DNA from: Ornithinibacillus bavariensis
Lineage (GTDB): Bacteria > Bacillota > Bacilli > Bacillales > Amphibacillaceae
Direction: 5' to 3'
DNA: 64,000 bases
Assembly (NCBI RefSeq): GCF_018333235.1
Contig: NZ_BORP01000001.1
Location: 806,001-870,000, forward strand
The notes beneath the pieces are model-generated. The model was not told the origin of the DNA. It was given only the letters and a program-made list of their open reading frames with translations, and made no database searches. Positions 1 through 64,000 of the stretch are shown here, piece after piece; position 1 is the first letter of the stretch, and each line of letters starts with the position of its first letter. The position numbers and the translations under genes are program-made.

Positions 1-1
1 G

Positions 2-244
2 GTAGGAACAATTGCCGGAAGCTATGTAACAGACGGTAAAATTACAAGAGATGCTGGTGCAAGATTAATTCGTAACGGAGTCGTACTGTTTGAGGGTGAA
101 ATTGATACATTAAAACGTTTTAAAGATGATGTGAAGGAAGTTGCCCAAAACTACGAATGTGGAATTACAATTAAGAATTATAATGATATTAAAGAAGGCG
201 ACATTATTGAAGCATACGTCATGGAGGAAATAGAACGTCAATGA
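2..244 (+). CDS. infB: Translation initiation factor IF-2, C-terminal fragment
   Basis: The reading frame is open from base 2 and ends at TGA 242-244, giving the last 80 residues of IF-2. The visible part starts [14 protein letters not shown] and ends [10 protein letters not shown], which is the final beta-barrel (domain IV) that binds the formyl-methionyl end of initiator tRNA. The gene starts outside the window. Its stop overlaps the next start (ATGA at 241-244), so translation of the two is probably coupled. IF-2 is a GTPase that places fMet-tRNA on the 30S subunit; the GTPase domain itself is not in view. Confidence 0.95.
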
Positions 245-519
245 TTGTTCTTCTTGAAGTAGAATGCATGCTATACGATGGTCATTCATTAAAAGAAAAG
301 CGCTCCGTAATTAAACGCCTTATTGCAAGGATACAGAAGGATTTTAATGTCAGTATAACTGAATTAGACTTTCATGATTTATGGCAACGCACGAAGCTTG
401 GAATTGTAACCATAACTAATGAATATAGCCATGGTGAAAAGGTAATGCAGGAAATACTTCGAGTAATTGACACTTACTCTGAATTGGACAGAACAATCAC
501 AAATATAGAATTCCTATAG
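241..519 (+). CDS. ylxP: YlxP, DUF503 family protein
   Basis: This 92-residue protein begins with the ferredoxin-fold pattern [20 protein letters not shown] and has KRSVIKRL next, as in DUF503 proteins. The gene sits between infB and rbfA, which is its conserved place in Bacillus, and its ATG overlaps the infB stop by four bases. A GGAGG lies about 14 bases upstream inside infB. The biochemical role is not established; its constant position among ribosome genes suggests a role in translation or RNA handling (inference). Confidence 0.88.
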
Positions 520-556
520 GTTTTTTTGACGTATGTTCGTGTTGAGAGGTGATTTT

Positions 557-901
557 GTGAGTAACTTACGAGCAAATCGAGTAGCAGAACAAATGAAAAA
601 AGAGTTAGGAGAAATCCTTACAAGAAAAATTAAAGATCCTCGCGTTGGTTTTGTAACTGTTACAGATGTAGAGGTGACAGGCGACTTACAACAAGCAACC
701 GTTTATATTTCTGTTCTTGGTGATGAAGACAAGAAAAAGGATACATTACTAGGTCTTGCAAAAGCAAAGGGATATATCCGTTCTGAAATAGGTAGTCGAA
801 TTCGATTACGTAAGACTCCAGAAATTAGCTTTGAATTTGATGAAGCGCTTGAGTATGGTAATCGAATTGAGACAATTCTCAAGGATTTAAATAACCACTA
901 A
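557..901 (+). CDS. rbfA: Ribosome-binding factor A
   Basis: RbfA is a 30S maturation factor that binds the 5' region of 16S rRNA and is needed for late processing and cold growth. The 114-residue product has the family start [19 protein letters not shown] and the KH-like core [20 protein letters not shown] place the start at GTG 557, not at the upstream in-frame ATG 533, because GAGAGGTG lies a proper distance before 557 and homologues begin at this point. It follows ylxP closely and ends before a hairpin terminator, so it is probably the last gene of the nusA-infB operon. Confidence 0.93.
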
Positions 902-910
902 TCTTTTCAT

Positions 911-943
911 AAAAATCTGGCTCCGAGGAGTCAGATTTTTATT
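911..943 (+). terminator. Rho-independent terminator after rbfA
   Basis: The arms AAATCTGGCTC and GAGTCAGATTT form a stem with one G-U pair and a tiny loop, followed by a T run. It separates rbfA from truB. Confidence 0.75.
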
Positions 944-976
944 CAGAAATAGTTTTTCTGTTTGGAGTGTTAATAA

Positions 977-1870
977 ATGAACGGTATTTTACCACTTTGG
1001 AAACCAAAGGGCATGACATCTCATGATTGTGTCTTGAAAATAAGGAAGCTATTTAAAACTAAAAAGGTAGGACATACAGGAACACTTGATCCAGAGGTTG
1101 AAGGAGTTCTTCCAATTTGTATTGGAAAAGCTACAAAAATTGTTCAATTTCTCACCGATACAAAGAAAGTTTATATTGCCGAGGTTAAGCTTGGTTCTAC
1201 TACGGAAACAGAAGATGCGTACGGAGGCATTGTGGAAGAGGCTACTGTTGAACATTTTCCTACTAAACAGGAAATTGAAAACGTGTTACAATCATTTATG
1301 GGAGAAATTGTTCAAGTTCCACCGATGTATTCAGCTGTAAAGGTTGCAGGCAAAAAACTATATGAGTATGCTCGAGCTAATCAAACTGTTGAACGCCCCA
1401 AGCGAACAGTTACCATACATGAAATGATATTTTTATCAAGTGATGCGGTGGAATCAACCATTCGATTTAAGGTGACCTGTTCAAAGGGCACTTATGTCCG
1501 AACCTTATGTGTTGATATTGGCAAGTCACTGGGATTTCCTGCCCATATGTCTTATTTAGTTCGTGAGGAGACCGGAGACATTAGCCGACGTGATACAGTT
1601 GATTTTTCAACTATTGAAGCAGCTTGCAAAGAGGGAAACGGTGAGAGTTTACTGCTACCAATCACAGCAGGACTTAAACATTTAGATACATACCATGTTG
1701 ATGAAGAAACAAAGAAGAAGGTTCTTTACGGACAAAAACTTAAAAAGCCAGAAAATAGTTTTCGCACATCTCCTGTTAAAGTAATGTGTGGAGATGAATT
1801 AATAGCTATCTATCAAATTCACCCAGAAAACGAAGAACAAATCAAACCAATTCGCGTTTTTGGCGATTAG
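977..1870 (+). CDS. truB: tRNA pseudouridine-55 synthase
   Basis: TruB converts U55 in the T-loop of tRNA to pseudouridine. The 297-residue product begins NGILPLWKPKGMTSHDCV and contains the catalytic motif GHTGTLDPEVEGVLPI with the nucleophile Asp38. Later motifs such as MYSAVKVAGKKLYEYAR and SKGTYVRTLCVDIG are typical of the family. A C-terminal PUA-like region fits the usual length. GGAGTG lies upstream of the ATG. It is followed after 17 bases by ribF, as in B. subtilis. Confidence 0.96.
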   Translation: MNGILPLWKPKGMTSHDCVLKIRKLFKTKKVGHTGTLDPEVEGVLPICIGKATKIVQFLTDTKKVYIAEVKLGSTTETEDAYGGIVEEATVEHFPTKQEIENVLQSFMGEIVQVPPMYSAVKVAGKKLYEYARANQTVERPKRTVTIHEMIFLSSDAVESTIRFKVTCSKGTYVRTLCVDIGKSLGFPAHMSYLVREETGDISRRDTVDFSTIEAACKEGNGESLLLPITAGLKHLDTYHVDEETKKKVLYGQKLKKPENSFRTSPVKVMCGDELIAIYQIHPENEEQIKPIRVFGD

Positions 1871-1887
1871 AAGTGTAGGTGAGAAAA

Positions 1888-2829
1888 ATGAAAACAATTT
1901 ATCTAACATACCCACATAACTTAAAAAGGGAAGAGGTACCTGAAACAGTAGCGGCAATAGGTTTTTTTGATGGTCTACATCGAGGACATCAAACTGTTAT
2001 TAAACATGCAGTAAACGAAGCAAAGCAGAAGGCTATGGCAAGTGCGGTTATAACATTTTATCCTCATCCATCCGTTGTCCTTAAGAATAATCATGATGTG
2101 AAATATATAACCCCTCTTCATGAAAAACAAGAAATTTTGGATAGCTTAAATGTCGATATTTTATATATTATTACATTTAATAAAGAATTATCATCTCAAA
2201 GTCCTCAAGACTTCATTGATCATTTCATTATTGGATTAAATATTAAGCATGTTGTTGCTGGCTTCGATTTCACCTATGGTCATAAAGGACAAGGAAATAT
2301 GGAGGTCATTGGAGAGCATTCCCGTGGTGTATTTTCGTACACGATGGTTGATAAGGTTACACTTAATAATGAGAAAATAAGTTCTACCAAGATTCGTAGC
2401 CTTCTTGATTCTGGAGATATAGAACAAGCAAATGTCTTACTAGGTAGGGCTCTGAGCACAAGTGGTAAAGTGATACATGGCGATCAACGTGGACGAGAGC
2501 TTGGTTATCCTACTGCAAACATTAATTATAATGAAGAAGCTCATCTACCGAAGCCAGGAATATATGCAGTTTGTTTTCATGTTGATGGGCAGGTTTATGG
2601 GGGAATGGCAAGCCTTGGAACAAATCCTACCTTTACGGAGGGACGGTTAGATTTGTCGCTTGAAGTTTATATTTTTGATTTTAATCAAGATATTTATGGT
2701 AAAGATGTTGTTGTAGAATGGTATAAATTCATTCGTAATGAGGAAAAATTTGATAGTGTTGAGGCATTAATCGAAAGAATGCAAGAAGATGAAAAGGAAA
2801 TTCGCAAGGTTTTGGCTGAGCTATCATAA
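1888..2829 (+). CDS. ribF: Bifunctional riboflavin kinase / FAD synthetase
   Basis: This enzyme makes FMN from riboflavin and then FAD from FMN and ATP. The N-terminal half carries the nucleotidyltransferase motif GFFDGLHRGHQ, with HxGH at residues 31-34, and GFDFTYGHKGQG. The C-terminal riboflavin-kinase half has DQRGRELGYPTANIN. I chose ATG 1888 because AGGTGAG precedes it by five bases and homologues start MKTI; an in-frame GTG lies nine bases upstream but overlaps that ribosome site. The length, 313 residues, is normal. B. subtilis calls this gene ribC. Confidence 0.95.
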   Translation: MKTIYLTYPHNLKREEVPETVAAIGFFDGLHRGHQTVIKHAVNEAKQKAMASAVITFYPHPSVVLKNNHDVKYITPLHEKQEILDSLNVDILYIITFNKELSSQSPQDFIDHFIIGLNIKHVVAGFDFTYGHKGQGNMEVIGEHSRGVFSYTMVDKVTLNNEKISSTKIRSLLDSGDIEQANVLLGRALSTSGKVIHGDQRGRELGYPTANINYNEEAHLPKPGIYAVCFHVDGQVYGGMASLGTNPTFTEGRLDLSLEVYIFDFNQDIYGKDVVVEWYKFIRNEEKFDSVEALIERMQEDEKEIRKVLAELS

Positions 2830-2853
2830 TTTATAAATTTTTTGTTGGAAAAC

Positions 2854-2882
2854 TTGATATTACCAAGGAAAAGATGTAAACT
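2854..2882 (+). promoter_or_regulatory. Predicted SigmaA promoter for rpsO
   Basis: TTGATA (2854-2859) and TAAACT (2877-2882) are separated by 17 bases. The roughly 80-base leader that follows lies before the rpsO start. Confidence 0.5.
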
Positions 2883-2972
2883 AAAAAAGTTACAACCTTC
2901 TCTTGGCAAATCGTAACTCCGACGATTGCTAGGGGACAGGGGATAATATAATATTTTAGGAGGTGGCCATTA

Positions 2973-3242
2973 ATGGCTATTACAAAAGAACGTAAAAACG
3001 AAATTATCAACGAATACAAGGTTCATGAAAATGATACTGGTTCACCAGAGGTACAAATTGCTGTACTTACGGAAGAAATCAATACACTAAATGAGCATTT
3101 ACGTGTTCATAAGAAGGATCATCATTCACGTCGTGGTCTTTTAAAAATGGTTGGTAAGCGTCGTAACTTACTAAACTACTTACGTAATAAAGACATTACA
3201 CGTTATCGTGAGTTAATTCAAAGACTTGGATTACGTAGATAG
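2973..3242 (+). CDS. rpsO: 30S ribosomal protein S15
   Basis: S15 binds the three-way junction of 16S rRNA early in 30S assembly. The 89-residue sequence has the family core [37 protein letters not shown] and a [16 protein letters not shown] tail. A strong AGGAGGTGG lies before ATG 2973. Its own promoter and leader precede it and a clean terminator follows, so it may be transcribed on its own as well as with ribF. Confidence 0.98.
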
Positions 3243-3245
3243 TGT

Positions 3246-3272
3246 AAAAAGCAGGAGAAATCCTGCTTTTTT
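3246..3272 (+). terminator. Rho-independent terminator after rpsO
   Basis: A perfect stem AAAAGCAGGA / TCCTGCTTTT with a GAAA tetraloop is followed by T residues. Confidence 0.9.
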
Positions 3273-3302
3273 CTCGTTTTTTAAAACTTATCATACATAG
3301 AA

Positions 3303-3331
3303 TTTACTTTCCTGTTTGATAGCTATAAAAT
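3303..3331 (+). promoter_or_regulatory. Possible SigmaA promoter for pnp
   Basis: TTTACT (3303-3308) and TAAAAT (3326-3331) are 17 bases apart, between the rpsO terminator and pnp. The -35 match is only moderate. Confidence 0.35.
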
Positions 3332-3371
3332 AGAAAAAAGAATGTTTTTAATGAAAGGAGTACTACACAAC

Positions 3372-5486
3372 ATGTCTAATGAAAAACAAGTGTTCTCCAC
3401 TGAGATTTCTGGTAAACCCTTTACCGTCGAAATCGGAGAATTAGCGAAGCAAGCAAGTGGTGCCTGCATGGTACACTACGGGGATTCATCCGTACTAGCA
3501 GTTGCCACAGCTTCTAAAGAACCGAAAGACTTACCTTTTTTTCCATTAACCGTTAACTATGAAGAGAGATTATATGCGGTTGGTAAAATCCCAGGTGGAT
3601 TTATAAAACGTGAAGGAAGACCAAGTGAAAAAGCAATACTTGCATCTAGACTAATCGATCGACCAATTCGACCACTTTTCCCTGATGGATATCGTAATGA
3701 GGTCCAAGTTATTAGTACCGTAATGAGTGTCGATCAGGATTGTTCTACTGAAATTGCAGCGATGATTGGATCATCTATTGCCTTATCTATTTCTAATATA
3801 CCGTTCGAACAACCGATTGCAGGTGTTCATGTTGGAAGAGTTGATGGTAAATTTGTCATTAATCCAACAGTAGAGGAAGAGGCACATAGTGATATTGAAT
3901 TAACGGTTGCGGGTACAAAAGATGCTATTAATATGGTTGAAGCAGGAGCGAATGAAGTGCCTGAGGAAGTCATGTTAGAGGCAATCATGTTTGGTCATGA
4001 AGAAATTAAGCGCTTAGTAGCCTTCCAAGAGGAGATAATCCAAGCTATAAACCCTGTGAAATCTGAGGTTGTATTATTTGAACTGGATGAGGATTTAAAG
4101 GCTAAGGTAGAAGCAGAAGCACACGAGAAGCTACTTGCTGCCATCCAAGTACAAGAAAAGCATGCAAGAGAAGAAGCGATTAGTGACGTAAAGGCAGAGA
4201 TTTTAGCAGGTTATGAGGAAGAAGAGAAAGAGGTCATTTCACAAGTAAGCTCTATCCTAGATAAAATGGTTAAAGAGGAAGTTCGTCGACTTATTACGAA
4301 GGAAAAGATTCGTCCTGATGGTCGTAAGATTGATGAAATTCGTCCACTATCCTCACGTATTGGAATTCTACCTAGAGCCCATGGTTCAGGTCTATTTACA
4401 AGAGGACAAACGCAAGCATTAAGTGTTTGTACATTAGGTGCTCTTGGCGATGTACAAATATTAGATGGTTTAGACTTAGAAGAATCCAAACGCTTTATGC
4501 ATCATTACAATTTTCCACAATATAGTGTTGGTGAAACAGGCCCTATGAGAGGGCCGGGTCGTCGTGAAATTGGACATGGTGCACTAGGTGAACGAGCACT
4601 TGAAAAAGTGGTACCTTCTGAGAAGGATTTTCCATATACAATCCGTCTTGTATCAGAGGTGTTGGAGTCAAATGGTTCGACATCACAAGCTAGTATCTGT
4701 GCAAGTACGCTTGCAATGATGGACGCTGGAGTTCCAATCAAAGCTCCGGTAGCAGGTATCGCAATGGGACTAGTGAAGTCTGGTGATGACTATACTATCT
4801 TAACGGATATACAGGGTATGGAAGATGCACTAGGTGATATGGACTTTAAGGTTGCCGGAACATCCAAAGGTGTTACAGCACTTCAAATGGATATTAAAAT
4901 CGAAGGACTTTCTCGTGAAATCCTTGAAGAGGCATTAACACAAGCTAAAAAAGGAAGAATGCAAATTCTTGAGCATATGATGGAAACCATCAATAAACCG
5001 AGAGAAGAACTTTCAGAATATGCGCCAAAAATTTTGACAATGACGATTAACCCAGACAAAATTCGTGATGTAATTGGGCCAAGTGGTAAGCAAATCAATA
5101 AGATTATTGATGAAACTGGGGTTAAAATTGATATCGAACAAGATGGTAGTGTCTTTATTTCATCGACAAATTCAGAAATGAATGAGAAGGCTAAACAAAT
5201 TATTGAAGATATCGTTCGCGAGGTTGAAGTTGGACAAGTATATTTAGGTACGGTTAAACGTATTGAAAAATTCGGTGCCTTTGTGGAAATCTTTAAAGGT
5301 AAAGATGGCTTAGTTCATATCTCCGAGTTAGCGGAAGAGCGTACGAATAAAGTGGAAGATGTCGTGAAAATTGGCGATCAAATTATGGTTAAGGTTAAAG
5401 ATATCGATAATCAAGGAAGAGTTAATCTTTCACGAAAAGCTGTATTAATTGAACAAAAAGAAAAAGCAGAAAAATCAACACTATAA
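3372..5486 (+). CDS. pnp: Polynucleotide phosphorylase
   Basis: PNPase degrades RNA 3' to 5' by phosphorolysis and works with RNase Y, whose gene is also in this window. The 704-residue protein has two RNase PH-like domains; the second contains [19 protein letters not shown] and [23 protein letters not shown] domain follows ([15 protein letters not shown], about residue 560) and then an S1 domain ([20 protein letters not shown]). I chose ATG 3372 because homologues begin here; AAAGGAG is 12 bases upstream. The in-frame ATG at 3342 would lie before that ribosome site. Confidence 0.97.
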
Positions 5487-5494
5487 CAATAACA

Positions 5495-5520
5495 AGAAGC
5501 TGGATATCCAGTTTCTTTTT
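5495..5520 (+). terminator. Rho-independent terminator after pnp
   Basis: Stem GAAGCTGG / CCAGTTTC (one G-U pair) with loop ATAT, followed by T5. Confidence 0.8.
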
Positions 5521-5618
5521 ACTTTTCTTGCTAACTATTTCTTTTACATTCACGTTTACGAATGAATTTTCATATCTTGTCCTCCTTTCTCATATACTTG
5601 GAAGGAAGGAGTGATAGG

Positions 5619-6572
5619 ATGCATAAATATCGAAATTATATACATATCATTGTTTTTATTATTATCGTTGCTATTTCCTTTAACATTGAAATAAATCCAT
5701 TTAAAACAAATGATCAAGCGGTTTTTTCACAAATGACCATGGTGAATATGAAGGAAGATCCGTTATATAGAGAAATTAAAGAAAAAAGCACAGGTTATCT
5801 AGATGAGCCAGAAGATGCTTATATTGATCGTGTTTGGAAAAAGACTCCTGGTAGGAATGGTCAAAAAGTAAATGTGGAAGAGTCTTATAAAAGAATGAAG
5901 AAAAATAAAGGGTTTAATGAAGAACTACTTGTCTTTGATAAAGTTCCGCCTAAAGTTTCTTTGGAAGATTTAGGACCAGCGCCAATTTATAGGGGCCATC
6001 CAGAAAAACAAATGGTATCTTTTTTAATAAATGTTTCTTGGGGGACGGAGCATATTCCAGACATATTGGATACATTAAAGAAGCATAAGGTTAAGGCAAC
6101 CTTTTTTATTGAGGGTACATGGGCAAAGCAAAATGTGGAATATGTGAAAATGATACAAGAACAAGGACATACTATTGGTAATCATGCGTATAATCATCCA
6201 GACATGGCGAAGCTAAATAGGGAACAGATTTATAACCAAATAAAAGATACCAATGATGTACTCTATGCAATAACTGGAGAAACACCAAAGTGGTTCGCAC
6301 CGCCAAGTGGCAGTTTTTCTGAAACGGTTATAAGAGTAGCAGATGAACTGAAAATGGAAACAATTTTATGGACAGTTGATACAATTGATTGGAAGAATCC
6401 AACCGTAAATGTTATGCTTAATCGCGTAATGGAGAAAATTCATCCCGGAGCAACGGTTTTAATGCACCCAACCCCTTCCGTTGCAAGAGGATTACCTAGT
6501 CTAATTGCCCAAATAAAAGAAAAAGGTTATCAAATTGGAACTATTGATAAGCTATTATCTGAAAGCAGATAA
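5619..6572 (+). CDS. ylxY: YlxY, polysaccharide deacetylase-like sporulation protein
   Basis: A 317-residue protein with an N-terminal membrane segment (IHIIVFIIIVAISFNI) and a NodB-type domain outside the membrane. The metal-binding histidine motif is clear: GNHAYNHPDM, as is the later APPSGSFSE. The catalytic TFDDG motif of active deacetylases is replaced by FLINVSWGTEH, so catalysis by the usual route is doubtful. Start is ATG 5619 after AAGGAAGGAG; the longer in-frame ORF from 5562 lacks a ribosome site. In B. subtilis ylxY also lies between pnp and mlpA. Confidence 0.88.
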   Translation: MHKYRNYIHIIVFIIIVAISFNIEINPFKTNDQAVFSQMTMVNMKEDPLYREIKEKSTGYLDEPEDAYIDRVWKKTPGRNGQKVNVEESYKRMKKNKGFNEELLVFDKVPPKVSLEDLGPAPIYRGHPEKQMVSFLINVSWGTEHIPDILDTLKKHKVKATFFIEGTWAKQNVEYVKMIQEQGHTIGNHAYNHPDMAKLNREQIYNQIKDTNDVLYAITGETPKWFAPPSGSFSETVIRVADELKMETILWTVDTIDWKNPTVNVMLNRVMEKIHPGATVLMHPTPSVARGLPSLIAQIKEKGYQIGTIDKLLSESR

Positions 6573-6596
6573 TATGGTGTAACAGGAGGAAAAACG

Positions 6597-7817
6597 TTGA
6601 TTCAGAAACATATTAGCAAAAATGGAGTTCGAATAGTATTAGAGAATATACCAGCTGTGCGATCCGTAACAATTGGTATATGGGTTTTAACAGGTTCAAG
6701 AAATGAAACCGAAGTGAATAATGGCATTTCTCATTTTATCGAGCATATGTTTTTTAAAGGTACCAAGAATAGAACAGCAGCTGATATAGCTGAAGCCTTT
6801 GATTCAATAGGTGGTCAAGTGAATGCTTTCACATCAAAAGAATATACTTGTTTCTATGCTAAAGTATTGGATACGCATAAGGATCATGCATTAGAAATTT
6901 TAGCAGATATGTTCTTCAATTCTGCATTTGATGAAGAGGAAATGGAACGGGAAAAGAAGGTAGTCCTTGAAGAAATAAAAATGTATGAGGATACACCTGA
7001 TGATATCGTACATGATCTTTTAGCTAGAGCTGCATATGGCAATCATCCATTAGGATACCCAATTTTAGGGACGGAAGAGCATTTAAAATCCTTTACTCCC
7101 AATCAATTACGTGATTATATTCATACACATTATCTTCCTGAAAATGTCGTTATTTCAGTTGCGGGTAACGTGGAAGACGATTTTATTGACCGTATTGATC
7201 GCTATTTCGGTACATATGGTTCTACAATTCAACGATCAGCTATTAAAGAGCCGAGCTTTTTAGCTAATCAAATTGAGCGTCATAAGGAAACAGAACAGGC
7301 TCATCTCTGTATTGGCTATAATGGATTACCAATTGGAGCAGAAGACGTTTATAGTTTAATTATATTAAATAATGTGTTAGGTGGAAGTATGAGTTCTAGA
7401 CTTTTCCAAGAGGTAAGAGAAAAGAGAGGACTTGCATATTCCGTATTTTCCTACCATTCATCATTTCAAGATAATGGTTTATTAACTATATACGCTGGAA
7501 CAGGAAATGAACAGCTCCCGCTATTAAAAGAGACGATAGAGAATACTGTAACAGGATTAATTAAAGAAGGAATTACAGATAAAGAATTAAAAAATAGTAA
7601 AGAACAATTAAAGGGTAGTATCATGCTTAGCCTGGAAAGCACGAATAGTCGAATGAGTCGAAATGGAAAAAATGAATTATTGTTAAGGAAACATAAATCA
7701 TTAGATGAAACGATTCAAGAAATTGATAATGTGACACATAGATCCATTAACCAAATAATTGAACATACATTTAATCAGGAACCTTGTACTGCTCAAATAG
7801 CTCCTTTAAAGAACTAA
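6597..7817 (+). CDS. mlpA: M16 family zinc metallopeptidase MlpA
   Basis: A 406-residue M16 (pitrilysin-like) peptidase with the inverted zinc motif HFIEH at residues 46-50 and the downstream zinc ligand region EREKKVVLEEIKMYED near residue 126. The C-terminal half has GSMSSRLFQEVREKRGLAYSV, the R/Y motif of active M16 enzymes. The start is TTG 6597, eight bases after a perfect AGGAGG. It lies 24 bases behind ylxY, matching the ylxY-mlpA-ymxH order in Bacillus. The substrate in this organism is unknown. Confidence 0.92.
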   Translation: MIQKHISKNGVRIVLENIPAVRSVTIGIWVLTGSRNETEVNNGISHFIEHMFFKGTKNRTAADIAEAFDSIGGQVNAFTSKEYTCFYAKVLDTHKDHALEILADMFFNSAFDEEEMEREKKVVLEEIKMYEDTPDDIVHDLLARAAYGNHPLGYPILGTEEHLKSFTPNQLRDYIHTHYLPENVVISVAGNVEDDFIDRIDRYFGTYGSTIQRSAIKEPSFLANQIERHKETEQAHLCIGYNGLPIGAEDVYSLIILNNVLGGSMSSRLFQEVREKRGLAYSVFSYHSSFQDNGLLTIYAGTGNEQLPLLKETIENTVTGLIKEGITDKELKNSKEQLKGSIMLSLESTNSRMSRNGKNELLLRKHKSLDETIQEIDNVTHRSINQIIEHTFNQEPCTAQIAPLKN

Positions 7818-7819
7818 TG

Positions 7820-7849
7820 AAAGAACCTTACTAACATAGGTTCTTTTTT
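7820..7849 (+). terminator. Rho-independent terminator after mlpA
   Basis: Perfect 9-base stem AAAGAACCT / AGGTTCTTT followed by T residues. Confidence 0.85.
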
Positions 7850-7891
7850 CTTGCATATATATGTAGTATAAGTAACAAGGGAGTGCTGTGT

Positions 7892-8125
7892 ATGCGGTAT
7901 AATGAAATTAGTAACAAAGAAATCGTCAATATAACCCATGGTAAGCGGTTAGGTATGCTTGGCCAAACAGACTTAGAAATAGACGAGGACACAGGACAAA
8001 TACGCTCATTTATTTTACCGAACTACAAATGGTTTGGACTTAAAAAAGAAGGTGCAGTTGCAAAAATTCATTGGAGCTCCATTAAAAAGATTGGCGAGGA
8101 TATGATTATGATCGAAGCTGAATAA
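7892..8125 (+). CDS. ymxH: YlmC/YmxH family PRC-barrel sporulation protein
   Basis: A 77-residue single PRC-barrel domain (EISNKEIVNITHGKRLGMLG, then SFILPNYKWFGLKKEG and IKKIGEDMIMIE). Proteins of this small family are linked to sporulation but have no defined reaction. The start is ATG 7892, eight bases after AAGGGAG; the upstream in-frame GTG overlaps that site. The gene is flanked by terminators on both sides, so it is probably its own transcript. Confidence 0.85.
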   Translation: MRYNEISNKEIVNITHGKRLGMLGQTDLEIDEDTGQIRSFILPNYKWFGLKKEGAVAKIHWSSIKKIGEDMIMIEAE

Positions 8126-8130
8126 TTTAT

Positions 8131-8166
8131 GAAAGGTTAGTATCAACTAGATACTAGCCTTTTTTC
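8131..8166 (+). terminator. Rho-independent terminator after ymxH
   Basis: Long stem AAAGGTTAGTATC / GATACTAGCCTTT with one G-U pair, then T5. Confidence 0.85.
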
Positions 8167-8188
8167 ATCCTTTTTCAAACTAATATTC

Positions 8189-8215
8189 ACTATCCGCCTA
8201 GAAACACATAAGCTA
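8189..8215 (+). promoter_or_regulatory. Predicted SigmaK promoter of the dpaAB operon
   Basis: AC (8189-8190), a 16-base spacer, then CATAAGCTA (8207-8215), a full match to the SigmaK -10 pattern CATAnnnTA. The spoVF operon of B. subtilis is transcribed by SigmaK in the mother cell, so this fits the gene that follows. Confidence 0.65.
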
Positions 8216-8291
8216 TAAAGAAAATGCTATACCATAAGACAATTCTTTCGTTACTACTTTTTTTATCAAAGGTTGGAGGGTGTTCTAGGTA

Positions 8292-9173
8292 ATGAAACTA
8301 ACAATTGCTGTAATAGGTGGAGATGCAAGATATTTAGAATTAATTAGACAGCTACAACGAGTTGAAAATAATGAATTAATATTAGTCGGTTACGATAAAC
8401 TTGAGCAAGGCTTTACAGGCTTAAAGCAGACAGATTTCCACGAAATAGATGTGGAAGACTTAGATGTCGTGATATTGCCAATTACAGGTATGGATGAGGA
8501 AGGATCCGTTGAGACTGTATTCTCAGATCAAGACATTCGAATCACAGAAGATTGGTTATCCAGGTTAAAGGAATCTGCTGTGGTCTTTACCGGGATAACC
8601 AATGAGCATTTATCTATGATAACCCATAAAACAAACACAACATTAGTTCCATTATTTGATCGGGATGATGTAGCAATCTATAATTCTATTCCTACAGCAG
8701 AGGGAACGATTATGATGGCTATTGAAAATACCGATTACACGATTCATTCATCACGTGTGATTGTTACTGGATTTGGTAGAGTCGGTCATACTGTTGCGAA
8801 TAAGTTTGCTGCACTAGGAGCCAATGTTTCAGTTGCCACTAGGAGTTCAAAGGACTTGGCACGAATTACCGAAATGGGGCTTACCCCAATTGAATTAGAA
8901 AAACTAGCCGAATATACGAGTGAATGTGATTTATTAATCAACACCATACCTGCAATGGTGATTAAAAAGGACTCTATCCAAAATCTTCCCTCCAATGCAG
9001 TCATTATCGATCTTGCATCAAAACCGGGTGGAACGGATTTTGAATTTGCGAAACAAAGAGGAATTGAAGCGATATTGGCACGTAGTCTACCAGGTATTGT
9101 TGCTCCAAAGACAGCAGGAAAGATTTTGGCAGATGTTATTATTCAAATTTTAACAAAGGAAAAGGAGCTATAA
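8292..9173 (+). CDS. dpaA: Dipicolinate synthase subunit A
   Basis: DpaA (SpoVFA) with DpaB makes dipicolinic acid, the spore-core chelator, from the product of DapA. The 293-residue protein has an N-terminal dehydrogenase-like fold and a clear NAD(P)-binding motif VIVTGFGRVGHTVANKFAALG near residue 157. GGAGGGTG lies 10 bases before ATG 8292. The gene is followed by dpaB after three bases, and a SigmaK-type promoter lies about 80 bases upstream, which fits mother-cell expression late in sporulation. Confidence 0.96.
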   Translation: MKLTIAVIGGDARYLELIRQLQRVENNELILVGYDKLEQGFTGLKQTDFHEIDVEDLDVVILPITGMDEEGSVETVFSDQDIRITEDWLSRLKESAVVFTGITNEHLSMITHKTNTTLVPLFDRDDVAIYNSIPTAEGTIMMAIENTDYTIHSSRVIVTGFGRVGHTVANKFAALGANVSVATRSSKDLARITEMGLTPIELEKLAEYTSECDLLINTIPAMVIKKDSIQNLPSNAVIIDLASKPGGTDFEFAKQRGIEAILARSLPGIVAPKTAGKILADVIIQILTKEKEL

Positions 9174-9176
9174 GGA

Positions 9177-9767
9177 ATGGAATTACAAGGTAAACGGATT
9201 GGTTTTGGGGTGACTGGTTCACATTGTACGTATAGTGAAGTGTTCGGTCCGATGGAAAAATTAATGGAACTTGGTGCAGAGGTCGTCCCAGTCGTTACGT
9301 ATACAGTAATGAATATTGACACGAAATTTGGAAAGGCAAAGGATCATATTGCCAGAATAGAATCCATAACAGGAAAGAAAGTAATTTCCACTATGCCAGA
9401 GGCAGAGCCGCTTGGGCCGACCTACCCACTAGACTGTATGGTTATTGCTCCATTAACAGGTAATTCCTTAAGTAAATTAGCAAATGCCCAAACAGATTCG
9501 CCTCCGTTAATGGCGGCAAAAGCTACAATGAGGAATCAAAGTCCAGTTGTGTTAGGTATTTCCACAAATGATGCGTTAGGATTAAATGGCATAAATTTAA
9601 TGCGATTAATGGCAAGTAAATTTATATATTTCGTCCCGTATGGTCAGGATGATCCATATAAAAAGCCAAATTCACTCGTTGCTAATATGGACTTATTACC
9701 GGAGACAATTATTTCAGCATTAGAGGGAAAACAGCTACAGCCAATATTAATACCACATTTGGATTAA
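9177..9767 (+). CDS. dpaB: Dipicolinate synthase subunit B (flavoprotein)
   Basis: DpaB (SpoVFB), 196 residues, belongs to the flavoprotein/decarboxylase (HFCD) fold and is the second subunit of dipicolinate synthase. The motif GFGVTGSHCTYSEVF at the N terminus is the cofactor-binding loop; MVIAPLTGNSLSKLANAQTDS is the family hallmark. It follows dpaA at three bases and is followed by asd after about 75 bases. The neighbours asd, dapG and dapA supply dihydrodipicolinate, the precursor. Confidence 0.96.
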   Translation: MELQGKRIGFGVTGSHCTYSEVFGPMEKLMELGAEVVPVVTYTVMNIDTKFGKAKDHIARIESITGKKVISTMPEAEPLGPTYPLDCMVIAPLTGNSLSKLANAQTDSPPLMAAKATMRNQSPVVLGISTNDALGLNGINLMRLMASKFIYFVPYGQDDPYKKPNSLVANMDLLPETIISALEGKQLQPILIPHLD

Positions 9768-9841
9768 TGTGTGATAAAATAAAAAACTAATAGTTTTGCC
9801 AATATTTATAAAGTTGTATCAGAGGAAGGAGATAGTATCCT

Positions 9842-10885
9842 ATGGAGAAGTATAATGTAGCAGTTGTTGGTGCAACAGGTGCTGTAGGCGAAAAAATTGT
9901 GAAGTTACTAGAAGAAAGAGATTTTCCAATTAAACAATTAAAGCTTCTATCCTCAAAACGATCAGCTGGAACGAAGGTAAAATTTAATGGAGAGATGATA
10001 ACGATAGAAGAGGCTACTGATGATAGCTTTCAAGATATCGATCTAGCATTATTTTCTGCAGGGGGAACGGTTTCTAAACGCTTTGCCCCTGAAGCAGTAA
10101 GATGTGGTGCAGTGGTTGTAGATAATACGAGTGCGTTTCGAATGGATGAGAAAGTACCACTTGTTGTACCAGAAGTAAATGAAGATGATTTACAATTACA
10201 TCAAGGTATCATAGCTAATCCAAATTGCTCTACAATTCAAATGGTGACAGCTTTAAAGCCTATAAAAGATGCGTTTGGCTTAAAGCGGGTTATTGTATCA
10301 ACATATCAAGCAGTATCAGGAGCAGGAAATCAGGCAGTAGAGGAATTACGAAAACAAGCTAAACAATTTATAAATAATGAAGAAATAACTGCTGAAATAT
10401 TACCAGTTAAAGGTGATAAGCATCACTATCCAATAGCCTTTAACGCATTGCCTCAAATTGATTTATTCCAAGACAATGGTTATACATTAGAAGAGATGAA
10501 AATGATAAACGAAACAAAAAAAATCATGCATGCGGAAGAACTTTCCGTTGCAGCTACCTGTGTTCGATTACCTTTTTTCACTTCTCACGCAGAAAGTGTA
10601 TATATTGAAGTAGAGCAAGATGGAATAACCACAGTGGATATATGGAAGGTTTTAGAAAATGCAGAAGGTATCATTTTACAAGATAACCCAAGCATTCAGA
10701 ATTATCCTACACCAATTGCTGCATCTGGTAAGAAGGAAGTATTTGTTGGTCGGGTACGAAAAGATTTAGATCAGCAAAATGGCATTCATCTGTGGATTGT
10801 ATCTGATAACTTGCTTAAGGGAGCAGCGTGGAACACTGTTCAAATAGCTGAAAAGCTCATTGAAAAAGGACTGTTATCCAATTAA
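9842..10885 (+). CDS. asd: Aspartate-semialdehyde dehydrogenase
   Basis: Asd reduces aspartyl phosphate to aspartate semialdehyde, the branch point to lysine, diaminopimelate, threonine and methionine. The 347-residue protein has the NADP loop VVGATGAVGEKIV near the N terminus, the active-site motif ANPNCSTIQM with Cys129, and AGNQAVEEL. AGGAAGGAG lies a short way upstream of ATG 9842. It sits in a pathway-ordered cluster with dapG and dapA. Confidence 0.97.
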   Translation: MEKYNVAVVGATGAVGEKIVKLLEERDFPIKQLKLLSSKRSAGTKVKFNGEMITIEEATDDSFQDIDLALFSAGGTVSKRFAPEAVRCGAVVVDNTSAFRMDEKVPLVVPEVNEDDLQLHQGIIANPNCSTIQMVTALKPIKDAFGLKRVIVSTYQAVSGAGNQAVEELRKQAKQFINNEEITAEILPVKGDKHHYPIAFNALPQIDLFQDNGYTLEEMKMINETKKIMHAEELSVAATCVRLPFFTSHAESVYIEVEQDGITTVDIWKVLENAEGIILQDNPSIQNYPTPIAASGKKEVFVGRVRKDLDQQNGIHLWIVSDNLLKGAAWNTVQIAEKLIEKGLLSN

Positions 10886-10944
10886 TTACTGTTTAACAGG
10901 CAGTATGTTGATAAAATTGTATTTAGTTAGAGGTGTGTGAAATT

Positions 10945-12198
10945 GTGCAGATATTAGTTCAAAAATTTGGTGGAACTTCTGTACAAAGTAATCAAAGTAG
11001 AAAACATGTTCTTCGTCATATAGAAAACGCACTAAATAATGACTTTAAACTGGTAGTAGTCGTATCTGCATTAGGTAGGAGTCCAGATCCCTATGCAACC
11101 GATTCTCTTTTAGAATTAGTTGATTATCCAGAGCATTCCATTACTAATCGAGAGCTCGATATGTTAATGGTTTGTGGAGAAATAATCGCTTCTGTTGTTC
11201 TATCCAATGAACTAAGAAAGAGTGGTATCTCATCCATCGCTTTAACTGGAGCACAAGCGGGTATTAAGACGAATGCAGATTTTAATCAAGCTAAAATAAA
11301 AGAAGTAGAACCATCACGTATTCTAACAGAGTTAAAAAAACATGACGTCGTTGTCGTTGCCGGCTTCCAAGGGAAAAATTTACAAGGGGAGTTGACTACC
11401 CTTGGTAGAGGCGGAAGTGATACAACAGCAGCTGCCCTTGGTGCAGCTCTAGCAGCGAAAAGTATTGAAATATTTACCGATGTTAATGGAATTATGACAG
11501 CAGACCCAAGGGTAGTAAAAAATGCTCGTGCATTGGATATTGTGTCGTATAGAGAAATTTGTAATTTAGCATATCAAGGAGCAAAGGTCATCCATCCACG
11601 TGCAGTAGAAATTGCTATGCATGCCAAGGTACCGATTAGAGTGCGTTCTACTTATGAGGAAAACGGTGGAACCTTAGTTACGAATACTAGGAATGGAAAA
11701 GTTGGGGTCGATATTTCTGACCGTGTAGTAACTGGAATAGCACATTTAGCAAATATTACCCAAATCAAGGTACAGACAAAGGAAAAAGAAGCATATCGAT
11801 TGCAATCTGAGGTGTTTAAAGCAATGGCAGATGCTGGGATATCCATTGACTTTATCAATATTTCGCCTACAGGTGTTATCTATACGGTTCCAAATCAACA
11901 AGCCAAGCGTGCAATTACTATTTTAAAGTCTAAGGGTTTCAATCCATCCATATTAGACGATTGTACGAAGGTATCTGTCGTAGGAGCTGGAATGACTGGG
12001 GTACCAGGAGTTGCCTCGCGGATAGTTCATGCTTTGACTAGTAAAGGAGTACAAATACTACAGTCCGCTGATAGTCATACAACAATATGGGTGTTGATTC
12101 CAAGTAAAGACTTGTTTACTGCGGTGAATGCATTGCATGAAGAATTTGATTTAAGTAATCAGTCGACAATTTTGCATGATTTTTTAACAGAAAGGTGA
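10945..12198 (+). CDS. dapG: Aspartokinase I (diaminopimelate-type)
   Basis: DapG phosphorylates aspartate, the first step to diaminopimelate for cell wall, lysine and dipicolinate. The 417-residue protein has VQKFGGTSV at the N terminus, GRGGSDTTAAALGAAL in the kinase core, and two C-terminal ACT domains (VFKAMADAGISIDFINI and VGAGMTGVPGVASRIV). I chose GTG 10945 because AGAGGTGTG precedes it and homologues begin at this point. An earlier in-frame GTG (10933) lies inside that ribosome site. Six bases separate it from dapA. Confidence 0.95.
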   Translation: MQILVQKFGGTSVQSNQSRKHVLRHIENALNNDFKLVVVVSALGRSPDPYATDSLLELVDYPEHSITNRELDMLMVCGEIIASVVLSNELRKSGISSIALTGAQAGIKTNADFNQAKIKEVEPSRILTELKKHDVVVVAGFQGKNLQGELTTLGRGGSDTTAAALGAALAAKSIEIFTDVNGIMTADPRVVKNARALDIVSYREICNLAYQGAKVIHPRAVEIAMHAKVPIRVRSTYEENGGTLVTNTRNGKVGVDISDRVVTGIAHLANITQIKVQTKEKEAYRLQSEVFKAMADAGISIDFINISPTGVIYTVPNQQAKRAITILKSKGFNPSILDDCTKVSVVGAGMTGVPGVASRIVHALTSKGVQILQSADSHTTIWVLIPSKDLFTAVNALHEEFDLSNQSTILHDFLTER

Positions 12199-12204
12199 GT
12201 AAAA

Positions 12205-13080
12205 ATGGATTTTGGAAACTTGTTAACAGCAATGGTTACTCCATTCGATGCTAATGGAGAGATCAATTTTTATGAAACAACAAAATTAGTAAATTATCTT
12301 TTAAATAATGGAACTGAAGGGTTAGTAGTTGCTGGAACAACTGGTGAATCACCAACACTCACAACAAAGGAAAAGATTGAATTATTTTCTCATGTAGTTA
12401 AAATTGTCGATAATCGTGTACCAGTTATCGCTGGTACAGGGGGGAATAGTACGAGAAGCTCTATTGAATTAACGAAAGAAGCGGAAAATTGTGGTGTCGA
12501 TGCGGTTATGCTTGTAGCACCATATTATAATAAACCAAATCAATTGGGGTTATATGAGCATTTTAAGACCATTGCCAGTGAAACAAAACTTCCAGTAATG
12601 CTCTATAACATTCCCGGGAGATCAGTAGTGAAAATGTCTGCAGAAACGATTATTGCGTTAAGCAAAATTGATAATATAGTTTCTGTTAAAGAGGCAAGTG
12701 GAGATCTAGATTTGGCAGCTACAATTATAGAGAATACTAGTGAAGACTTTCGTGTGTATAGTGGGGATGATGGGTTAACTTTACCGATGCTAGCAATTGG
12801 TGGTAATGGTATTATCTCTGTTGCCTCCCATATTATTGGGAATGAAATGCAGGAAATGATCCACGCATTCCAGAAAGGAGACACGAAGCGAGCTGCTTTC
12901 ATTCACCGTAAATTACTTCCGTTAATGAACAGCCTATTTGCTCAGCCATCACCAACTCCAGTAAAAGCAGCTTTAATACAGAAGGAAATTCGTGCTGGTG
13001 GGGTACGCCTACCACTTGTTCCATTAACAGAAGAGGAAGAGCTAAAATTAATGAAGATCATTACTGAATTTCATCTATAA
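12205..13080 (+). CDS. dapA: 4-hydroxy-tetrahydrodipicolinate synthase
   Basis: DapA condenses pyruvate with aspartate semialdehyde; its product feeds both diaminopimelate and, via DpaAB, dipicolinate. The 291-residue TIM barrel shows VVAGTTGESPTLT, the tyrosine motif LYNIPGRS and the Schiff-base lysine Lys162 in SVKEASGD. AAAGGTGAG lies just before ATG 12205. It closes the spoVF-asd-dapG-dapA cluster and is followed by a terminator. In B. subtilis rnjB comes next; here it is absent. Confidence 0.97.
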   Translation: MDFGNLLTAMVTPFDANGEINFYETTKLVNYLLNNGTEGLVVAGTTGESPTLTTKEKIELFSHVVKIVDNRVPVIAGTGGNSTRSSIELTKEAENCGVDAVMLVAPYYNKPNQLGLYEHFKTIASETKLPVMLYNIPGRSVVKMSAETIIALSKIDNIVSVKEASGDLDLAATIIENTSEDFRVYSGDDGLTLPMLAIGGNGIISVASHIIGNEMQEMIHAFQKGDTKRAAFIHRKLLPLMNSLFAQPSPTPVKAALIQKEIRAGGVRLPLVPLTEEEELKLMKIITEFHL

Positions 13081-13089
13081 AAATAACTG

Positions 13090-13118
13090 AAGCAGTCACT
13101 TGACTGCTTTTTCTTTTT
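13090..13118 (+). terminator. Rho-independent terminator after dapA
   Basis: Perfect stem AAGCAGTC / GACTGCTT with loop ACTT and a T-rich tail. Confidence 0.88.
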
Positions 13119-13326
13119 CCAAACGAATTAATTAATAAGTGGGAAATAAGCTTATCACTATTGGTTTAACTTAGTTGTTGGCAAATTTCTAAAGAATGTA
13201 TTTGCTCTATTAGCCCATACTATAGCTATAGCCTATTTGAGGACAAGGATACAAAGGCTTCCTTCCCTAGTGGTAATAGGAGTTCTGAACCGTAGACAGT
13301 AAGTTTTTAAAAGGAGTGTACGAATA

Positions 13327-14073
13327 ATGGAAAAAGACACCGAGAAGAAAGATGGACAGGAACAGGAACAAGGTGAGGAACAACAATCACCATCGTCAAT
13401 CGTTCAAAAAATTCAAGCACTTGGGCAAACAAACATCCCACAAGCACCAGACTCTAACATACATGTGTTATCTATTATTGGCCAAATTGAAGGTCATATC
13501 CAATTACCTCCACAGAATAAAACAACTAAATATGAGCATATACTACCTCAATTAATTGCTATTGAACAAAATCCTAAAATAGAAGGCGTAATACTATTAT
13601 TAAACACGGTTGGTGGTGATGTAGAGGCTGGACTTGCACTATCAGAGATGATTGCATCACTTTCGAAGCCAACAGTATCTATTGTGCTTGGTGGCGGTCA
13701 TTCCATTGGGGTTCCGATAGCAGTATCGACGAATTACTCGTTTATAGTTCCTACTGCAACTATGACTATCCATCCTGTACGGTTAACAGGTCTGGTGATT
13801 AGTGTGCCACAAACATTTGAATACTTAGATAAGATGCAAGAGCGGGTAATTAACTTTGTAGTCAACCATTCCCATATTAAAGAAGAAAAGTTTAAAGACC
13901 TAATGTTTGCAAAAGGTAATTTAACGAGAGATATTGGAACAAATGTAGTTGGAGAAGATGCGGTAGAATATGGATTGATTGATGAGGTTGGGGGAGTAAA
14001 AGAAGCGATGACAAAGTTAAATGAATTAATCAACGAAGGTAAAGGAAACGAACAACAGGAGGTCATTCAATGA
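13327..14073 (+). CDS. tepA: TepA/YmfB, ClpP-like serine protease homologue
   Basis: A 248-residue ClpP/crotonase-fold protein. An acidic, Gln-rich N-terminal tail (about 30 residues) precedes the fold. Core motifs are [20 protein letters not shown] and [16 protein letters not shown], the latter holding the candidate nucleophile Ser. B. subtilis YmfB/TepA was named translocation-enhancing protein; its substrate is not clear. AAAAGGAGTG lies before ATG 13327. The stop overlaps ylzJ (ATGA at 14070-14073), so the two are probably co-translated. Confidence 0.9.
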
Positions 14074-14276
14074 TCCATTATACGCCATTGTCAGAATCAG
14101 ATATTTATCCAATTGACGAAGCGGCTTATACAAATCGAAAGTGTGTCAACTATGAAGGCAAAACAGTGTTTGTCGAAAAAAACACAAATGGTGAGTATCA
14201 ATTAGTGCAATTACTCTCAACAGATCCTCAGGATTATTTAAATGAAAAGTTTACTCCTGGAACAATTATTCCATAA
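14070..14276 (+). CDS. ylzJ: YlzJ-like protein
   Basis: A small 68-residue protein starting [14 protein letters not shown] and containing [14 protein letters not shown] and [15 protein letters not shown]. The gene lies between tepA and spoIIIE as in B. subtilis, with AGGAGG just upstream inside tepA and a 4-base overlap with that gene. No function is known. No membrane segment or signal peptide is visible. Confidence 0.85.
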
Positions 14277-14330
14277 TGAGAATGTCATATGGACAACACT
14301 ATGATATACTATATATGATGGAACATTATA

Positions 14331-14358
14331 CCCCTTGCCAAATGAAAGGCAGGGGTTT
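14331..14358 (+). terminator. Possible terminator between ylzJ and spoIIIE
   Basis: CCCCTTGCC and GGCAGGGG pair with one bulged T, followed by TTTATTA. The T tract is short, so read-through into spoIIIE is possible. Confidence 0.5.
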
Positions 14359-14395
14359 ATTACTAGTTGCCGCGCAAGTTTTAAGAGGTGAGAAA

Positions 14396-16675
14396 ATGGC
14401 TAAAAAAAGAAGAAAAAAGAAGAAAAGCGCATTAAAAAAACAAGTCAAATTGGAACTTATTGGTTTATTGTTTATTTTTCTAGCAATCTTTGGTAGTGGT
14501 GCTAGTGCTATTAGTGGTGGAGCAATCCCAGGAGGCTTGGAGCATATTTTTAAATTCTTTTTGGGAATTTGGTATTTTATTGCTTCCCTGTTCCTATTAG
14601 CAACTGGTTTGTTCCTAGTAGTAAAAAGGCGTACGCCGAACTTCTTACATAAAAAAATGATAGGACTTTATATTGTAATTGCTGGAATACTTTTATATAC
14701 CCATATACAGGTCTATGAAAATATTCTTAAGGTTGCTTCTGACACCTCTATTATGAAAGCGACTTGGAATACTTTTTTTGATTATGTTGCAGGGCAAGCA
14801 TCAACTGGACAAACAGGTGGAGGAATGATTGGTGCTATGATTTTTGCGTTCTGCTACTATTTATTTTCATCTGTAGGAGCAAAGATCGTTGCTATATTTT
14901 CTGTGTTAATTGGTGTAATGTTTTTAACAGAATTTTCATTAGGTGATTTCTCAATCAAACTAATCAATGATGTAAAGTCTTTATGGAAAAAGACAAGAAA
15001 AAAAATTGCTGGGCAGGAAAAGAAGAAAGCAAAGAGAGCTACTACTGATACTGTTGAGGTATTGATTGAGCCAGAGCCACTTACAGTAAATAAAGAAGAG
15101 GATTATCCGGCGGTAACCTATGCTTTCGAGCAGCAGCAAAGGATGTCATCTATTGAAGAGCCTTCAACTCCAGAAGAAGCGTTAGAAGAAGCTGAAGATG
15201 ATGAAATAGATTTAGAGCAGGCAATGCCGATGGTAGAAGCCGAAAACCCAGAATATATTCTACCATCACCAAATCTATTATCAGAGCCGATAAATAATGC
15301 TCAACAGCATGATAAAGCACAGATACAAGCGGTAGTTCGCAAGCTAGAAAAAACCTTTCACAGTTTTGGTGTGAAAGCACGTGTTACGAAGGTAAATGTT
15401 GGTCCGGCAGTCACGAAATATGAGGTTTATCCAGAGGCAGGCGTTAAGGTAAGTAAAATAGTTAATTTACATGATGATCTAGCCCTAGCACTTGCAGCCA
15501 AGGATATTCGTATAGAGGCACCTATTCCAGGAAAATCAGCTGTTGGAATAGAGGTTCCAAATCAGGAGATAGCCATGGTTTCACTACGGGAAGTATTAGA
15601 TAGTACATCTAGTAATCAATCTTCTAAACTCCTTGTCGCTTTAGGAAAAGATATCTCAGGTGATGCAGTTTTAGCAGAATTAAATAAAATGCCCCATCTG
15701 TTAATTGCTGGTGCTACTGGAAGTGGGAAAAGTGTTTGTGTCAACGGGATTATCACAACCATATTAATGCGGGCAAAACCCCATGAAGTTAAAATGATGA
15801 TGATTGATCCGAAAAAAGTAGAATTAAATGTATATAACGGTATTCCACATTTACTTGCACCTGTTGTAACAGATCCAAAGAAGGCTTCTCGTGCACTTAA
15901 AAAAGTAGTCGCTGAGATGGAGCGACGCTATGAGCTATTCTCTGAAACGGGAACACGTAACATTGAAGGCTATAATGAATATGTTCGAAAATATAATCAT
16001 TCTTCAAATAACGAAAATGAACATCCAAATTTACCTTATATCGTTGTTATAGTAGATGAATTGGCAGATTTAATGATGGTTGCCTCAAGCGATGTTGAGG
16101 ATTCTATAACAAGACTGGCGCAAATGGCTAGAGCTGCTGGAATTCATTTAATTATTGCAACACAGCGTCCTTCTGTGGATGTTATTACTGGGGTTATTAA
16201 AGCGAATATTCCATCGCGAATTGCCTTTAGTGTGTCCTCATCAACAGATTCACGTACAATTTTAGACTCCGGTGGGGCAGAGAGATTGTTAGGAAGAGGG
16301 GACATGTTATTTCTTCCAGTTGGTTCTTCGAAGCCTACTCGTGTACAAGGAGCATTCTTATCTGATGATGAAGTTGAAAGGGTGGTTGATCATTGTATTG
16401 AGCAACAAAAAGCAAGCTACCAAGAAGAAATGATACCTGAGGATACGAATGAAGTTGTTGAAGAGGTAGATGATGAATTGTTTGATGATGCAGTTCAGCT
16501 TGTAATGGAAATGCAAAGTGCAAGTGTTTCGATGCTACAAAGAAGATTTAGAATTGGTTATACAAGAGCAGCAAGACTTATCGATGCAATGGAATTAAGA
16601 GGAATTGTTGGACCGTACGAAGGAAGTAAACCTCGAGCAGTTTTAATAACTCAAACAGAAGAAAAATCGTCATAA
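14396..16675 (+). CDS. spoIIIE: DNA translocase SpoIIIE (FtsK family)
   Basis: SpoIIIE pumps the chromosome into the forespore across the sporulation septum and helps clear trapped DNA from division septa. The 759-residue protein has a Lys/Arg-rich start, four N-terminal membrane segments, an acidic linker (residues about 215-305), the motor with Walker A GATGSGKS near residue 440 and Walker [13 protein letters not shown], and a C-terminal winged-helix gamma domain ([18 protein letters not shown]). I chose ATG 14396 after AGAGGTGAG, not the upstream in-frame ATG 14276, which has no family match. Confidence 0.97.
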
Positions 16676-16696
16676 TGCACCATTTGTGTAATTTTA

Positions 16697-16750
16697 AGGC
16701 GGGGTTACATTGGAATGAATAAGTGTTTCCCCTGCTTTTTTTTGTAAACT
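16697..16750 (+). terminator. Probable terminator after spoIIIE
   Basis: GGCGGGG pairs with CCCCTGC across a longer loop, and a run of eight or more T follows. Confidence 0.6.
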
Positions 16751-16896
16751 AGTGTTAAAACTCTACTTTTTTCCATGCTTTGTCTATTTAACTATTAGTT
16801 TGTTGGCTATTTTGTTAGAAAAAAAGAATAAAAATGTGGTAAGACTCGAAATTTTAAATAAAACTATTTATTTGTTTATAAAATAATGATATATTA

Positions 16897-16948
16897 TTCA
16901 AGGTATGGTTGTCAGAGTTTGTCGTAATTCCTTTACCTTGAATTTTTT
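16897..16948 (+). promoter_or_regulatory. Terminator-like hairpin in the ymfC leader
   Basis: TTCAAGGTA (16897-16905) and TACCTTGAA (16934-16942) form a perfect 9-base stem around a 28-base loop, followed at once by T6. It ends about 25 bases before the ymfC start. It could be an attenuator or simply an upstream terminator. Confidence 0.55.
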
Positions 16949-16973
16949 CTAGGTAAAAAGCAGGGGGGCTCTT

Positions 16974-17699
16974 ATGTCTATAAAAGTGGACTCGAGGCAT
17001 TTATATTTACAGGTAATCGATAGAATAAAACAAGATATTGAAAGCGGTAAATATAAAGCAAATGAAAAGCTTCCATCTGAATTTGAATTATCAAAGCAAT
17101 TAGGTGTATCAAGGGCTACTTTACGTGAAGCACTTCGGCTTTTAGAAGAAGACAATGTTGTTATTCGAAAGCATGGGGTGGGGACATTTGTAAATCCTAA
17201 ACCTATTGTATCTTCTGGTATTGAAGAGCTAACAAGTGTGACTTATATGATTGAGCAGGCTGGTAAAAAACCAGGTTCACAGTTCTTCCTAACGGATATT
17301 ATCGAACCAACTGAGGAAGAAAAGTCTAAATTTATGCCTTTAGAAGTAAGAGAATTGGCAAAACTTGAACGTGTCCGTACTGCGGACGGATTACCAGTCG
17401 TATATTGTATTGATAAGGTGCCAAAAGACCTAATTCCTATTGAAGCTGCCCATACAGAGGATTCCTTGTTTAAGGTAATTGAACAACATACGGGAAAAAG
17501 AATTAGCTATGCTATCACCTATATAGAACCAGTAACTTATCATGAAAAGATTTATGGAATATTAAACTGTGATTTCGAACAATCCTTGTTATTGTTAAAA
17601 CAAATGCATTATACGGATAATGACGAACCAGTTCTTTATTCTCTTAACTACTTTCGTTCAGATGTGTTTAGTTTTCATGTCTTCCGGAAACGTATATAG
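16974..17699 (+). CDS. ymfC: GntR family transcriptional regulator (HutC-type)
   Basis: A 241-residue regulator with an N-terminal winged helix ([19 protein letters not shown] and the recognition region [18 protein letters not shown]) and a C-terminal UTRA ligand-binding domain (about residues 90-240). AGGGGGG lies before ATG 16974. It directly precedes a four-gene nucleoside-type ABC importer, so it probably controls that operon, sensing a nucleoside or a related metabolite (inference). An inverted repeat before the lipoprotein gene (17750-17773) is a candidate operator. Confidence 0.9.
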
Positions 17700-17749
17700 A
17701 AGGATGGAAACACGCATTTTAGGAGGTGATTTTTTACTGTCGAGGAATT

Positions 17750-17773
17750 TAATGTGGTTACATAATAACATTA
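17750..17773 (+). promoter_or_regulatory. Candidate operator before the ABC importer
   Basis: TAATGTGGTTA and TAATAACATTA are inverted copies (9 of 11 positions match) with two bases between. The site lies about 40 bases before the lipoprotein start and just behind a GntR regulator gene. Confidence 0.4.
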
Positions 17774-17810
17774 CTATTTTTTAAAAAAATTTATTTAGGG
17801 GGCTTTGTCC

Positions 17811-18914
17811 ATGAAAAAATTAGGCTTACTAGTTGTATTGATTCTAAGTTTAGGATTATTTTTAGCTGCCTGTGGTGGTGGAGATAACAAAGAAAAAGGT
17901 AACAACAATAACTCTGGAGACACTGCTAAAAATGAAGATTCTAATGATTTTAAAGTTGGTATGGTAACAGACCTTGGTGGAGTGGATGATAAATCATTTA
18001 ACCAATCCGCATGGGAAGGGTTAAAAGTATTTGGTGAACAAAATGGTTTAACTGAAGGAGAAGGCTATACTTACGAACAATCAAATGCAAAAGAAGATTA
18101 TATTCCGAACTTAACTCGTTTAGTACGTAATAAATATGATCTTATCTATGGAATTGGTTTCGAACTTAAAGAAGATTTAACTACAATTGCAGAGCAAAAT
18201 TCTGATTTACACTTTGCAATCGTTGATGACGTTATTGAACTACCTAACGTAGTAAGTATTACTTTCAAAGAGCATGAAGGATCATTTTTAGTTGGTGTAG
18301 CTGCTGCTCTAAAAACCAAGACAAACAAATTAGGATTTGTTGGAGGTATTGATTCTCCTCTAATTAATAAATTTGAAGCGGGATTTATTGCAGGTGCAAA
18401 ATCAGTAAATCCTAATATCGAAGTTGATGTACAATATGCAGAAAGCTTTGGCGATCCTGCTAAGGGTAAATTAATCGCTACAAACATGTATAATAACGGT
18501 ATTGATGTTATCTATCATGCATCAGGTGCAACAGGTAATGGTGTATTTAACCAAGCAAAAGACCTAAAACAAAATGATGCAGATCGTGAAATTTGGGTAA
18601 TTGGTGTAGACCGTGACCAACACGAAGAAGGTAAAGTAGGAGACCAAAACGTAACACTTACATCCATGATTAAACGTGTAGATGTAGCTGTAGAAAACGT
18701 GTCTACAATGTCAATGAAAAATGAGTTTCCTGGTGGAGAAAAATTAGAATTTGGTATTGAAGAAGATGGAATCGGCTTTGCTACTACAAATCAAGAAGCT
18801 ATGACTGAAGAAATTATTAACACTGTTAATGAATGGAAAGATAAAATTCTGAAGGGTGAAGTAAAGGTTCCTACTACCCGTGAGGAATTAAAAACGTTTG
18901 AAGAAGGGCTATAA
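17811..18914 (+). CDS. nupN: BMP family nucleoside ABC transporter lipoprotein
   Basis: A 367-residue substrate-binding lipoprotein of the Bmp/Med family, as in guanosine importer NupNOPQ of B. subtilis. The signal peptide ends in the lipobox LAAC with Cys21, followed by a Gly/Asn/Asp-rich linker. The family motif VGMVTDLGGVDDKSFNQSAW follows. I chose ATG 17811 after TAGGGGGC; a TTG six bases upstream is in frame but less likely. A strong terminator after it would make this protein more abundant than the downstream ATPase and permeases. Confidence 0.93.
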   Translation: MKKLGLLVVLILSLGLFLAACGGGDNKEKGNNNNSGDTAKNEDSNDFKVGMVTDLGGVDDKSFNQSAWEGLKVFGEQNGLTEGEGYTYEQSNAKEDYIPNLTRLVRNKYDLIYGIGFELKEDLTTIAEQNSDLHFAIVDDVIELPNVVSITFKEHEGSFLVGVAAALKTKTNKLGFVGGIDSPLINKFEAGFIAGAKSVNPNIEVDVQYAESFGDPAKGKLIATNMYNNGIDVIYHASGATGNGVFNQAKDLKQNDADREIWVIGVDRDQHEEGKVGDQNVTLTSMIKRVDVAVENVSTMSMKNEFPGGEKLEFGIEEDGIGFATTNQEAMTEEIINTVNEWKDKILKGEVKVPTTREELKTFEEGL

Positions 18915-18925
18915 GAAATATAATA

Positions 18926-18964
18926 GATTAGAAAAGACCTTATGAGGGTCTTTTCTAATCTTTT
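18926..18964 (+). terminator. Strong terminator after the lipoprotein gene
   Basis: Stem GATTAGAAAAGACC / GGTCTTTTCTAATC with T4 behind it. It probably allows partial read-through to the ATPase gene. Confidence 0.9.
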
Positions 18965-19099
18965 CATTAAAATCCTCAAATGAAGACTGATGAAACTAGG
19001 TTCGTCTTTTTCATTTGGTGATTTTATACTAAAATATAATCATTCAATTATTAAAAATAACCCATGAATGGAATAGAGAATAAAAGAGAGGTGACATCA

Positions 19100-20641
19100 G
19101 TGGAATATGTAATTGAAATGCTGAATATCCGAAAAGAGTTTCCGGGTATTGTTGCAAACGATAACATTACAGTCCAATTAAAAAAAGGGGAGATTCATGC
19201 CCTTTTAGGTGAGAATGGTGCTGGAAAATCCACATTAATGAACGTTTTATTTGGTTTATATCAACCAGAAGCTGGTGAAATTCGTGTTAACGGGGAAAAA
19301 GTAAAGATTACCAATCCTAATGTAGCGAATAATCTTGGAATAGGGATGGTTCACCAACATTTTATGCTAGTAGAACCGTTTACCGTAACACAAAATATTA
19401 TTCTTGGAAGCGAACCAAAGGGTAAGTTTGGTAGTGTAAATATTAAAGAAGCAGAAAAAGAGATTCGTGAAATTTCTGATCGCTACGGCTTAAAGGTAGA
19501 TCCATCAGCTAAAATCAGAGATATTTCTGTTGGTATGCAGCAACGAGTGGAAATTTTAAAAACCTTATACCGTGGCGCCGAGGTATTGATTTTTGATGAA
19601 CCGACAGCAGTACTAACTCCTCAGGAAATTAATGAGCTTATGGATATAATGCGTTCATTAGTGAAGGAAGGAAAATCTATTATTCTAATAACGCATAAAT
19701 TAAAAGAAATCATGGAGGTATGTGACCGTTGTACGGTAATTCGTAAGGGTAAAGGTATTGGAACAGTAGTGGTGAAGGATACTAACCCAGACGAGCTTGC
19801 CTCTCTCATGGTCGGCAGAGAAGTTAATTTCAAAACAGATAAAAAACCGGCTGAACCAAAAGAGGTTGTTTTACATATTGAAGATTTATTTGTTCAGGAT
19901 GTAAGAAAAATAGATTTAGTAAAAGGATTAAATCTTGATGTCCGTGCAGGAGAGATTGTAGGGATAGCGGGTGTTGATGGGAATGGTCAATCTGAACTAA
20001 TAGAAGCAATTACTGGACTTCGTAAGTCTCGTTCTGGAAAAATTATGCTTAACGACAAAAATATTACAAATCTTAGTCCAAGAAATGTTACTAAGAGCGG
20101 ATTAGGACATATCCCCCAGGATCGCCATAAATATGGACTTGTTCTGGATTATCCAATTGGTGCCAATATGGTATTACAGACATACTATCAAAAGCCTTTT
20201 TCAAAAGTATCTGTACTAAATTACAAAGAAATTTATAAAAAGGCGAAAGAATTAATTGAAGAGTATGATGTACGAACACCAAGTGAATATACCCCTGCTA
20301 GGGCATTATCAGGAGGAAACCAGCAAAAAGCAATAATTGGACGAGAAATTGACCGTTCACCTGATCTCTTAATTGCTGCCCAGCCTACTCGTGGTTTAGA
20401 TGTTGGAGCAATAGAGTTTATTCATAAAAAGTTAATAGAAGAACGAGACAAAGGAAAAGCTATATTACTAGTTTCGTTTGAATTGGACGAGATAATGAAC
20501 GTTAGTGACCGAATTGCCGTAATGTTTGATGGGAAAATTGTTGCAAATCTTACGCCGACAGAGACGAATGAGCAAGAACTAGGATTGCTAATGGCGGGTA
20601 GTACTATAAATGGGGCAGGTGATTCAAATGACATCAAATAA
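19100..20641 (+). CDS. nupO: Nucleoside ABC transporter, duplicated ATPase
   Basis: A 513-residue protein with two ABC domains. The first has Walker A GENGAGKST, signature SVGMQQRVEIL and FDEPTAVLTP; the second has the degenerate Walker A GVDGNGQSE and signature LSGGNQQK, the usual asymmetry of this carbohydrate/nucleoside class. I chose GTG 19100 after GAGAGGTGAC because homologues start here; an in-frame ATG at 19064 adds an unmatched tail. Its stop overlaps the first permease gene by 14 bases. Confidence 0.94.
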   Translation: MEYVIEMLNIRKEFPGIVANDNITVQLKKGEIHALLGENGAGKSTLMNVLFGLYQPEAGEIRVNGEKVKITNPNVANNLGIGMVHQHFMLVEPFTVTQNIILGSEPKGKFGSVNIKEAEKEIREISDRYGLKVDPSAKIRDISVGMQQRVEILKTLYRGAEVLIFDEPTAVLTPQEINELMDIMRSLVKEGKSIILITHKLKEIMEVCDRCTVIRKGKGIGTVVVKDTNPDELASLMVGREVNFKTDKKPAEPKEVVLHIEDLFVQDVRKIDLVKGLNLDVRAGEIVGIAGVDGNGQSELIEAITGLRKSRSGKIMLNDKNITNLSPRNVTKSGLGHIPQDRHKYGLVLDYPIGANMVLQTYYQKPFSKVSVLNYKEIYKKAKELIEEYDVRTPSEYTPARALSGGNQQKAIIGREIDRSPDLLIAAQPTRGLDVGAIEFIHKKLIEERDKGKAILLVSFELDEIMNVSDRIAVMFDGKIVANLTPTETNEQELGLLMAGSTINGAGDSNDIK

Positions 20642-21674
20642 TCGTCTATTCGGTATCCTTGTACCAATTATATCTGTTTTACTTGGATTACTTGTTGGTG
20701 CCCTTATAATGCTTGTTTCTGGTCACAACCCTATTGAAGGATATACTGCCCTATGGAACGGAGCGTTTTATGATGCATTCACCATTGGAGAAACAATTAG
20801 AAGAATTACACCATTAATTTTAACTGGACTTGCAATTGCTTTTGCTTTCCGTACAGGTTTATTTAATATCGGTGCTGAGGGGCAGGTAATAGTTGGTTGG
20901 CTTGCCGCAGTATGGGTTGGAATAGCTATCGAGGCTCCAATGATCATTCACTTACCACTTGCTATCATTGCAGGTGCATTAGCTGGGGGAATTTGGGGAT
21001 TTATTCCAGGAATACTAAAAGCAAAATTGGGTGTACATGAAGTAATTGTCACTATAATGATGAATTATATAGCCTTATTTGTATCAAATGAAATTGTTCG
21101 TTCTGTTTTAACAGAACATAAGACAACTACAGAAAAGATTGCTTCATCTGCATCTTTAGGATCAGAATGGTTACAAAGTATTACCTTCTATTCTAGACTA
21201 CACTATGGTATTTTAATAGCCTTATTTGCTGCAGCTGTGATGTGGTTTGTTATCAACCGTACTACAGTTGGGTATGAATTAAAGGCAGTTGGCTTTAATC
21301 GCCATGCATCCAAATATGCTGGTATGAATGTTAGCAAAAATATTGTCCTTTCCATGGTAATATCGGGTGTCTTTGCTGGACTGGCAGGTGTAATGGAAGG
21401 ATTAGGAACATATGGAACAGTTTCAGTTATTTCTGGCTTTACGAACCTTGGTTTTGATGGAATAGCTGTTGCATTACTGGGAGCAAACAATCCTTTAGGA
21501 GTTGTCCTTGCTGCTATCCTGTTTGGAGTATTAAAAGAAGGTGCAGGAGAAATGCCAAGTGCCGGTGTTCCGACTGAGTTAGTTGATATTATCATTGCTA
21601 TCATAATATTCTTCGTAGCGTCAAGCTACATTATTCGCTGGACATTAACTCGCTTTAAAAAGGAGGGGAAATAA
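20628..21674 (+). CDS. nupP: Nucleoside ABC transporter permease 1
   Basis: A 348-residue, highly hydrophobic permease of the BPD_transp_2 family with about nine membrane segments. Typical motifs are FNIGAEGQVIVGWLAAVW and GVHEVIVTIMMNYIALF. ATG 20628 follows CAGGTGAT and overlaps the ATPase gene. An alternative in-frame ATG 20610 lies upstream. It pairs with the following permease to form the membrane channel. Confidence 0.93.
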   Translation: MTSNNRLFGILVPIISVLLGLLVGALIMLVSGHNPIEGYTALWNGAFYDAFTIGETIRRITPLILTGLAIAFAFRTGLFNIGAEGQVIVGWLAAVWVGIAIEAPMIIHLPLAIIAGALAGGIWGFIPGILKAKLGVHEVIVTIMMNYIALFVSNEIVRSVLTEHKTTTEKIASSASLGSEWLQSITFYSRLHYGILIALFAAAVMWFVINRTTVGYELKAVGFNRHASKYAGMNVSKNIVLSMVISGVFAGLAGVMEGLGTYGTVSVISGFTNLGFDGIAVALLGANNPLGVVLAAILFGVLKEGAGEMPSAGVPTELVDIIIAIIIFFVASSYIIRWTLTRFKKEGK

Positions 21675-22628
21675 GTGCTTGATATTTTAGCATCCATCGT
21701 GCCTACTGTATTATTCTTTTCAGCACCCCTTATCTTTACTGCATTGGGAGGAGTATTTAGTGAACGGTCTGGTGTTATTAACATTGGATTAGAAGGTTTA
21801 ATGGTAATAGGGGCATTTGTTGGAATTATTTTTAACCTTACATTTGCTGATGTGTTTGGGAATTTTACCCCATGGATTTCAATTATCGTTGCTACTATTG
21901 TCGGAGCATTATTCTCGGCTATACACGCAGTAGCGTCTGTATCGTTTAGAGCTGACCAGACAGTAAGTGGTGTTGCAATCAATATGCTCGCTCTTGGTGT
22001 TGGAGTTTATTTAACGAAGGTTTGGTACGGAAAAGGTCAAACAGATATGGTTGCCGAGCCGTTTAACTCAACGAACATTCCAATACTATCGGATATTCCG
22101 ATAATAGGACCTATCTTTTTCGAGGGTATTTATATTACCTCATATGTTGCCATTATCGTTGCATTTATTGCATGGTTTGTTCTATATAAAACAGCTTTTG
22201 GATTACGCCTACGTGCTGTTGGTGAACATCCTATGGCAGCAGATACTAATGGAATTAACGTATATAAGATGCGTTATATTGCCGTGTTAATTTCAGGCGC
22301 TTTAGGAGGTTTAGGTGGATCTGTCTTTGCTTTAACCATCGTCTCTAACTTTTCTCACTCAACGATTGTTGGACAAGGTTTTATGTCATTGGCAGCAGTT
22401 ATTTTCGGGAAATGGCATCCGCTTGGTGCAATGGGAGCAGCATTGTTCTTTGGTTTTGCACAGAGCTTAAGTGTCGTAAGCACTGGAATTCCTTTGTTAG
22501 AGGATATTCCACAAATCTATTTACTAATTGCTCCATATGTATTAACAATTCTTGCTTTAGCAGGATTTATTGGTCGCGCAGATGCACCACGTGCAAATGG
22601 TATACCTTACGTTAAAGGTAGTAGATAA
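21675..22628 (+). CDS. nupQ: Nucleoside ABC transporter permease 2
   Basis: A 317-residue permease, paralogous to the preceding one, with FSERSGVINIGLEGLMVIGAF at its N terminus and VGEHPMAADTNGINVYKMRY in a loop. It starts with GTG 21675, directly after the previous stop and behind AAGGAGGGG. It is the last gene of the importer operon and is followed by a long hairpin terminator. Confidence 0.93.
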   Translation: MLDILASIVPTVLFFSAPLIFTALGGVFSERSGVINIGLEGLMVIGAFVGIIFNLTFADVFGNFTPWISIIVATIVGALFSAIHAVASVSFRADQTVSGVAINMLALGVGVYLTKVWYGKGQTDMVAEPFNSTNIPILSDIPIIGPIFFEGIYITSYVAIIVAFIAWFVLYKTAFGLRLRAVGEHPMAADTNGINVYKMRYIAVLISGALGGLGGSVFALTIVSNFSHSTIVGQGFMSLAAVIFGKWHPLGAMGAALFFGFAQSLSVVSTGIPLLEDIPQIYLLIAPYVLTILALAGFIGRADAPRANGIPYVKGSR

Positions 22629-22634
22629 ACAAAA

Positions 22635-22685
22635 CAAGGTCTGTCCTTTCTGTATATCATACAGAAGAGGCAGGCCTTTTTTATC
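22635..22685 (+). terminator. Terminator after the ABC importer operon
   Basis: A long imperfect stem built from AAGGTCTGTC...TTCTGTAT and ATACAGAA...CAGGCCTT, followed by T6. Confidence 0.85.
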
Positions 22686-22811
22686 GTTGTCAATAGCTAC
22701 TAAAAACGATTAATGGTAAACTATGGATAATAAAAAATTAATGGATTTGAGAAAATACGTACAAACTAAAGGGTAGCCCACAAATGTATATCGATAATTG
22801 GAGGAAATAGT

Positions 22812-24107
22812 ATGGTGACGATAAATGAAGAAGTGAAAAATCAGAACGGCATTACGTTACATTTGATTCCAAACGAAAAATTTAAGACGGTTAATATTGT
22901 AGTAAAATTTAAAGCGAGACTTAATAGAGAATCAATTACGAAACGAGCATTATTGCCTTATGTACTACAGCAAGGTCCGAGCAAGTATCCTAGTAGAAAA
23001 GAACTGCAAATCGCTTTAGATGATTTATATGGTGCAGTGTTATCGATTGATGGAGGAAAAAAAGGAAACCATCATATTCTAAGTTTTCGATTAGAAGTTG
23101 CAAATGAAAAATTCATACCAAATGAATCAAGTATTGTTGAGGACGCGGTTAAGCTTTTAAATGAGGTGATTTTTAAACCTAATACAAAGGATCAAGCATT
23201 TAACGAATCGATATTTAATAGAGAGCGTGAAACGCTTAGACAGAAGATAAAGTCTGTTATAGATGATAAGATGAGATATGCCAATATGCGATTAATTGAT
23301 GAAATGTGCGATGGAGAGCTATTTCAGCTTCATGTCCATGGTTATGAAGAAGATTTAGATCAGATTACTCCAGAAGATTTATACACATATTACATCGAGC
23401 TTCTTCAAGAGGACCAAATAGATGTATATGTATTAGGTGATTTCGACTCCAATAAAATGGAAAAAATTATCTCTCCAATTATTGAGCAAGAGAAAAGAAC
23501 CACCTCTGTTAAAAATGATGTAGAAGAGGAGAGTACATCAAAGAGAAAAGAGCCGAGAGAAGTGGTGGATAAACAAAATGTCCAACAAGCAAAACTGCAT
23601 ATTGGTTACCGCACCAATATTCGATATCAAGATGCAGAATATCCGGCTTTACAGGTATTCAATGGGATATTAGGTGCATTTCCGAATTCAAAGTTATTTA
23701 TTAATGTACGTGAGAAAAATAGTTTAGCCTATTATGCATCATCCCGAATTGAAAGCCATAAGGGGCTGCTCCTTGTATTTAGTGGAATTGCTCCTGAAAA
23801 TTATCAAAAGGCAAAAGATATTATAGAAGAACAAATGAAAGCAATGAAAGAAGGAGACATCACGGAAGACGATTTATCTGAGACAAAAGAGTTAATTGTA
23901 AATCAGCTCTTAGAAACATTAGATCATCCACAAGGTATTATCGAAATGCTGTATCAACAAGTTATAGCGGAAAAAGAATTAAAACCTGATCAATTAATTG
24001 AACAAATAAAGAACGTTACAATAGACGAGGTTATAGAGGTTGGCAAGAAAATCCAAGAGGATACGGTCTATCTATTAACAAGTGAAGGAGTTTCTGCGAA
24101 TGAGTAA
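22812..24107 (+). CDS. ymfF: YmfF, M16-like protein without zinc motif
   Basis: A 431-residue member of the M16 peptidase superfamily. The N-terminal domain lacks HxxEH, whereas the C-terminal domain retains VREKNSLAYYASSRIE, as in the non-catalytic partner of paired M16 enzymes. It starts with ATG 22812 after GGAGG and overlaps ymfH by eight bases. The pair probably forms a heterodimeric peptidase in which YmfH carries the zinc site (inference from the family). Confidence 0.9.
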   Translation: MVTINEEVKNQNGITLHLIPNEKFKTVNIVVKFKARLNRESITKRALLPYVLQQGPSKYPSRKELQIALDDLYGAVLSIDGGKKGNHHILSFRLEVANEKFIPNESSIVEDAVKLLNEVIFKPNTKDQAFNESIFNRERETLRQKIKSVIDDKMRYANMRLIDEMCDGELFQLHVHGYEEDLDQITPEDLYTYYIELLQEDQIDVYVLGDFDSNKMEKIISPIIEQEKRTTSVKNDVEEESTSKRKEPREVVDKQNVQQAKLHIGYRTNIRYQDAEYPALQVFNGILGAFPNSKLFINVREKNSLAYYASSRIESHKGLLLVFSGIAPENYQKAKDIIEEQMKAMKEGDITEDDLSETKELIVNQLLETLDHPQGIIEMLYQQVIAEKELKPDQLIEQIKNVTIDEVIEVGKKIQEDTVYLLTSEGVSANE

Positions 24108-25383
24108 TAAAGATTATCGTCATATTAAGGAGACAATTTATCACGAGAAATTAGATAGTGGGTTAACTGTCTTTTTATTACCAAGACCAGCCATGTCTAA
24201 GACTTATGCTATCTTTTCAACGAATTATGGGGCTATCGACAGGAGCTTTGTACCGATAGGGGAAACGGAGTTAATTACTGTTCCAGACGGAATTGCCCAT
24301 TTTTTAGAGCACAAGCTCTTTGAAAAGGAAGATCGTGATGTGTTTACTGATTTCGGAAAGCAAGGTGCATCGGCAAATGCCTATACTTCATTTACAAAAA
24401 CTGCTTATCTTTTTTCTGCTACAACCAATATCGATCAAAATGTGAAAACATTACTTGACTTTGTACAGGATCCCTATTTTTCCGAAGCCTCTGTAGAAAA
24501 AGAAAAAGGAATCATTGGCCAAGAAATTAAAATGTATGATGACCAACCTGATTGGCAGTCCTTTATGGGTACGTTACGAAGTTTATTTAAAAATTTGCCA
24601 GTAAATATTGACATTGCGGGAACAGTAGATTCTATTGCGGAAATTACTAAGGATGATCTATATACATGCTATAACACCTTTTATCATCCGGGAAATATGA
24701 CCTTATTTATAGCAGGAAATTTTGATCCAGAACAAATGATATCATTAGTGAAAGAAAATCAGCAGGCAAAAGAATTTGCTAAGCTAGAAGATATTCAACG
24801 AGATTATCCGAAAGAGCCTGAAGAGGTTGCCCATAAAGAATACAAACTTACCATGCCTGTATCTGTTCCAAAATGTACAGTGGGAATAAAGGAATCCATT
24901 CAAGAGCTTGAAGGAGAAGACTTTATTCGTAAAGATATTTTACAGGACATTATGATGACATACTTCTTCTCAAAGAGTGGGCAATTCTATGATGAGCTCT
25001 ATCAGGAGAAACTAATTGATTCTAGTTTCTATTTTGAGACTAATTTAGAAAAAAACTTTGGTTATTCGATTATTGGTGGAAATACGGATAATCCCGACCA
25101 ATTTACAGCGAAGATTAAAGAATTATTACTTTCAACTAAAACAATGGAAATCCCGACAGAGGATTTTGAGCGTATGAAGCGTAAGAAAATTGGCCAATTG
25201 CTACGTTCAATGAATTCGCTTGAAAATATTGCTGGCAAATATATTCATTATCATACGGTTGGGGTTGATTTTTTTGAGTTAATACCAACCATTCAAAACC
25301 TATCTGTTGAAGATGCCAATCAGTATCTACAGGACTGGATTGATGAAGAGCGTTTAGGCGTTTGTAAAATTGTAGCGGAGTAG
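24100..25383 (+). CDS. ymfH: YmfH, M16 zinc peptidase
   Basis: A 427-residue M16 peptidase with an intact HFLEH motif at residues 67-71 and the downstream EKEKGIIGQEIKMYDDQPDW ligand region. ATG 24100 follows AAGGAG; the longer in-frame GTG start at 24082 would precede that site. It overlaps ymfF and is followed by ymfI after 11 bases. In B. subtilis these genes lie in the same order ahead of ymfJ, ymfK and ymfM. Confidence 0.91.
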   Translation: MSNKDYRHIKETIYHEKLDSGLTVFLLPRPAMSKTYAIFSTNYGAIDRSFVPIGETELITVPDGIAHFLEHKLFEKEDRDVFTDFGKQGASANAYTSFTKTAYLFSATTNIDQNVKTLLDFVQDPYFSEASVEKEKGIIGQEIKMYDDQPDWQSFMGTLRSLFKNLPVNIDIAGTVDSIAEITKDDLYTCYNTFYHPGNMTLFIAGNFDPEQMISLVKENQQAKEFAKLEDIQRDYPKEPEEVAHKEYKLTMPVSVPKCTVGIKESIQELEGEDFIRKDILQDIMMTYFFSKSGQFYDELYQEKLIDSSFYFETNLEKNFGYSIIGGNTDNPDQFTAKIKELLLSTKTMEIPTEDFERMKRKKIGQLLRSMNSLENIAGKYIHYHTVGVDFFELIPTIQNLSVEDANQYLQDWIDEERLGVCKIVAE

Positions 25384-25394
25384 GAGAAACTGCG

Positions 25395-26111
25395 ATGGGG
25401 AAAAACATTTTAATTATTGGTGCGAGTGGAGCTATTGGTAGCGCCATTACAGAGCAGCTAATATTGGATGGTCACCAATTGATCCTTCATTATCATCAAA
25501 ATAGAGATGCAATTGATACTATACTGGAGAATGCTAAAGCTGAATCAATATTAGGGTTCATTAAGGCCGATCTAAGTAAAATGGCTAATATTAGTGACTT
25601 TTTGGAAAAAATAGCGTATCCAGTAGATGCGATTATTTTCGCAAGTGGAATTGCGTATTATGGCTTGTTTCAAGAAACACCAGATGAGGTAATGGAAGAG
25701 ATGTTTTCTATTCATATAGGAGCTCCTCTATTAATTACGAAGGCTCTTCTTGGAGATATGCTACTGAGGAAAAACGGAAAAATAATTTTTATCTCCTCTA
25801 TTTGGGGAGAGGTAGGAGCAAGCAATGAGGTCTTATATTCCACTGTAAAAGGTGCCCAAAATAGTTTTGTAAAAGCATTAGCAAAGGAAGTTGGTCCAAG
25901 TGGAATACTAGTTAATGCTGTTAGCCCTGGTTTTATTGATACAAAAATGAATCCACTAAGTGCCGATGAAAAGGAAGCTTTACTAGAAGAAATTCCCCTA
26001 AATCGGCCCGGTTTACCTAAGGATGTTGCTAATACAGTAAGCTTCTTACTGAGTGATAAATCAAACTACATTCACGGTGAAATAATAAGAGTAACAGGCG
26101 GATGGCATTGA
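25395..26111 (+). CDS. ymfI: YmfI, short-chain dehydrogenase/reductase
   Basis: A 238-residue classical SDR. The cofactor motif is IIGASGAIGSAI, the Asn-containing region FASGIAYYG replaces the usual NNAG, and the catalytic pattern is a serine in FISSIWGE with YSTVK. The C-terminal part contains VNAVSPGFIDTKM. It resembles FabG-type 3-oxoacyl reductases, but the true substrate is not known. It belongs to the ymfF-ymfH-ymfI transcription unit. Confidence 0.88.
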   Translation: MGKNILIIGASGAIGSAITEQLILDGHQLILHYHQNRDAIDTILENAKAESILGFIKADLSKMANISDFLEKIAYPVDAIIFASGIAYYGLFQETPDEVMEEMFSIHIGAPLLITKALLGDMLLRKNGKIIFISSIWGEVGASNEVLYSTVKGAQNSFVKALAKEVGPSGILVNAVSPGFIDTKMNPLSADEKEALLEEIPLNRPGLPKDVANTVSFLLSDKSNYIHGEIIRVTGGWH

Positions 26112-26208
26112 TCTGATATATATATATATTAACTTCTCGTTTACAGCATGTATAATCAAAAAATAACTTCAAATACTATAGTTGTATAACGAGAAGGAGG
26201 AATGAAAA

Positions 26209-26469
26209 ATGTCTGTTCTTGAAAATTTTGATTCTTGGAAGCAATTTTTAGCAAATAGATTAGAGCAAGCTCAAGCACAGGGGATGTCACAACAAACGAT
26301 TTCTCAAGTTGCATATGAGGTTGGAGACTATCTTGCAAAAAGTGTTGATGCTAAAAATAGTGAAGAAGCTGTTTTGCGTGAATTATGGAATGCTGCTTCT
26401 AAGGAAGAACAGCAGGCAATTGCCAATTCAATGGTGAAATTGGTACAAAACGAAGCTAATAATGGCTAA
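26209..26469 (+). CDS. ymfJ: YmfJ, DUF3243 protein
   Basis: An 86-residue soluble protein beginning SVLENFDSWKQFLANRLEQA and containing VAYEVGDYLAKSVDAKNSEE, the DUF3243 pattern. AGAAGGAGG lies well placed before ATG 26209, and a terminator follows, so it is probably a monocistronic gene. No function has been assigned. Confidence 0.87.
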   Translation: MSVLENFDSWKQFLANRLEQAQAQGMSQQTISQVAYEVGDYLAKSVDAKNSEEAVLRELWNAASKEEQQAIANSMVKLVQNEANNG

Positions 26470-26484
26470 GACTAACAAGTGAAA

Positions 26485-26522
26485 AAAGGAGCTGCGTGTG
26501 TGTCGTAGCTTCTTTTCCTTTC
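26485..26522 (+). terminator. Terminator after ymfJ
   Basis: Stem AAGGAGCTGCG / CGTAGCTTCTT with two G-U pairs, then a T-rich stretch. Confidence 0.75.
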
Positions 26523-26640
26523 TAAAGGAAAACTTTAGAAAATAAATTTCAACGAATGTCTTTAAACAAATGTGAAAATCATTTATTATAAATGTATACG
26601 TACTTTAAAATTTGATTTTATGTACAAAGGAGAGAGCTTA

Positions 26641-27432
26641 GTGGGGAAGATAGAATGGTATTTAGAATATGAAATACGAATAAATCGCCCGGGACTACTA
26701 GGTGAAATATCTTCTTTACTAGGTATGTTATCAATAAATATTGTAACCATAAATGGTGTTGAAAATGGCCGAAGAGGAATGCTGTTGCTAGCTGATAATA
26801 ACGAACAGATTACTCGTTTAAAATTGATTTTAAATACAATGGATACAATAAGATTAACAAAACTAAGAAAAGCAAAATTACGTGATAGATTAGCTGTTAG
26901 ACATGGCAAATATATACATAGAGATGCGGACGATAGAAAGACAGTTAGGTTTATACGAGACGAGCTTGGGATACTAGTTGATTTTATGGCGGAGCTTTAC
27001 AAACAAGATGGGCATAAATTAATTGGAATACGAGGTATGCCTAGAGTTGGAAAAACAGAATCCATTGTTGCCGCCAGTGTGTGTGCAAATAAGCGGTGGT
27101 TATTTGTATCAAGTACGCTCATCAAACAAACGGTACGCAATCAATTGATTGAGGGAGAATATAGTAGTGATAATATTTTCATTATTGACGGGATTGTTTC
27201 CAAACAAAAGGCAAATGAGAGACATTGGCAATTAATCCGGGAGATTATGCAACTTCCCGCAATAAAAGTGGTGGAGCATCCAGATATTTTTGTTCAGGCG
27301 ACTGAGTATAATATCGACGATTTTGATTATATTATCGAACTCCGAAGTGACGAAAATGAAGAAATAACTTATGATGTAGTGGAAAGAGCACAATTTAACC
27401 AGGGTAGTGGATTTTCTATGTTCGATTATTAA
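26641..27432 (+). CDS. ymfK: YmfK, DUF3388 protein (ACT plus P-loop)
   Basis: A 263-residue protein. The N-terminal part is ACT-like (YEIRINRPGLLGEISSLLGM) and the centre carries a P-loop GMPRVGKTES, so nucleotide and small-ligand binding are both possible. GTG 26641 follows AAAGGAGAG and matches the homologous start; the longer in-frame ORF from 26572 lacks this support. The gene lies just before rodZ as in B. subtilis. Its function is not known. Confidence 0.87.
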   Translation: MGKIEWYLEYEIRINRPGLLGEISSLLGMLSINIVTINGVENGRRGMLLLADNNEQITRLKLILNTMDTIRLTKLRKAKLRDRLAVRHGKYIHRDADDRKTVRFIRDELGILVDFMAELYKQDGHKLIGIRGMPRVGKTESIVAASVCANKRWLFVSSTLIKQTVRNQLIEGEYSSDNIFIIDGIVSKQKANERHWQLIREIMQLPAIKVVEHPDIFVQATEYNIDDFDYIIELRSDENEEITYDVVERAQFNQGSGFSMFDY

Positions 27433-27449
27433 ACTGGATGGTGTTAGAT

Positions 27450-28391
27450 ATGGGTATTGGATCAAGACTTAGAGATGCAAGAGAAGCTAAAGAAATATCG
27501 TTAGATAGCTTACAAGAAACGACTAAAATTCAAAAAAGATATCTCGTGGCAATCGAAGAGGAAAATTTTTCTGTTTTGCCAGGGAAGTTTTATACAAAAG
27601 CATTTATTAGGGAATATGCTATTGCTGTTGGTTTAGACCCAAACGAGTTGATGGCTGAGTTTAGTGAAGAAATACCTTCGCCTAGTGAGGATACAACTAC
27701 TCAGTATACGAGAATCCATCGTTCTCGAAAAGATAATATGCCAACAAAAAACTCAGCTATTTTTTCTATCATTCCTACATTATTTGTCATTATATTAATC
27801 TTTGGTATAATCTTTGTAGTTTGGTGGTTTGTAATCTCCAAAGCAAATGATGAAAATAAAACTACTCCTAATGCAAATTCAGATGATTACATTACGAGAG
27901 AAACAGAGAATAAAAATACAAATACGAATGACGATACAAATAATGAAGAAGATCAGGATACAGATGAGAATACTGGTGATGCAACGGAAGATTCGGATAA
28001 TAATGATGAGGATTCATCAGCTGAAACTGATGAGAATTCGACTCTTTCGATGGAAGTGGTAGAAGCTGGCACTGGTATTAAGCCAACATCTACCATTGAG
28101 TTATCTAATGTGGGTGATTCATTAACCTTCGAATTTGAAGCTGCTAATGTCCAAGTATGGCTTGATGTCGAAAATGGTAATGGGCAAAAGTTTTTTAGTG
28201 GGTTTGTTAAGCCAACTGAAAAAACTACTGTCGATATGACTGGACAGGAGCAAATCTATTTGAATGTTGGTTCTGCACCAAATTTAACGATAACGATTAA
28301 TGATGAAACACTAGAATACCCTGTTGACCCAAGTCAAAGAGGTGCTGATCATCAAAAAATTTGGTTAAATGTAATTAAAGAAAATGAATAA
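27450..28391 (+). CDS. rodZ: RodZ/YmfM cell-shape protein
   Basis: RodZ links MreB filaments to the membrane during lateral wall growth. The 313-residue protein has a cytoplasmic helix-turn-helix domain (GSRLRDAREAKEISLDSLQE), one membrane segment (about residues 108-130), a very acidic Asp/Glu/Asn/Thr-rich linker (about 135-195) and a C-terminal DUF4115 domain. ATG 27450 follows GGATGGTG; the upstream ATG 27438 overlaps that site. The linker is longer and more acidic than most neighbours, which suits a halotolerant organism (inference). Confidence 0.9.
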   Translation: MGIGSRLRDAREAKEISLDSLQETTKIQKRYLVAIEEENFSVLPGKFYTKAFIREYAIAVGLDPNELMAEFSEEIPSPSEDTTTQYTRIHRSRKDNMPTKNSAIFSIIPTLFVIILIFGIIFVVWWFVISKANDENKTTPNANSDDYITRETENKNTNTNDDTNNEEDQDTDENTGDATEDSDNNDEDSSAETDENSTLSMEVVEAGTGIKPTSTIELSNVGDSLTFEFEAANVQVWLDVENGNGQKFFSGFVKPTEKTTVDMTGQEQIYLNVGSAPNLTITINDETLEYPVDPSQRGADHQKIWLNVIKENE

Positions 28392-28394
28392 GCA

Positions 28395-28450
28395 GAAGGG
28401 GATGTCTTAGTAAAGGAGGGCCCTCCTTGGACATTCCCTTTCTTTCTTTC
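28395..28450 (+). terminator. Compound hairpin terminator after rodZ
   Basis: An outer stem AAGGGGATGTC / GACATTCCCTT encloses a perfect 16-base palindrome AAGGAGGGCCCTCCTT (28413-28428). A T-rich stretch follows. Confidence 0.8.
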
Positions 28451-28474
28451 GAATCAAATGGGAGGAATCGGATA

Positions 28475-29053
28475 ATGAATTTACCGAATAAGATAACCTT
28501 TTCTAGAATTTTATTAATACCAATCTTTATTATATTAATGGCTGTACCATTTAATTGGGGAGAATGGGATATAGGTAATACAACATTACCAATTTCTCAT
28601 TTTGTTGGTGCTGTACTATTTATTATTGCTTCCGCCACAGACTGGATTGATGGTCACTATGCTAGAAAACATAATTTAGTGACCAATTTAGGGAAGTTTT
28701 TAGACCCTTTAGCAGATAAGCTTTTAGTATCGGCTGCACTTATATTACTTGTAGAAATGGGGCTTGCTCCAGCATGGATTGTCATAATTATCATTAGTAG
28801 AGAATTTGCTATCACTGGTTTACGACTAGTAGCGGCAGGAGAAGGAATTGTGTTAGCGGCAGGTAAAATGGGTAAATTAAAAACAGCAACACAAATGATC
28901 GCAATTGCATGTTTATTACTACATAATTTCCCGTTCTCGTTTATAGCTATTCCGTTTGGTACAATTATGCTTTATATCGCACTATTCTTTACGGTTCTTT
29001 CTGGCTATGATTATTTTGCTAAAAATTGGCATGTAATGAGGGATTCAAAATAA
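28475..29053 (+). CDS. pgsA: CDP-diacylglycerol-glycerol-3-phosphate phosphatidyltransferase
   Basis: PgsA makes phosphatidylglycerol phosphate, the committed step to phosphatidylglycerol. The 192-residue membrane protein has the CDP-alcohol transferase motif, seen as DWIDGHYAR followed by GKFLDPLADK, with about five membrane segments. ATG 28475 follows GGAGG; the longer in-frame ORF starting 28427 lies in the terminator. It overlaps cinA by one base (TAATG). Confidence 0.95.
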   Translation: MNLPNKITFSRILLIPIFIILMAVPFNWGEWDIGNTTLPISHFVGAVLFIIASATDWIDGHYARKHNLVTNLGKFLDPLADKLLVSAALILLVEMGLAPAWIVIIIISREFAITGLRLVAAGEGIVLAAGKMGKLKTATQMIAIACLLLHNFPFSFIAIPFGTIMLYIALFFTVLSGYDYFAKNWHVMRDSK

Positions 29054-30297
29054 TGAAAACGATAAAAACAGAAATCATTGCAGTTGGTACAGAACTTCTT
29101 TTGGGTCAAATTGCAAACACAAATGCTCAGTGGATATCTGAGCATTTGGCTTTTCACGGTATAAATGTATATTATCACGGAGTAGTTGGTGATAATCTCA
29201 ACCGTGTTCAGAATACCTTTCAGTTAGCGCAAGAGCGCTCAGATATAGTTATTGTCACTGGTGGGCTTGGACCTACGGATGACGATTTAACTCGGGAAGC
29301 ATTTCAATTACTTAGTGGATTAAGTATAGATGAGCATCAAGAATCCATGGATAAAATAGAAGCATATTTTTCTAGACTAAACGTTACTATGACCCCAAAC
29401 AATCGAAAGCAAGCAAGAATATTCAGTGGTGCAAAGGTCATTAGAAACAGCATGGGAATGGCTCCTGGAATGATTGTTCATTACGAGGGAACGATATGGG
29501 TATTCCTACCCGGGGTTCCTCGTGAAATGAAGGCTATGATGCTTGAGGATGTTATTCCATATTTGCGTAAAAAACTAAAACAGAAGGATATTATTCAATC
29601 CCTAGTTCTACGATTTATTGGGATTGGTGAATCACAGCTCGAGCATGAGCTTAAAGAACTTATAGATAGCCAGATCAACCCAACCATTGCTCCATTGGCA
29701 CAAAACGATGGTGTTGTTTTACGGTTAACTGCTAAGGCATCGTCAGAGGAAGAAGCTATGCTGCTTCTTAATCAGACAAAGGAAGAAATTCTATCGAAGG
29801 TAGGAGAATATTATTTTGGAACAAATGATGAAACAATTGAACAGACGATCGTTTCCAGACTAATAGAAAATAACCTTAAAATTGCTTCTGCTGAAAGTCT
29901 TACAGGCGGAAAGTTTATTGAAAAATTGATTTCTGTTCCAGGAGTGTCACAGGTTTGCCAAGGATCAATCGTGTGTTACGACGAGTCCGTAAAAAGAAAT
30001 GTCTTAAAAGTAAAGAATGAAATAATTGACACCTTTGGTACTGTCAGTCGTGAATGTGCACTAGAAATGGCTAAAAAAGTTTCAGAATTACTGCATGCAT
30101 CTGTTGGAATTAGCTTTACTGGTATTGCAGGACCTGATTCAATCGAAGGGAAGCCGGTTGGAACTGTCTATATTTCAGTGTATATCAAAGACGGGAAACA
30201 TATCGTGAATAAGTATGAGCTTACTGGTGATCGTGAGGGAATAAGACATCGTGCGGTATTGAAGGGTTATGAACTTCTATATAATCTCTTAAAATGA
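29053..30297 (+). CDS. cinA: Competence/damage-inducible protein CinA
   Basis: A 414-residue protein with an N-terminal MoaB/MoeA-like domain (EIIAVGTELLLGQIANTNAQ and VTGGLGPTDDD) and a C-terminal nicotinamide-nucleotide amidase-type domain (IASAESLTGGKFIEKL, GIAGPDSIEGKPVGTV). It links NAD recycling and competence in other Firmicutes. The start ATG 29053 shares one base with the pgsA stop. It sits directly before recA, which is conserved, though recA has its own promoter here. Confidence 0.95.
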   Translation: MKTIKTEIIAVGTELLLGQIANTNAQWISEHLAFHGINVYYHGVVGDNLNRVQNTFQLAQERSDIVIVTGGLGPTDDDLTREAFQLLSGLSIDEHQESMDKIEAYFSRLNVTMTPNNRKQARIFSGAKVIRNSMGMAPGMIVHYEGTIWVFLPGVPREMKAMMLEDVIPYLRKKLKQKDIIQSLVLRFIGIGESQLEHELKELIDSQINPTIAPLAQNDGVVLRLTAKASSEEEAMLLLNQTKEEILSKVGEYYFGTNDETIEQTIVSRLIENNLKIASAESLTGGKFIEKLISVPGVSQVCQGSIVCYDESVKRNVLKVKNEIIDTFGTVSRECALEMAKKVSELLHASVGISFTGIAGPDSIEGKPVGTVYISVYIKDGKHIVNKYELTGDREGIRHRAVLKGYELLYNLLK

Positions 30298-30393
30298 TAT
30301 AATTACGTAGGTTTTTTCCTGTAAAAATCACTAATAGCAAGTAATTTATTATAAAAATAGTAAAATAGAAAACTAATTACCTAACAAAATAGG

Positions 30394-30407
30394 GGAACAT
30401 TTATTCG
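30394..30407 (+). promoter_or_regulatory. Candidate LexA box upstream of recA
   Basis: GGAACATTTATTCG matches CGAAC-N4-GTTCG at 8 of 10 fixed positions and lies just upstream of the recA -35 box. Confidence 0.55.
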
Positions 30408-30415
30408 GATTTTAC

Positions 30416-30444
30416 TTGGCAAAACATTAAAAACCATGTATGAT
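30416..30444 (+). promoter_or_regulatory. Predicted SigmaA promoter of recA
   Basis: TTGGCA (30416-30421) and TATGAT (30439-30444) are 17 bases apart, about 30 bases before the recA start. Confidence 0.7.
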
Positions 30445-30474
30445 AGATATAGTTAATATAAGGAGGTAGTTTCG

Positions 30475-31521
30475 TTGAGTGATAGAAAACAAGCTTTAGA
30501 GATGGCATTAAGGCAAATAGAGAAGCAGTTCGGAAAAGGTTCCATCATGAAACTTGGTGAACAGGCAGATGTAAAATTAGCAACAACCTCAAGTGGGTCG
30601 CTTGCATTAGATATTGCATTAGGAATAGGTGGTTACCCTAAAGGAAGAATCATCGAAATATATGGTCCAGAATCTTCGGGTAAAACAACAGTAGCATTAC
30701 ATGCCATTGCAGAGGTGCAAAAAAATGGTGGTCAAGCTGCATTTATTGATGCGGAGCATGCATTAGACCCAACCTATGCAAGAGCATTAGGTGTTAATAT
30801 TGATGAACTATTATTGTCACAACCAGATACTGGGGAACAAGCACTTGAAATCGCAGAAGCATTAGTTCGTAGTGGAGCTGTTGATGTTATCGTTATAGAC
30901 TCAGTAGCAGCACTAGTACCGAAAGCAGAAATTGAGGGAGAAATGGGAGATTCCCATGTAGGATTACAAGCGAGACTAATGTCCCAGGCTTTAAGAAAGT
31001 TATCTGGAACAATAAACAAATCAAAAACTACGGCTATATTCATTAACCAAGTACGTGAAAAAATTGGTGTTATGTTTGGTAACCCTGAAACTACTCCAGG
31101 TGGTCGTGCATTGAAGTTCTATTCATCAGTAAGGCTGGAAGTGCGCCGTGCTGAAACCTTAAAAATAGGCAATGACATGGTTGGTAACAGAGCGAAGATT
31201 AAGGTTGTGAAAAACAAGGTAGCGCCTCCTTTTAAACAAGCAGAAGTGGATATCATGTACGGTGAAGGTATTTCAAAAGAAGGAGAAATAATTGATATCG
31301 GTGCTGAACTTGATATTGTTCAAAAGAGTGGAGCATGGTATTCCTATCAAGGAGAAAGGCTTGGACAAGGTAGAGAAAATGCTAAGGCTTTCCTAATTGA
31401 AAATAAAGATATGGCTGCTGAAATTGAAGAAGCTATTCGTGAACATTACAATTTAGATGGTGAAGTAGAGATACCACAAGATGATCTAGAAGAACCAACA
31501 CAAGAAACACTAGATGTATAA
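30475..31521 (+). CDS. recA: Recombinase RecA
   Basis: RecA forms filaments on single-stranded DNA, drives strand exchange and triggers LexA self-cleavage. The 348-residue protein has Walker [10 protein letters not shown] near residue 66, [13 protein letters not shown], and the DNA-binding loop region [14 protein letters not shown]. It starts with TTG 30475 directly after AAGGAGGT. The C-terminal tail is acidic as usual. A candidate LexA box and promoter lie upstream, consistent with SOS control. Confidence 0.99.
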
Positions 31522-31529
31522 CAATCTCT

Positions 31530-31595
31530 AAAAGGTCTATCATTCAAAATTACAACCGTTTTAGGTAGTATATTTTGAGTGATAGACCTCTTTTA
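31530..31595 (+). terminator. Terminator after recA
   Basis: A very long stem of about 20 bases (AAAGGTCTATCA... / ...TGATAGACCTCTTT) around a 21-base loop, ending in T4. Confidence 0.85.
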
Positions 31596-31623
31596 TTGCA
31601 AAGATATTTTTTATGTCGATTCC

Positions 31624-31652
31624 TTGACATTATTTTTCCATAAAGATAAAAT
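31624..31652 (+). promoter_or_regulatory. Predicted SigmaA promoter of rny
   Basis: A consensus TTGACA (31624-31629) and TAAAAT (31647-31652) are exactly 17 bases apart. The leader to the start is about 115 bases. Confidence 0.75.
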
Positions 31653-31772
31653 TAGTATGTATAATTTTATAATTTTATTATACGAAGACAAATTTATTCA
31701 TTGAATATGGTACACACCGACAAATTTAAATGAATGAGCCGAAACAATTTTATAGCAAGAGGAGGTGAAAAC

Positions 31773-33341
31773 GTGGGAGAAAACTTTCTCATCTCCATTT
31801 TGCTTGTCGTAATTTCCCTTATAGTCGGTTTGTTTGTTGGTTATCTGATTCGTAAATCTATTGCGGAAGCAAAAATTTCCAGTGCGGAAACATTAGCAAA
31901 GCAAATAGTTGAAGAAGCACATCGAAATGCAGATGCCGCCAAAAAAGAGGCGCTTCTTGAGGCGAAGGACGAAAATCATAAGCTTCGCCAGCAGACAGAG
32001 CAGGAATTACGTGAACGTCGTTCTGAGGTACAAAAGCAAGAAAATCGCCTGATGCAAAGAGAAGAAAATCTGGATAGAAAAAGTGAAACTTTAGACAAGC
32101 GAGAGCTCATGCTTGAAAAGCGAGAACTATCACTAGCAGAAAAACAACAACAAATTGAAGAAATGGAAAGCAAAGTGGAAACAACGCTACAAGAGCAGCA
32201 GACAGAGCTTGAGCGCATTTCTGGGTATACTACTGATCAGGCAAGAACAATTATTTTAGAGCGGCTTGAAAAAGAATTGGCACATGAATCAGCCATTATG
32301 ATAAAAGAGGCAGAAAATCGTGCAAAAGAAGAAGCAGATAAGAAAGCGAAAAGTATCTTATCTATGGCGTTACAACGCTGTGCTGCAGACCACGTTGCTG
32401 AAACAACTGTATCTGTTGTAAATCTTCCAAATGATGAAATGAAAGGTCGTATTATTGGTCGTGAAGGTCGAAACATTCGAACATTAGAAACATTAACAGG
32501 AATCGATTTAATCATTGATGATACACCAGAAGCGGTAATACTATCTGGTTTTGACCCGATTCGAAGAGAGATAGCTCGTATAGCATTAGAAAAACTTGTC
32601 CAAGATGGTAGAATTCACCCTGCAAGGATCGAAGAAATGGTGGATAAAGCTAGACGTGAAGTGGATGAGTATATACGAGAAGTCGGTGAAGAAACAACAT
32701 TTGAGGTTGGCGTACATGGTCTACATCCTGATTTGATTAAAATTCTTGGTCGCTTAAAATATCGTACAAGCTATGGTCAAAATGTATTAAAGCATTCAAC
32801 AGAAGTAGCGTACCTGTCAGGCTTATTAGCTGCTGAGTTAGGTGAAGACGAAAGATTAGCAAGAAGAGCCGGATTACTACATGATATTGGTAAAGCCATT
32901 GATCATGAGGTAGAAGGTAGCCACGTTGAAATCGGTAAAGAGCTAGCGATGAAATACAAGGAACACGAGGTAGTAATTAATGCAATTGCATCACACCACG
33001 GTGACGAAGAACCAACTTCCGTCATTTCAGTCCTAGTTGCCGCAGCAGACGCTTTATCTGCAGCGCGCCCTGGTGCAAGAAGTGAAACCTTGGAGAACTA
33101 TATCAAGCGTTTAGAAAAGCTTGAAGAAATATCTGAATCATTCTCAGGTGTTGAAAAATCGTATGCAATCCAGGCAGGAAGAGAAATTCGTATTATGGTG
33201 AAGCCGGATGAAATAGATGATATTGATTCCGCACGCATTGCTCGTGATATTCGCAAACGTATTGAGAGTGAGCTAGATTACCCTGGTCATATTAAAGTGA
33301 CTGTCATTCGTGAAACAAGAGCAGTAGAATATGCGAAATAA
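31773..33341 (+). CDS. rny: Ribonuclease Y
   Basis: RNase Y is the membrane-bound endonuclease that starts decay of many mRNAs in Firmicutes. The 522-residue protein has an N-terminal membrane segment ([19 protein letters not shown]), a long coiled coil (about residues 30-190), a KH domain ([17 protein letters not shown]) and an HD domain with [13 protein letters not shown] chose GTG 31773, preceded by AGAGGAGGTG; an in-frame ATG at 31734 lies further upstream without a ribosome site. RicA, which modulates it, is encoded downstream in this window. Confidence 0.97.
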
Positions 33342-33348
33342 AAACGTG

Positions 33349-33380
33349 AAAAGTGGGGGATGAACATCCTCCACTTTTGT
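33349..33380 (+). terminator. Terminator after rny
   Basis: AAAAGTGG..GAT and ATC..CCACTTTT form a stem with one mismatch and loop GAAC; the T tract is part of the right arm. Confidence 0.7.
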
Positions 33381-33493
33381 GTTTCTTTACGCGGTTCATG
33401 AATAAACAATATTGTATTATCATATTTTACTGCTTTGACTTTCATAGAAATATATGGAAAACTAATTATAGAATGAATGTTAGGATGAGATTA

Positions 33494-34291
33494 ATGAAAA
33501 TTTTATTTATTGGGGATGTTTTTGGTTCTCCTGGAAGGAATATGGTACAAGAATACCTTCCTAAGTTAAAAGAGAAATATAAGCCACAGGTTATTGTCAT
33601 TAATGGTGAAAATAGTGCCTCAGGAAAAGGGATTACTGAGAAGATATACAAACAATTTATGGAATGGGGTGCACAGGTCATCACAATGGGTAACCACACT
33701 TGGGACAAAAAGGAAATCTATGAGTTTATTGATGATGCCAAAAATTTGATTCGTCCCGCTAATTTTCCCGAAGGAACACCAGGAAAAGGATTAACCTATA
33801 TTAATATTAATGGAACTGAGGTTGCAGTTTTAAATTTACAAGGAAGAACCTTCTTGCCTGCTATTGATGACCCGTTTAGAAAAGTAGATGAACTGATTTT
33901 AGAAGCCAAAAAAAGGACAAATATCATCTTTTTGGATTTTCATGCTGAGGCAACAAGCGAAAAACAAGCAATGGGCTGGTATGTAGATGGGCGTGTTAGT
34001 GCAGTTGTCGGAACCCATACCCATACACAAACAGCAGATAATCGCATTTTACCGAATGGAACTGCATATATTACAGATGTGGGTATGACAGGTCCGTACG
34101 ATGGAATTCTTGGAGTGGAGCGAGATTCAGTTATTAAGAAATTTTTAACAAGCCTACCGGTAAGATTTGAGCCCGATAAAACTGGAAGAGCACAGCTTAA
34201 TGCTGTCTTAGTTACATTAGATCAAGCTAGTAGTAAAGCAACGAATATAGAACGCATCATGATAAATGATGACCATCCATTCATAAACTAG
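33494..34291 (+). CDS. ymdB: YmdB, metallophosphodiesterase
   Basis: A 265-residue calcineurin-like phosphodiesterase. The metal motifs are FIGDVFGSPGR, GENSASGKG, MGNHTWDKKE, DFHAEATSEK and GTHTHTQTAD. In B. subtilis YmdB hydrolyses cyclic nucleotides and affects the choice between motility and biofilm. ATG 33494 follows AGGATGAG; the in-frame region upstream has no homology. rny-ymdB-spoVS is the conserved order. Confidence 0.94.
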   Translation: MKILFIGDVFGSPGRNMVQEYLPKLKEKYKPQVIVINGENSASGKGITEKIYKQFMEWGAQVITMGNHTWDKKEIYEFIDDAKNLIRPANFPEGTPGKGLTYININGTEVAVLNLQGRTFLPAIDDPFRKVDELILEAKKRTNIIFLDFHAEATSEKQAMGWYVDGRVSAVVGTHTHTQTADNRILPNGTAYITDVGMTGPYDGILGVERDSVIKKFLTSLPVRFEPDKTGRAQLNAVLVTLDQASSKATNIERIMINDDHPFIN

Positions 34292-34340
34292 TATTATACC
34301 TTAAGGAAATTTGAATTTTTCGAATTATTGATGCATAATA

Positions 34341-34367
34341 AGGTTATAAGCAAACGCCTAAAAGAAT
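34341..34367 (+). promoter_or_regulatory. Weak SigmaH-like promoter before spoVS
   Basis: AGGTTAT (34341-34347) and GAAT (34364-34367) resemble SigmaH elements with a spacer one base too long. spoVS is SigmaH-dependent in B. subtilis. Confidence 0.25.
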
Positions 34368-34412
34368 ATAGTAGCTATAGAACTATAATAGGATATAAGG
34401 GAGGTACTAGTA

Positions 34413-34673
34413 ATGGAAATATTAAAAGTCTCAGCAAAATCAAATCCTAATTCAGTAGCAGGAGCACTCGCGAATGTTTTACGTGAACGTGGCACAGCGG
34501 AAATACAGGCAATCGGTGCGGGAGCATTAAACCAAGCCGTAAAAGCAGTTGCAATCGCTAGAGGATTTGTTGCCCCAAGTGGTGTAGATTTAATATGTAT
34601 ACCAGCCTTTACCGACATTATGATTGATAATGAAGAACGAACAGCGATAAAATTGATTGTTGAACCTCGATAG
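34413..34673 (+). CDS. spoVS: Stage V sporulation protein S
   Basis: An 86-residue Alba-like protein, almost invariant in spore formers: MEILKVSAKSNPNSVAGALA, then GTAEIQAIGAGALNQAVKAV. It affects septation and spore coat completion in B. subtilis. AAGGGAGG lies before ATG 34413, and a terminator follows. In B. subtilis tdh and kbl come next; here miaB follows directly. Confidence 0.97.
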   Translation: MEILKVSAKSNPNSVAGALANVLRERGTAEIQAIGAGALNQAVKAVAIARGFVAPSGVDLICIPAFTDIMIDNEERTAIKLIVEPR

Positions 34674-34688
34674 GAAAAATCTTGGGAT

Positions 34689-34718
34689 AGTGTTACGCGA
34701 TAATGCGTAGCACTTTTT
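34689..34718 (+). terminator. Terminator after spoVS
   Basis: Stem AGTGTTACGC / GCGTAGCACT with one G-U pair and loop GATAAT, then T5. Confidence 0.85.
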
Positions 34719-34814
34719 ATTTTATAAAGTATAGCTTTACTACAAATATGGTAAAAAGGATTATAAATAAATAACCGAAAATATTGTGTCGTATATTCAC
34801 AAATATTGTTAAAA

Positions 34815-34842
34815 TGGTTAAAAGGCTATATACTGTTATAAT
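34815..34842 (+). promoter_or_regulatory. Predicted promoter of miaB
   Basis: An extended -10 TGTTATAAT (TATAAT at 34837-34842) with a weak -35 TGGTTA 16 bases upstream. Confidence 0.5.
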
Positions 34843-34890
34843 GTACACCTATACATAAGATTTTTTCCTGATTAGAAAGGAGTATGTAAT

Positions 34891-36459
34891 GTGAATGAAC
34901 AACAACGGCTTGAACAAGCTCAGATAAATAGAGTAGATAACCCATCTGCTCAAGATAATATGGAACGGATTAAGAATATGACTAGTGATGAAATGATTGC
35001 AAAATATTTTCAAACTAGTTATCAGCCACCGGATTTAAAGAAAGCAAGAAAACGTCGTCGTGAAGAGGTACAATTTCATTATGATTTTTCCATTCCTGAG
35101 GACATGCAGCAAATAGGAAAAGGAAAGAAGTTTTTGATTCGTACATATGGCTGTCAAATGAATGAGCATGATACAGAGGTAATGGCAGGAATATTAACTG
35201 AAATGGGATATGAAGCAACTTCAGAAACGAATGAGGCAGACCTTATCCTATTAAATACTTGTGCTATTCGTGAAAACGCAGAAAATAAAGTATTTGGAGA
35301 AATTGGTCATTTAAAACCACTGAAGGTAGAGAAGCCCGACTTAATTCTTGGAGTCTGTGGCTGTATGTCACAAGAAGAATCTGTGGTAGACCGTATTATG
35401 AAAAAACACCAGCATATAGACTTGGTGTTCGGTACCCATAATATTCACCGCTTACCACATTTAGTGAAAGAAGCTATGTTTGGTAAAGCCCAAGTTGTAG
35501 AAGTATGGTCTAAGGAAGGAGATATTATTGAGAACCTTCCTAAGGTTAGAAATGGTAAAATTAAGGCTTGGGTAAATATCATGTACGGATGTGATAAATT
35601 CTGTACATACTGTATCGTACCAATGACTCGTGGTAAGGAAAGAAGTCGTAGACCAGAGGATATTATCCAAGAAATTCGTCAACTAGCTGCTCAGGGTTAT
35701 CAAGAAATAACCCTACTTGGACAGAATGTTAATGCCTACGGTAAAGACTTTGAGGACATTGATTATCGTTTTGGAGATTTAATGGATGACATACGAAAAA
35801 TTGACATTCCGAGGGTGCGCTTTACGACCTCACATCCAAGAGATTTTGATGATCACCTTATTGAAGTGTTAGCAAAAGGCGGAAATCTGTTAGACCATAT
35901 TCATTTACCAGTACAGTCCGGTAGTAGTGAAGTTTTAAAACGAATGAATCGTAAATATACGCGTGAGGATTATTTGGAGTTAGTTCGTAAAATCCGAAAA
36001 GCTATTCCAAATGCTACATTAACTACAGATATTATTGTAGGATTCCCTAATGAGACAGAGGAACAATTTGAGGAGACTTTATCCTTAGTAGAAGAGGTAG
36101 GCTTTGAGGCTGCATATACATTTATTTATTCACCACGTGAAGGTACTCCTGCAGCGATGAAGAAGGATGATGTACCAGAGGAAGTGAAGAAGCAGCGTCT
36201 CTATCGTTTAAATGAATTAGTAAACAAGCAATCTGCTGACTCCATGAAGACTTATAAGGATAAAATAGTAAAAGTCCTTGTTGAAGGAGAAAGTAAGAAA
36301 GATCCAAATATTCTTGCTGGTTATACGGAGAAGAATAAATTAGTTAACTTTGTTGGACCTAAGTCTGCAATAGGTAAAATTGTTGATGTTAAGATTACCG
36401 AAGCTAAAACATGGTCTTTAAATGGTATTATGGTTGAAAATACAGTTGAGGTGAAATAA
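34891..36459 (+). CDS. miaB: tRNA-2-methylthio-N6-dimethylallyladenosine synthase
   Basis: MiaB is a radical-SAM methylthiotransferase that modifies A37 of tRNAs already prenylated by MiaA, whose gene lies 6.5 kb downstream. The 522-residue protein has the UPF0004 domain with [13 protein letters not shown], the radical-SAM cluster motif [10 protein letters not shown] near residue 235, and a C-terminal TRAM domain. It starts with GTG 34891 after GAAAGGAG. A roughly 65-residue N-terminal extension precedes the catalytic domains, as in Bacillus. ricA follows at once. Confidence 0.96.
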
Positions 36460-36888
36460 ATGGCGGAATATACACGTTCAGAAGTTCTTGCGGAAGCGAA
36501 AAAGCTAGCTGAAATGCTTGCTAATACAGAGGAAATAGATCGTTTTAAGCAAGTAGAGGCAAAGTTAAATGAGAATCAAAAGGTGCAAAAAACGATTCAA
36601 AAAATAAAAACCTTACAAAAGCAAGCAGTTAATTTCCAAGCATATGAAAAAAGGGAAGCTTTAAAGCGTATTGAAGAAGAAATTGACCGTTTGCAAACGG
36701 AAATTGATGAAATTCCAGTGGTACAGGAATTTAAAGAAACACAAATAGTTGTAAATGATGTATTGCAATTAGTTTCTACTACTATTGCTCGAGAAGTGAC
36801 AAACCGTGTAATAGAATCAACTGGTGGAGATCCTCTAACCGGTAAAACAGCTTCAGGTGAGAAACACAGTATTGGCTGCGACCATTAA
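36460..36888 (+). CDS. ricA: RicA/YmcA, RNase Y regulatory protein
   Basis: A 142-residue helical protein of the YlbF/YmcA family, part of the RicAFT complex that guides RNase Y, affects the phosphorelay and carries iron-sulfur clusters. It has the core KIKTLQKQAVNFQAYEKREAL and STGGDPLTG, and keeps a cysteine near its end (Cys140, in SIGCDH), a known cluster ligand in B. subtilis. ATG 36460 begins right after the miaB stop, with GAGGTG inside miaB. Confidence 0.92.
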   Translation: MAEYTRSEVLAEAKKLAEMLANTEEIDRFKQVEAKLNENQKVQKTIQKIKTLQKQAVNFQAYEKREALKRIEEEIDRLQTEIDEIPVVQEFKETQIVVNDVLQLVSTTIAREVTNRVIESTGGDPLTGKTASGEKHSIGCDH

Positions 36889-36917
36889 AAGAGGCGAGAA
36901 AATTCTCGCCTCTTTTT
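36887..36917 (+). terminator. Terminator after ricA
   Basis: Perfect stem AAAAGAGGCGAGA / TCTCGCCTCTTTT with loop AAAT. Confidence 0.92.
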
Positions 36918-37119
36918 ATGATGTGAATGAAGTGAATGCAAATCGGCTAAAGTTACTTCTTCAATTAACAAAATTTATACCTCAAATAGGACTCAATTGA
37001 ATAAATAATATTAAATTTTTAAATGGAAAATTTGGTCCAATCCTTTGAAAAAACTGCTACCTATCGGCTTCTCACTCAGCATTATTTTTTCTCCTCAACC
37101 TTTCCTAGAAACGTTATGC

Positions 37120-37147
37120 ACTTTAGGTATTTGTCTTGCATAAAATG
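37120..37147 (+). promoter_or_regulatory. Possible SigmaK-type promoter of cotE
   Basis: AC (37120-37121), 17 bases, then CATAAAATG (37139-37147), close to CATAnnnTA. B. subtilis cotE is expressed from SigmaE and SigmaK promoters. Confidence 0.4.
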
Positions 37148-37177
37148 ACTATGAAAAAAGAGGAGGTAAACGTAATT

Positions 37178-37756
37178 ATGAGTTTTCTAGATAAAGATTA
37201 CCGAGAAGTAATTACAAAAGCGGTTATTGGAAAAGGTAAAAAGTTCACGCAAGCTACTCATTCCGTTACGCCATCACATAGACCGACCAGTATTCTAGGA
37301 TGCTGGGTAATTAATCATCTCTATAATGCAAAGAAAAAATCAGAAGATACCATTGAAGTTAATGGGAGCTACGACATTAACATTTGGTATTCCTATAATG
37401 ATAATACAAAAACGGAGGTTGTCACTGAAAGAGTAACATATTGTGATTACATCCCTTTAGGAGTTCTGGATGAGAACTGCATTAACGATGATTATGATGT
37501 TATTTGTAAAGTGCTTCAGCAACCAAATTGCCTTGAGTGCCGTATTTCTAATCAGGGTAATAAAATTCTAGTAGATATTGAGCGAGAGTTTTTAGTTCAA
37601 GTCGTTGGTGAGACAAAAGTTTATGTGAAGGTAAAACCAAAAGGCCATAAAATGGCTGATGATGACGATGAAAGCTGGGATTATGTCGTCACAGAAGATG
37701 AGTTAGCTGATGTAAATCCTGACTTTCTTGAAAGTAGCAGTAGAAGTAAAGACTAA
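37178..37756 (+). CDS. cotE: Spore coat morphogenetic protein CotE
   Basis: CotE directs assembly of the outer spore coat. The 192-residue protein shows the conserved stretches [54 protein letters not shown] and [13 protein letters not shown], plus an acidic C-terminal tail. I chose ATG 37178, 11 bases after AGGAGG, because homology starts there; a TTG-initiated ORF from 37136 lies over the likely promoter. It sits between ricA and mutS as in B. subtilis. Confidence 0.95.
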
Positions 37757-37760
37757 TTAG

Positions 37761-37793
37761 CTTACGAGGGGGTGTTCCTCGTAAGTTTTTTTT
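37761..37793 (+). terminator. Terminator after cotE
   Basis: Perfect stem CTTACGAGG / CCTCGTAAG with T8 behind it. Confidence 0.93.
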
Positions 37794-37828
37794 ATAGGTC
37801 CTATCGGTTCAATAGCTAAATCATTTCA

Positions 37829-37856
37829 TTGGTTCTAATCCATTTTATGCTATAAT
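37829..37856 (+). promoter_or_regulatory. Predicted SigmaA promoter of mutSL
   Basis: TTGGTT (37829-37834) and a perfect TATAAT (37851-37856) with a 16-base spacer, 36 bases before mutS. Confidence 0.65.
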
Positions 37857-37892
37857 AATAGAATAAAATGTAGGCTTTTGGAGGATTTTGTA

Positions 37893-40496
37893 ATGGCAAA
37901 ATATACACCAATGATGGAGCAATATTTGAAAATTAAAGCAGATCATCAAGATGCTTTTTTATTTTTTAGGCTGGGCGATTTCTATGAAATGTTTTTTGAA
38001 GATGCTATTAAGGCATCTAGGGAATTAGAAATAGTCTTAACGAAGCGAGATGGTGGACAGGATGAACCTATTCCAATGTGCGGAGTTCCGTATCACTCTG
38101 CTACAAATTACATCAGAACATTAGTTGAGAAGGGGTATAAAGTTGCCATTTGTGAGCAGGTAGAGGATCCGAAGACAGCTAAAGGAGTAGTAAAGCGAGA
38201 AGTTGTTCAACTCATAACCCCTGGAACTGTCATGGATAGTACAATGTTAAACGAACGGAATAATAATTTTATAGCTAGTCTTTCGCATTTTAAAGACGGT
38301 TCTTTTGTTGTAGTTTATTGTGATCTTTCAACAGGAGAGAGTAGGGTTGCCCATATTACATTAGGCTTTGATCGGGTCATTCACGAATTGTATAATCAAC
38401 CGATTAAAGAAATAGTCATTTCTTCTAATCTACCAGAGGATTTACAAAGACAGTTAAAGGACAGATTACAGGTAACATTGTCTTATCAGGATGAGGTTAC
38501 ATTTAATGGGGAATATCGAGATTTATGTGAAAATTTGAACGACGAAAGGCTTGTAAAATCGTTTAGTAGACTACTAAATTATGTACAATATACGCAAAAG
38601 CGTTCGTTAGATCATTTAAAGCAAGCAGAAATAATTGAGCTTGATCAATACCTATCTCTTGATATGTATTCGAAGCGTAATTTAGAATTAACCGAATCAA
38701 TACTCCGTAAGGGTAAACATGGTAGTTTATTATGGGTTTTAGATAGAACAGTTACTGCAATGGGATCTAGACTATTAAAGAAATGGTTGGAGCGACCGCT
38801 ATTAGATAAGCGGGTAATCGAAGAGCGATTATCTGTAGTTGAAGGATTTTTCCACGCCTTCCTAGAACGGGATTCTTTACGAGAAAGTCTAAAATCTGTA
38901 TATGATATGGAGCGACTTGCAGGTAGAATAGCATTTGGCAACGTGAACGCTAAGGACCTGATTCAATTAAAAAAGTCTTTAAAACGACTTCCCGATATCA
39001 AGGGATTATTGAATCAGTTTGATCATAAACAGATTAATGGACTTGCTTCTCAAATCGAATACCCAGAGGAATTGGTTAACCTATTGGAAACGAGTATTAT
39101 GGAGGATCCACCAATGTCCATCAAGGAAGGATCTATTATCAAAGATGGTTACCATGAGCAATTGGATCAATACCGAGATGCTTCACGAAATGGTAAACGT
39201 TGGATTGCTGAACTCGAGAAAAAAGAAAAACAGGAGACCAATATTAAATCCTTAAAAATCGGATATAATCGAGTTTTTGGATACTATATCGAAGTAACAA
39301 AAGCAAATCTCCACCTGTTACCAGAGGGTAAATATGAACGGAAGCAAACGTTAACGAACGCAGAACGGTTTATAACTCCTGAGCTAAAGGAAAAGGAGCA
39401 GTTAATTCTAGAAGCAGAGGAAAAAAGTGTTGATTTAGAATACGTGCTTTTTACTGAAATCCGCGAGAAAATTAAGGAACAAATACCACTAATTCAATAT
39501 CTTGCAGATGTGATTAGTAAGATTGACGTTTTACAAGCATTCGCTACGGTTAGTGAGGCTAATAACTATAAACGTCCAACATTCGTAGAGAAGAAGCTAC
39601 AAATTAAAAACGGTCGTCACCCTGTTATTGAACAAGTAATGGAAAATGATACGTTTGTACCAAATGATATTGTACTTGATGATGAAAAAAGTATTTTACT
39701 AATCACTGGTCCTAATATGTCTGGTAAAAGTACCTATATGAGGCAGCTTGCCCTAATTGCTATTATGGGACAAATTGGTTGCTTTGTGCCTTGTGATGAG
39801 GCAGAGCTTATTATTTTTGATCAGATATTTACGCGAATTGGTGCTGCAGATGATCTGGTTTCAGGACAAAGTACCTTTATGGTGGAGATGTTAGAAGCAA
39901 ATCATGCAATTGAAAATGCTACCGAAAGAAGCTTAATTTTGCTGGATGAAATTGGTCGAGGTACAAGTACGTATGATGGTATGGCCCTTGCACAGGCGAT
40001 TGTCGAGTATATTCACGATCATATTCATGCAAAGACATTATTCTCTACTCATTATCATGAATTAACAGCCCTAGAGGATAATCTGCCTAGATTACGGAAT
40101 ATTCATGTGCGAGCAGAGGAATATGAGGGGAATGTTGTATTTCTCCACCAAATAAAAGATGGTGCAGCAGATAAGAGCTATGGAATTCATGTAGCTAAGC
40201 TCGCTAATCTTCCGGATAAATTAATTAAACGCGCCAGCATTATTTTAAACCAGCTGGAGAACAATGATTCACAGACTTCCTACACTGAAGTAGAAGAAAC
40301 CAATCAGCTATCTTTCTTTGTAGAGGAAGAAGTGGAGCCTAAGAAATCAAAAACGATTGATAAAACAGATGAATTACTAATTCGTCAATTAACAGGACTA
40401 GACCTATTTGATATGACACCACTTGAAGCGATGAATGAGCTTCATCAACTACAAAAACTTGCAAAACAAAAGGTGAAAGCTAGCTTGCAAGAATAG
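37893..40496 (+). CDS. mutS: DNA mismatch repair protein MutS
   Basis: MutS recognises mismatches and small loops. The 867-residue protein has the mismatch-reading motif [15 protein letters not shown], Walker [14 protein letters not shown] near residue 610, and [16 protein letters not shown]-terminal region (about 800-867) matches the beta-clamp/tetramer segment. I chose ATG 37893 after TTGGAGG; the in-frame TTG 37878 overlaps that site. mutL follows after 15 bases. Confidence 0.98.
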
Positions 40497-40511
40497 AAAG
40501 GGTTCTTTCTA

Positions 40512-42371
40512 ATGAAAATTTTTCAAATGCCTGATGCCTTAGCGAACAAAATAGCAGCGGGAGAGGTAGTCGAAAGACCTGCTTCCGTAGTCAAAGAGTT
40601 AGTTGAGAATAGTATTGATGCAGGTAGTACCTGGATCAAAATCGATATAGAGGAAGCAGGATTACAAGAAATTAAAATAACGGATAATGGAGAAGGGATG
40701 GCAGAGGAAGATGTCGAAAATGCCTTTCTCCGCCATGCTACAAGCAAAATTCGTAACGAACAAGATTTATTTCACGTGCAGACATTAGGCTTTCGTGGTG
40801 AAGCATTGGCAAGTATTGCTTCTGTTAGCCGTTTAACAATTAAGACTTCACAAGGAGATGGGGCTGGTACCTTTTTGTCACTAGAAGGAGGCATTGTTAC
40901 CGAAAGGGGTAGAAGCGATGCTAGAAAAGGTACAGAAATCACGGTCTCTGATTTATTTTATAATACGCCTGCTCGTTTAAAATATATGAAAACCATTCAT
41001 ACTGAATTAGGCCATATAACAGACCTTTTAAATCGATTAGCATTATCACACCCAGAGGTTCGATTTGAGGCGACCCATAATGGAAAACCATTGTTTAAAA
41101 CACCTGGAACTGGAGATATACTTCAGGTGATTGCTCAGGTTTATGGGATGGGTGTAGCGAGAAAAATGCTAAAGGTTGAAAAAGAAACACTAGACTTTAA
41201 GATTTATGGTTATATTGCAAAGCCGGAAATTACGCGGGCATCTAGATCTTATATTTCGATAATATTAAATGGAAGATACATTAAGAGTATACCATTAAAT
41301 CAGGCGATATTAAGAGGTTATCACACGCTTCTACCTATTGGACGTTCTCCTATTGTGGTTCTAAGCATTCAAATGGATCCAATATTAGTTGATGTGAATG
41401 TACATCCAACGAAATTAGAAGCCCGATTTAGTAAGGATAAAGAGTTATTTGCATTAGTTGAAGAAATGATACGAGAAAGTTTTCGACAAACTCGTTTAAT
41501 ACCAGAAATTGAAGGAAAGCGGATGGAAAAGCCGAAGCAATCCATTCAACATACAATGGACTTTGGGAAGTCCGAACAGTTTTCTAGAGAAACTATGTCC
41601 GTTCCAAACACATATTACCAGCAGCCTATTATAGATTCACAGGTTAATGACAATACAATTGGAATTCAGTTAGAAGATGCTCCCAAAGAAATACAGAATA
41701 CCGCTGACAGTATGTTAATAGAAGATTATACAAAAAATATAAATGATATTCCTTCTGTTCATGAAGAAGCTATAGTTACTGATAACGAAAGAGTACCAAT
41801 GATGTATCCAATCGGCCAACTACAGGGTACTTACATCCTCGCCCAGAATGAAAATGGTTTTTACATGATTGATCAGCATGCTGCTCAGGAACGTATTAAA
41901 TATGAATTTTTCAAGAAAAAGTTAGGTCAAACGACTAATGAAGTTCAAGAGCTTCTTATTCCGTTGACCTTCGAATTCTCGAAACAAGAATCCATTTTTA
42001 TTGAACACTATAAAGATTCACTAGAAAAGGTTGGCTTATTTTTTGAAAGCTTTGGGAATCAAACGTATATTATCCGCGCACATCCAAATTGGTTTCCAAA
42101 GGGTTTTGAGGAAGAGGTTATCCGCGAAATGATTGAGCAAATCATGGAGGGTGAAAAAATTGATATTGAATCGATACGTGAGGAAGCAGCTATTTTAATG
42201 TCCTGTAAACGGTCCATTAAAGCAAATCATTATTTGAATAACGATGATATGTTTCGATTATTAGAGGACTTGCGTAAAACTACTGATCCATTCACATGTC
42301 CTCATGGACGACCAATCATCATCCATTTTTCTACGTACGAACTGGAAAAAATGTTCAAACGAGTGATGTAA
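40512..42371 (+). CDS. mutL: DNA mismatch repair protein MutL
   Basis: The 619-residue MutL has the GHKL ATPase motifs ([57 protein letters not shown]) and the C-terminal endonuclease motif [12 protein letters not shown] (DQHA-x2-E-x4-E type), so it should be a nicking MutL, as expected in a methyl-independent system. It is co-transcribed with mutS. Confidence 0.98.
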
Positions 42372-42520
42372 TAGGTATAAAACCAGAGCACTTCGCAAAT
42401 GATAATAAGAACAGCTTAGGGTGTCTACTGCTACAATTATTCGAGACAAAGAGCAATGAAGCATGTTCAGGAAGCTTCATTGGCGCCTATAGCTAGATAT
42501 CTAGAAAAGGTGGAGTGCTC
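42372..42520 (+). other. Structured intergenic stretch between mutL and dps
   Basis: It holds an 8-base hairpin (AATGAAGC 42455-42462 with GCTTCATT 42474-42481), a 12-base palindrome CTAGATATCTAG (42493-42504) and a weak outer pairing ATAGG / CCTAT. There is no T tract. A half-site TGATAAT resembles Fur/PerR operators but has no partner. Confidence 0.4.
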
Positions 42521-42970
42521 ATGGAAAATCAAAGCTTAATAAATTTTTTGAATCAATTACTCTCGAATCAATTTGTCATGTATGTAAAACTTCATCGCTA
42601 TCATTGGTTTGTTCAAGGTCGCCATTTTTATCAGCTCCACGCATTGTTTGAAGAGATGTATACAAAATTTGCCGAAGATCTTGATGCTGTTGCAGAAAGA
42701 ATTTTGATGATTGATGGGAAGCCTTTAGCAACGATGTCTAAATACCTAAAAGAAGCCACACTAGTAGAAGCGAATGCTGACGATAAAGAAGATGAAATGA
42801 TAGATCAGCTACATGAGGATTATAAGCAATTAGCTTCGGAAATTCGGGAACAAGGCTTCAAGCTTGCTGATGAGCGACAGGATGAACCAACAAAGGATTT
42901 ATTAATTACACTACTAGGAAGCTACGAAAAATTTATTTGGATGCTTTCCGCATATCGTGCATATAAATAA
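42521..42970 (+). CDS. Dps family ferritin-like DNA-binding protein
   Basis: A 149-residue member of the Dps family, which stores iron and protects DNA from peroxide. The ferroxidase-centre pattern is clear: HRYHWFVQGRHFYQLHALFE then EDLDAVAERILMIDGKP. I chose ATG 42521 after AAAGGTGGAG; an in-frame GTG lies six bases upstream. Its place between mutL and miaA differs from B. subtilis, where no dps gene occurs here. Confidence 0.9.
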   Translation: MENQSLINFLNQLLSNQFVMYVKLHRYHWFVQGRHFYQLHALFEEMYTKFAEDLDAVAERILMIDGKPLATMSKYLKEATLVEANADDKEDEMIDQLHEDYKQLASEIREQGFKLADERQDEPTKDLLITLLGSYEKFIWMLSAYRAYK

Positions 42971-42991
42971 GTAATATTTAGGGGAAAGAGA

Positions 42992-43924
42992 ATGAAACAA
43001 AAAGTGATAGCTATTGTTGGACCAACAGCTGTTGGTAAAACAATGCTAAGTATAGAGATCGCAAAGAGGTTTAATGGAGAAATAATTAGTGGCGATTCCA
43101 TGCAAGTTTATCGGGGCATGGATATTGGCACTGCTAAAATTACAGAAGAAGAAATGCAAGGTATTCCACATCATATGCTTAATATTAAAAACCCCGATGA
43201 GAGCTTTTCTGTGGCAGATTTCCAGTATTATGTTCAACAATATATAGAGGAAATTGCATCAAGAAACCGTCTTCCAATTATTGTGGGAGGGAGCGGTCTG
43301 TACATACAAGCAGTACTTCAAGGTTATAATTTTTCTGATGAAAAGAGGGATGACGTTCTAACACAAAAACTAGAAGCTGAAATGAATACCCTAGGAATTG
43401 AACCATTGTTTCGTCGTTTAGAAGTAATTGATCCAATTCAAGCAGCGAAAATTCATCCTCACAATTTTAGAAGAGTGATTAGGGCACTTGAAATATATGA
43501 AAAAACCGGTTTAACCATGACTGAATATCAGCAGAGACAATCGAATGAAAGTCCATATGATAGCATGTTAATCGGGCTTGAAATGGAACGTGACATTCTG
43601 TATAACCGTATTAATAACCGAATAGATGAAATGGTTTCGAATGGGTTAATAGACGAGGTTCGAATTTTGCTGGATAATGGTTATGAAAACTATCAATCAA
43701 TGAAAGCAATCGGTTATAAGGAATTAATCCCTTATGTAAAGGGTGAGAAAGGCTTAGAGGACTGTCTTGAGTTATTAAAGCGGAACTCAAGACGATATGC
43801 TAAGAGGCAATTTACTTGGTTTAAGAATAAAATGGATGTTAATTGGTATAAACTTGAACCATTAACATTAAATGAGAAATTTGCTGAGATTTTTACAGCT
43901 TTAGCAGGATTTCTAAAAAGATAA
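42992..43924 (+). CDS. miaA: tRNA dimethylallyltransferase
   Basis: MiaA transfers dimethylallyl to A37 of tRNAs that read UNN codons; MiaB then adds a methylthio group. The 310-residue protein has the P-loop GPTAVGKT, SGDSMQVYRGMDIGTAK and the C-terminal RRYAKRQFTWFKN. It starts ATG 42992 after GGGGAAAG. miaA-hfq is the conserved pair. Confidence 0.97.
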   Translation: MKQKVIAIVGPTAVGKTMLSIEIAKRFNGEIISGDSMQVYRGMDIGTAKITEEEMQGIPHHMLNIKNPDESFSVADFQYYVQQYIEEIASRNRLPIIVGGSGLYIQAVLQGYNFSDEKRDDVLTQKLEAEMNTLGIEPLFRRLEVIDPIQAAKIHPHNFRRVIRALEIYEKTGLTMTEYQQRQSNESPYDSMLIGLEMERDILYNRINNRIDEMVSNGLIDEVRILLDNGYENYQSMKAIGYKELIPYVKGEKGLEDCLELLKRNSRRYAKRQFTWFKNKMDVNWYKLEPLTLNEKFAEIFTALAGFLKR

Positions 43925-43965
43925 GTAGAATTATATAGTATAGATAGAAAAGAGGAGGAAATGTG

Positions 43966-44190
43966 ATGGCACAAACGGTAAATATCCAGGATCAATACTT
44001 AAATCAATTGCGAAAAGAACATATCTCAGTCACTGTATTTTTAACGAACGGATTTCAGCTAAGAGGGATCATCAAGGCATTCGATAATTTTACGGTATTG
44101 TTAGAGTCTGAAGGAAAGCAACAGCTCATCTTTAAGCATGCTATATCCACATTTGCACCAGCTAAAAATGTAAATCTTGATAAAGAATAA
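43966..44190 (+). CDS. hfq: RNA chaperone Hfq
   Basis: A 74-residue Sm-like protein with [20 protein letters not shown] and [20 protein letters not shown], then KHAISTFAP (the Sm2 motif). It forms hexamers that bind small RNAs and A-rich tails. ATG 43966 lies seven bases after AGGAGG; the in-frame GTG three bases upstream is less well spaced. A long terminator follows. Confidence 0.97.
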
Positions 44191-44219
44191 GTAATAGCTT
44201 AACCAATTAAGTAGTGCAT

Positions 44220-44282
44220 AAAAGGTCTGTTCTCCCTCCAGTACATTACAATTTATTGTACGGTGGGATACAGACCTTTTTC
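44220..44282 (+). terminator. Long terminator after hfq
   Basis: Arms AAAAGGTCTGT...TCCC and GGGA..ACAGACCTTTT enclose an inner GTACA / TGTAC stem. T5 follows. Confidence 0.88.
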
Positions 44283-44357
44283 TAAGTTAAGAATATAGGC
44301 ATTTGTCACAACTTATTACTTCCAGACGTATAATATGTTGACTAAGGAGTGATAAAG

Positions 44358-45293
44358 TTGGCATCTCAAAAGATTCATCAAAAAAATGGTCAAATAAATA
44401 TTGTATTACATGATAATAAGGTAACGAAAACGGAAGAACATAACAATCAACATTATCATGGAAAAGCCCCCTTTGCTCACATCGATCAAGAGCTTTCCTC
44501 CTTTGTAGGGATGGAGAGCTTAAAGCGAAAAATTAAAGAGATCTATGCAACAATTATTATTAATGAAAAACGGAGTCAGATGGGTCTAACCAATACAAAG
44601 CAGGTTTTGCATATGTTGTTTAAAGGGAATCCTGGTACAGGAAAAACAACTGTAGCTAGAAAGCTGGCTAAAATATATTTTGATATGAATCTTTTGTCAA
44701 AAGGACATTTTATCGAAGCGGAGAGGGCTGATTTAGTTGGTGAATATATTGGTCAAACTGCCCAAAAAACTCGTTCACTAATTCAAAAGGCAATGGGGGG
44801 AATTCTATTTATCGATGAGGCATATTCTCTTGCAAGAGGTGGAGAAAGAGATTTTGGTAAAGAAGCCATCGATACCCTAGTTAAACATATGGAGGATAGT
44901 GGAGGAGACTTTGTCTTAATTTTAGCTGGTTATCCGTATGAGATGGACCGATTTTTAACACTTAATCCTGGACTTAAATCCAGATTTCCATTTATTTTAG
45001 ATTTTCCAGACTATGAGGTTGATCAATTGATGGAAATCGCAAGGCAAATGGCTTCTGATCGAGAGTATAAACTATCCAAGGATGCGGAATGGAAGCTGAG
45101 GAACTTTTTATATAAGCAACGTAATAATCCTGGAAGAAATTTTTCCAATGCTAGATTTATCCGAAATGTTATTGAACATGCCATCCGAATGCAAGCGGTA
45201 CGTCTACTATACAAGGACAGTATATCTCCAGACGAACTAATACTATTGACTGGTAATGATTTAAAGTTAGAAGATATGGACGCAATATGGTAA
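44358..45293 (+). CDS. spoVK: Stage V sporulation protein K (AAA ATPase)
   Basis: A 311-residue CbxX/CfqX-type AAA ATPase with Walker A FKGNPGTGKTT near residue 95, Walker B GILFIDEAYSLARGG, and GLKSRFPFILDFPDY. SpoVK is needed for spore maturation in B. subtilis. I favour TTG 44358, six bases after AAGGAGTG; the in-frame GTG 44349 overlaps that site. It stands between hfq and hflX as in B. subtilis. Confidence 0.93.
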   Translation: MASQKIHQKNGQINIVLHDNKVTKTEEHNNQHYHGKAPFAHIDQELSSFVGMESLKRKIKEIYATIIINEKRSQMGLTNTKQVLHMLFKGNPGTGKTTVARKLAKIYFDMNLLSKGHFIEAERADLVGEYIGQTAQKTRSLIQKAMGGILFIDEAYSLARGGERDFGKEAIDTLVKHMEDSGGDFVLILAGYPYEMDRFLTLNPGLKSRFPFILDFPDYEVDQLMEIARQMASDREYKLSKDAEWKLRNFLYKQRNNPGRNFSNARFIRNVIEHAIRMQAVRLLYKDSISPDELILLTGNDLKLEDMDAIW

Positions 45294-45345
45294 TGTCAAT
45301 ATACGAATAATTATTGTAGAATCATCTTAGGAAAGGTTGTAATAC

Positions 45346-46587
45346 ATGTCGAAGGAAAAAATTCTAATCATTGCCGTTAAGAAGCCAAACCAGCAGGATG
45401 ATTTATTTGAGTCCTCCCTTCAAGAATTGATATCTCTAGCCGATACGGCAGGTGGAGAGGTTCTGGAAGTGGTTACGCAAAATAGGGAACGAATACATTC
45501 TGCTTTTTATATTGGTGAAGGTAAAATGGCAGAAATTAAGGAAATAATTGACCAGCTAGATATTGAATTAATTATAGCGAATGATGAATTATCTGCTAGC
45601 CAATCAAGAAATTTAAGCCAATTTCTTGATGCTAGGGTAATCGATCGAAGTCAATTGATCTTAGATATCTTTGCTGGTAGAGCTAGAACAAAGGAAGGGA
45701 AGCTCCAGGTAGAATTGGCTCAGCTGGAATATTTACTTCCGAGATTACGAGGTCAAGGAGTAGCGCTATCCCGACTCGGTGGAGGGATTGGAACAAGAGG
45801 TCCAGGGGAAACAAAGCTTGAAACAGATAGGCGTCATATTAGCAGAAGAATTGACGATATTAAACGGAGATTAAAGCAAGTTGTAAAGCAGCGTGATCAA
45901 TATCGTAAACGGAGAAAAACAAATGACGTTTTCCAAATCGCCATTGTTGGTTATACAAACGCAGGAAAATCGACCTTGTTTAATCGTTTAACAAATAGTG
46001 AATCATTAGAAGAAAATAAACTATTTGCTACACTAGATCCATTAACAAGAAAAATTCATTTTCCGTCTGGCTTTGAATCATTACTTACTGACACGGTTGG
46101 ATTTATTCAACATTTACCTACAACACTTATTGCTGCGTTTCGTTCTACGCTTGAAGAGGTAAAGGAAGCTGATTTCATATTACATGTCGTGGATAGCTCC
46201 CATCCTGACCATGAGCAGCATCAGAGAACCGTTATAGGACTATTAGAAGAGTTAGATAGTAGTACCATTCCAATGCTAACTGTATACAATAAAAAGGATT
46301 TGCTCGAAAAGGATTTTATCCCAATGAATCATCCTTATATTATGATTAGTGCTTATAATAACGAAGATTTATTAGGGCTACGTGAAAAAGTGGAAGAGGT
46401 ATTAATAAAAGAATGGGAATCCTACCAGATTAGAGTGAAAGCTGATAATGGCCAATTGCTAAATCGTTTAGGGCATGAGACAATAATTACCGAGAAAAAA
46501 TTTGATAATGAGACAGAAACATATGTAGTAAGTGGATATATCCGGATGGATCATCCACTACAAGGCACTGTAAAGGAGAAAGCATAA
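45346..46587 (+). CDS. hflX: GTPase HflX
   Basis: HflX is a ribosome-splitting GTPase that rescues stalled or hibernating ribosomes under stress. The 413-residue protein has an N-terminal HflX domain ending with RLGGGIGTRGPGETKLETDR, a coiled linker, and the G domain with G1 GYTNAGKS, G3 DTVGFI and G4 YNKKD. AAAGGTTG lies before ATG 45346. ynbB follows after three bases. Confidence 0.95.
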   Translation: MSKEKILIIAVKKPNQQDDLFESSLQELISLADTAGGEVLEVVTQNRERIHSAFYIGEGKMAEIKEIIDQLDIELIIANDELSASQSRNLSQFLDARVIDRSQLILDIFAGRARTKEGKLQVELAQLEYLLPRLRGQGVALSRLGGGIGTRGPGETKLETDRRHISRRIDDIKRRLKQVVKQRDQYRKRRKTNDVFQIAIVGYTNAGKSTLFNRLTNSESLEENKLFATLDPLTRKIHFPSGFESLLTDTVGFIQHLPTTLIAAFRSTLEEVKEADFILHVVDSSHPDHEQHQRTVIGLLEELDSSTIPMLTVYNKKDLLEKDFIPMNHPYIMISAYNNEDLLGLREKVEEVLIKEWESYQIRVKADNGQLLNRLGHETIITEKKFDNETETYVVSGYIRMDHPLQGTVKEKA

Positions 46588-46590
46588 GAG

Positions 46591-47826
46591 ATGTTGGAAG
46601 AAGTAGTATTAAAAGCAGAACAAGACATTGCAGTTATTCATGCCAATATAAATCGCACGGTAGAGAAAAATCAGAAAAGGGTACTAGAAGCATTCAAAAA
46701 CAATCGAGTTAGTGATAGCCACTTTAATTCGACTAGTGGCTATGGCTATGATGATATGGGACGAGATACCTTAGAATCTGTATATGCTGAAGTATTTGGC
46801 GGGGAGTCCGCTATCGTTCGGCCGCAGTTAGTATCTGGAACGCATGCCATCACAACGGTTTTATATGGCTTGCTTAGACCAGGTGACGAATTAATGTACA
46901 TTACTGGCAAACCATATGACACATTAGAGGAAGTTATCGGGACAAGAGGAGAGAATACAGGCTCTCTAAGAGAATACCAGATTTCCTATAAAGAGGTTTC
47001 CCTAACTAGTGAGGGAAGAATAGATTATCCAAAGGTGAAAGAGCAGATTAATCAGCACACCAAGGTCGTAGCTATTCAGCGCTCTAAAGGATACGCAGAT
47101 CGCCCGTCCTTTTCAATAGAGGACATTAAGGAAATGGTAACATTTGTTAAAAGTATTCGAAACGATATTATAATATTTGTTGATAACTGCTATGGGGAAT
47201 TTGTGGAAGCAAGAGAGCCATTACATGTTGGAGCAGATATAATTGCAGGTTCATTAATTAAAAACCCAGGCGGTGGCATTGTCCGAGCTGGTGGATATAT
47301 TGTTGGAAAAGAAAATCTGGTTACATTATGTGCTTATCGTTTAACCGCACCTGGTTTAGGGAAAGAGGTTGGTGCTACATTTAATGTTCTGCAGGAAATG
47401 TTCCAAGGGTTTTTCCTTGCTCCACATGTTGTAGGAGAGGCATTAAAGGGAGCTGTTTTTACCTCACGATTTCTTGAACTGTTAGGTTTTATGACAAAAC
47501 CTGATTATCAATCGGATAGAACGGATCTTATACAGTCTGTAACATTCCAAACCGCAGAGCAAATGGTTGCTTTCTGTCAGGAAATACAAAAGAACTCTCC
47601 AGTTAATTCATATGTGACTCCATATCCAAGTGAAATGCCTGGCTATGAGGATGATGTCATTATGGCAGCTGGAACATTTATTCAAGGCTCAAGTATTGAA
47701 CTGTCTGCAGATGGGCCGATTAGAGAGCCATACACAGCATTTGTCCAAGGTGGATTAACCTATGCACATGTAAAAATTGCGATTATAGAGGCTGCACAGG
47801 TAATGTTAGAGAAAATGAAAGCATAA
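46591..47826 (+). CDS. ynbB: YnbB, PLP-dependent lyase-like protein
   Basis: A 411-residue fold-type I PLP enzyme of the methionine gamma-lyase / aluminium-resistance family. The cofactor lysine is probably in IAGSLIKNPGGGIVRAGGY, and VDNCYGEFVEAREP holds the PLP-contacting Asp. AAAGGAG lies about 11 bases upstream, inside hflX. The physiological reaction is not established. It follows hflX and precedes glnRA, matching B. subtilis. Confidence 0.9.
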   Translation: MLEEVVLKAEQDIAVIHANINRTVEKNQKRVLEAFKNNRVSDSHFNSTSGYGYDDMGRDTLESVYAEVFGGESAIVRPQLVSGTHAITTVLYGLLRPGDELMYITGKPYDTLEEVIGTRGENTGSLREYQISYKEVSLTSEGRIDYPKVKEQINQHTKVVAIQRSKGYADRPSFSIEDIKEMVTFVKSIRNDIIIFVDNCYGEFVEAREPLHVGADIIAGSLIKNPGGGIVRAGGYIVGKENLVTLCAYRLTAPGLGKEVGATFNVLQEMFQGFFLAPHVVGEALKGAVFTSRFLELLGFMTKPDYQSDRTDLIQSVTFQTAEQMVAFCQEIQKNSPVNSYVTPYPSEMPGYEDDVIMAAGTFIQGSSIELSADGPIREPYTAFVQGGLTYAHVKIAIIEAAQVMLEKMKA

Positions 47827-47827
47827 T

Positions 47828-47863
47828 GAATAGTCAGTAGGAATGGTTCCTGCTGACTATTCT
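47828..47863 (+). terminator. Terminator after ynbB
   Basis: Stem AATAGTCAGTAGGAA / TTCCTGCTGACTATT with one G-U pair; the T tract behind it is short and interrupted. Confidence 0.75.
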
Positions 47864-47893
47864 ATTACATAAGTTTTACAGAATTTATCCTTG

Positions 47894-47910
47894 TGTTAAG
47901 TTATCTAACA
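47894..47910 (+). promoter_or_regulatory. GlnR/TnrA box 1
   Basis: TGTTAAGTTATCTAACA is a perfect match to TGTNA-N7-TNACA. It lies just upstream of the -35 box of glnR. Confidence 0.88.
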
Positions 47911-47915
47911 TGTTA

Positions 47916-47944
47916 TTGACAGAATACCTTACACGTAATATAAT
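47916..47944 (+). promoter_or_regulatory. glnRA promoter with overlapping GlnR box 2
   Basis: Consensus TTGACA (47916-47921) and TATAAT (47939-47944) have a 17-base spacer. TGACAGAATACCTTACA (47917-47933), a second GlnR-type site with one mismatch, overlaps the -35 box and spacer, as expected for autorepression. Confidence 0.88.
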
Positions 47945-47971
47945 TTTGAATGTTAAAGGGAGGTCTTAGTC

Positions 47972-48370
47972 ATGAATGATAAGGATCGTCGTTCCATGCC
48001 TCTATTTGCGATTGGAATTGTTATGAAGCTAACAGAATTAACCGCTAGACAAATTCGTTATTATGAAGAGCATGGGCTAGTTACTCCAGAAAGAACTTCT
48101 GGAAATCAACGATTGTTTTCATTTAATGATGTTGATCGTCTTCTTGAGATTAAAAACTACTTGGATAAGGGTTTGAACCTTGCAGGAATTAAGCTTTTAC
48201 TTACAGGCGAAGAAGAGAGAGAAGAAAAGCAAGAAGTGAGTAATAAGCAACCCAAACTATCTGAACGAGAACTTAGAGAAATCTTGAGAAGAGAAATTAA
48301 TGATGCTGGAAGATTCGGAAGAGCAAGCCTCCGCCAAGGAGAATTAGCACGGTTTTTTACGCAACGCTAA
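47972..48370 (+). CDS. glnR: Glutamine synthetase repressor GlnR (MerR family)
   Basis: A 132-residue MerR-type repressor with the DNA-binding region [20 protein letters not shown] and a C-terminal tail that in B. subtilis senses feedback-inhibited glutamine synthetase. AAGGGAGG lies before ATG 47972. Two GlnR boxes overlap its promoter, so it should repress its own operon when glutamine is plentiful. glnA follows after 45 bases. Confidence 0.96.
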
Positions 48371-48415
48371 GGAATGGTGAGTAGGTACAGCTCTAAAAAC
48401 GTAGGAGGAGATTTT

Positions 48416-49747
48416 ATGAGCTACACACGAAAAGAAATTGAGCAAAAAATTAAAGACGAGAATGTTAGATTTATTCGCCTCCAATTTACTGATATGTTAG
48501 GGACGATTAAAAATGTAGAAATACCTCTTAGTCAATTACAGAAGGCACTTGATAACAAAATGATGTTTGATGGTTCATCCATTGAAGGATTTGTTCGAAT
48601 TGAAGAATCAGATATGTATTTATATCCTGACCTAGATACCTTTGTTATCTTTCCGTGGACATCTGAAAAAGGGAAGGTTGCACGTTTTATTTGTGACATT
48701 TACAATCCAGATGGAACTCCTTTTGAAGGTTGTCCAAGATATAACCTTAAACGCAACCTTAAGAAAATGGCTGAGTTAGGTTATGATGCGTTTAATATTG
48801 GAACAGAACCGGAATTCTTTTTGTTTAAATTGGATGAGAATGGTGATCCTTCGCTAGAACTGAATGACCATGGTGGTTATTTTGATCTTGCACCAACAGA
48901 CTTAGGAGAAAATTGCCGTCGTGACATCGTTTTAGAATTAGAAGAGATGGGCTTTGAAATTGAAGCATCACACCATGAGGTGGCTCCTGGCCAACATGAA
49001 ATCGATTTTAAATATTCCGATGCAGTTAAGCACGCAGATGATATCCAAACATTTAAGCTAGTTGTTAAGACAATCGCTAGAAAGCATAATCTTCATGCTA
49101 CATTTATGCCAAAGCCTCTATTTGGCGTGAATGGTTCAGGCATGCATGTAAATATGTCCCTATTTAAAGATGGTGAGAATACGTTTTTTGATCCGAAAGG
49201 AAAACTACAGCTTAGTGATACAGCTTATCAATTTATAGCAGGAATCATGAAGCATGCAACTAGCTTTACCGCTGTTACTAATCCGACCGTTAATTCCTAT
49301 AAACGACTAGTACCTGGTTACGAGGCACCTAGTTATGTGGCTTGGTCAGCGATGAATAGAAGTCCATTATTACGTATTCCGAATTCCCGTGGCCTAAGTA
49401 CTCGTGTTGAGGTTCGTAGTGTCGATCCATCTGCAAACCCATATCTTGCACTATCTGTGTTGCTTGCTGCAGGACTTGATGGAATTGAGAACAAACTAAC
49501 TCCTCCGCCAGCAGTAGACCGAAATATATATGTAATGACGAAAGAAGAACGCTTGGAAAATCATATTGAAGATTTACCATCTACACTAATGAATGCATTA
49601 ACAGAGCTTAAAAAGAATGCTGTTATCGTAGATGCTATGGGTGAACACCTGTTTGAGCATTTTATTGAAGCGAAGGAAATTGAGTGGAATATGTTTAGAA
49701 CAACCGTTCATCCTTGGGAAAGAGAACAATACTTAACGATGTATTAA
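48416..49747 (+). CDS. glnA: Glutamine synthetase, type I
   Basis: The 443-residue enzyme makes glutamine from glutamate and ammonia. Conserved motifs include [29 protein letters not shown], the ATP-site motif [14 protein letters not shown] and NRSPLLRIP. It is the short GSI-alpha form without the adenylylation tyrosine loop, as in Bacillus. I chose ATG 48416 after AGGAGG; an in-frame ATG lies 42 bases upstream without such a site. Confidence 0.98.
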
Positions 49748-49851
49748 GATTGATATATTAATGTTTTTGTCTGGGGTGGTAGGTGATTTTGGGTCGACTG
49801 TACGCTAATTACCCCCATTTTACCCCCGAAATTAGAAAAAAATATTATTTT

Positions 49852-49893
49852 AAAATACTGTCCTTGTAGTCTTTAATAGGGCAGTATTTTTTT
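49852..49893 (+). terminator. Terminator of glnRA
   Basis: AAAATACTG.CC and GG.CAGTATTTT form a stem around an A/T-rich loop, followed by T3. Confidence 0.75.
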
Positions 49894-49927
49894 GTTCTGT
49901 TTTTAGTGGTACGCTGGAATAAACGTC

Positions 49928-49941
49928 TGAACAGACGTTCC
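49928..49941 (+). promoter_or_regulatory. Possible isolated LexA box
   Basis: TGAACAGACGTTCC has the perfect core GAAC-N4-GTTC, but the flanking bases differ from CGAAC/GTTCG. It lies about 145 bases before the PH-domain gene. Confidence 0.35.
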
Positions 49942-50086
49942 CATAGTTGGGATAAAGTTCGTTTATGTCAAAACTAGTAATTTTATTTATAGTCGAAATA
50001 CGATATTATAATTATGAGTAATATTGTAATAATTTTGTTATTTTTTCTAGGCTTAAGGGAGTTATTAATTAAAAGGAGTGGTAAGT

Positions 50087-50461
50087 GTGAGCGAGGAAAA
50101 AACTTTGCTAGAGTTTGAGACTGATTATTTTGGAATCAAAGGGAATAAAGAAGGAGTACTTAAAATTCCGAAAGAGCATTACACTTTAACTAACGAGCGA
50201 ATACTGATTAGGAAACAGGGCGTGATGACTAAAACCTTAAATGATATCGAATTATTCAAAGTAAAAGATATATCTGTCAATCAGACATTGACAGATAAAG
50301 TGAGAAACGTAGGTGACATTGTAGTTATTAGTGCTAATGAATCCAACCCTCGGATTACCTTGAAAAAGGTCAAAAATCCGCATGAAGTTAAAGAAGAAAT
50401 AAGAAATGCAGCTAAAGCAGCTACTGAAAAAGCTGGAATATCGTACAAATATGATTTATAG
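50087..50461 (+). CDS. Small PH-domain-like hypothetical protein
   Basis: A 124-residue soluble protein. The pattern YTLTNERILIRKQGVMTKTLNDIELFKVKDISV is like bacterial PH domains (bPH_2), though it lacks membrane segments that often go with them. I cannot assign a function. GTG 50087 follows AAAAGGAG; an in-frame GTG lies nine bases earlier within that site. The gene is an insertion in a place that varies among Bacillaceae, and a terminator follows. Confidence 0.75.
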   Translation: MSEEKTLLEFETDYFGIKGNKEGVLKIPKEHYTLTNERILIRKQGVMTKTLNDIELFKVKDISVNQTLTDKVRNVGDIVVISANESNPRITLKKVKNPHEVKEEIRNAAKAATEKAGISYKYDL

Positions 50462-50491
50462 GGGCATCCGTTTTGGGAGTGCCTTTTTTCG
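50461..50491 (+). terminator. Terminator after the PH-domain gene
   Basis: GGCATCC and GGGAGTGCC form a bulged stem, followed by T6. Confidence 0.65.
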
Positions 50492-50545
50492 TTTTATATG
50501 TTATTTAATTTCTATTTTCCTACTGTAAAAGGCTAAGACTTATAA

Positions 50546-50594
50546 TTTAAATGCTTTTCCGTTTTAGGTAATCCATTACCTCATAGCATTTAAA
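50546..50594. repeat. Nested inverted repeat between convergent genes
   Basis: TTTAAATGCT (50546-50555) pairs perfectly with AGCATTTAAA (50585-50594). Inside lies a second perfect pair GGTAAT / ATTACC (50567-50580). There is no T tract, so it is not an obvious terminator. Confidence 0.6.
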
Positions 50595-50645
50595 AGAGAT
50601 GAAAAATAAAAGTAGAGTTAAGTAGCATCAATAAAAGAAAAATTC

Positions 50646-50692
50646 AAAAAAGCCGATGAGCCAAGGGAAATCTTAGCTTATCGGCTTTTCAA
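50646..50692 (-). terminator. Terminator of lexA
   Basis: Read on the minus strand, AAAAGCCGATAAGC pairs with the GCCGATGAGC arm (AGCCGAT / ATCGGCT core), followed by T6. Confidence 0.85.
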
Positions 50693-50701
50693 TTCAATGT
50701 T

Positions 50702-51325
50702 CTAATGAATATGACGGTATAATCCAACAACCTTGCCTAGAATGGATACATTATTATAGATTAATGGTTCCAATGTTGCATTTTCAGGTTGTAAGCGCAC
50801 ATGATCTTTTTCTTTAAAGAAGCGTTTGACAGTAGCTTCATTGTCCTCTGTCATCGCTACGACAATATCGCTATTCTGCGCTGTATTTTGTTGTTTGACA
50901 ATAACCATGTCCCCATCTAATATACCTGCCTCAATCATACTCTCTCCATCAATAACTAAAACAAATAGGTTTTCATCAGGTCCAGCAGTTGAACTTGGGA
51001 TTGGAACATATTCTTCTATGTTTTCCACAGCGGTAATCGGTATTCCCGCTGTTACTTTTCCAATAACCGGTGCATAACGAGCTTCATCTTTTGGAATAGT
51101 ACTTTCCTCTTCTAAATCTAGTATTTCAATCGCCCGTGGCTTTGTAGGGTCTCTACGAATATATCCTTTACTCTCTAAACGCGATAGATGGCCATGAACA
51201 GTGGAACTGGAGGCAAGTCCCACAGCTTCTGCTATCTCTCGAACAGATGGCGGGTATCCCTTTAATCTAACTTGATCTTTTATGTAATCTAATATCGCCT
51301 GTTGCCTTTTTGACATTTTTGTCAT
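50702..51325 (-). CDS. lexA: SOS repressor LexA
   Basis: LexA represses DNA-damage genes and cuts itself when RecA filaments form. The 207-residue protein has the winged helix ([20 protein letters not shown]), the cleavage site Ala93-Gly94 in KVTAGIP, the catalytic Ser129 in DGESMIEAG and Lys167 in EATVKRFF. The start is at 51325, eight bases after GAGGTG. It is divergent from the SOS-type gene pair at 51.5 kb, sharing a 160-base control region with three LexA boxes. Confidence 0.98.
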
Positions 51326-51361
51326 CTATTAAACACCTCGCTCATATTATTTATTAATGCT

Positions 51362-51390
51362 AGTTTATCATCTATCAAATTAAAACGCAA
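51362..51390 (-). promoter_or_regulatory. Predicted lexA promoter
   Basis: On the minus strand TTGCGT (51390-51385) and TAAACT (51367-51362) are 17 bases apart. The -35 box overlaps the LexA box at 51388-51401. Confidence 0.6.
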
Positions 51391-51401
51391 ACATTCGTTC
51401 G
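51388..51401. promoter_or_regulatory. LexA box 1 (lexA side)
   Basis: CAAACATTCGTTCG matches CGAAC-N4-GTTCG at 9 of 10 fixed positions and overlaps the lexA -35 box. Confidence 0.8.
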
Positions 51402-51410
51402 AGAAAAGTG

Positions 51411-51438
51411 TTGACAAGAGCGTATGTTCTGCTATAAT
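51411..51438 (+). promoter_or_regulatory. SOS promoter of the micro-ORF and yneB
   Basis: Consensus TTGACA (51411-51416) and TATAAT (51433-51438) with a 16-base spacer. A weak LexA-like site AGAGCGTATGTTCT (51417-51430) fills the spacer. Confidence 0.85.
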
Positions 51439-51446
51439 AAATTTAG

Positions 51447-51460
51447 CGAACAAAGGTTCT
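51447..51460. promoter_or_regulatory. LexA box 2 (micro-ORF side)
   Basis: CGAACAAAGGTTCT matches the consensus at 9 of 10 fixed positions and lies at the expected transcription start. Confidence 0.8.
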
Positions 51461-51487
51461 TATATGATAGGAAAGGGTGATGAAGAG

Positions 51488-51580
51488 ATGTTTGGAAAAG
51501 TTAACAAGACAGATTTGTTTTATATTGCTGCTTTTGCTGTGACATTAGGATTCTTATACCTTTCACTAATTAGTGCATAA
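51488..51580 (+). CDS. 30-residue SOS membrane peptide in the yneA position
   Basis: ATG 51488 to TAA 51580, seven bases after AAAGGGTGA. The peptide begins MFGKVNKTDLFYI and then has one hydrophobic segment (AAFAVTLGFLYLSLI) to its end; a short polar start with two lysines suggests the N terminus stays inside. It occupies the slot of yneA, an SOS cell-division inhibitor of about 105 residues with a membrane segment and LysM domain. Only a membrane segment is present here, and yneB begins 15 bases on, so no LysM domain can be encoded. It may be a shrunken YneA or a functional analogue of small SOS division inhibitors such as SidA of Caulobacter (inference). Confidence 0.7.
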   Translation: MFGKVNKTDLFYIAAFAVTLGFLYLSLISA

Positions 51581-52255
<675 letters not shown>

Positions 52256-52260
52256 TATTT

Positions 52261-52292
52261 AAGCAAGGACAGATCAATGTTCTTGCTTTTTC
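52261..52292 (+). terminator. Terminator after yneB
   Basis: Stem AAGCAAGGAC / GTTCTTGCTT with one G-U pair, then T5. Confidence 0.8.
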
Positions 52293-52356
52293 TATGTGAA
52301 TTCTGACCCGTGTTGGGGTTCTGTTTTAGCAGGAAAGATGAAGGAGGAAATTTATT

Positions 52357-52593
52357 TTGTTATCAAAGGAAAAACTTTTAAGAATAAATGAACTTGCAAA
52401 AAAGGCAAAGAGTGAAGAAGGTTTAACAGAGAAAGAAAAGGTGGAACAAGAGAAGCTTCGTGGAGAATATTTGAAGAATGTGCGTAGCTCCTTTAAAAAC
52501 CAATTAAAAACCTTAACAGTTATTGATCCCACTGGAAATGATGTAACACCTCAAAAGTTACGTGATATGCAAGAAAGAAATAGAAATCACTAA
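52357..52593 (+). CDS. ynzC: YnzC, DUF896 protein
   Basis: A 78-residue DUF896 protein starting LSKEKLLRINELAKKAKSEE and containing LTEKEKVEQEKLRGEYLKNV. The fold is a short helical hairpin with a C-terminal tail. TTG 52357 follows AAGGAGG by nine bases. In B. subtilis it belongs to the yneA-yneB-ynzC SOS operon; here a terminator separates it from yneB, so read-through or another promoter is needed. Function is unknown. Confidence 0.88.
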   Translation: MLSKEKLLRINELAKKAKSEEGLTEKEKVEQEKLRGEYLKNVRSSFKNQLKTLTVIDPTGNDVTPQKLRDMQERNRNH

Positions 52594-52626
52594 GCGTGGA
52601 GAATATATGAACGATTATAGTATTAC

Positions 52627-52655
52627 TTGTTTACCAACCATTTTCAGTATAAGAT
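52627..52655 (+). promoter_or_regulatory. Possible tkt promoter
   Basis: TTGTTT (52627-52632) and TAAGAT (52650-52655) are 17 bases apart, about 50 bases before tkt. Confidence 0.4.
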
Positions 52656-52702
52656 AAACATGGTTAAAAAATAAATCGATTGCAAGAGAAAGGAGCTACA
52701 TC

Positions 52703-54703
52703 ATGGTAAATCATGTTGAACAATTATCGATTAACACAATCCGTACATTGGCTATTGATGCCATAGAAAAAGCTAATTCGGGGCATCCAGGTCTACCAAT
52801 GGGAGCTGCACCAATGACCTATACACTTTGGACGGACTTTATGAATCACAATCCCAAAAATTCAAAATGGTTTAATAGGGATCGATTTGTATTATCAGCA
52901 GGTCATGGTTCTATGCTATTATATGGAATGCTTCATCTTTCGGGGTATGATGTTACGATAGAGGATATTAAGGAGTTTCGTCAATGGGGCTCAAGAACGC
53001 CAGGTCATCCCGAGGTACACCATACAGATGGTGTAGAGGCTACCACCGGTCCACTTGGGCAGGGTATTGCGATGTCTGTTGGTATGGCATTAGCTGAGGC
53101 TCATTTAGCAGCAAAATATAATAGGGACAATCTGAACATTGTAGATCACTATACATATGCTTTAATTAGTGATGGGGATTTAATGGAAGGAATTTCCCAT
53201 GAAGCTGCATCTCTTGCAGGTCATTTAAAATTAGGTAAGCTAATTGCATTATATGATTCGAATGATATTTCTTTAGACGGAGAATTAAACCGGGCATTTT
53301 CTGACAATACTGAGGAGCGCTTTAAGGCTTACGGCTGGCAGGTTATTCGAGTGGAAGATGGTAATGATATTACGCAAATCCGCTCAGCTATTAAAGCAGC
53401 AAAAGAAAATACAGAACAGCCTACATTAATTGAAATTAAAACGGTCATTGGGTATGGTTCACCAAATAAATCCGCATCAGCTGCTTCCCATGGTTCACCA
53501 CTTGGAAAGGATGAAGTAGTTTTAACGAAAGAATTCTATCAATGGGGACATGATGATTTTCATGTACCAGAGGAAGTATATGCAGACTTCAAAGAAAAAA
53601 TTGTGGTAAAGGGTGAACAGCTAGAGGAGGAATGGAACCGATTATTTGCTGCTTATAAGGAAAAGTATCCGCAAGAAGCAAGAGAATTTGAGCTAGCAAT
53701 GAAAGGTGAGCTACCTGAAGGTTGGTTAAACAATTTACCTGTATATGAACCTGGGAAATCTATAGCAACACGTTCTTCATCTGGAGAAGTGCTAAATGCT
53801 ATTGCTACAGCTGTACCGTATTTCTTAGGAGGTAGTGCTGACTTAGCAGGTTCTAATAAAACTACCATCAAAGATGAGGATGATCTTTCAAGAAATAATT
53901 ATGCTGGAAGAAATATATGGTTTGGTGTGCGTGAGCATGCCATGGGTGCTGCACTTAATGGAATGGCGTTACATGGTGGCTTGAAGGTTTTCGGAGGAAC
54001 ATTCTTTGTATTTAGTGATTATTTACGTCCGGCTATCCGTTTGTCAGCTATTATGAAAATGCCTGTAACGTATGTGTTTACTCACGACTCCATTGCAGTA
54101 GGGGAAGATGGACCAACACACGAGCCGATAGAACAGCTTGCTTCGCTTCGTGCATTACCAAACCTATCTGTTATTAGACCTGCAGATGGTAATGAAACAC
54201 AAGCAGCGTGGAGATTAGCGGTTGAATCAACGGATCGGCCAACTATTTTGGTTTTAACAAGACAGGATTTACCTACACTTGTGGGTACGAAGGAAAAAGC
54301 ATATGAAGGTGTTAAGCGTGGTGCTTATATATTAAGTGATTCTGAAAAAGATACACCAGACGCAATATTAATCGCTTCTGGCTCTGAGGTTCAACTTGCT
54401 GTTGAGGCACAAAAAGAACTTCGTAAAGATAATATCGATGTTCGTGTTGTAAGTATGGCATCTTGGGATTTATTTGATGCACAGGATGAAAGCTATAAAG
54501 AAACAGTTCTTCCAAAATCTGTAAAATCTAGAGTTGCTATTGAGATGGGTTCACCTCTCGGATGGGAACGCTATGTTGGACTAGACGGGAAGGTAATGGG
54601 AATTGATACGTTTGGAGCTTCAGCAAATGGTGAGAAGCTGATAGAAGAATATGGATTCACTGTTGATAATGTTGTTAAACAAGTAAAATCATTATCTAAA
54701 TAA
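52703..54703 (+). CDS. tkt: Transketolase
   Basis: Transketolase transfers two-carbon units in the pentose phosphate pathway. The 666-residue protein has the thiamine diphosphate motif [14 protein letters not shown], substrate motifs [17 protein letters not shown] and [20 protein letters not shown], and the usual C-terminal domain. AAAGGAG lies before ATG 52703. A perfect terminator follows. Confidence 0.98.
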
Positions 54704-54721
54704 ACAGAATGTAATGGATAC

Positions 54722-54764
54722 AAAAATGCCAATTAATTTTTCTCCGAATTAATTGGCATTTTTA
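54722..54764 (+). terminator. Terminator after tkt
   Basis: Perfect stem AAAATGCCAATTAATT / AATTAATTGGCATTTT with an 8-base loop. Confidence 0.93.
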
Positions 54765-54909
54765 TGTTTACTCATAAGGAAAAAATATTTTTGCACTGTA
54801 TTCAATGCATTGCAAGTTAAAGTTAATACCTGCCTTTCTTAGGGGACAGTCCAGATTGAAAAAAGAAGTTTCAGTATTTAGTACGGCAAAAGAGGCAAGC
54901 TATTTCCTT

Positions 54910-54918
54910 TTCGACAAA
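54910..54918 (-). promoter_or_regulatory. Spo0A box before sirA
   Basis: TTCGACAAA is the reverse complement of TTTGTCGAA, a full match to the Spo0A box. sirA is directly activated by phosphorylated Spo0A in B. subtilis. Confidence 0.65.
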
Positions 54919-54932
54919 ACTAGTGCGAAATC

Positions 54933-54961
54933 CTTACAGGATATGACACTATTTTTAATAG
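54933..54961 (+). promoter_or_regulatory. Possible sirA promoter
   Basis: CTTACA (54933-54938) and TAATAG (54956-54961) are 17 bases apart, 14 bases downstream of the Spo0A box. Confidence 0.4.
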
Positions 54962-55001
54962 ACTACGTATATTATAGTAGAAAAGGGAAGGGGTTGTTGA
55001 A

Positions 55002-55454
55002 TTGAAAGAGTATATGGTTTATTTGATCAAAGAAGAATTTGCCATACATTATTACTATAAAAGTGATGTATTATATCGTTTTTTACAGGAATATCATGAT
55101 GAACAATCTCGAAATGACTTAAGGATGCAATTTAATTTTATTACTAAAGGCTTCCCAAAAGAATCGTTAACGTCACAGTTAATCAGACAACCTAAGAACA
55201 CTTTATATAAGGAAAAAAGAAGTGAATTTGTTGAACTAGGTAATAGGCATTACTATATTGCTTTACATATTTATGAAAAACATATAAAATTTCGTTGTGA
55301 AACATTACAGGATGCTGAGGAATTATTATTCGCTACCTTACGACGGTTCTATCCATATATTTTTATCGTGGATAATCATTATGAAAATTATGGTTGGATC
55401 TCGCCTGTAAGGACAAGTTCTGTGTATAATAATGATGAGGTATTGTATTCTTAG
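55002..55454 (+). CDS. sirA: Sporulation inhibitor of replication SirA
   Basis: SirA binds DnaA during sporulation and blocks re-initiation so that cells keep two chromosomes. The 150-residue protein starts [20 protein letters not shown] and ends with the family motif ENYGWISPV. It starts at TTG 55002 after AAAGGGAAGGGG. A Spo0A box lies about 90 bases upstream. The order tkt-sirA-yneF is that of B. subtilis (yneE-yneF). Confidence 0.9.
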
Positions 55455-55506
55455 AACTGTTTTACTATACTGGATAAGAGACAACACGAAGGAGGAAAAT
55501 GGAAAG

Positions 55507-55728
55507 ATGGGCACAATTTGGGTTGTACTAATTGCTTTAGCAGCTTTAATAGCCGGTGTTGCTCTTGGATTTTTTATTGCAAGAAAGTATATGATGAGTT
55601 ACTTGAAAAAGAATCCACCTATTAATGAGCAAATGCTTCGTACGCTAATGATGCAAATGGGTCAAAAGCCTTCGCAGAAGAAAATCAATCAAATGATGCG
55701 TGCAATGAATAATCAAATGGATAAATAG
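55507..55728 (+). CDS. yneF: YneF family membrane protein
   Basis: A 73-residue protein with one N-terminal membrane segment ([20 protein letters not shown]) followed by the very conserved [19 protein letters not shown] and [20 protein letters not shown] chose ATG 55507, ten bases after AAGGAGG; another ATG closer by is out of frame. Function is unknown, though the family is nearly universal in Bacilli. A terminator follows. Confidence 0.93.
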
Positions 55729-55774
55729 TATTGTACAGGAATCATGAATTACTATACTTATGAATACATTGCAC

Positions 55775-55811
55775 AAACACCCCGTACTATGGAGTATGGG
55801 GTGTTTTTTTA
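55775..55811 (+). terminator. Terminator after yneF
   Basis: Stem AACACCCCGTACT / AGTATGGGGTGTT with one G-U pair, then T6. Confidence 0.92.
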
Positions 55812-55917
55812 ATATTATCTAATCTTGATTTGTTTCTCTAATTGTCATATTCCTGTCATTGGTAATCGTTTTCTTTCTGCTATAATAAGATGAAAGAATG
55901 TAATCAGGAGGCATACT

Positions 55918-56622
55918 ATGTCAGAAATTAATATTTTTCTTGCATTTGGTGCAGGATTTCTTTCTTTTATTTCACCATGTGTATTACCACTATATCCGGC
56001 CTTCCTATCATACATAACCGGTATGAGTGTTAGTGAAATAAAAGAAGAAAACACCATGTTAAATCGAAAAAGTCTATTGCATACAATCTGCTTTTTAATA
56101 GGCTTTTCTAGTATCTTTATTGTTTTTGGATTTTTTACCTCAGCCTTGTCACAGTTTCTAATTGCATACCAGGATATAATAAGACAGGTTGGAGCATTAT
56201 TAATCATCTTCTTTGGACTTGTAATAGTTGGTATATTTAATTTTAAATTTTTAATGAAGGATAAGAAAATAACATTTAAGAATCGTCCATCAGGATACTT
56301 AGGATCTACTTTAATTGGACTTGCTTTTTCATTAGGTTGGACTCCATGTACTGGCCCAATCTTAGGCGTGGTCTTTACTTTAACCGCAACAGAACCAAGT
56401 AAAGGTATGGTGATGATGATTGCCTATATCCTTGGTTTTTCAATTCCATTCCTTGTCTTATCCTTCTTTATTGGGAAGCTAGGGTGGATTAAACGAAATA
56501 GCCAAAAATTAGTTAAAATTGGTGGCTATATTATGATTGCTTTAGGTATTGCGCTATTTTTTGATTGGATGACTAAACTTACTGCTTTTCTAGCGGGCTG
56601 GTTCGGTTTCTATGGATTTTAA
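55918..56622 (+). CDS. ccdA: Cytochrome c biogenesis protein CcdA
   Basis: CcdA passes electrons from cytoplasmic thioredoxin to extracellular thiol-disulfide proteins, needed for cytochrome c maturation and for spore formation. The 234-residue protein has six membrane segments and the two key cysteines in ISPCVLPLYPAF (Cys21) and GWTPCTGPILG. AGGAGG lies before ATG 55918. The thioredoxin-like protein encoded at 63.1 kb is a plausible partner. Confidence 0.95.
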   Translation: MSEINIFLAFGAGFLSFISPCVLPLYPAFLSYITGMSVSEIKEENTMLNRKSLLHTICFLIGFSSIFIVFGFFTSALSQFLIAYQDIIRQVGALLIIFFGLVIVGIFNFKFLMKDKKITFKNRPSGYLGSTLIGLAFSLGWTPCTGPILGVVFTLTATEPSKGMVMMIAYILGFSIPFLVLSFFIGKLGWIKRNSQKLVKIGGYIMIALGIALFFDWMTKLTAFLAGWFGFYGF

Positions 56623-56675
56623 TACCAAATTATATTATGATAGTATCAAATAGATAGATAAAAGGAAGTGAATTC

Positions 56676-57110
56676 ATGGATAAACCTAATAATTTAATAT
56701 TGCAAACCGCTACAGCTTTAATCGCTTTTCTTCTATTAGGGTTTTCCATCTATTTGTTTATGGCAGGTCACAATTCCCCAGGTGGTGGATTTGTTGGAGG
56801 GCTCGTAACTTCAGCTGCTATTGTATTACTATACATGGCATATGGGATCAAATTCGTAGAAAAGATAATACCGATAAATTTCCGTATGTTGATACCGATT
56901 GGCCTTTTGGTAGCATTATTGACTAGTATGGGTTCATTTCTTTTTGATGTTCCATTTTTATCACATACTTATGGTTACTTTAAATTTCCTGTTTTTGGAG
57001 AAGTGGAGCTTGCTACAGCAACTTTATTTGATTTAGGGGTATATCTCACAGTTGTTGGTGTCACAGTAACAATTATTGTAAACATAGCAAACGATAAAAA
57101 AGAAGTGTAA
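56676..57110 (+). CDS. Orphan MrpB-type Na+/H+ antiporter subunit
   Basis: A 144-residue membrane protein with four segments and the MnhB/MrpB pattern FMAGHNSPGGGFVGGLVTSA, then FGEVELATATLFDLGVYLTV. In Mrp antiporters this subunit works in a six- or seven-gene complex, but no other mrp gene is near. AAAGGAAGTG lies before ATG 56676. It sits between ccdA and yneI, where B. subtilis has no such gene. Whether it pairs with a distant Mrp complex or acts alone cannot be seen here. Confidence 0.88.
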   Translation: MDKPNNLILQTATALIAFLLLGFSIYLFMAGHNSPGGGFVGGLVTSAAIVLLYMAYGIKFVEKIIPINFRMLIPIGLLVALLTSMGSFLFDVPFLSHTYGYFKFPVFGEVELATATLFDLGVYLTVVGVTVTIIVNIANDKKEV

Positions 57111-57145
57111 GTAGTTGATTTTTGTAATGGGGGAGCGGAGTGAAA

Positions 57146-57517
57146 ATGGCAAGAATTCTAATTGTTGATGATGCGAAATTCATGCGAGCTACTTTACAAA
57201 CAATTCTTACGAAGGACATGCATGAAATTGTAGGTGAGGCAGAAAATGGGGAAGAGGCTGTATCACTTTATAAAAATACAAACCCTGATTTAGTTATCAT
57301 GGACATTACTATGCCAGTTATGAATGGGATAGATGCTATGAAAGAAATTAAGAAGTTGGATCCGAAAGCACAGGTTGTTGTATGTTCGGCGATGGGGCAC
57401 CAAAAAGTTGTTGTTGAGGCCATCGAACTTGGAGCTAAGGATTTTATCGTAAAACCATTTGACGAGCATCGTGTTTTAGAAACAGTAAGTCGAATTCTCT
57501 CATATACTGTTAACTAA
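57146..57517 (+). CDS. yneI: CheY-like response regulator YneI
   Basis: A 123-residue stand-alone receiver domain with the acidic pocket VDDAKF (Asp8, Asp9), the phosphorylation site Asp53 in IMDITMP, the conserved Ser in CSAMGHQK and the lysine in IVKPF. No output domain is present. I chose ATG 57146 because homologues begin MARILIVDDAKFMR; GTG 57140 is an in-frame alternative. In B. subtilis yneI lies between ccdA and yneJ. Its kinase is unknown; the nearby sensor kinase is one candidate. Confidence 0.9.
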   Translation: MARILIVDDAKFMRATLQTILTKDMHEIVGEAENGEEAVSLYKNTNPDLVIMDITMPVMNGIDAMKEIKKLDPKAQVVVCSAMGHQKVVVEAIELGAKDFIVKPFDEHRVLETVSRILSYTVN

Positions 57518-57546
57518 CTTCATTACACCAGAAAGAGTGTGTCAAT

Positions 57547-58023
57547 ATGTTTTGGATTATTGCAACAACGGTTTTGGCTTTTTTTATGGCTACATTTATG
57601 ATTTTTATGAGATTAAAGGCTTCAAGAAGACCTGCATCGGTTAAATCAATTATATTACCACCATTGTTTATGAGTACTGGGGCAGCAATGTTTTTGTTCC
57701 CCCAATTCCAACTCGAATGGCCACAGGTGGTAGAATCAATTGTTGTAGGGGTTGTATTCTCGATTTTCTTAATAAGATATTCTAAATTTGAAATTCGAGA
57801 AAATAATATTTATCTTATTCCATCTAAAGCATTTATATTTATATTGTTTGGATTGTTATTTGTTCGTATTATTTTAAAACTGATAATAGGAAGTGCAGTT
57901 TCCCTAGGTGAGACTAGCGGAATGTTCTTTTTACTAGCATTCGGTATGATAGTTTCTTGGAGACTGGCCATGCTCTATAAATATAAACAGCTTGAAAAAA
58001 AGTTAAAGGTGTCTTCTACATGA
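57547..58023 (+). CDS. ccdC: CcdC family protein YneJ
   Basis: A 158-residue membrane protein with about four segments, matching CcdC (YneJ) which lies in the ccd region of B. subtilis but is not essential for cytochrome c assembly. Conserved parts are MRLKASRRPASVKSIILPPL and ATGAAMFLFPQ-like STGAAMFLFPQF. It starts ATG 57547. A bidirectional hairpin at its stop separates it from the convergent yneK. Confidence 0.88.
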   Translation: MFWIIATTVLAFFMATFMIFMRLKASRRPASVKSIILPPLFMSTGAAMFLFPQFQLEWPQVVESIVVGVVFSIFLIRYSKFEIRENNIYLIPSKAFIFILFGLLFVRIILKLIIGSAVSLGETSGMFFLLAFGMIVSWRLAMLYKYKQLEKKLKVSST

Positions 58024-58036
58024 AGACACCTTTTTT
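58005..58036. terminator. Bidirectional terminator between ccdC and yneK
   Basis: Perfect stem AAAGGTGTCTTC / GAAGACACCTTT with T6 on the + side and A3 on the other. It overlaps the ccdC stop. Confidence 0.9.
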
Positions 58037-58514
58037 AGCTGTTCTTTTTATACTGCGCCTGCCAATTCGAACGATAATCATCTTTTGAAAGTGAAAATAA
58101 TTCCTCATAGGGTTCAATATCTATTTCTTTCTGCTTTAATTTTTTTCGTAAAAATTTATGATCACGCTTTGGTGTCGCAAGAATATAGCCTTCAATTAAT
58201 ACTTCCTGATTTATTTTATTCAAACCCTTATGGAGTGCAACTTCACCAATTTTACTGGCAATTTTTTGTCTAGCGACATCTCGGAATAACTCAGGAACAG
58301 GGGACACTAATTCTTCTAGTAAATTCTTTTCATTATCTTCCCACATATGTTTCGTCTTCTCGAGATAGTGGATTTCCCAGTCCATCGTCGATTTCCCATC
58401 CTGCCTAGGAAGTTGTTTTAAAAACTTTCGGAACATGAAATAGCCACCAATCGCCATTATACCAATCATAAAGAAACCCCAAAATACGATAAGAAAATTA
58501 TCAAATAATGACAT
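58035..58514 (-). CDS. yneK: YneK, DUF2621 protein
   Basis: A 159-residue protein with one N-terminal membrane segment (NFLIVFWGFFMIGIMAIGGY) and a charged cytoplasmic part beginning KQLPRQDGKSTMDWEIHYLE. The family is confined to Bacillus-like spore formers and has no assigned function. The start ATG at 58514 follows AAAAGGTGAT; the in-frame GTG at 58523 overlaps that site. It is one of two minus-strand genes in the window. Confidence 0.87.
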   Translation of the reverse strand: MSLFDNFLIVFWGFFMIGIMAIGGYFMFRKFLKQLPRQDGKSTMDWEIHYLEKTKHMWEDNEKNLLEELVSPVPELFRDVARQKIASKIGEVALHKGLNKINQEVLIEGYILATPKRDHKFLRKKLKQKEIDIEPYEELFSLSKDDYRSNWQAQYKKNS

Positions 58515-58629
58515 ATATATCACCTTTTCTAGTCCTTCGCGTGTCGACTTTTTTATCTTTTTAGTTGAATAAATGATAACATTGCGGTAATTTTACATAT
58601 GAAGAGTAGTAATAATTCAGATAAACATG

Positions 58630-58658
58630 TTACGATTAGTAATGATGTATGCTAATAT
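58630..58658 (+). promoter_or_regulatory. Possible promoter of the sensor kinase
   Basis: TTACGA (58630-58635) and TAATAT (58653-58658) with 17 bases between; TGC before the -10 makes it an extended -10. Confidence 0.4.
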
Positions 58659-58768
58659 AATTATAATATAAAATACATAATAAACAAACTTTCATATTTG
58701 TAATTGGACATACATATAGTAATAAAAAGATTTTATTTGTTACAATTTGCAGTAAAGGGGCGAATTCC

Positions 58769-59869
58769 ATGGAGAATGAATTAAACAATTACATATTGCG
58801 CCAAGCTTCGGCAAAAAATGGCCCCTCTTTAGAGCAATCTAATTTACTACGTTTACCCGAATTTATCATTGTTTGGATTGAAAATAATAGCAGTGATTTC
58901 TTTACCGTTTGGGACGAGAATGGGATTGGAATATTCTTTTCAAATGCAATTGAGCGAGTGCTCGGATATAAGCCACATGAATTAGTAGGACGCTCATATT
59001 TGGAACTTTTTGTCGATGAGGATGCTAATTATGTAAGGAAGGAATTTGTTCGAGAATCTTTTACAAATCAAACATTTCAGCTTCGATTAAAGAATTTCGA
59101 TCAAAAATTAATATGGTGTGAATGCAAGATTTCTAAGTTAGTTGATCCTATGAATGGTAACGTTTACTACGTATCAACTATTCGTGATATGACTGAAAAA
59201 AAAGAAGTAGAAGAAATGATGATTCGTTCCGAAAAAATGTCAATCGCAGGCCAATTAGCCGCCGGAATTGCACACGAAATCCGTAATCCTTTAACATCTA
59301 TTAAAGGTTTTCTTCAGCTATTACAGGCTGGCGTTAATCGTAAGGATGTTTATTATAAAATTATGATTGATGAGATTGAAAAAATGGAAACAATCACTTC
59401 AGAACTCTTGTTTATTTCCAAGCCTCTAACAGATAATAAGCAAGAGGAATCTTTATCTCAAATGATAGAAGATGTTTTGGAGCTACTCAGACCACAAGCA
59501 AAATTAAAAAATATCACGCTAGATGTATTAGGCGAAGAACCATCTATTTATTGTGATAAGTCACAAATTAAGCAGGTATTCATCAATATTATTAAAAATG
59601 CGATAGAAGCGATGGAAGAGCCTGGAAGCATCACCGTTACTATTCGTTTGGAAGATGATGAAGTTATCATTGATATTGCAGATGAAGGTCCAGGCATTCC
59701 TGAAGAAGTGATACACAAATTAGGGGAACCTTTTTTTACGACTAAGCAACACGGTACCGGACTTGGCTTAATGATCACGAAGCAACTATTAGAACGACAT
59801 CAAGCGAATCTTGAAATCTTACAAAATGAAATTAAAGGAAGCACCTTTCGAATTAGATTACCATTATAA
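58769..59869 (+). CDS. Cytosolic PAS sensor histidine kinase (sporulation-kinase type)
   Basis: A 366-residue kinase without membrane segments: a PAS domain (about residues 35-145), a dimerisation/phosphoacceptor domain with His169 in GIAHEIRNPLTSIKGFLQLL, and a HATPase domain with IKNAIEAM, ADEGPGIPEE and GTGLGLMI. The FLQLL phosphoacceptor helix is the type seen in Bacillus kinases that feed the Spo0F phosphorelay (KinA-E). AAAGGGGCG lies before ATG 58769. No response regulator is adjacent, consistent with an orphan phosphorelay kinase. B. subtilis has no kinase at this position. Confidence 0.85.
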   Translation: MENELNNYILRQASAKNGPSLEQSNLLRLPEFIIVWIENNSSDFFTVWDENGIGIFFSNAIERVLGYKPHELVGRSYLELFVDEDANYVRKEFVRESFTNQTFQLRLKNFDQKLIWCECKISKLVDPMNGNVYYVSTIRDMTEKKEVEEMMIRSEKMSIAGQLAAGIAHEIRNPLTSIKGFLQLLQAGVNRKDVYYKIMIDEIEKMETITSELLFISKPLTDNKQEESLSQMIEDVLELLRPQAKLKNITLDVLGEEPSIYCDKSQIKQVFINIIKNAIEAMEEPGSITVTIRLEDDEVIIDIADEGPGIPEEVIHKLGEPFFTTKQHGTGLGLMITKQLLERHQANLEILQNEIKGSTFRIRLPL

Positions 59870-59917
59870 TTTTTACATATTTATTAACGCAATAATTTTT
59901 GCTGAATTATATCATAT

Positions 59918-59939
59918 TATAATGATAAGGAAATCTTAT
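59918..59939 (+). promoter_or_regulatory. Possible citB promoter -10 with CcpC dyad
   Basis: TATAAT (59918-59923) is followed directly by ATAAGGAAATCTTAT (59925-59939), a perfect ATAA-N7-TTAT dyad as bound by CcpC in B. subtilis. The -35 region is not clear. Confidence 0.5.
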
Positions 59940-59963
59940 CGCCTTGAATAAGATATTCGTATA

Positions 59964-60008
59964 GTAAAATCAGGTATAAAACAATTGTTTTATACCTGAT
60001 TTTACTTT
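59964..60008. terminator. 42-base perfect palindrome, likely terminator of the kinase gene
   Basis: GTAAAATCAGGTATAAAACAA (59964-59984) has its exact reverse complement at 59985-60005, giving a 21-base stem with no unpaired centre. The T stretch behind is short (CTTTATG). See findings for its odd place relative to the CcpC site. Confidence 0.75.
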
Positions 60009-60104
60009 ATGATGAATAATGTAGTAATCCAATAGATTTTGGAAAGGCTTTTATAGCGATGATGTTTTTTAAAGTACAACAATGAAAGAGAGGGGTTAGC
60101 GAAT

Positions 60105-62810
60105 ATGGGAGAGAACTTCAATGCAAAAAAGAAGTTTGAATTGAATGGTAAGACATATAATTTCTATCAACTAAAGGCATTAGAAGAAGCCGGATTAGGT
60201 AAAATTGATAGATTACCATATTCAATTCGTGTACTATTAGAATCTCTAGTTCGCCAATATGATGGCCGCGTAATTAATGATGAACATGTAAAAGGACTAG
60301 CAAAATGGGGAACAAAGGAAGGAGAAGGTGTCGATGTTCCATTCAAGCCTTCACGTGTTATCCTTCAAGACTTCACAGGTGTGCCTGCAGTAGTTGACCT
60401 TGCTTCCTTACGTAAAGCAATGGTGGACTTAGGGGGAGAACCAAACAAAATTAATCCAGAAGTACCAGTAGATCTTGTTATTGACCACTCCGTTCAGGTC
60501 GATCAATATGGAACGCCAGCTGCGTTGAAAGCAAATATGGATCTTGAATTTGAACGAAATGGTGAGCGTTACGAGTTCCTACACTGGGCTCAAAAAGCAT
60601 TTGAAAATTACCGTGCAGTTCCACCTGCAACTGGTATTGTACACCAAGTTAACCTTGAGTACCTTGCTAATGTCGTTCATGCAAATGAAAACGAAAACGG
60701 TGAATATGATGCATTCCCAGATACACTAGTTGGTACCGACTCCCACACTACCATGATCAATGGTTTAGGTGTTCTTGGTTGGGGTGTAGGTGGTATTGAG
60801 GCGGAAGCTGGAATGCTAGGTCAACCATCATATTTCCCAGCTCCAGAGGTAATTGGAGTTAAATTTACAGGTAGTTTCCCTCAAGGGACAACTGCAACCG
60901 ATTTAGCACTTAAAGTAACACAAGTTTTACGTGAGAAAAACGTAGTAGGTAAGTTTGTAGAATATTTTGGTCCAGGATTAAAGGATATGCCACTGGCTGA
61001 TCGTGCAACGATTTCAAATATGGCTCCAGAATATGGTGCAACATGTGGATTCTTCCCTATTGATGAGGAGTCACTTAACTATTTACGTTTAACGGGACGT
61101 AGTGAAGAACAAATTAAGCTAGTTGAAAAATACTGTCAAGAGAACGACCTATGGTACTCTTCTGATGTTAAAGATCCAGAATATACTGAGGTTGTTGAAA
61201 TCAATCTTTCTGAGCTAGAACCAAACCTTTCAGGACCAAAGCGTCCACAGGATTTAATTCCTCTTTCTCAAATGAAGAAGGAATTTAATAAAGCTATTAC
61301 TGCTCCTTCAGGAAACCAAGGATTTGGCTTAGATAAATCAGAATTTGATAAAGAAGTAACAGTTAAGCTATCTAATGGAAAAGAAACAGTAATGAAAACA
61401 GGTTCTGTTGCGATTGCAGCTATCACTTCTTGTACAAACACATCTAACCCTTATGTAATGTTAGGTGCAGGTCTATTGGCTAAGAAGGCAGTAGAAAAAG
61501 GACTTGAAGTTCCTGCATTTGTTAAAACATCATTGGCACCAGGATCGAAAGTAGTTACCCGTTATTTAGAGGACGCAGGTTTAATGCCATACCTTGATAA
61601 ACTAGGATTTAGCTTAGTAGGATATGGCTGTACAACATGTATCGGTAACTCTGGTCCACTTCTTCCTGAAATTGAAGAAGCTATAGCAGCTAATGATTTA
61701 ACTGTTGCATCGGTACTTTCTGGTAACCGTAACTTTGAAGGTCGTATACATCCATTAGTAAAAGCTAACTATTTAGCATCTCCACCATTAGTAGTTGCTT
61801 ATGCGCTTGCTGGTTCTGTAGATATTGATTTATCTAACGAAGCATTAGGTACAGACGTTGATGGAGAACCAGTATACTTAAAAGATATCTGGCCTTCAAT
61901 GGATGAAATTAAACAAGAAGTACAAAAGGTTGTAAACCCTGAAATCTTCCGTAAAGAGTATGAAAATGTATTCAGCTCTAATGATAAATGGAATGAAATT
62001 AAAACAACAGATGAACCTATTTTTGAATGGGATGAGAACTCAACGTATATTCAAAACCCACCTTACTTTGAAGGGTTATCAAAAGAACCAGGTAAGGTTG
62101 AAGCACTTAGTAACCTACGTGTTATCGGAAAATTTGGGGATTCAGTAACAACGGACCATATTTCACCAGCTGGTGCAATCGCTAAAAATATGCCAGCAGG
62201 CTTATATTTACAGGAAAAAGGAGTTTCACCAAGAAACTTCAACTCTTACGGATCACGTCGTGGTAACCATGAAGTCATGATGCGCGGAACATTTGCAAAC
62301 ATCCGTATCCGTAACCAAATAGCTCCTGGAACAGAGGGTGGCTACACAACTTATTGGCCAACTGGTGAAGTTATGCCTATTTATGATGCTGCTATGAAGT
62401 ATCAGCAAGATAATACTGGATTAGTAGTACTTGCAGGTAAAGATTATGGTATGGGATCATCCCGTGACTGGGCAGCTAAAGGTACTAACCTATTAGGTAT
62501 TAAAATGGTTATTGCTGAAAGCTTCGAGCGTATTCACCGTTCTAACCTAGTAATGATGGGTGTTCTACCATTACAGTTTGAAAAAGGGCAAAGCGCTGAC
62601 AAGTTAGGTTTGACAGGTAAAGAAACATTCAATCTTGAAATAGGTGAAAATGTTAAACCACATGATCTTGTAAGAGTAACTGCTACTGATGAAAATGGTA
62701 AAATAACTGAATTCAAAGCAGTAGTTCGTTTTGATAGTGAAGTTGAGATTGATTATTATCGTCACGGTGGTATCTTACAGATGGTATTACGTGATAAATT
62801 GGCTAACTAA
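60105..62810 (+). CDS. citB: Aconitate hydratase (aconitase)
   Basis: Aconitase interconverts citrate and isocitrate; in B. subtilis it also binds RNA when iron is short. The 901-residue protein has the cluster cysteines in [15 protein letters not shown] and [14 protein letters not shown], the histidine motif [13 protein letters not shown], and the C-terminal swivel domain with [21 protein letters not shown] lies before ATG 60105. The symbol acnA is used in other species. A CcpC-type site lies about 170 bases upstream. Confidence 0.98.
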
Positions 62811-62863
62811 GCTCAAGATCGTGAGGTTGCGAAATCTCCGGCCACTAGCTCCAAATGATAAAA

Positions 62864-62897
62864 AAAACGAGTTCCTAACAGGGCTCGTTTTTTTTAT
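62864..62897 (+). terminator. Terminator after citB
   Basis: AAAACGAG..CCT and AGG..CTCGTTTT pair, with T8 at the end. Confidence 0.88.
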
Positions 62898-63060
62898 GAA
62901 AGCACTTAAATATTCTATGTAAATGATTATAATGATTTTTTTATTTGAAGATATCGATTCCAAATGTGAAATCTCTATGAATAAAAGTACAAACACTTTA
63001 TAAATACCTTCTAAGATGTATATTATAAACATATACAATAATTTATAGGGAGTTAACCAT

Positions 63061-63651
63061 ATGCTGAAAAGAATTATTGCCATAATTGTCATGATAGCTT
63101 TAGCTGTCATCCTTATCATAAATGTAACTGACTTAAATAAAAAGGAGTCTGGTCCAAATTTGGTTGACGTAACAGGTGACACCTCAGTCAAAGGTGTTTC
63201 CATTGTTTCACCGAATGCTAAATTTCTTAACGAGGGGGAACTGGCACCTGACTTTGAGGTTCCAATGATTGATGGTGAAAGGATTAAGCTTTCCAATTTA
63301 AAAGGTAAAAAGGTACTTGTGAACTTTTGGGCTACATGGTGTCCACCCTGTAAGGAGGAGATGCCTGAATTACAGCGATTTTATGAGGAGTATGGAGATC
63401 AAATCAAAATTATTGCAATAAATGCAACTGGATCTGAGCGTAATGAGCAAGCAGTAAGGAATTTTCTTGAGGAAAACGACTACACGTTCCCGGTAGGTAT
63501 TGATAAGGATAATAAAATAACTGATCAGTATTTGGCAATGACTATTCCAACATCCTATTTTATTGGTTCAGATGGGGTCATACAAGTACCAAGACATGTT
63601 GGTCCAATGACCTATGATTTCATGGTAGACATGCTGAACTCCTTAAATTAA
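63061..63651 (+). CDS. yneN: Membrane-anchored thioredoxin-like protein (YneN/ResA type)
   Basis: A 196-residue thiol-disulfide protein with an uncleaved-looking N-terminal membrane anchor (IIAIIVMIALAVILII) and an external thioredoxin fold. The active site is FWATWCPPCKEEMP and the cis-proline loop is MTIPTSYFIG. Such proteins reduce apocytochrome c or spore-cortex enzymes using electrons from CcdA. In B. subtilis yneN lies at the same place downstream of citB. It starts ATG 63061 after AGGGAG. Confidence 0.92.
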   Translation: MLKRIIAIIVMIALAVILIINVTDLNKKESGPNLVDVTGDTSVKGVSIVSPNAKFLNEGELAPDFEVPMIDGERIKLSNLKGKKVLVNFWATWCPPCKEEMPELQRFYEEYGDQIKIIAINATGSERNEQAVRNFLEENDYTFPVGIDKDNKITDQYLAMTIPTSYFIGSDGVIQVPRHVGPMTYDFMVDMLNSLN

Positions 63652-63654
63652 CGG

Positions 63655-63680
63655 TTATAATTTTGCAAAAATTATTATAA
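63655..63680 (+). promoter_or_regulatory. Possible Fur-family control element
   Basis: TTATAAT (63655-63661) and ATTATAA (63674-63680) are inverted half-sites 12 bases apart, not the normal 1 base. It lies before an FbpB-type gene, which is Fur-regulated in B. subtilis. Confidence 0.25.
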
Positions 63681-63728
63681 AAAGAATAAGAGATGGTAAT
63701 ACTTAGTTGTAAAAAGGGAGTGATTACC

Positions 63729-63875
63729 ATTTCTTTAAAGAAACGTCTTACTTTTGAAGAGCTGGTTCAAGCCAATCGCCAACAAATTTTGGAAGATCGA
63801 GAAATCTTGGACCGTATCGAGGATAATTTAGAAAAACGAGCAAGGGAAGAAATTTCTAGGCGTCGAGAAGCATAG
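63729..63875 (+). CDS. fbpB: FbpB-like small basic protein with probable ATT start
   Basis: The frame reads SLKKRLTFEELVQANRQQ and continues to LEKRAREEISRRREA, giving 48 residues of the FbpB type: a short helical, charged protein. In B. subtilis FbpB is Fur-controlled and aids the small RNA FsrA. No ATG, GTG or TTG stands at a normal distance from AAAAAGGGAG (63711-63720); ATT at 63729 does, with eight bases between. GTG 63720 is in frame but lies inside the ribosome site, and ATG 63693 lies upstream of it. Confidence 0.75.
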   Translation: MSLKKRLTFEELVQANRQQILEDREILDRIEDNLEKRAREEISRRREA

Positions 63876-63907
63876 TCTAGACTATGATCCAATCCAATTA
63901 CATGTAA

Positions 63908-63956
63908 GCCTCATTAAAATGTAACCAGTTTATTACATATTAATGAGGTTTTTCCT
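63908..63956 (+). terminator. Terminator after fbpB
   Basis: CCTCATTAA / TTAATGAGG with an inner ATGTAA / TTACAT stem, followed by T5. Confidence 0.8.
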
Positions 63957-64000
63957 TTTTGAATTGCTGTTATTTGAGTATAGAGCTTGTCGTAATATCA

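Follow-up and report, generated by a model that had tools for sequence, protein, structure and literature searches.

A 30-codon gene with a LexA-type promoter in the yneA position of a Bacillaceae clade: a putative SOS-induced division inhibitor

The lexA-yneB interval

The DNA analysed here (the window, 64,000 nucleotides from Ornithinibacillus bavariensis) contains a short ORF of 30 codons between yneB and the divergent gene of the SOS repressor, LexA (Table 1). In its putative promoter, a spacer of 16 bases separates two hexamers that agree with the consensus at 12 of 12 bases, and LexA-like sites of unequal quality are found upstream of the -35 hexamer, in the spacer and at the probable transcription start. 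These sites were scored against a consensus that we take to be CGAACNNNNGTTCG. The distal and the proximal box are the only LexA-type sites with at most one mismatch in the 64 kb window; when two mismatches are allowed, 16 sites are found where 11.6 are expected and, consequently, weaker sites alone carry little meaning.

An earlier note on this DNA had described a consensus promoter, one good LexA box at the start site, a weak site in the spacer, a ribosome site and a 30-codon ORF followed by yneB 15 bases later. All of these features were recovered, the gap between the stop codon of the peptide and the TTG start of yneB being indeed 15 bases and the identity of yneB being supported by NF049883; the distal box was absent from that description. 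An alternative in-frame ATG at 51464 would give a product of 38 residues; conservation starts only at the ATG listed in Table 1. The YneB of the window has 79% similarity to that of O. massiliensis, and it is followed by a 78-codon ORF that presumably corresponds to YnzC and by one that we take to be transketolase-like, an order also found downstream of yneB in B. subtilis.

Table 1. Features of the lexA-yneB locus, in window coordinates
Feature	Position	Strand	Evidence or remarks
lexA (SOS repressor), transcribed away from the peptide gene	50702-51325	-	TIGR00498 E 9e-75, PF01726, PF00717
LexA box 1 (distal), CAAACATTCGTTCG, between lexA start and -35	51388-51401	+	1 mismatch
-35 hexamer, TTGACA	51411-51416	+	promoter inspection
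Weak LexA-like spacer site, AGAGCGTATGTTCT	51417-51430	+	3 mismatches
-10 hexamer, TATAAT	51433-51438	+	promoter inspection
LexA box 3 (proximal), CGAACAAAGGTTCT, at the probable transcription start	51447-51460	+	1 mismatch
Shine-Dalgarno-like AGGGTG	51474-51479	+	8 bases 5' of ATG; 2 mismatches vs AGGAGG
30-codon gene of a predicted membrane peptide, MFGKVNKTDLFYIAAFAVTLGFLYLSLISA, in the yneA position	51488-51580	+	conserved ORF, purifying selection, predicted helix
yneB, resolvase-like, next gene	51596-52255	+	TTG start; NF049883 E 7e-107
ORF resembling YnzC (presumed name)	52357-52593		78 codons
Transketolase-like ORF (presumed name)	52703-54703		

Conservation of the ORF and its promoter

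The ORF is a real gene. In each of the 11 genomes of the genus (that of the window included), the lexA-yneB interval contains a 30-codon ORF of the same family, with peptides 63-93% identical to that of the window, and a peptide ORF was present at this place in all 80 named relatives that we took as the best 80 of 459 YneB relatives. This sample, which includes Oceanobacillus, Virgibacillus, Halobacillus, Lentibacillus, Gracilibacillus, Pontibacillus and other genera, leans towards the peptide clade and overlaps the genus set. Peptide starts in these relatives were set by rule, as the last ATG leaving 29-38 residues, and the resulting ORFs have 31 codons in 49 of the best 80, 30 in 27, 35 in three and 34 in one. 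One Virgibacillus-like lexA-peptide-yneB locus (L085) comes from a record titled Roseburia sp. 1XD42-34, an assembly that is probably mislabelled or contaminated.

When the window is added to the best 80 of 459, the peptide family (ORFs of 30-35 codons), the promoter and the boxes are observed in 81 of 81 loci. The promoter has at most one mismatch in the -35 hexamer and at most two in the -10 hexamer in every case; the proximal LexA box has at most two mismatches in all 81 loci and at most one in 69, the distal box at most two in 80, and the spacer site at most three in 80 and at most two in 64. As far as sequence can tell, promoter and proximal box together fulfil the criterion of a LexA-controlled promoter; regulation itself has not been measured.

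According to the earlier note, lack of conservation in relatives with the same promoter would have refuted the gene, and synonymous changes were to be compared with amino-acid changes. The first outcome is ruled out by the counts just given, and changes proved to be mostly synonymous. Against ten relatives, pN/pS ranged from 0.10 to 0.46 (25 aligned codons), and over the 81 rows (3240 pairs) it was 0.46 in frame vs 1.09 and 1.43 in the other two frames, which contain stops in 76/81 and 46/81 rows. These ratios indicate that purifying selection acts on the peptide in this frame only. D9, F16 and Y24 are invariant in the 81 loci, and position 12 is occupied by Y in 77 loci and by F in four.

The peptide stop lies 14-51 bases 5' of yneB in 74 of the best 80 relatives, and in six loci (L068, L096, L100, L101, L110 and L121) the peptide is kept though it is about 160-1050 bases from that gene. 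In the four Oceanobacillus loci among these (O. sojae, L100; O. sp. CFH 90083, L101; O. jeddahense, L110; O. neutriphilus, L121), with about 210-1050 bases to yneB, the promoter is also kept despite the distance.

Known families did not include the peptide: it matched no NCBIfam family at E up to 1 and none in Pfam, a PDB search returned one chance-level match only, and a PHROGs search with 73 members of the peptide alignment gave nothing better than E 0.007.

Distribution of the peptide and YneA in the order

The order was sampled with 397 genomes, in 347 of which yneB was found at E 1e-40. The peptide occurs in 50 of the 51 yneB-bearing genomes of five families (f1, f2, f7, f36 and f32, with 17, 8, 16, 9 and 1 such genomes, respectively), the weak case of G195 having been read directly. 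At E 0.01, 55 genomes gave peptide matches; five of these (G054, G148, G151, G177 and G270; E 0.004-0.009, partial) were ascribed to chance because of stops, longer frames or a position outside the clade, leaving 50. In G209, a genome of 2.5 Mb of the same family, yneB stands behind a LexA-like site and a -35/-10-like stretch (seen by eye only) without a peptide ORF there, and a copy hidden elsewhere was rejected, the best match being partial, at E 0.0167, in a 111-codon frame. No convincing peptide was found in six f2 genomes that lack a yneB match.

For the YneA model, NF010723, the cut-off is 60 bits, which in this search corresponds to about E 1e-16. The model passes in 250 of the 397 genomes and in the B. 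subtilis control and, by E-value, in none of the 50 peptide genomes, where the best match (E 1.3e-12) is well below the cut-off, as expected of other LysM proteins. The O. bavariensis genome has no NF010723 match at E 1e-8, and its 14 LysM matches are all in open frames of 199-500 codons. An intact LysM-type YneA encoded elsewhere would, according to the earlier note, have spoken against a replacement, and none was found with NF010723 or in the LysM search of this genome.

The same picture was obtained from 60 lexA-yneB stretches: a peptide of 27-35 residues is present in 20, none of them outside the five families, and a YneA with LysM in 34. In a 70-row tree of LexA+YneB, one side of a branch (SH-aLRT 99) comprises the 40 peptide loci; rows were first labelled by family, a later search confirmed the peptide in 40 of 40 peptide rows, and a row of f29 (L256) was labelled 'chk', no ATG-started YneA having been seen in its interval. 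Judged by this gene content, the peptide stands in for YneA across the whole clade.

The remaining stretches differ among themselves. In both loci of f21 (L204 and L228), the place of YneA is taken by a protein of 59-61 residues that has an acidic tail and lacks LysM, apparently through an independent loss of that domain. The interval of L194 and L226 (f22) and L216 (f11) measures only 131-193 bases and contains no inhibitor ORF, so yneA seems to have been lost from it. In L218 (f29), no ATG-started YneA was seen in the interval, yet the genome has a YneA match.

Predicted structure and likeness to YneA

AlphaFold2 predicts a single helix over residues 7-29, with a mean pLDDT of 92, and charged residues are confined to the N-terminal side, up to D9. 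The prediction agrees with a single N-terminal transmembrane helix, membrane insertion being inferred from the hydrophobic sequence. The strongly conserved D9, Y12, F16, L20, L23 and Y24 lie on one face of the helix; F22 and S26 are also conserved and lie off that face. The conservation moment gave p 0.03 at the preset angle of 100 degrees and p 0.235 with a free angle.

The peptide is like YneA (NF010723) in its place between divergent lexA and yneB, its LexA-type promoter and its single N-terminal helix. By contrast, it has about 30 residues where YneA has about 100, its ORF ends after the helix without the extracellular LysM domain and it does not match the family model, so that, as regards membership in the YneA family, place, promoter and helix agree and the LysM domain and the model match are lacking. 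In YneA, K5, E6, F10, V11 and F14 have been reported to be needed for midcell targeting, and its helix to bind TM7 of FtsW (PMC13396833). When the two proteins are aligned by eye on the K and two aromatics, YneA K5, F10, V11 and F14 correspond to peptide K7, Y12, I13 and F16, while E6 falls on T8, a non-acidic residue adjacent to the invariant D9. Of the five positions key to targeting, four appear to be matched, and YneA is a probable ancestor of the peptide.

A shortened stretch beside TM7 of FtsW

Among the TIGR02614 hits, the second-best class (about 400 codons) was treated as FtsW, and the better-scoring class is presumably SpoVE by gene order and length; the choice is uncertain for G055 and G081. 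In the loci compared (L328-L349 and L351), the FtsW stretch that follows TM7 measures 9 residues in all 11 peptide genomes, 8 in f10 and 9 in f17, two families whose YneA keeps LysM, and 14-19 in the 10 other genomes. The resulting gap of 7 columns is the only indel of at least 3 residues that separates the groups, with one of 2 columns near residue 75.

Mutations of B. subtilis FtsW at V204 and P206 block YneA (PMC13396833), and the gap lies close to both residues. The B. subtilis numbering was carried over on the FtsW of G112, where L196 and P206 fit and V204 and N211 do not; the position of the indel beside TM7 is therefore approximate. The indel is a single event, and its presence in f10 and f17 suggests that the change in FtsW came first and the loss of LysM later. 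As a mark of co-evolution, this sequence difference is suggestive, not proof.

Origin of the peptide

The earlier note had left open whether YneA was cut down to its membrane part or replaced by a micro-inhibitor analogous to SidA. The likeliest origin, on sequence grounds, would be a YneA that lost its LysM domain: this part of the proposal is favoured by the N-termini of f10 and f17 (three of 31) and by the change in FtsW, and it gains little from profile comparison. When the full profiles of peptide and YneA are compared (31 of 34 YneA proteins aligned, L197, L199 and L202 left out), the hhalign probability is 11%. With such a weak match, the case for this origin depends on the two near families with YneA, on FtsW and on a tree.

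The peptide model, run on YneA N-termini, gave 14.4 bits with f17 and 10.0 and 7.3 bits with f10, at the matching N-terminal place, and no standout score with the remaining 28 of 31. The 99th percentile of the controls was 5.7 bits for full shuffles (2978 of 3100 returned a score) and 8.2 bits for shuffles of the membrane part only, so that 14.4 and 10.0 bits exceed the stricter percentile and 7.3 does not; the maximum of the membrane shuffles was 14.3. Among 46 real membrane stretches the highest score was 4.4 bits, less than any of the three. Taken together, the 31 N-termini differ from full shuffles (p 4e-5) and from the real membrane stretches (p 8e-5), but they do not significantly exceed membrane-shuffled controls (p 0.056). 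The resemblance had been spotted by eye before it was tested.

When f10 and f17 are joined to the peptide clade, the likelihood of the tree is 4.97 units above that of a free quick search (p-AU 0.62), which makes these families plausible nearest kin of the clade, although they were picked for this comparison after the FtsW result was known. LysM may, then, have been lost from YneA in a lineage whose FtsW already lacked about seven residues beside TM7, and the peptide is probably a SidA-sized descendant of YneA.

Copies in prophages and viral contigs

Second copies of the peptide are clear in five genomes of the order search, and six copies were read: L294 and L295 (both in G354), L296 (G316), L297 (G159), L298 (G272) and L299 (G153). 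Second matches in G293, G251 and G377 (E 0.003-0.006) fall outside the copies read. Each of the six loci has at least one neighbour with a PHROGs phage-function match, the functions being integrase, anti-repressor, regulator, RecT-like and DnaB-like. No LexA site with at most one mismatch lies within 250 bases upstream of any of the six, L298 having one with two mismatches, and no yneB was seen beside them; in five of the six, the start codon overlaps the upstream frame. The five genomes that host these six prophage copies all fall within the peptide clade.

Contig 31 of G316, which carries a prophage copy, is also listed as a viral contig (L447, of equal length), and a scan of 85 viral loci brought three more copies to light, in L388, L352 and L367 (E 5e-8 to 6e-6), besides L389 and L448 as weaker candidates. 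The prophage and viral copies are 26-31 residues long and lie in early regions, none of them with a LexA site of one mismatch or fewer. When nine of them are aligned on F16 and Y/W24, position 9 is D or E in eight and position 12 is Y or F in nine. One phage copy is matched by phrog_12200, of unknown function, at E 1e-4, and tblastn of one prophage peptide against phage records gave nothing, 31 residues being perhaps too short. Gp46 of Listeria phage A118, with 28 residues and a comparable place, does not have the residue pattern and was not counted.

To our knowledge, inert fragments are seldom kept by phages, and for this reason the prophage copies provide the best clue that the helix has an effect by itself.

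Comparison with other small membrane proteins

Diverse small membrane proteins resemble the peptide in part. Caulobacter crescentus, which belongs to a different phylum, has SidA, with about 29 residues, and sequence and prediction give the peptide a similar size, a single membrane helix and an SOS-type promoter. SidA is described as an SOS-induced inner-membrane division inhibitor of 29 residues that acts through FtsW (PMC4211646), which indicates that so small a membrane protein can suffice. It has been predicted to bind FtsW TM7 on the opposite side (PMC13396833), and membership of the peptide in the SidA family, for which no sequence comparison was made, is not claimed.

SosA of Staphylococcus aureus is also divergent from lexA and has a single helix and no LysM. 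However, it has 77 residues with a conserved, membrane-proximal extracellular segment, which the peptide, at 30 residues and with nothing after the helix, does not share; the extracellular part of SosA is essential, and truncating SosA almost down to the membrane part leaves it inactive (PMC6851548). DinQ and TisB of Escherichia coli are both single-helix proteins under LexA control and close to the peptide in size. They belong to type I toxin-antitoxin loci with an antisense RNA and cause membrane depolarisation (PMC3567139); the structured, standby-dependent leader of such loci has no counterpart in the peptide locus, for which an antisense RNA is not shown. For the prophage copies, a parallel is found in Gp11 of S. 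aureus phage PhiNM1, a small early membrane protein with 53 residues and two helices; it blocks division, disturbs the recruitment of FtsW and interacts with MurG and DivIC (PMC11237401).

In open-licence PMC articles, to which the search was restricted, we found no paper on the peptide, on a Bacillaceae SOS micropeptide or on YneA together with Oceanobacillus or Halobacillus.

Proposed function and alternative explanations

The match of the targeting residues and the binding of the YneA helix to TM7 lead to a model in which an SOS-induced helix binds TM7 of FtsW. Upon DNA damage, RecA would trigger the cleavage of LexA and the promoter would be freed; the peptide would be made and then inserted in the cytoplasmic membrane, where the face formed by D9, Y12, F16, L20 and Y24 may pack on the septal wall synthase, most likely on TM7 of FtsW. 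As a result, the FtsW-PBP2B complex would be held inactive and septation delayed until repair. Induction, translation, membrane insertion, the FtsW target, the division arrest and the order of the evolutionary steps are all inferred. In B. subtilis, inhibition by YneA requires its LysM domain, and the transmembrane part alone binds FtsW and reaches midcell without inhibiting (PMC13396833), which, like the inactivity of truncated SosA, is a serious objection to the model; consequently, the peptide must act differently from YneA or in a changed FtsW context.

We think it probable, with moderate confidence, that the product of the ORF is a single-helix membrane peptide, induced by the SOS response, which has taken the role of YneA as a division inhibitor; there are no expression, localisation or phenotype data. 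Only tentatively, and as a possibility that may well prove wrong, do we propose in addition that it is a LysM-free, minimal FtsW inhibitor derived from YneA after shrinkage of the docking stretch, and that temperate phages of the peptide clade, which carry versions of the same helix, use it early and without SOS control against host division. Judged by a search for YneA alone, this Bacillaceae clade would seem to lack the SOS division checkpoint, which appears instead as a 30-codon gene without a Pfam or NCBIfam match. If active, the peptide would be related to YneA but confined to the membrane and would do without the LysM domain that is essential in B. subtilis, and its 30 residues would make the question of how FtsW is switched off directly testable. 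The prophage copies suggest that phages exploit the same weak point.

Size, single helix and LexA control would also suit a toxin such as TisB or DinQ, the latter with 27 residues and depolarising (PMC3567139), which would lower membrane potential and ATP and produce dormant cells without blocking division. An antisense transcript across the ORF could even be read from a minus-strand promoter-like site at 51808-51780 (9/12), inside yneB; such sites, however, are at chance level (two found vs 2.6 expected), the predicted folding of leader and ORF does not exceed that of shuffles (z -0.01) and there is no Rfam match. As the peptide, moreover, occupies the place of YneA and replaces it clade-wide, with charges only at the N-terminal side up to D9 and with D9, F16 and Y24 invariant, we regard a toxin as unlikely, though worth keeping in mind.

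The inactivity of the isolated YneA helix described above leaves room for a weak membrane modulator that binds FtsW in the same manner and tunes, tags or protects the divisome, or aids another SOS inhibitor encoded elsewhere in the genome. No gene for another inhibitor was identified, YneA and LysM proteins being all that was searched for; the related helices in phages suggest that the peptide has an effect of its own, and SidA inhibits through FtsW with 29 residues (PMC4211646). A mere modulator therefore seems rather improbable to us, and the division inhibitor remains the preferred reading. That the ORF could be a leader or coupling ORF for yneB, with an irrelevant product, is suggested by its usual proximity to that gene in the best 80 relatives, but we find this hardly credible: the prophage copies have no yneB seen alongside, selection acts at the amino-acid level, and the peptide is kept in the six loci where yneB is distant.
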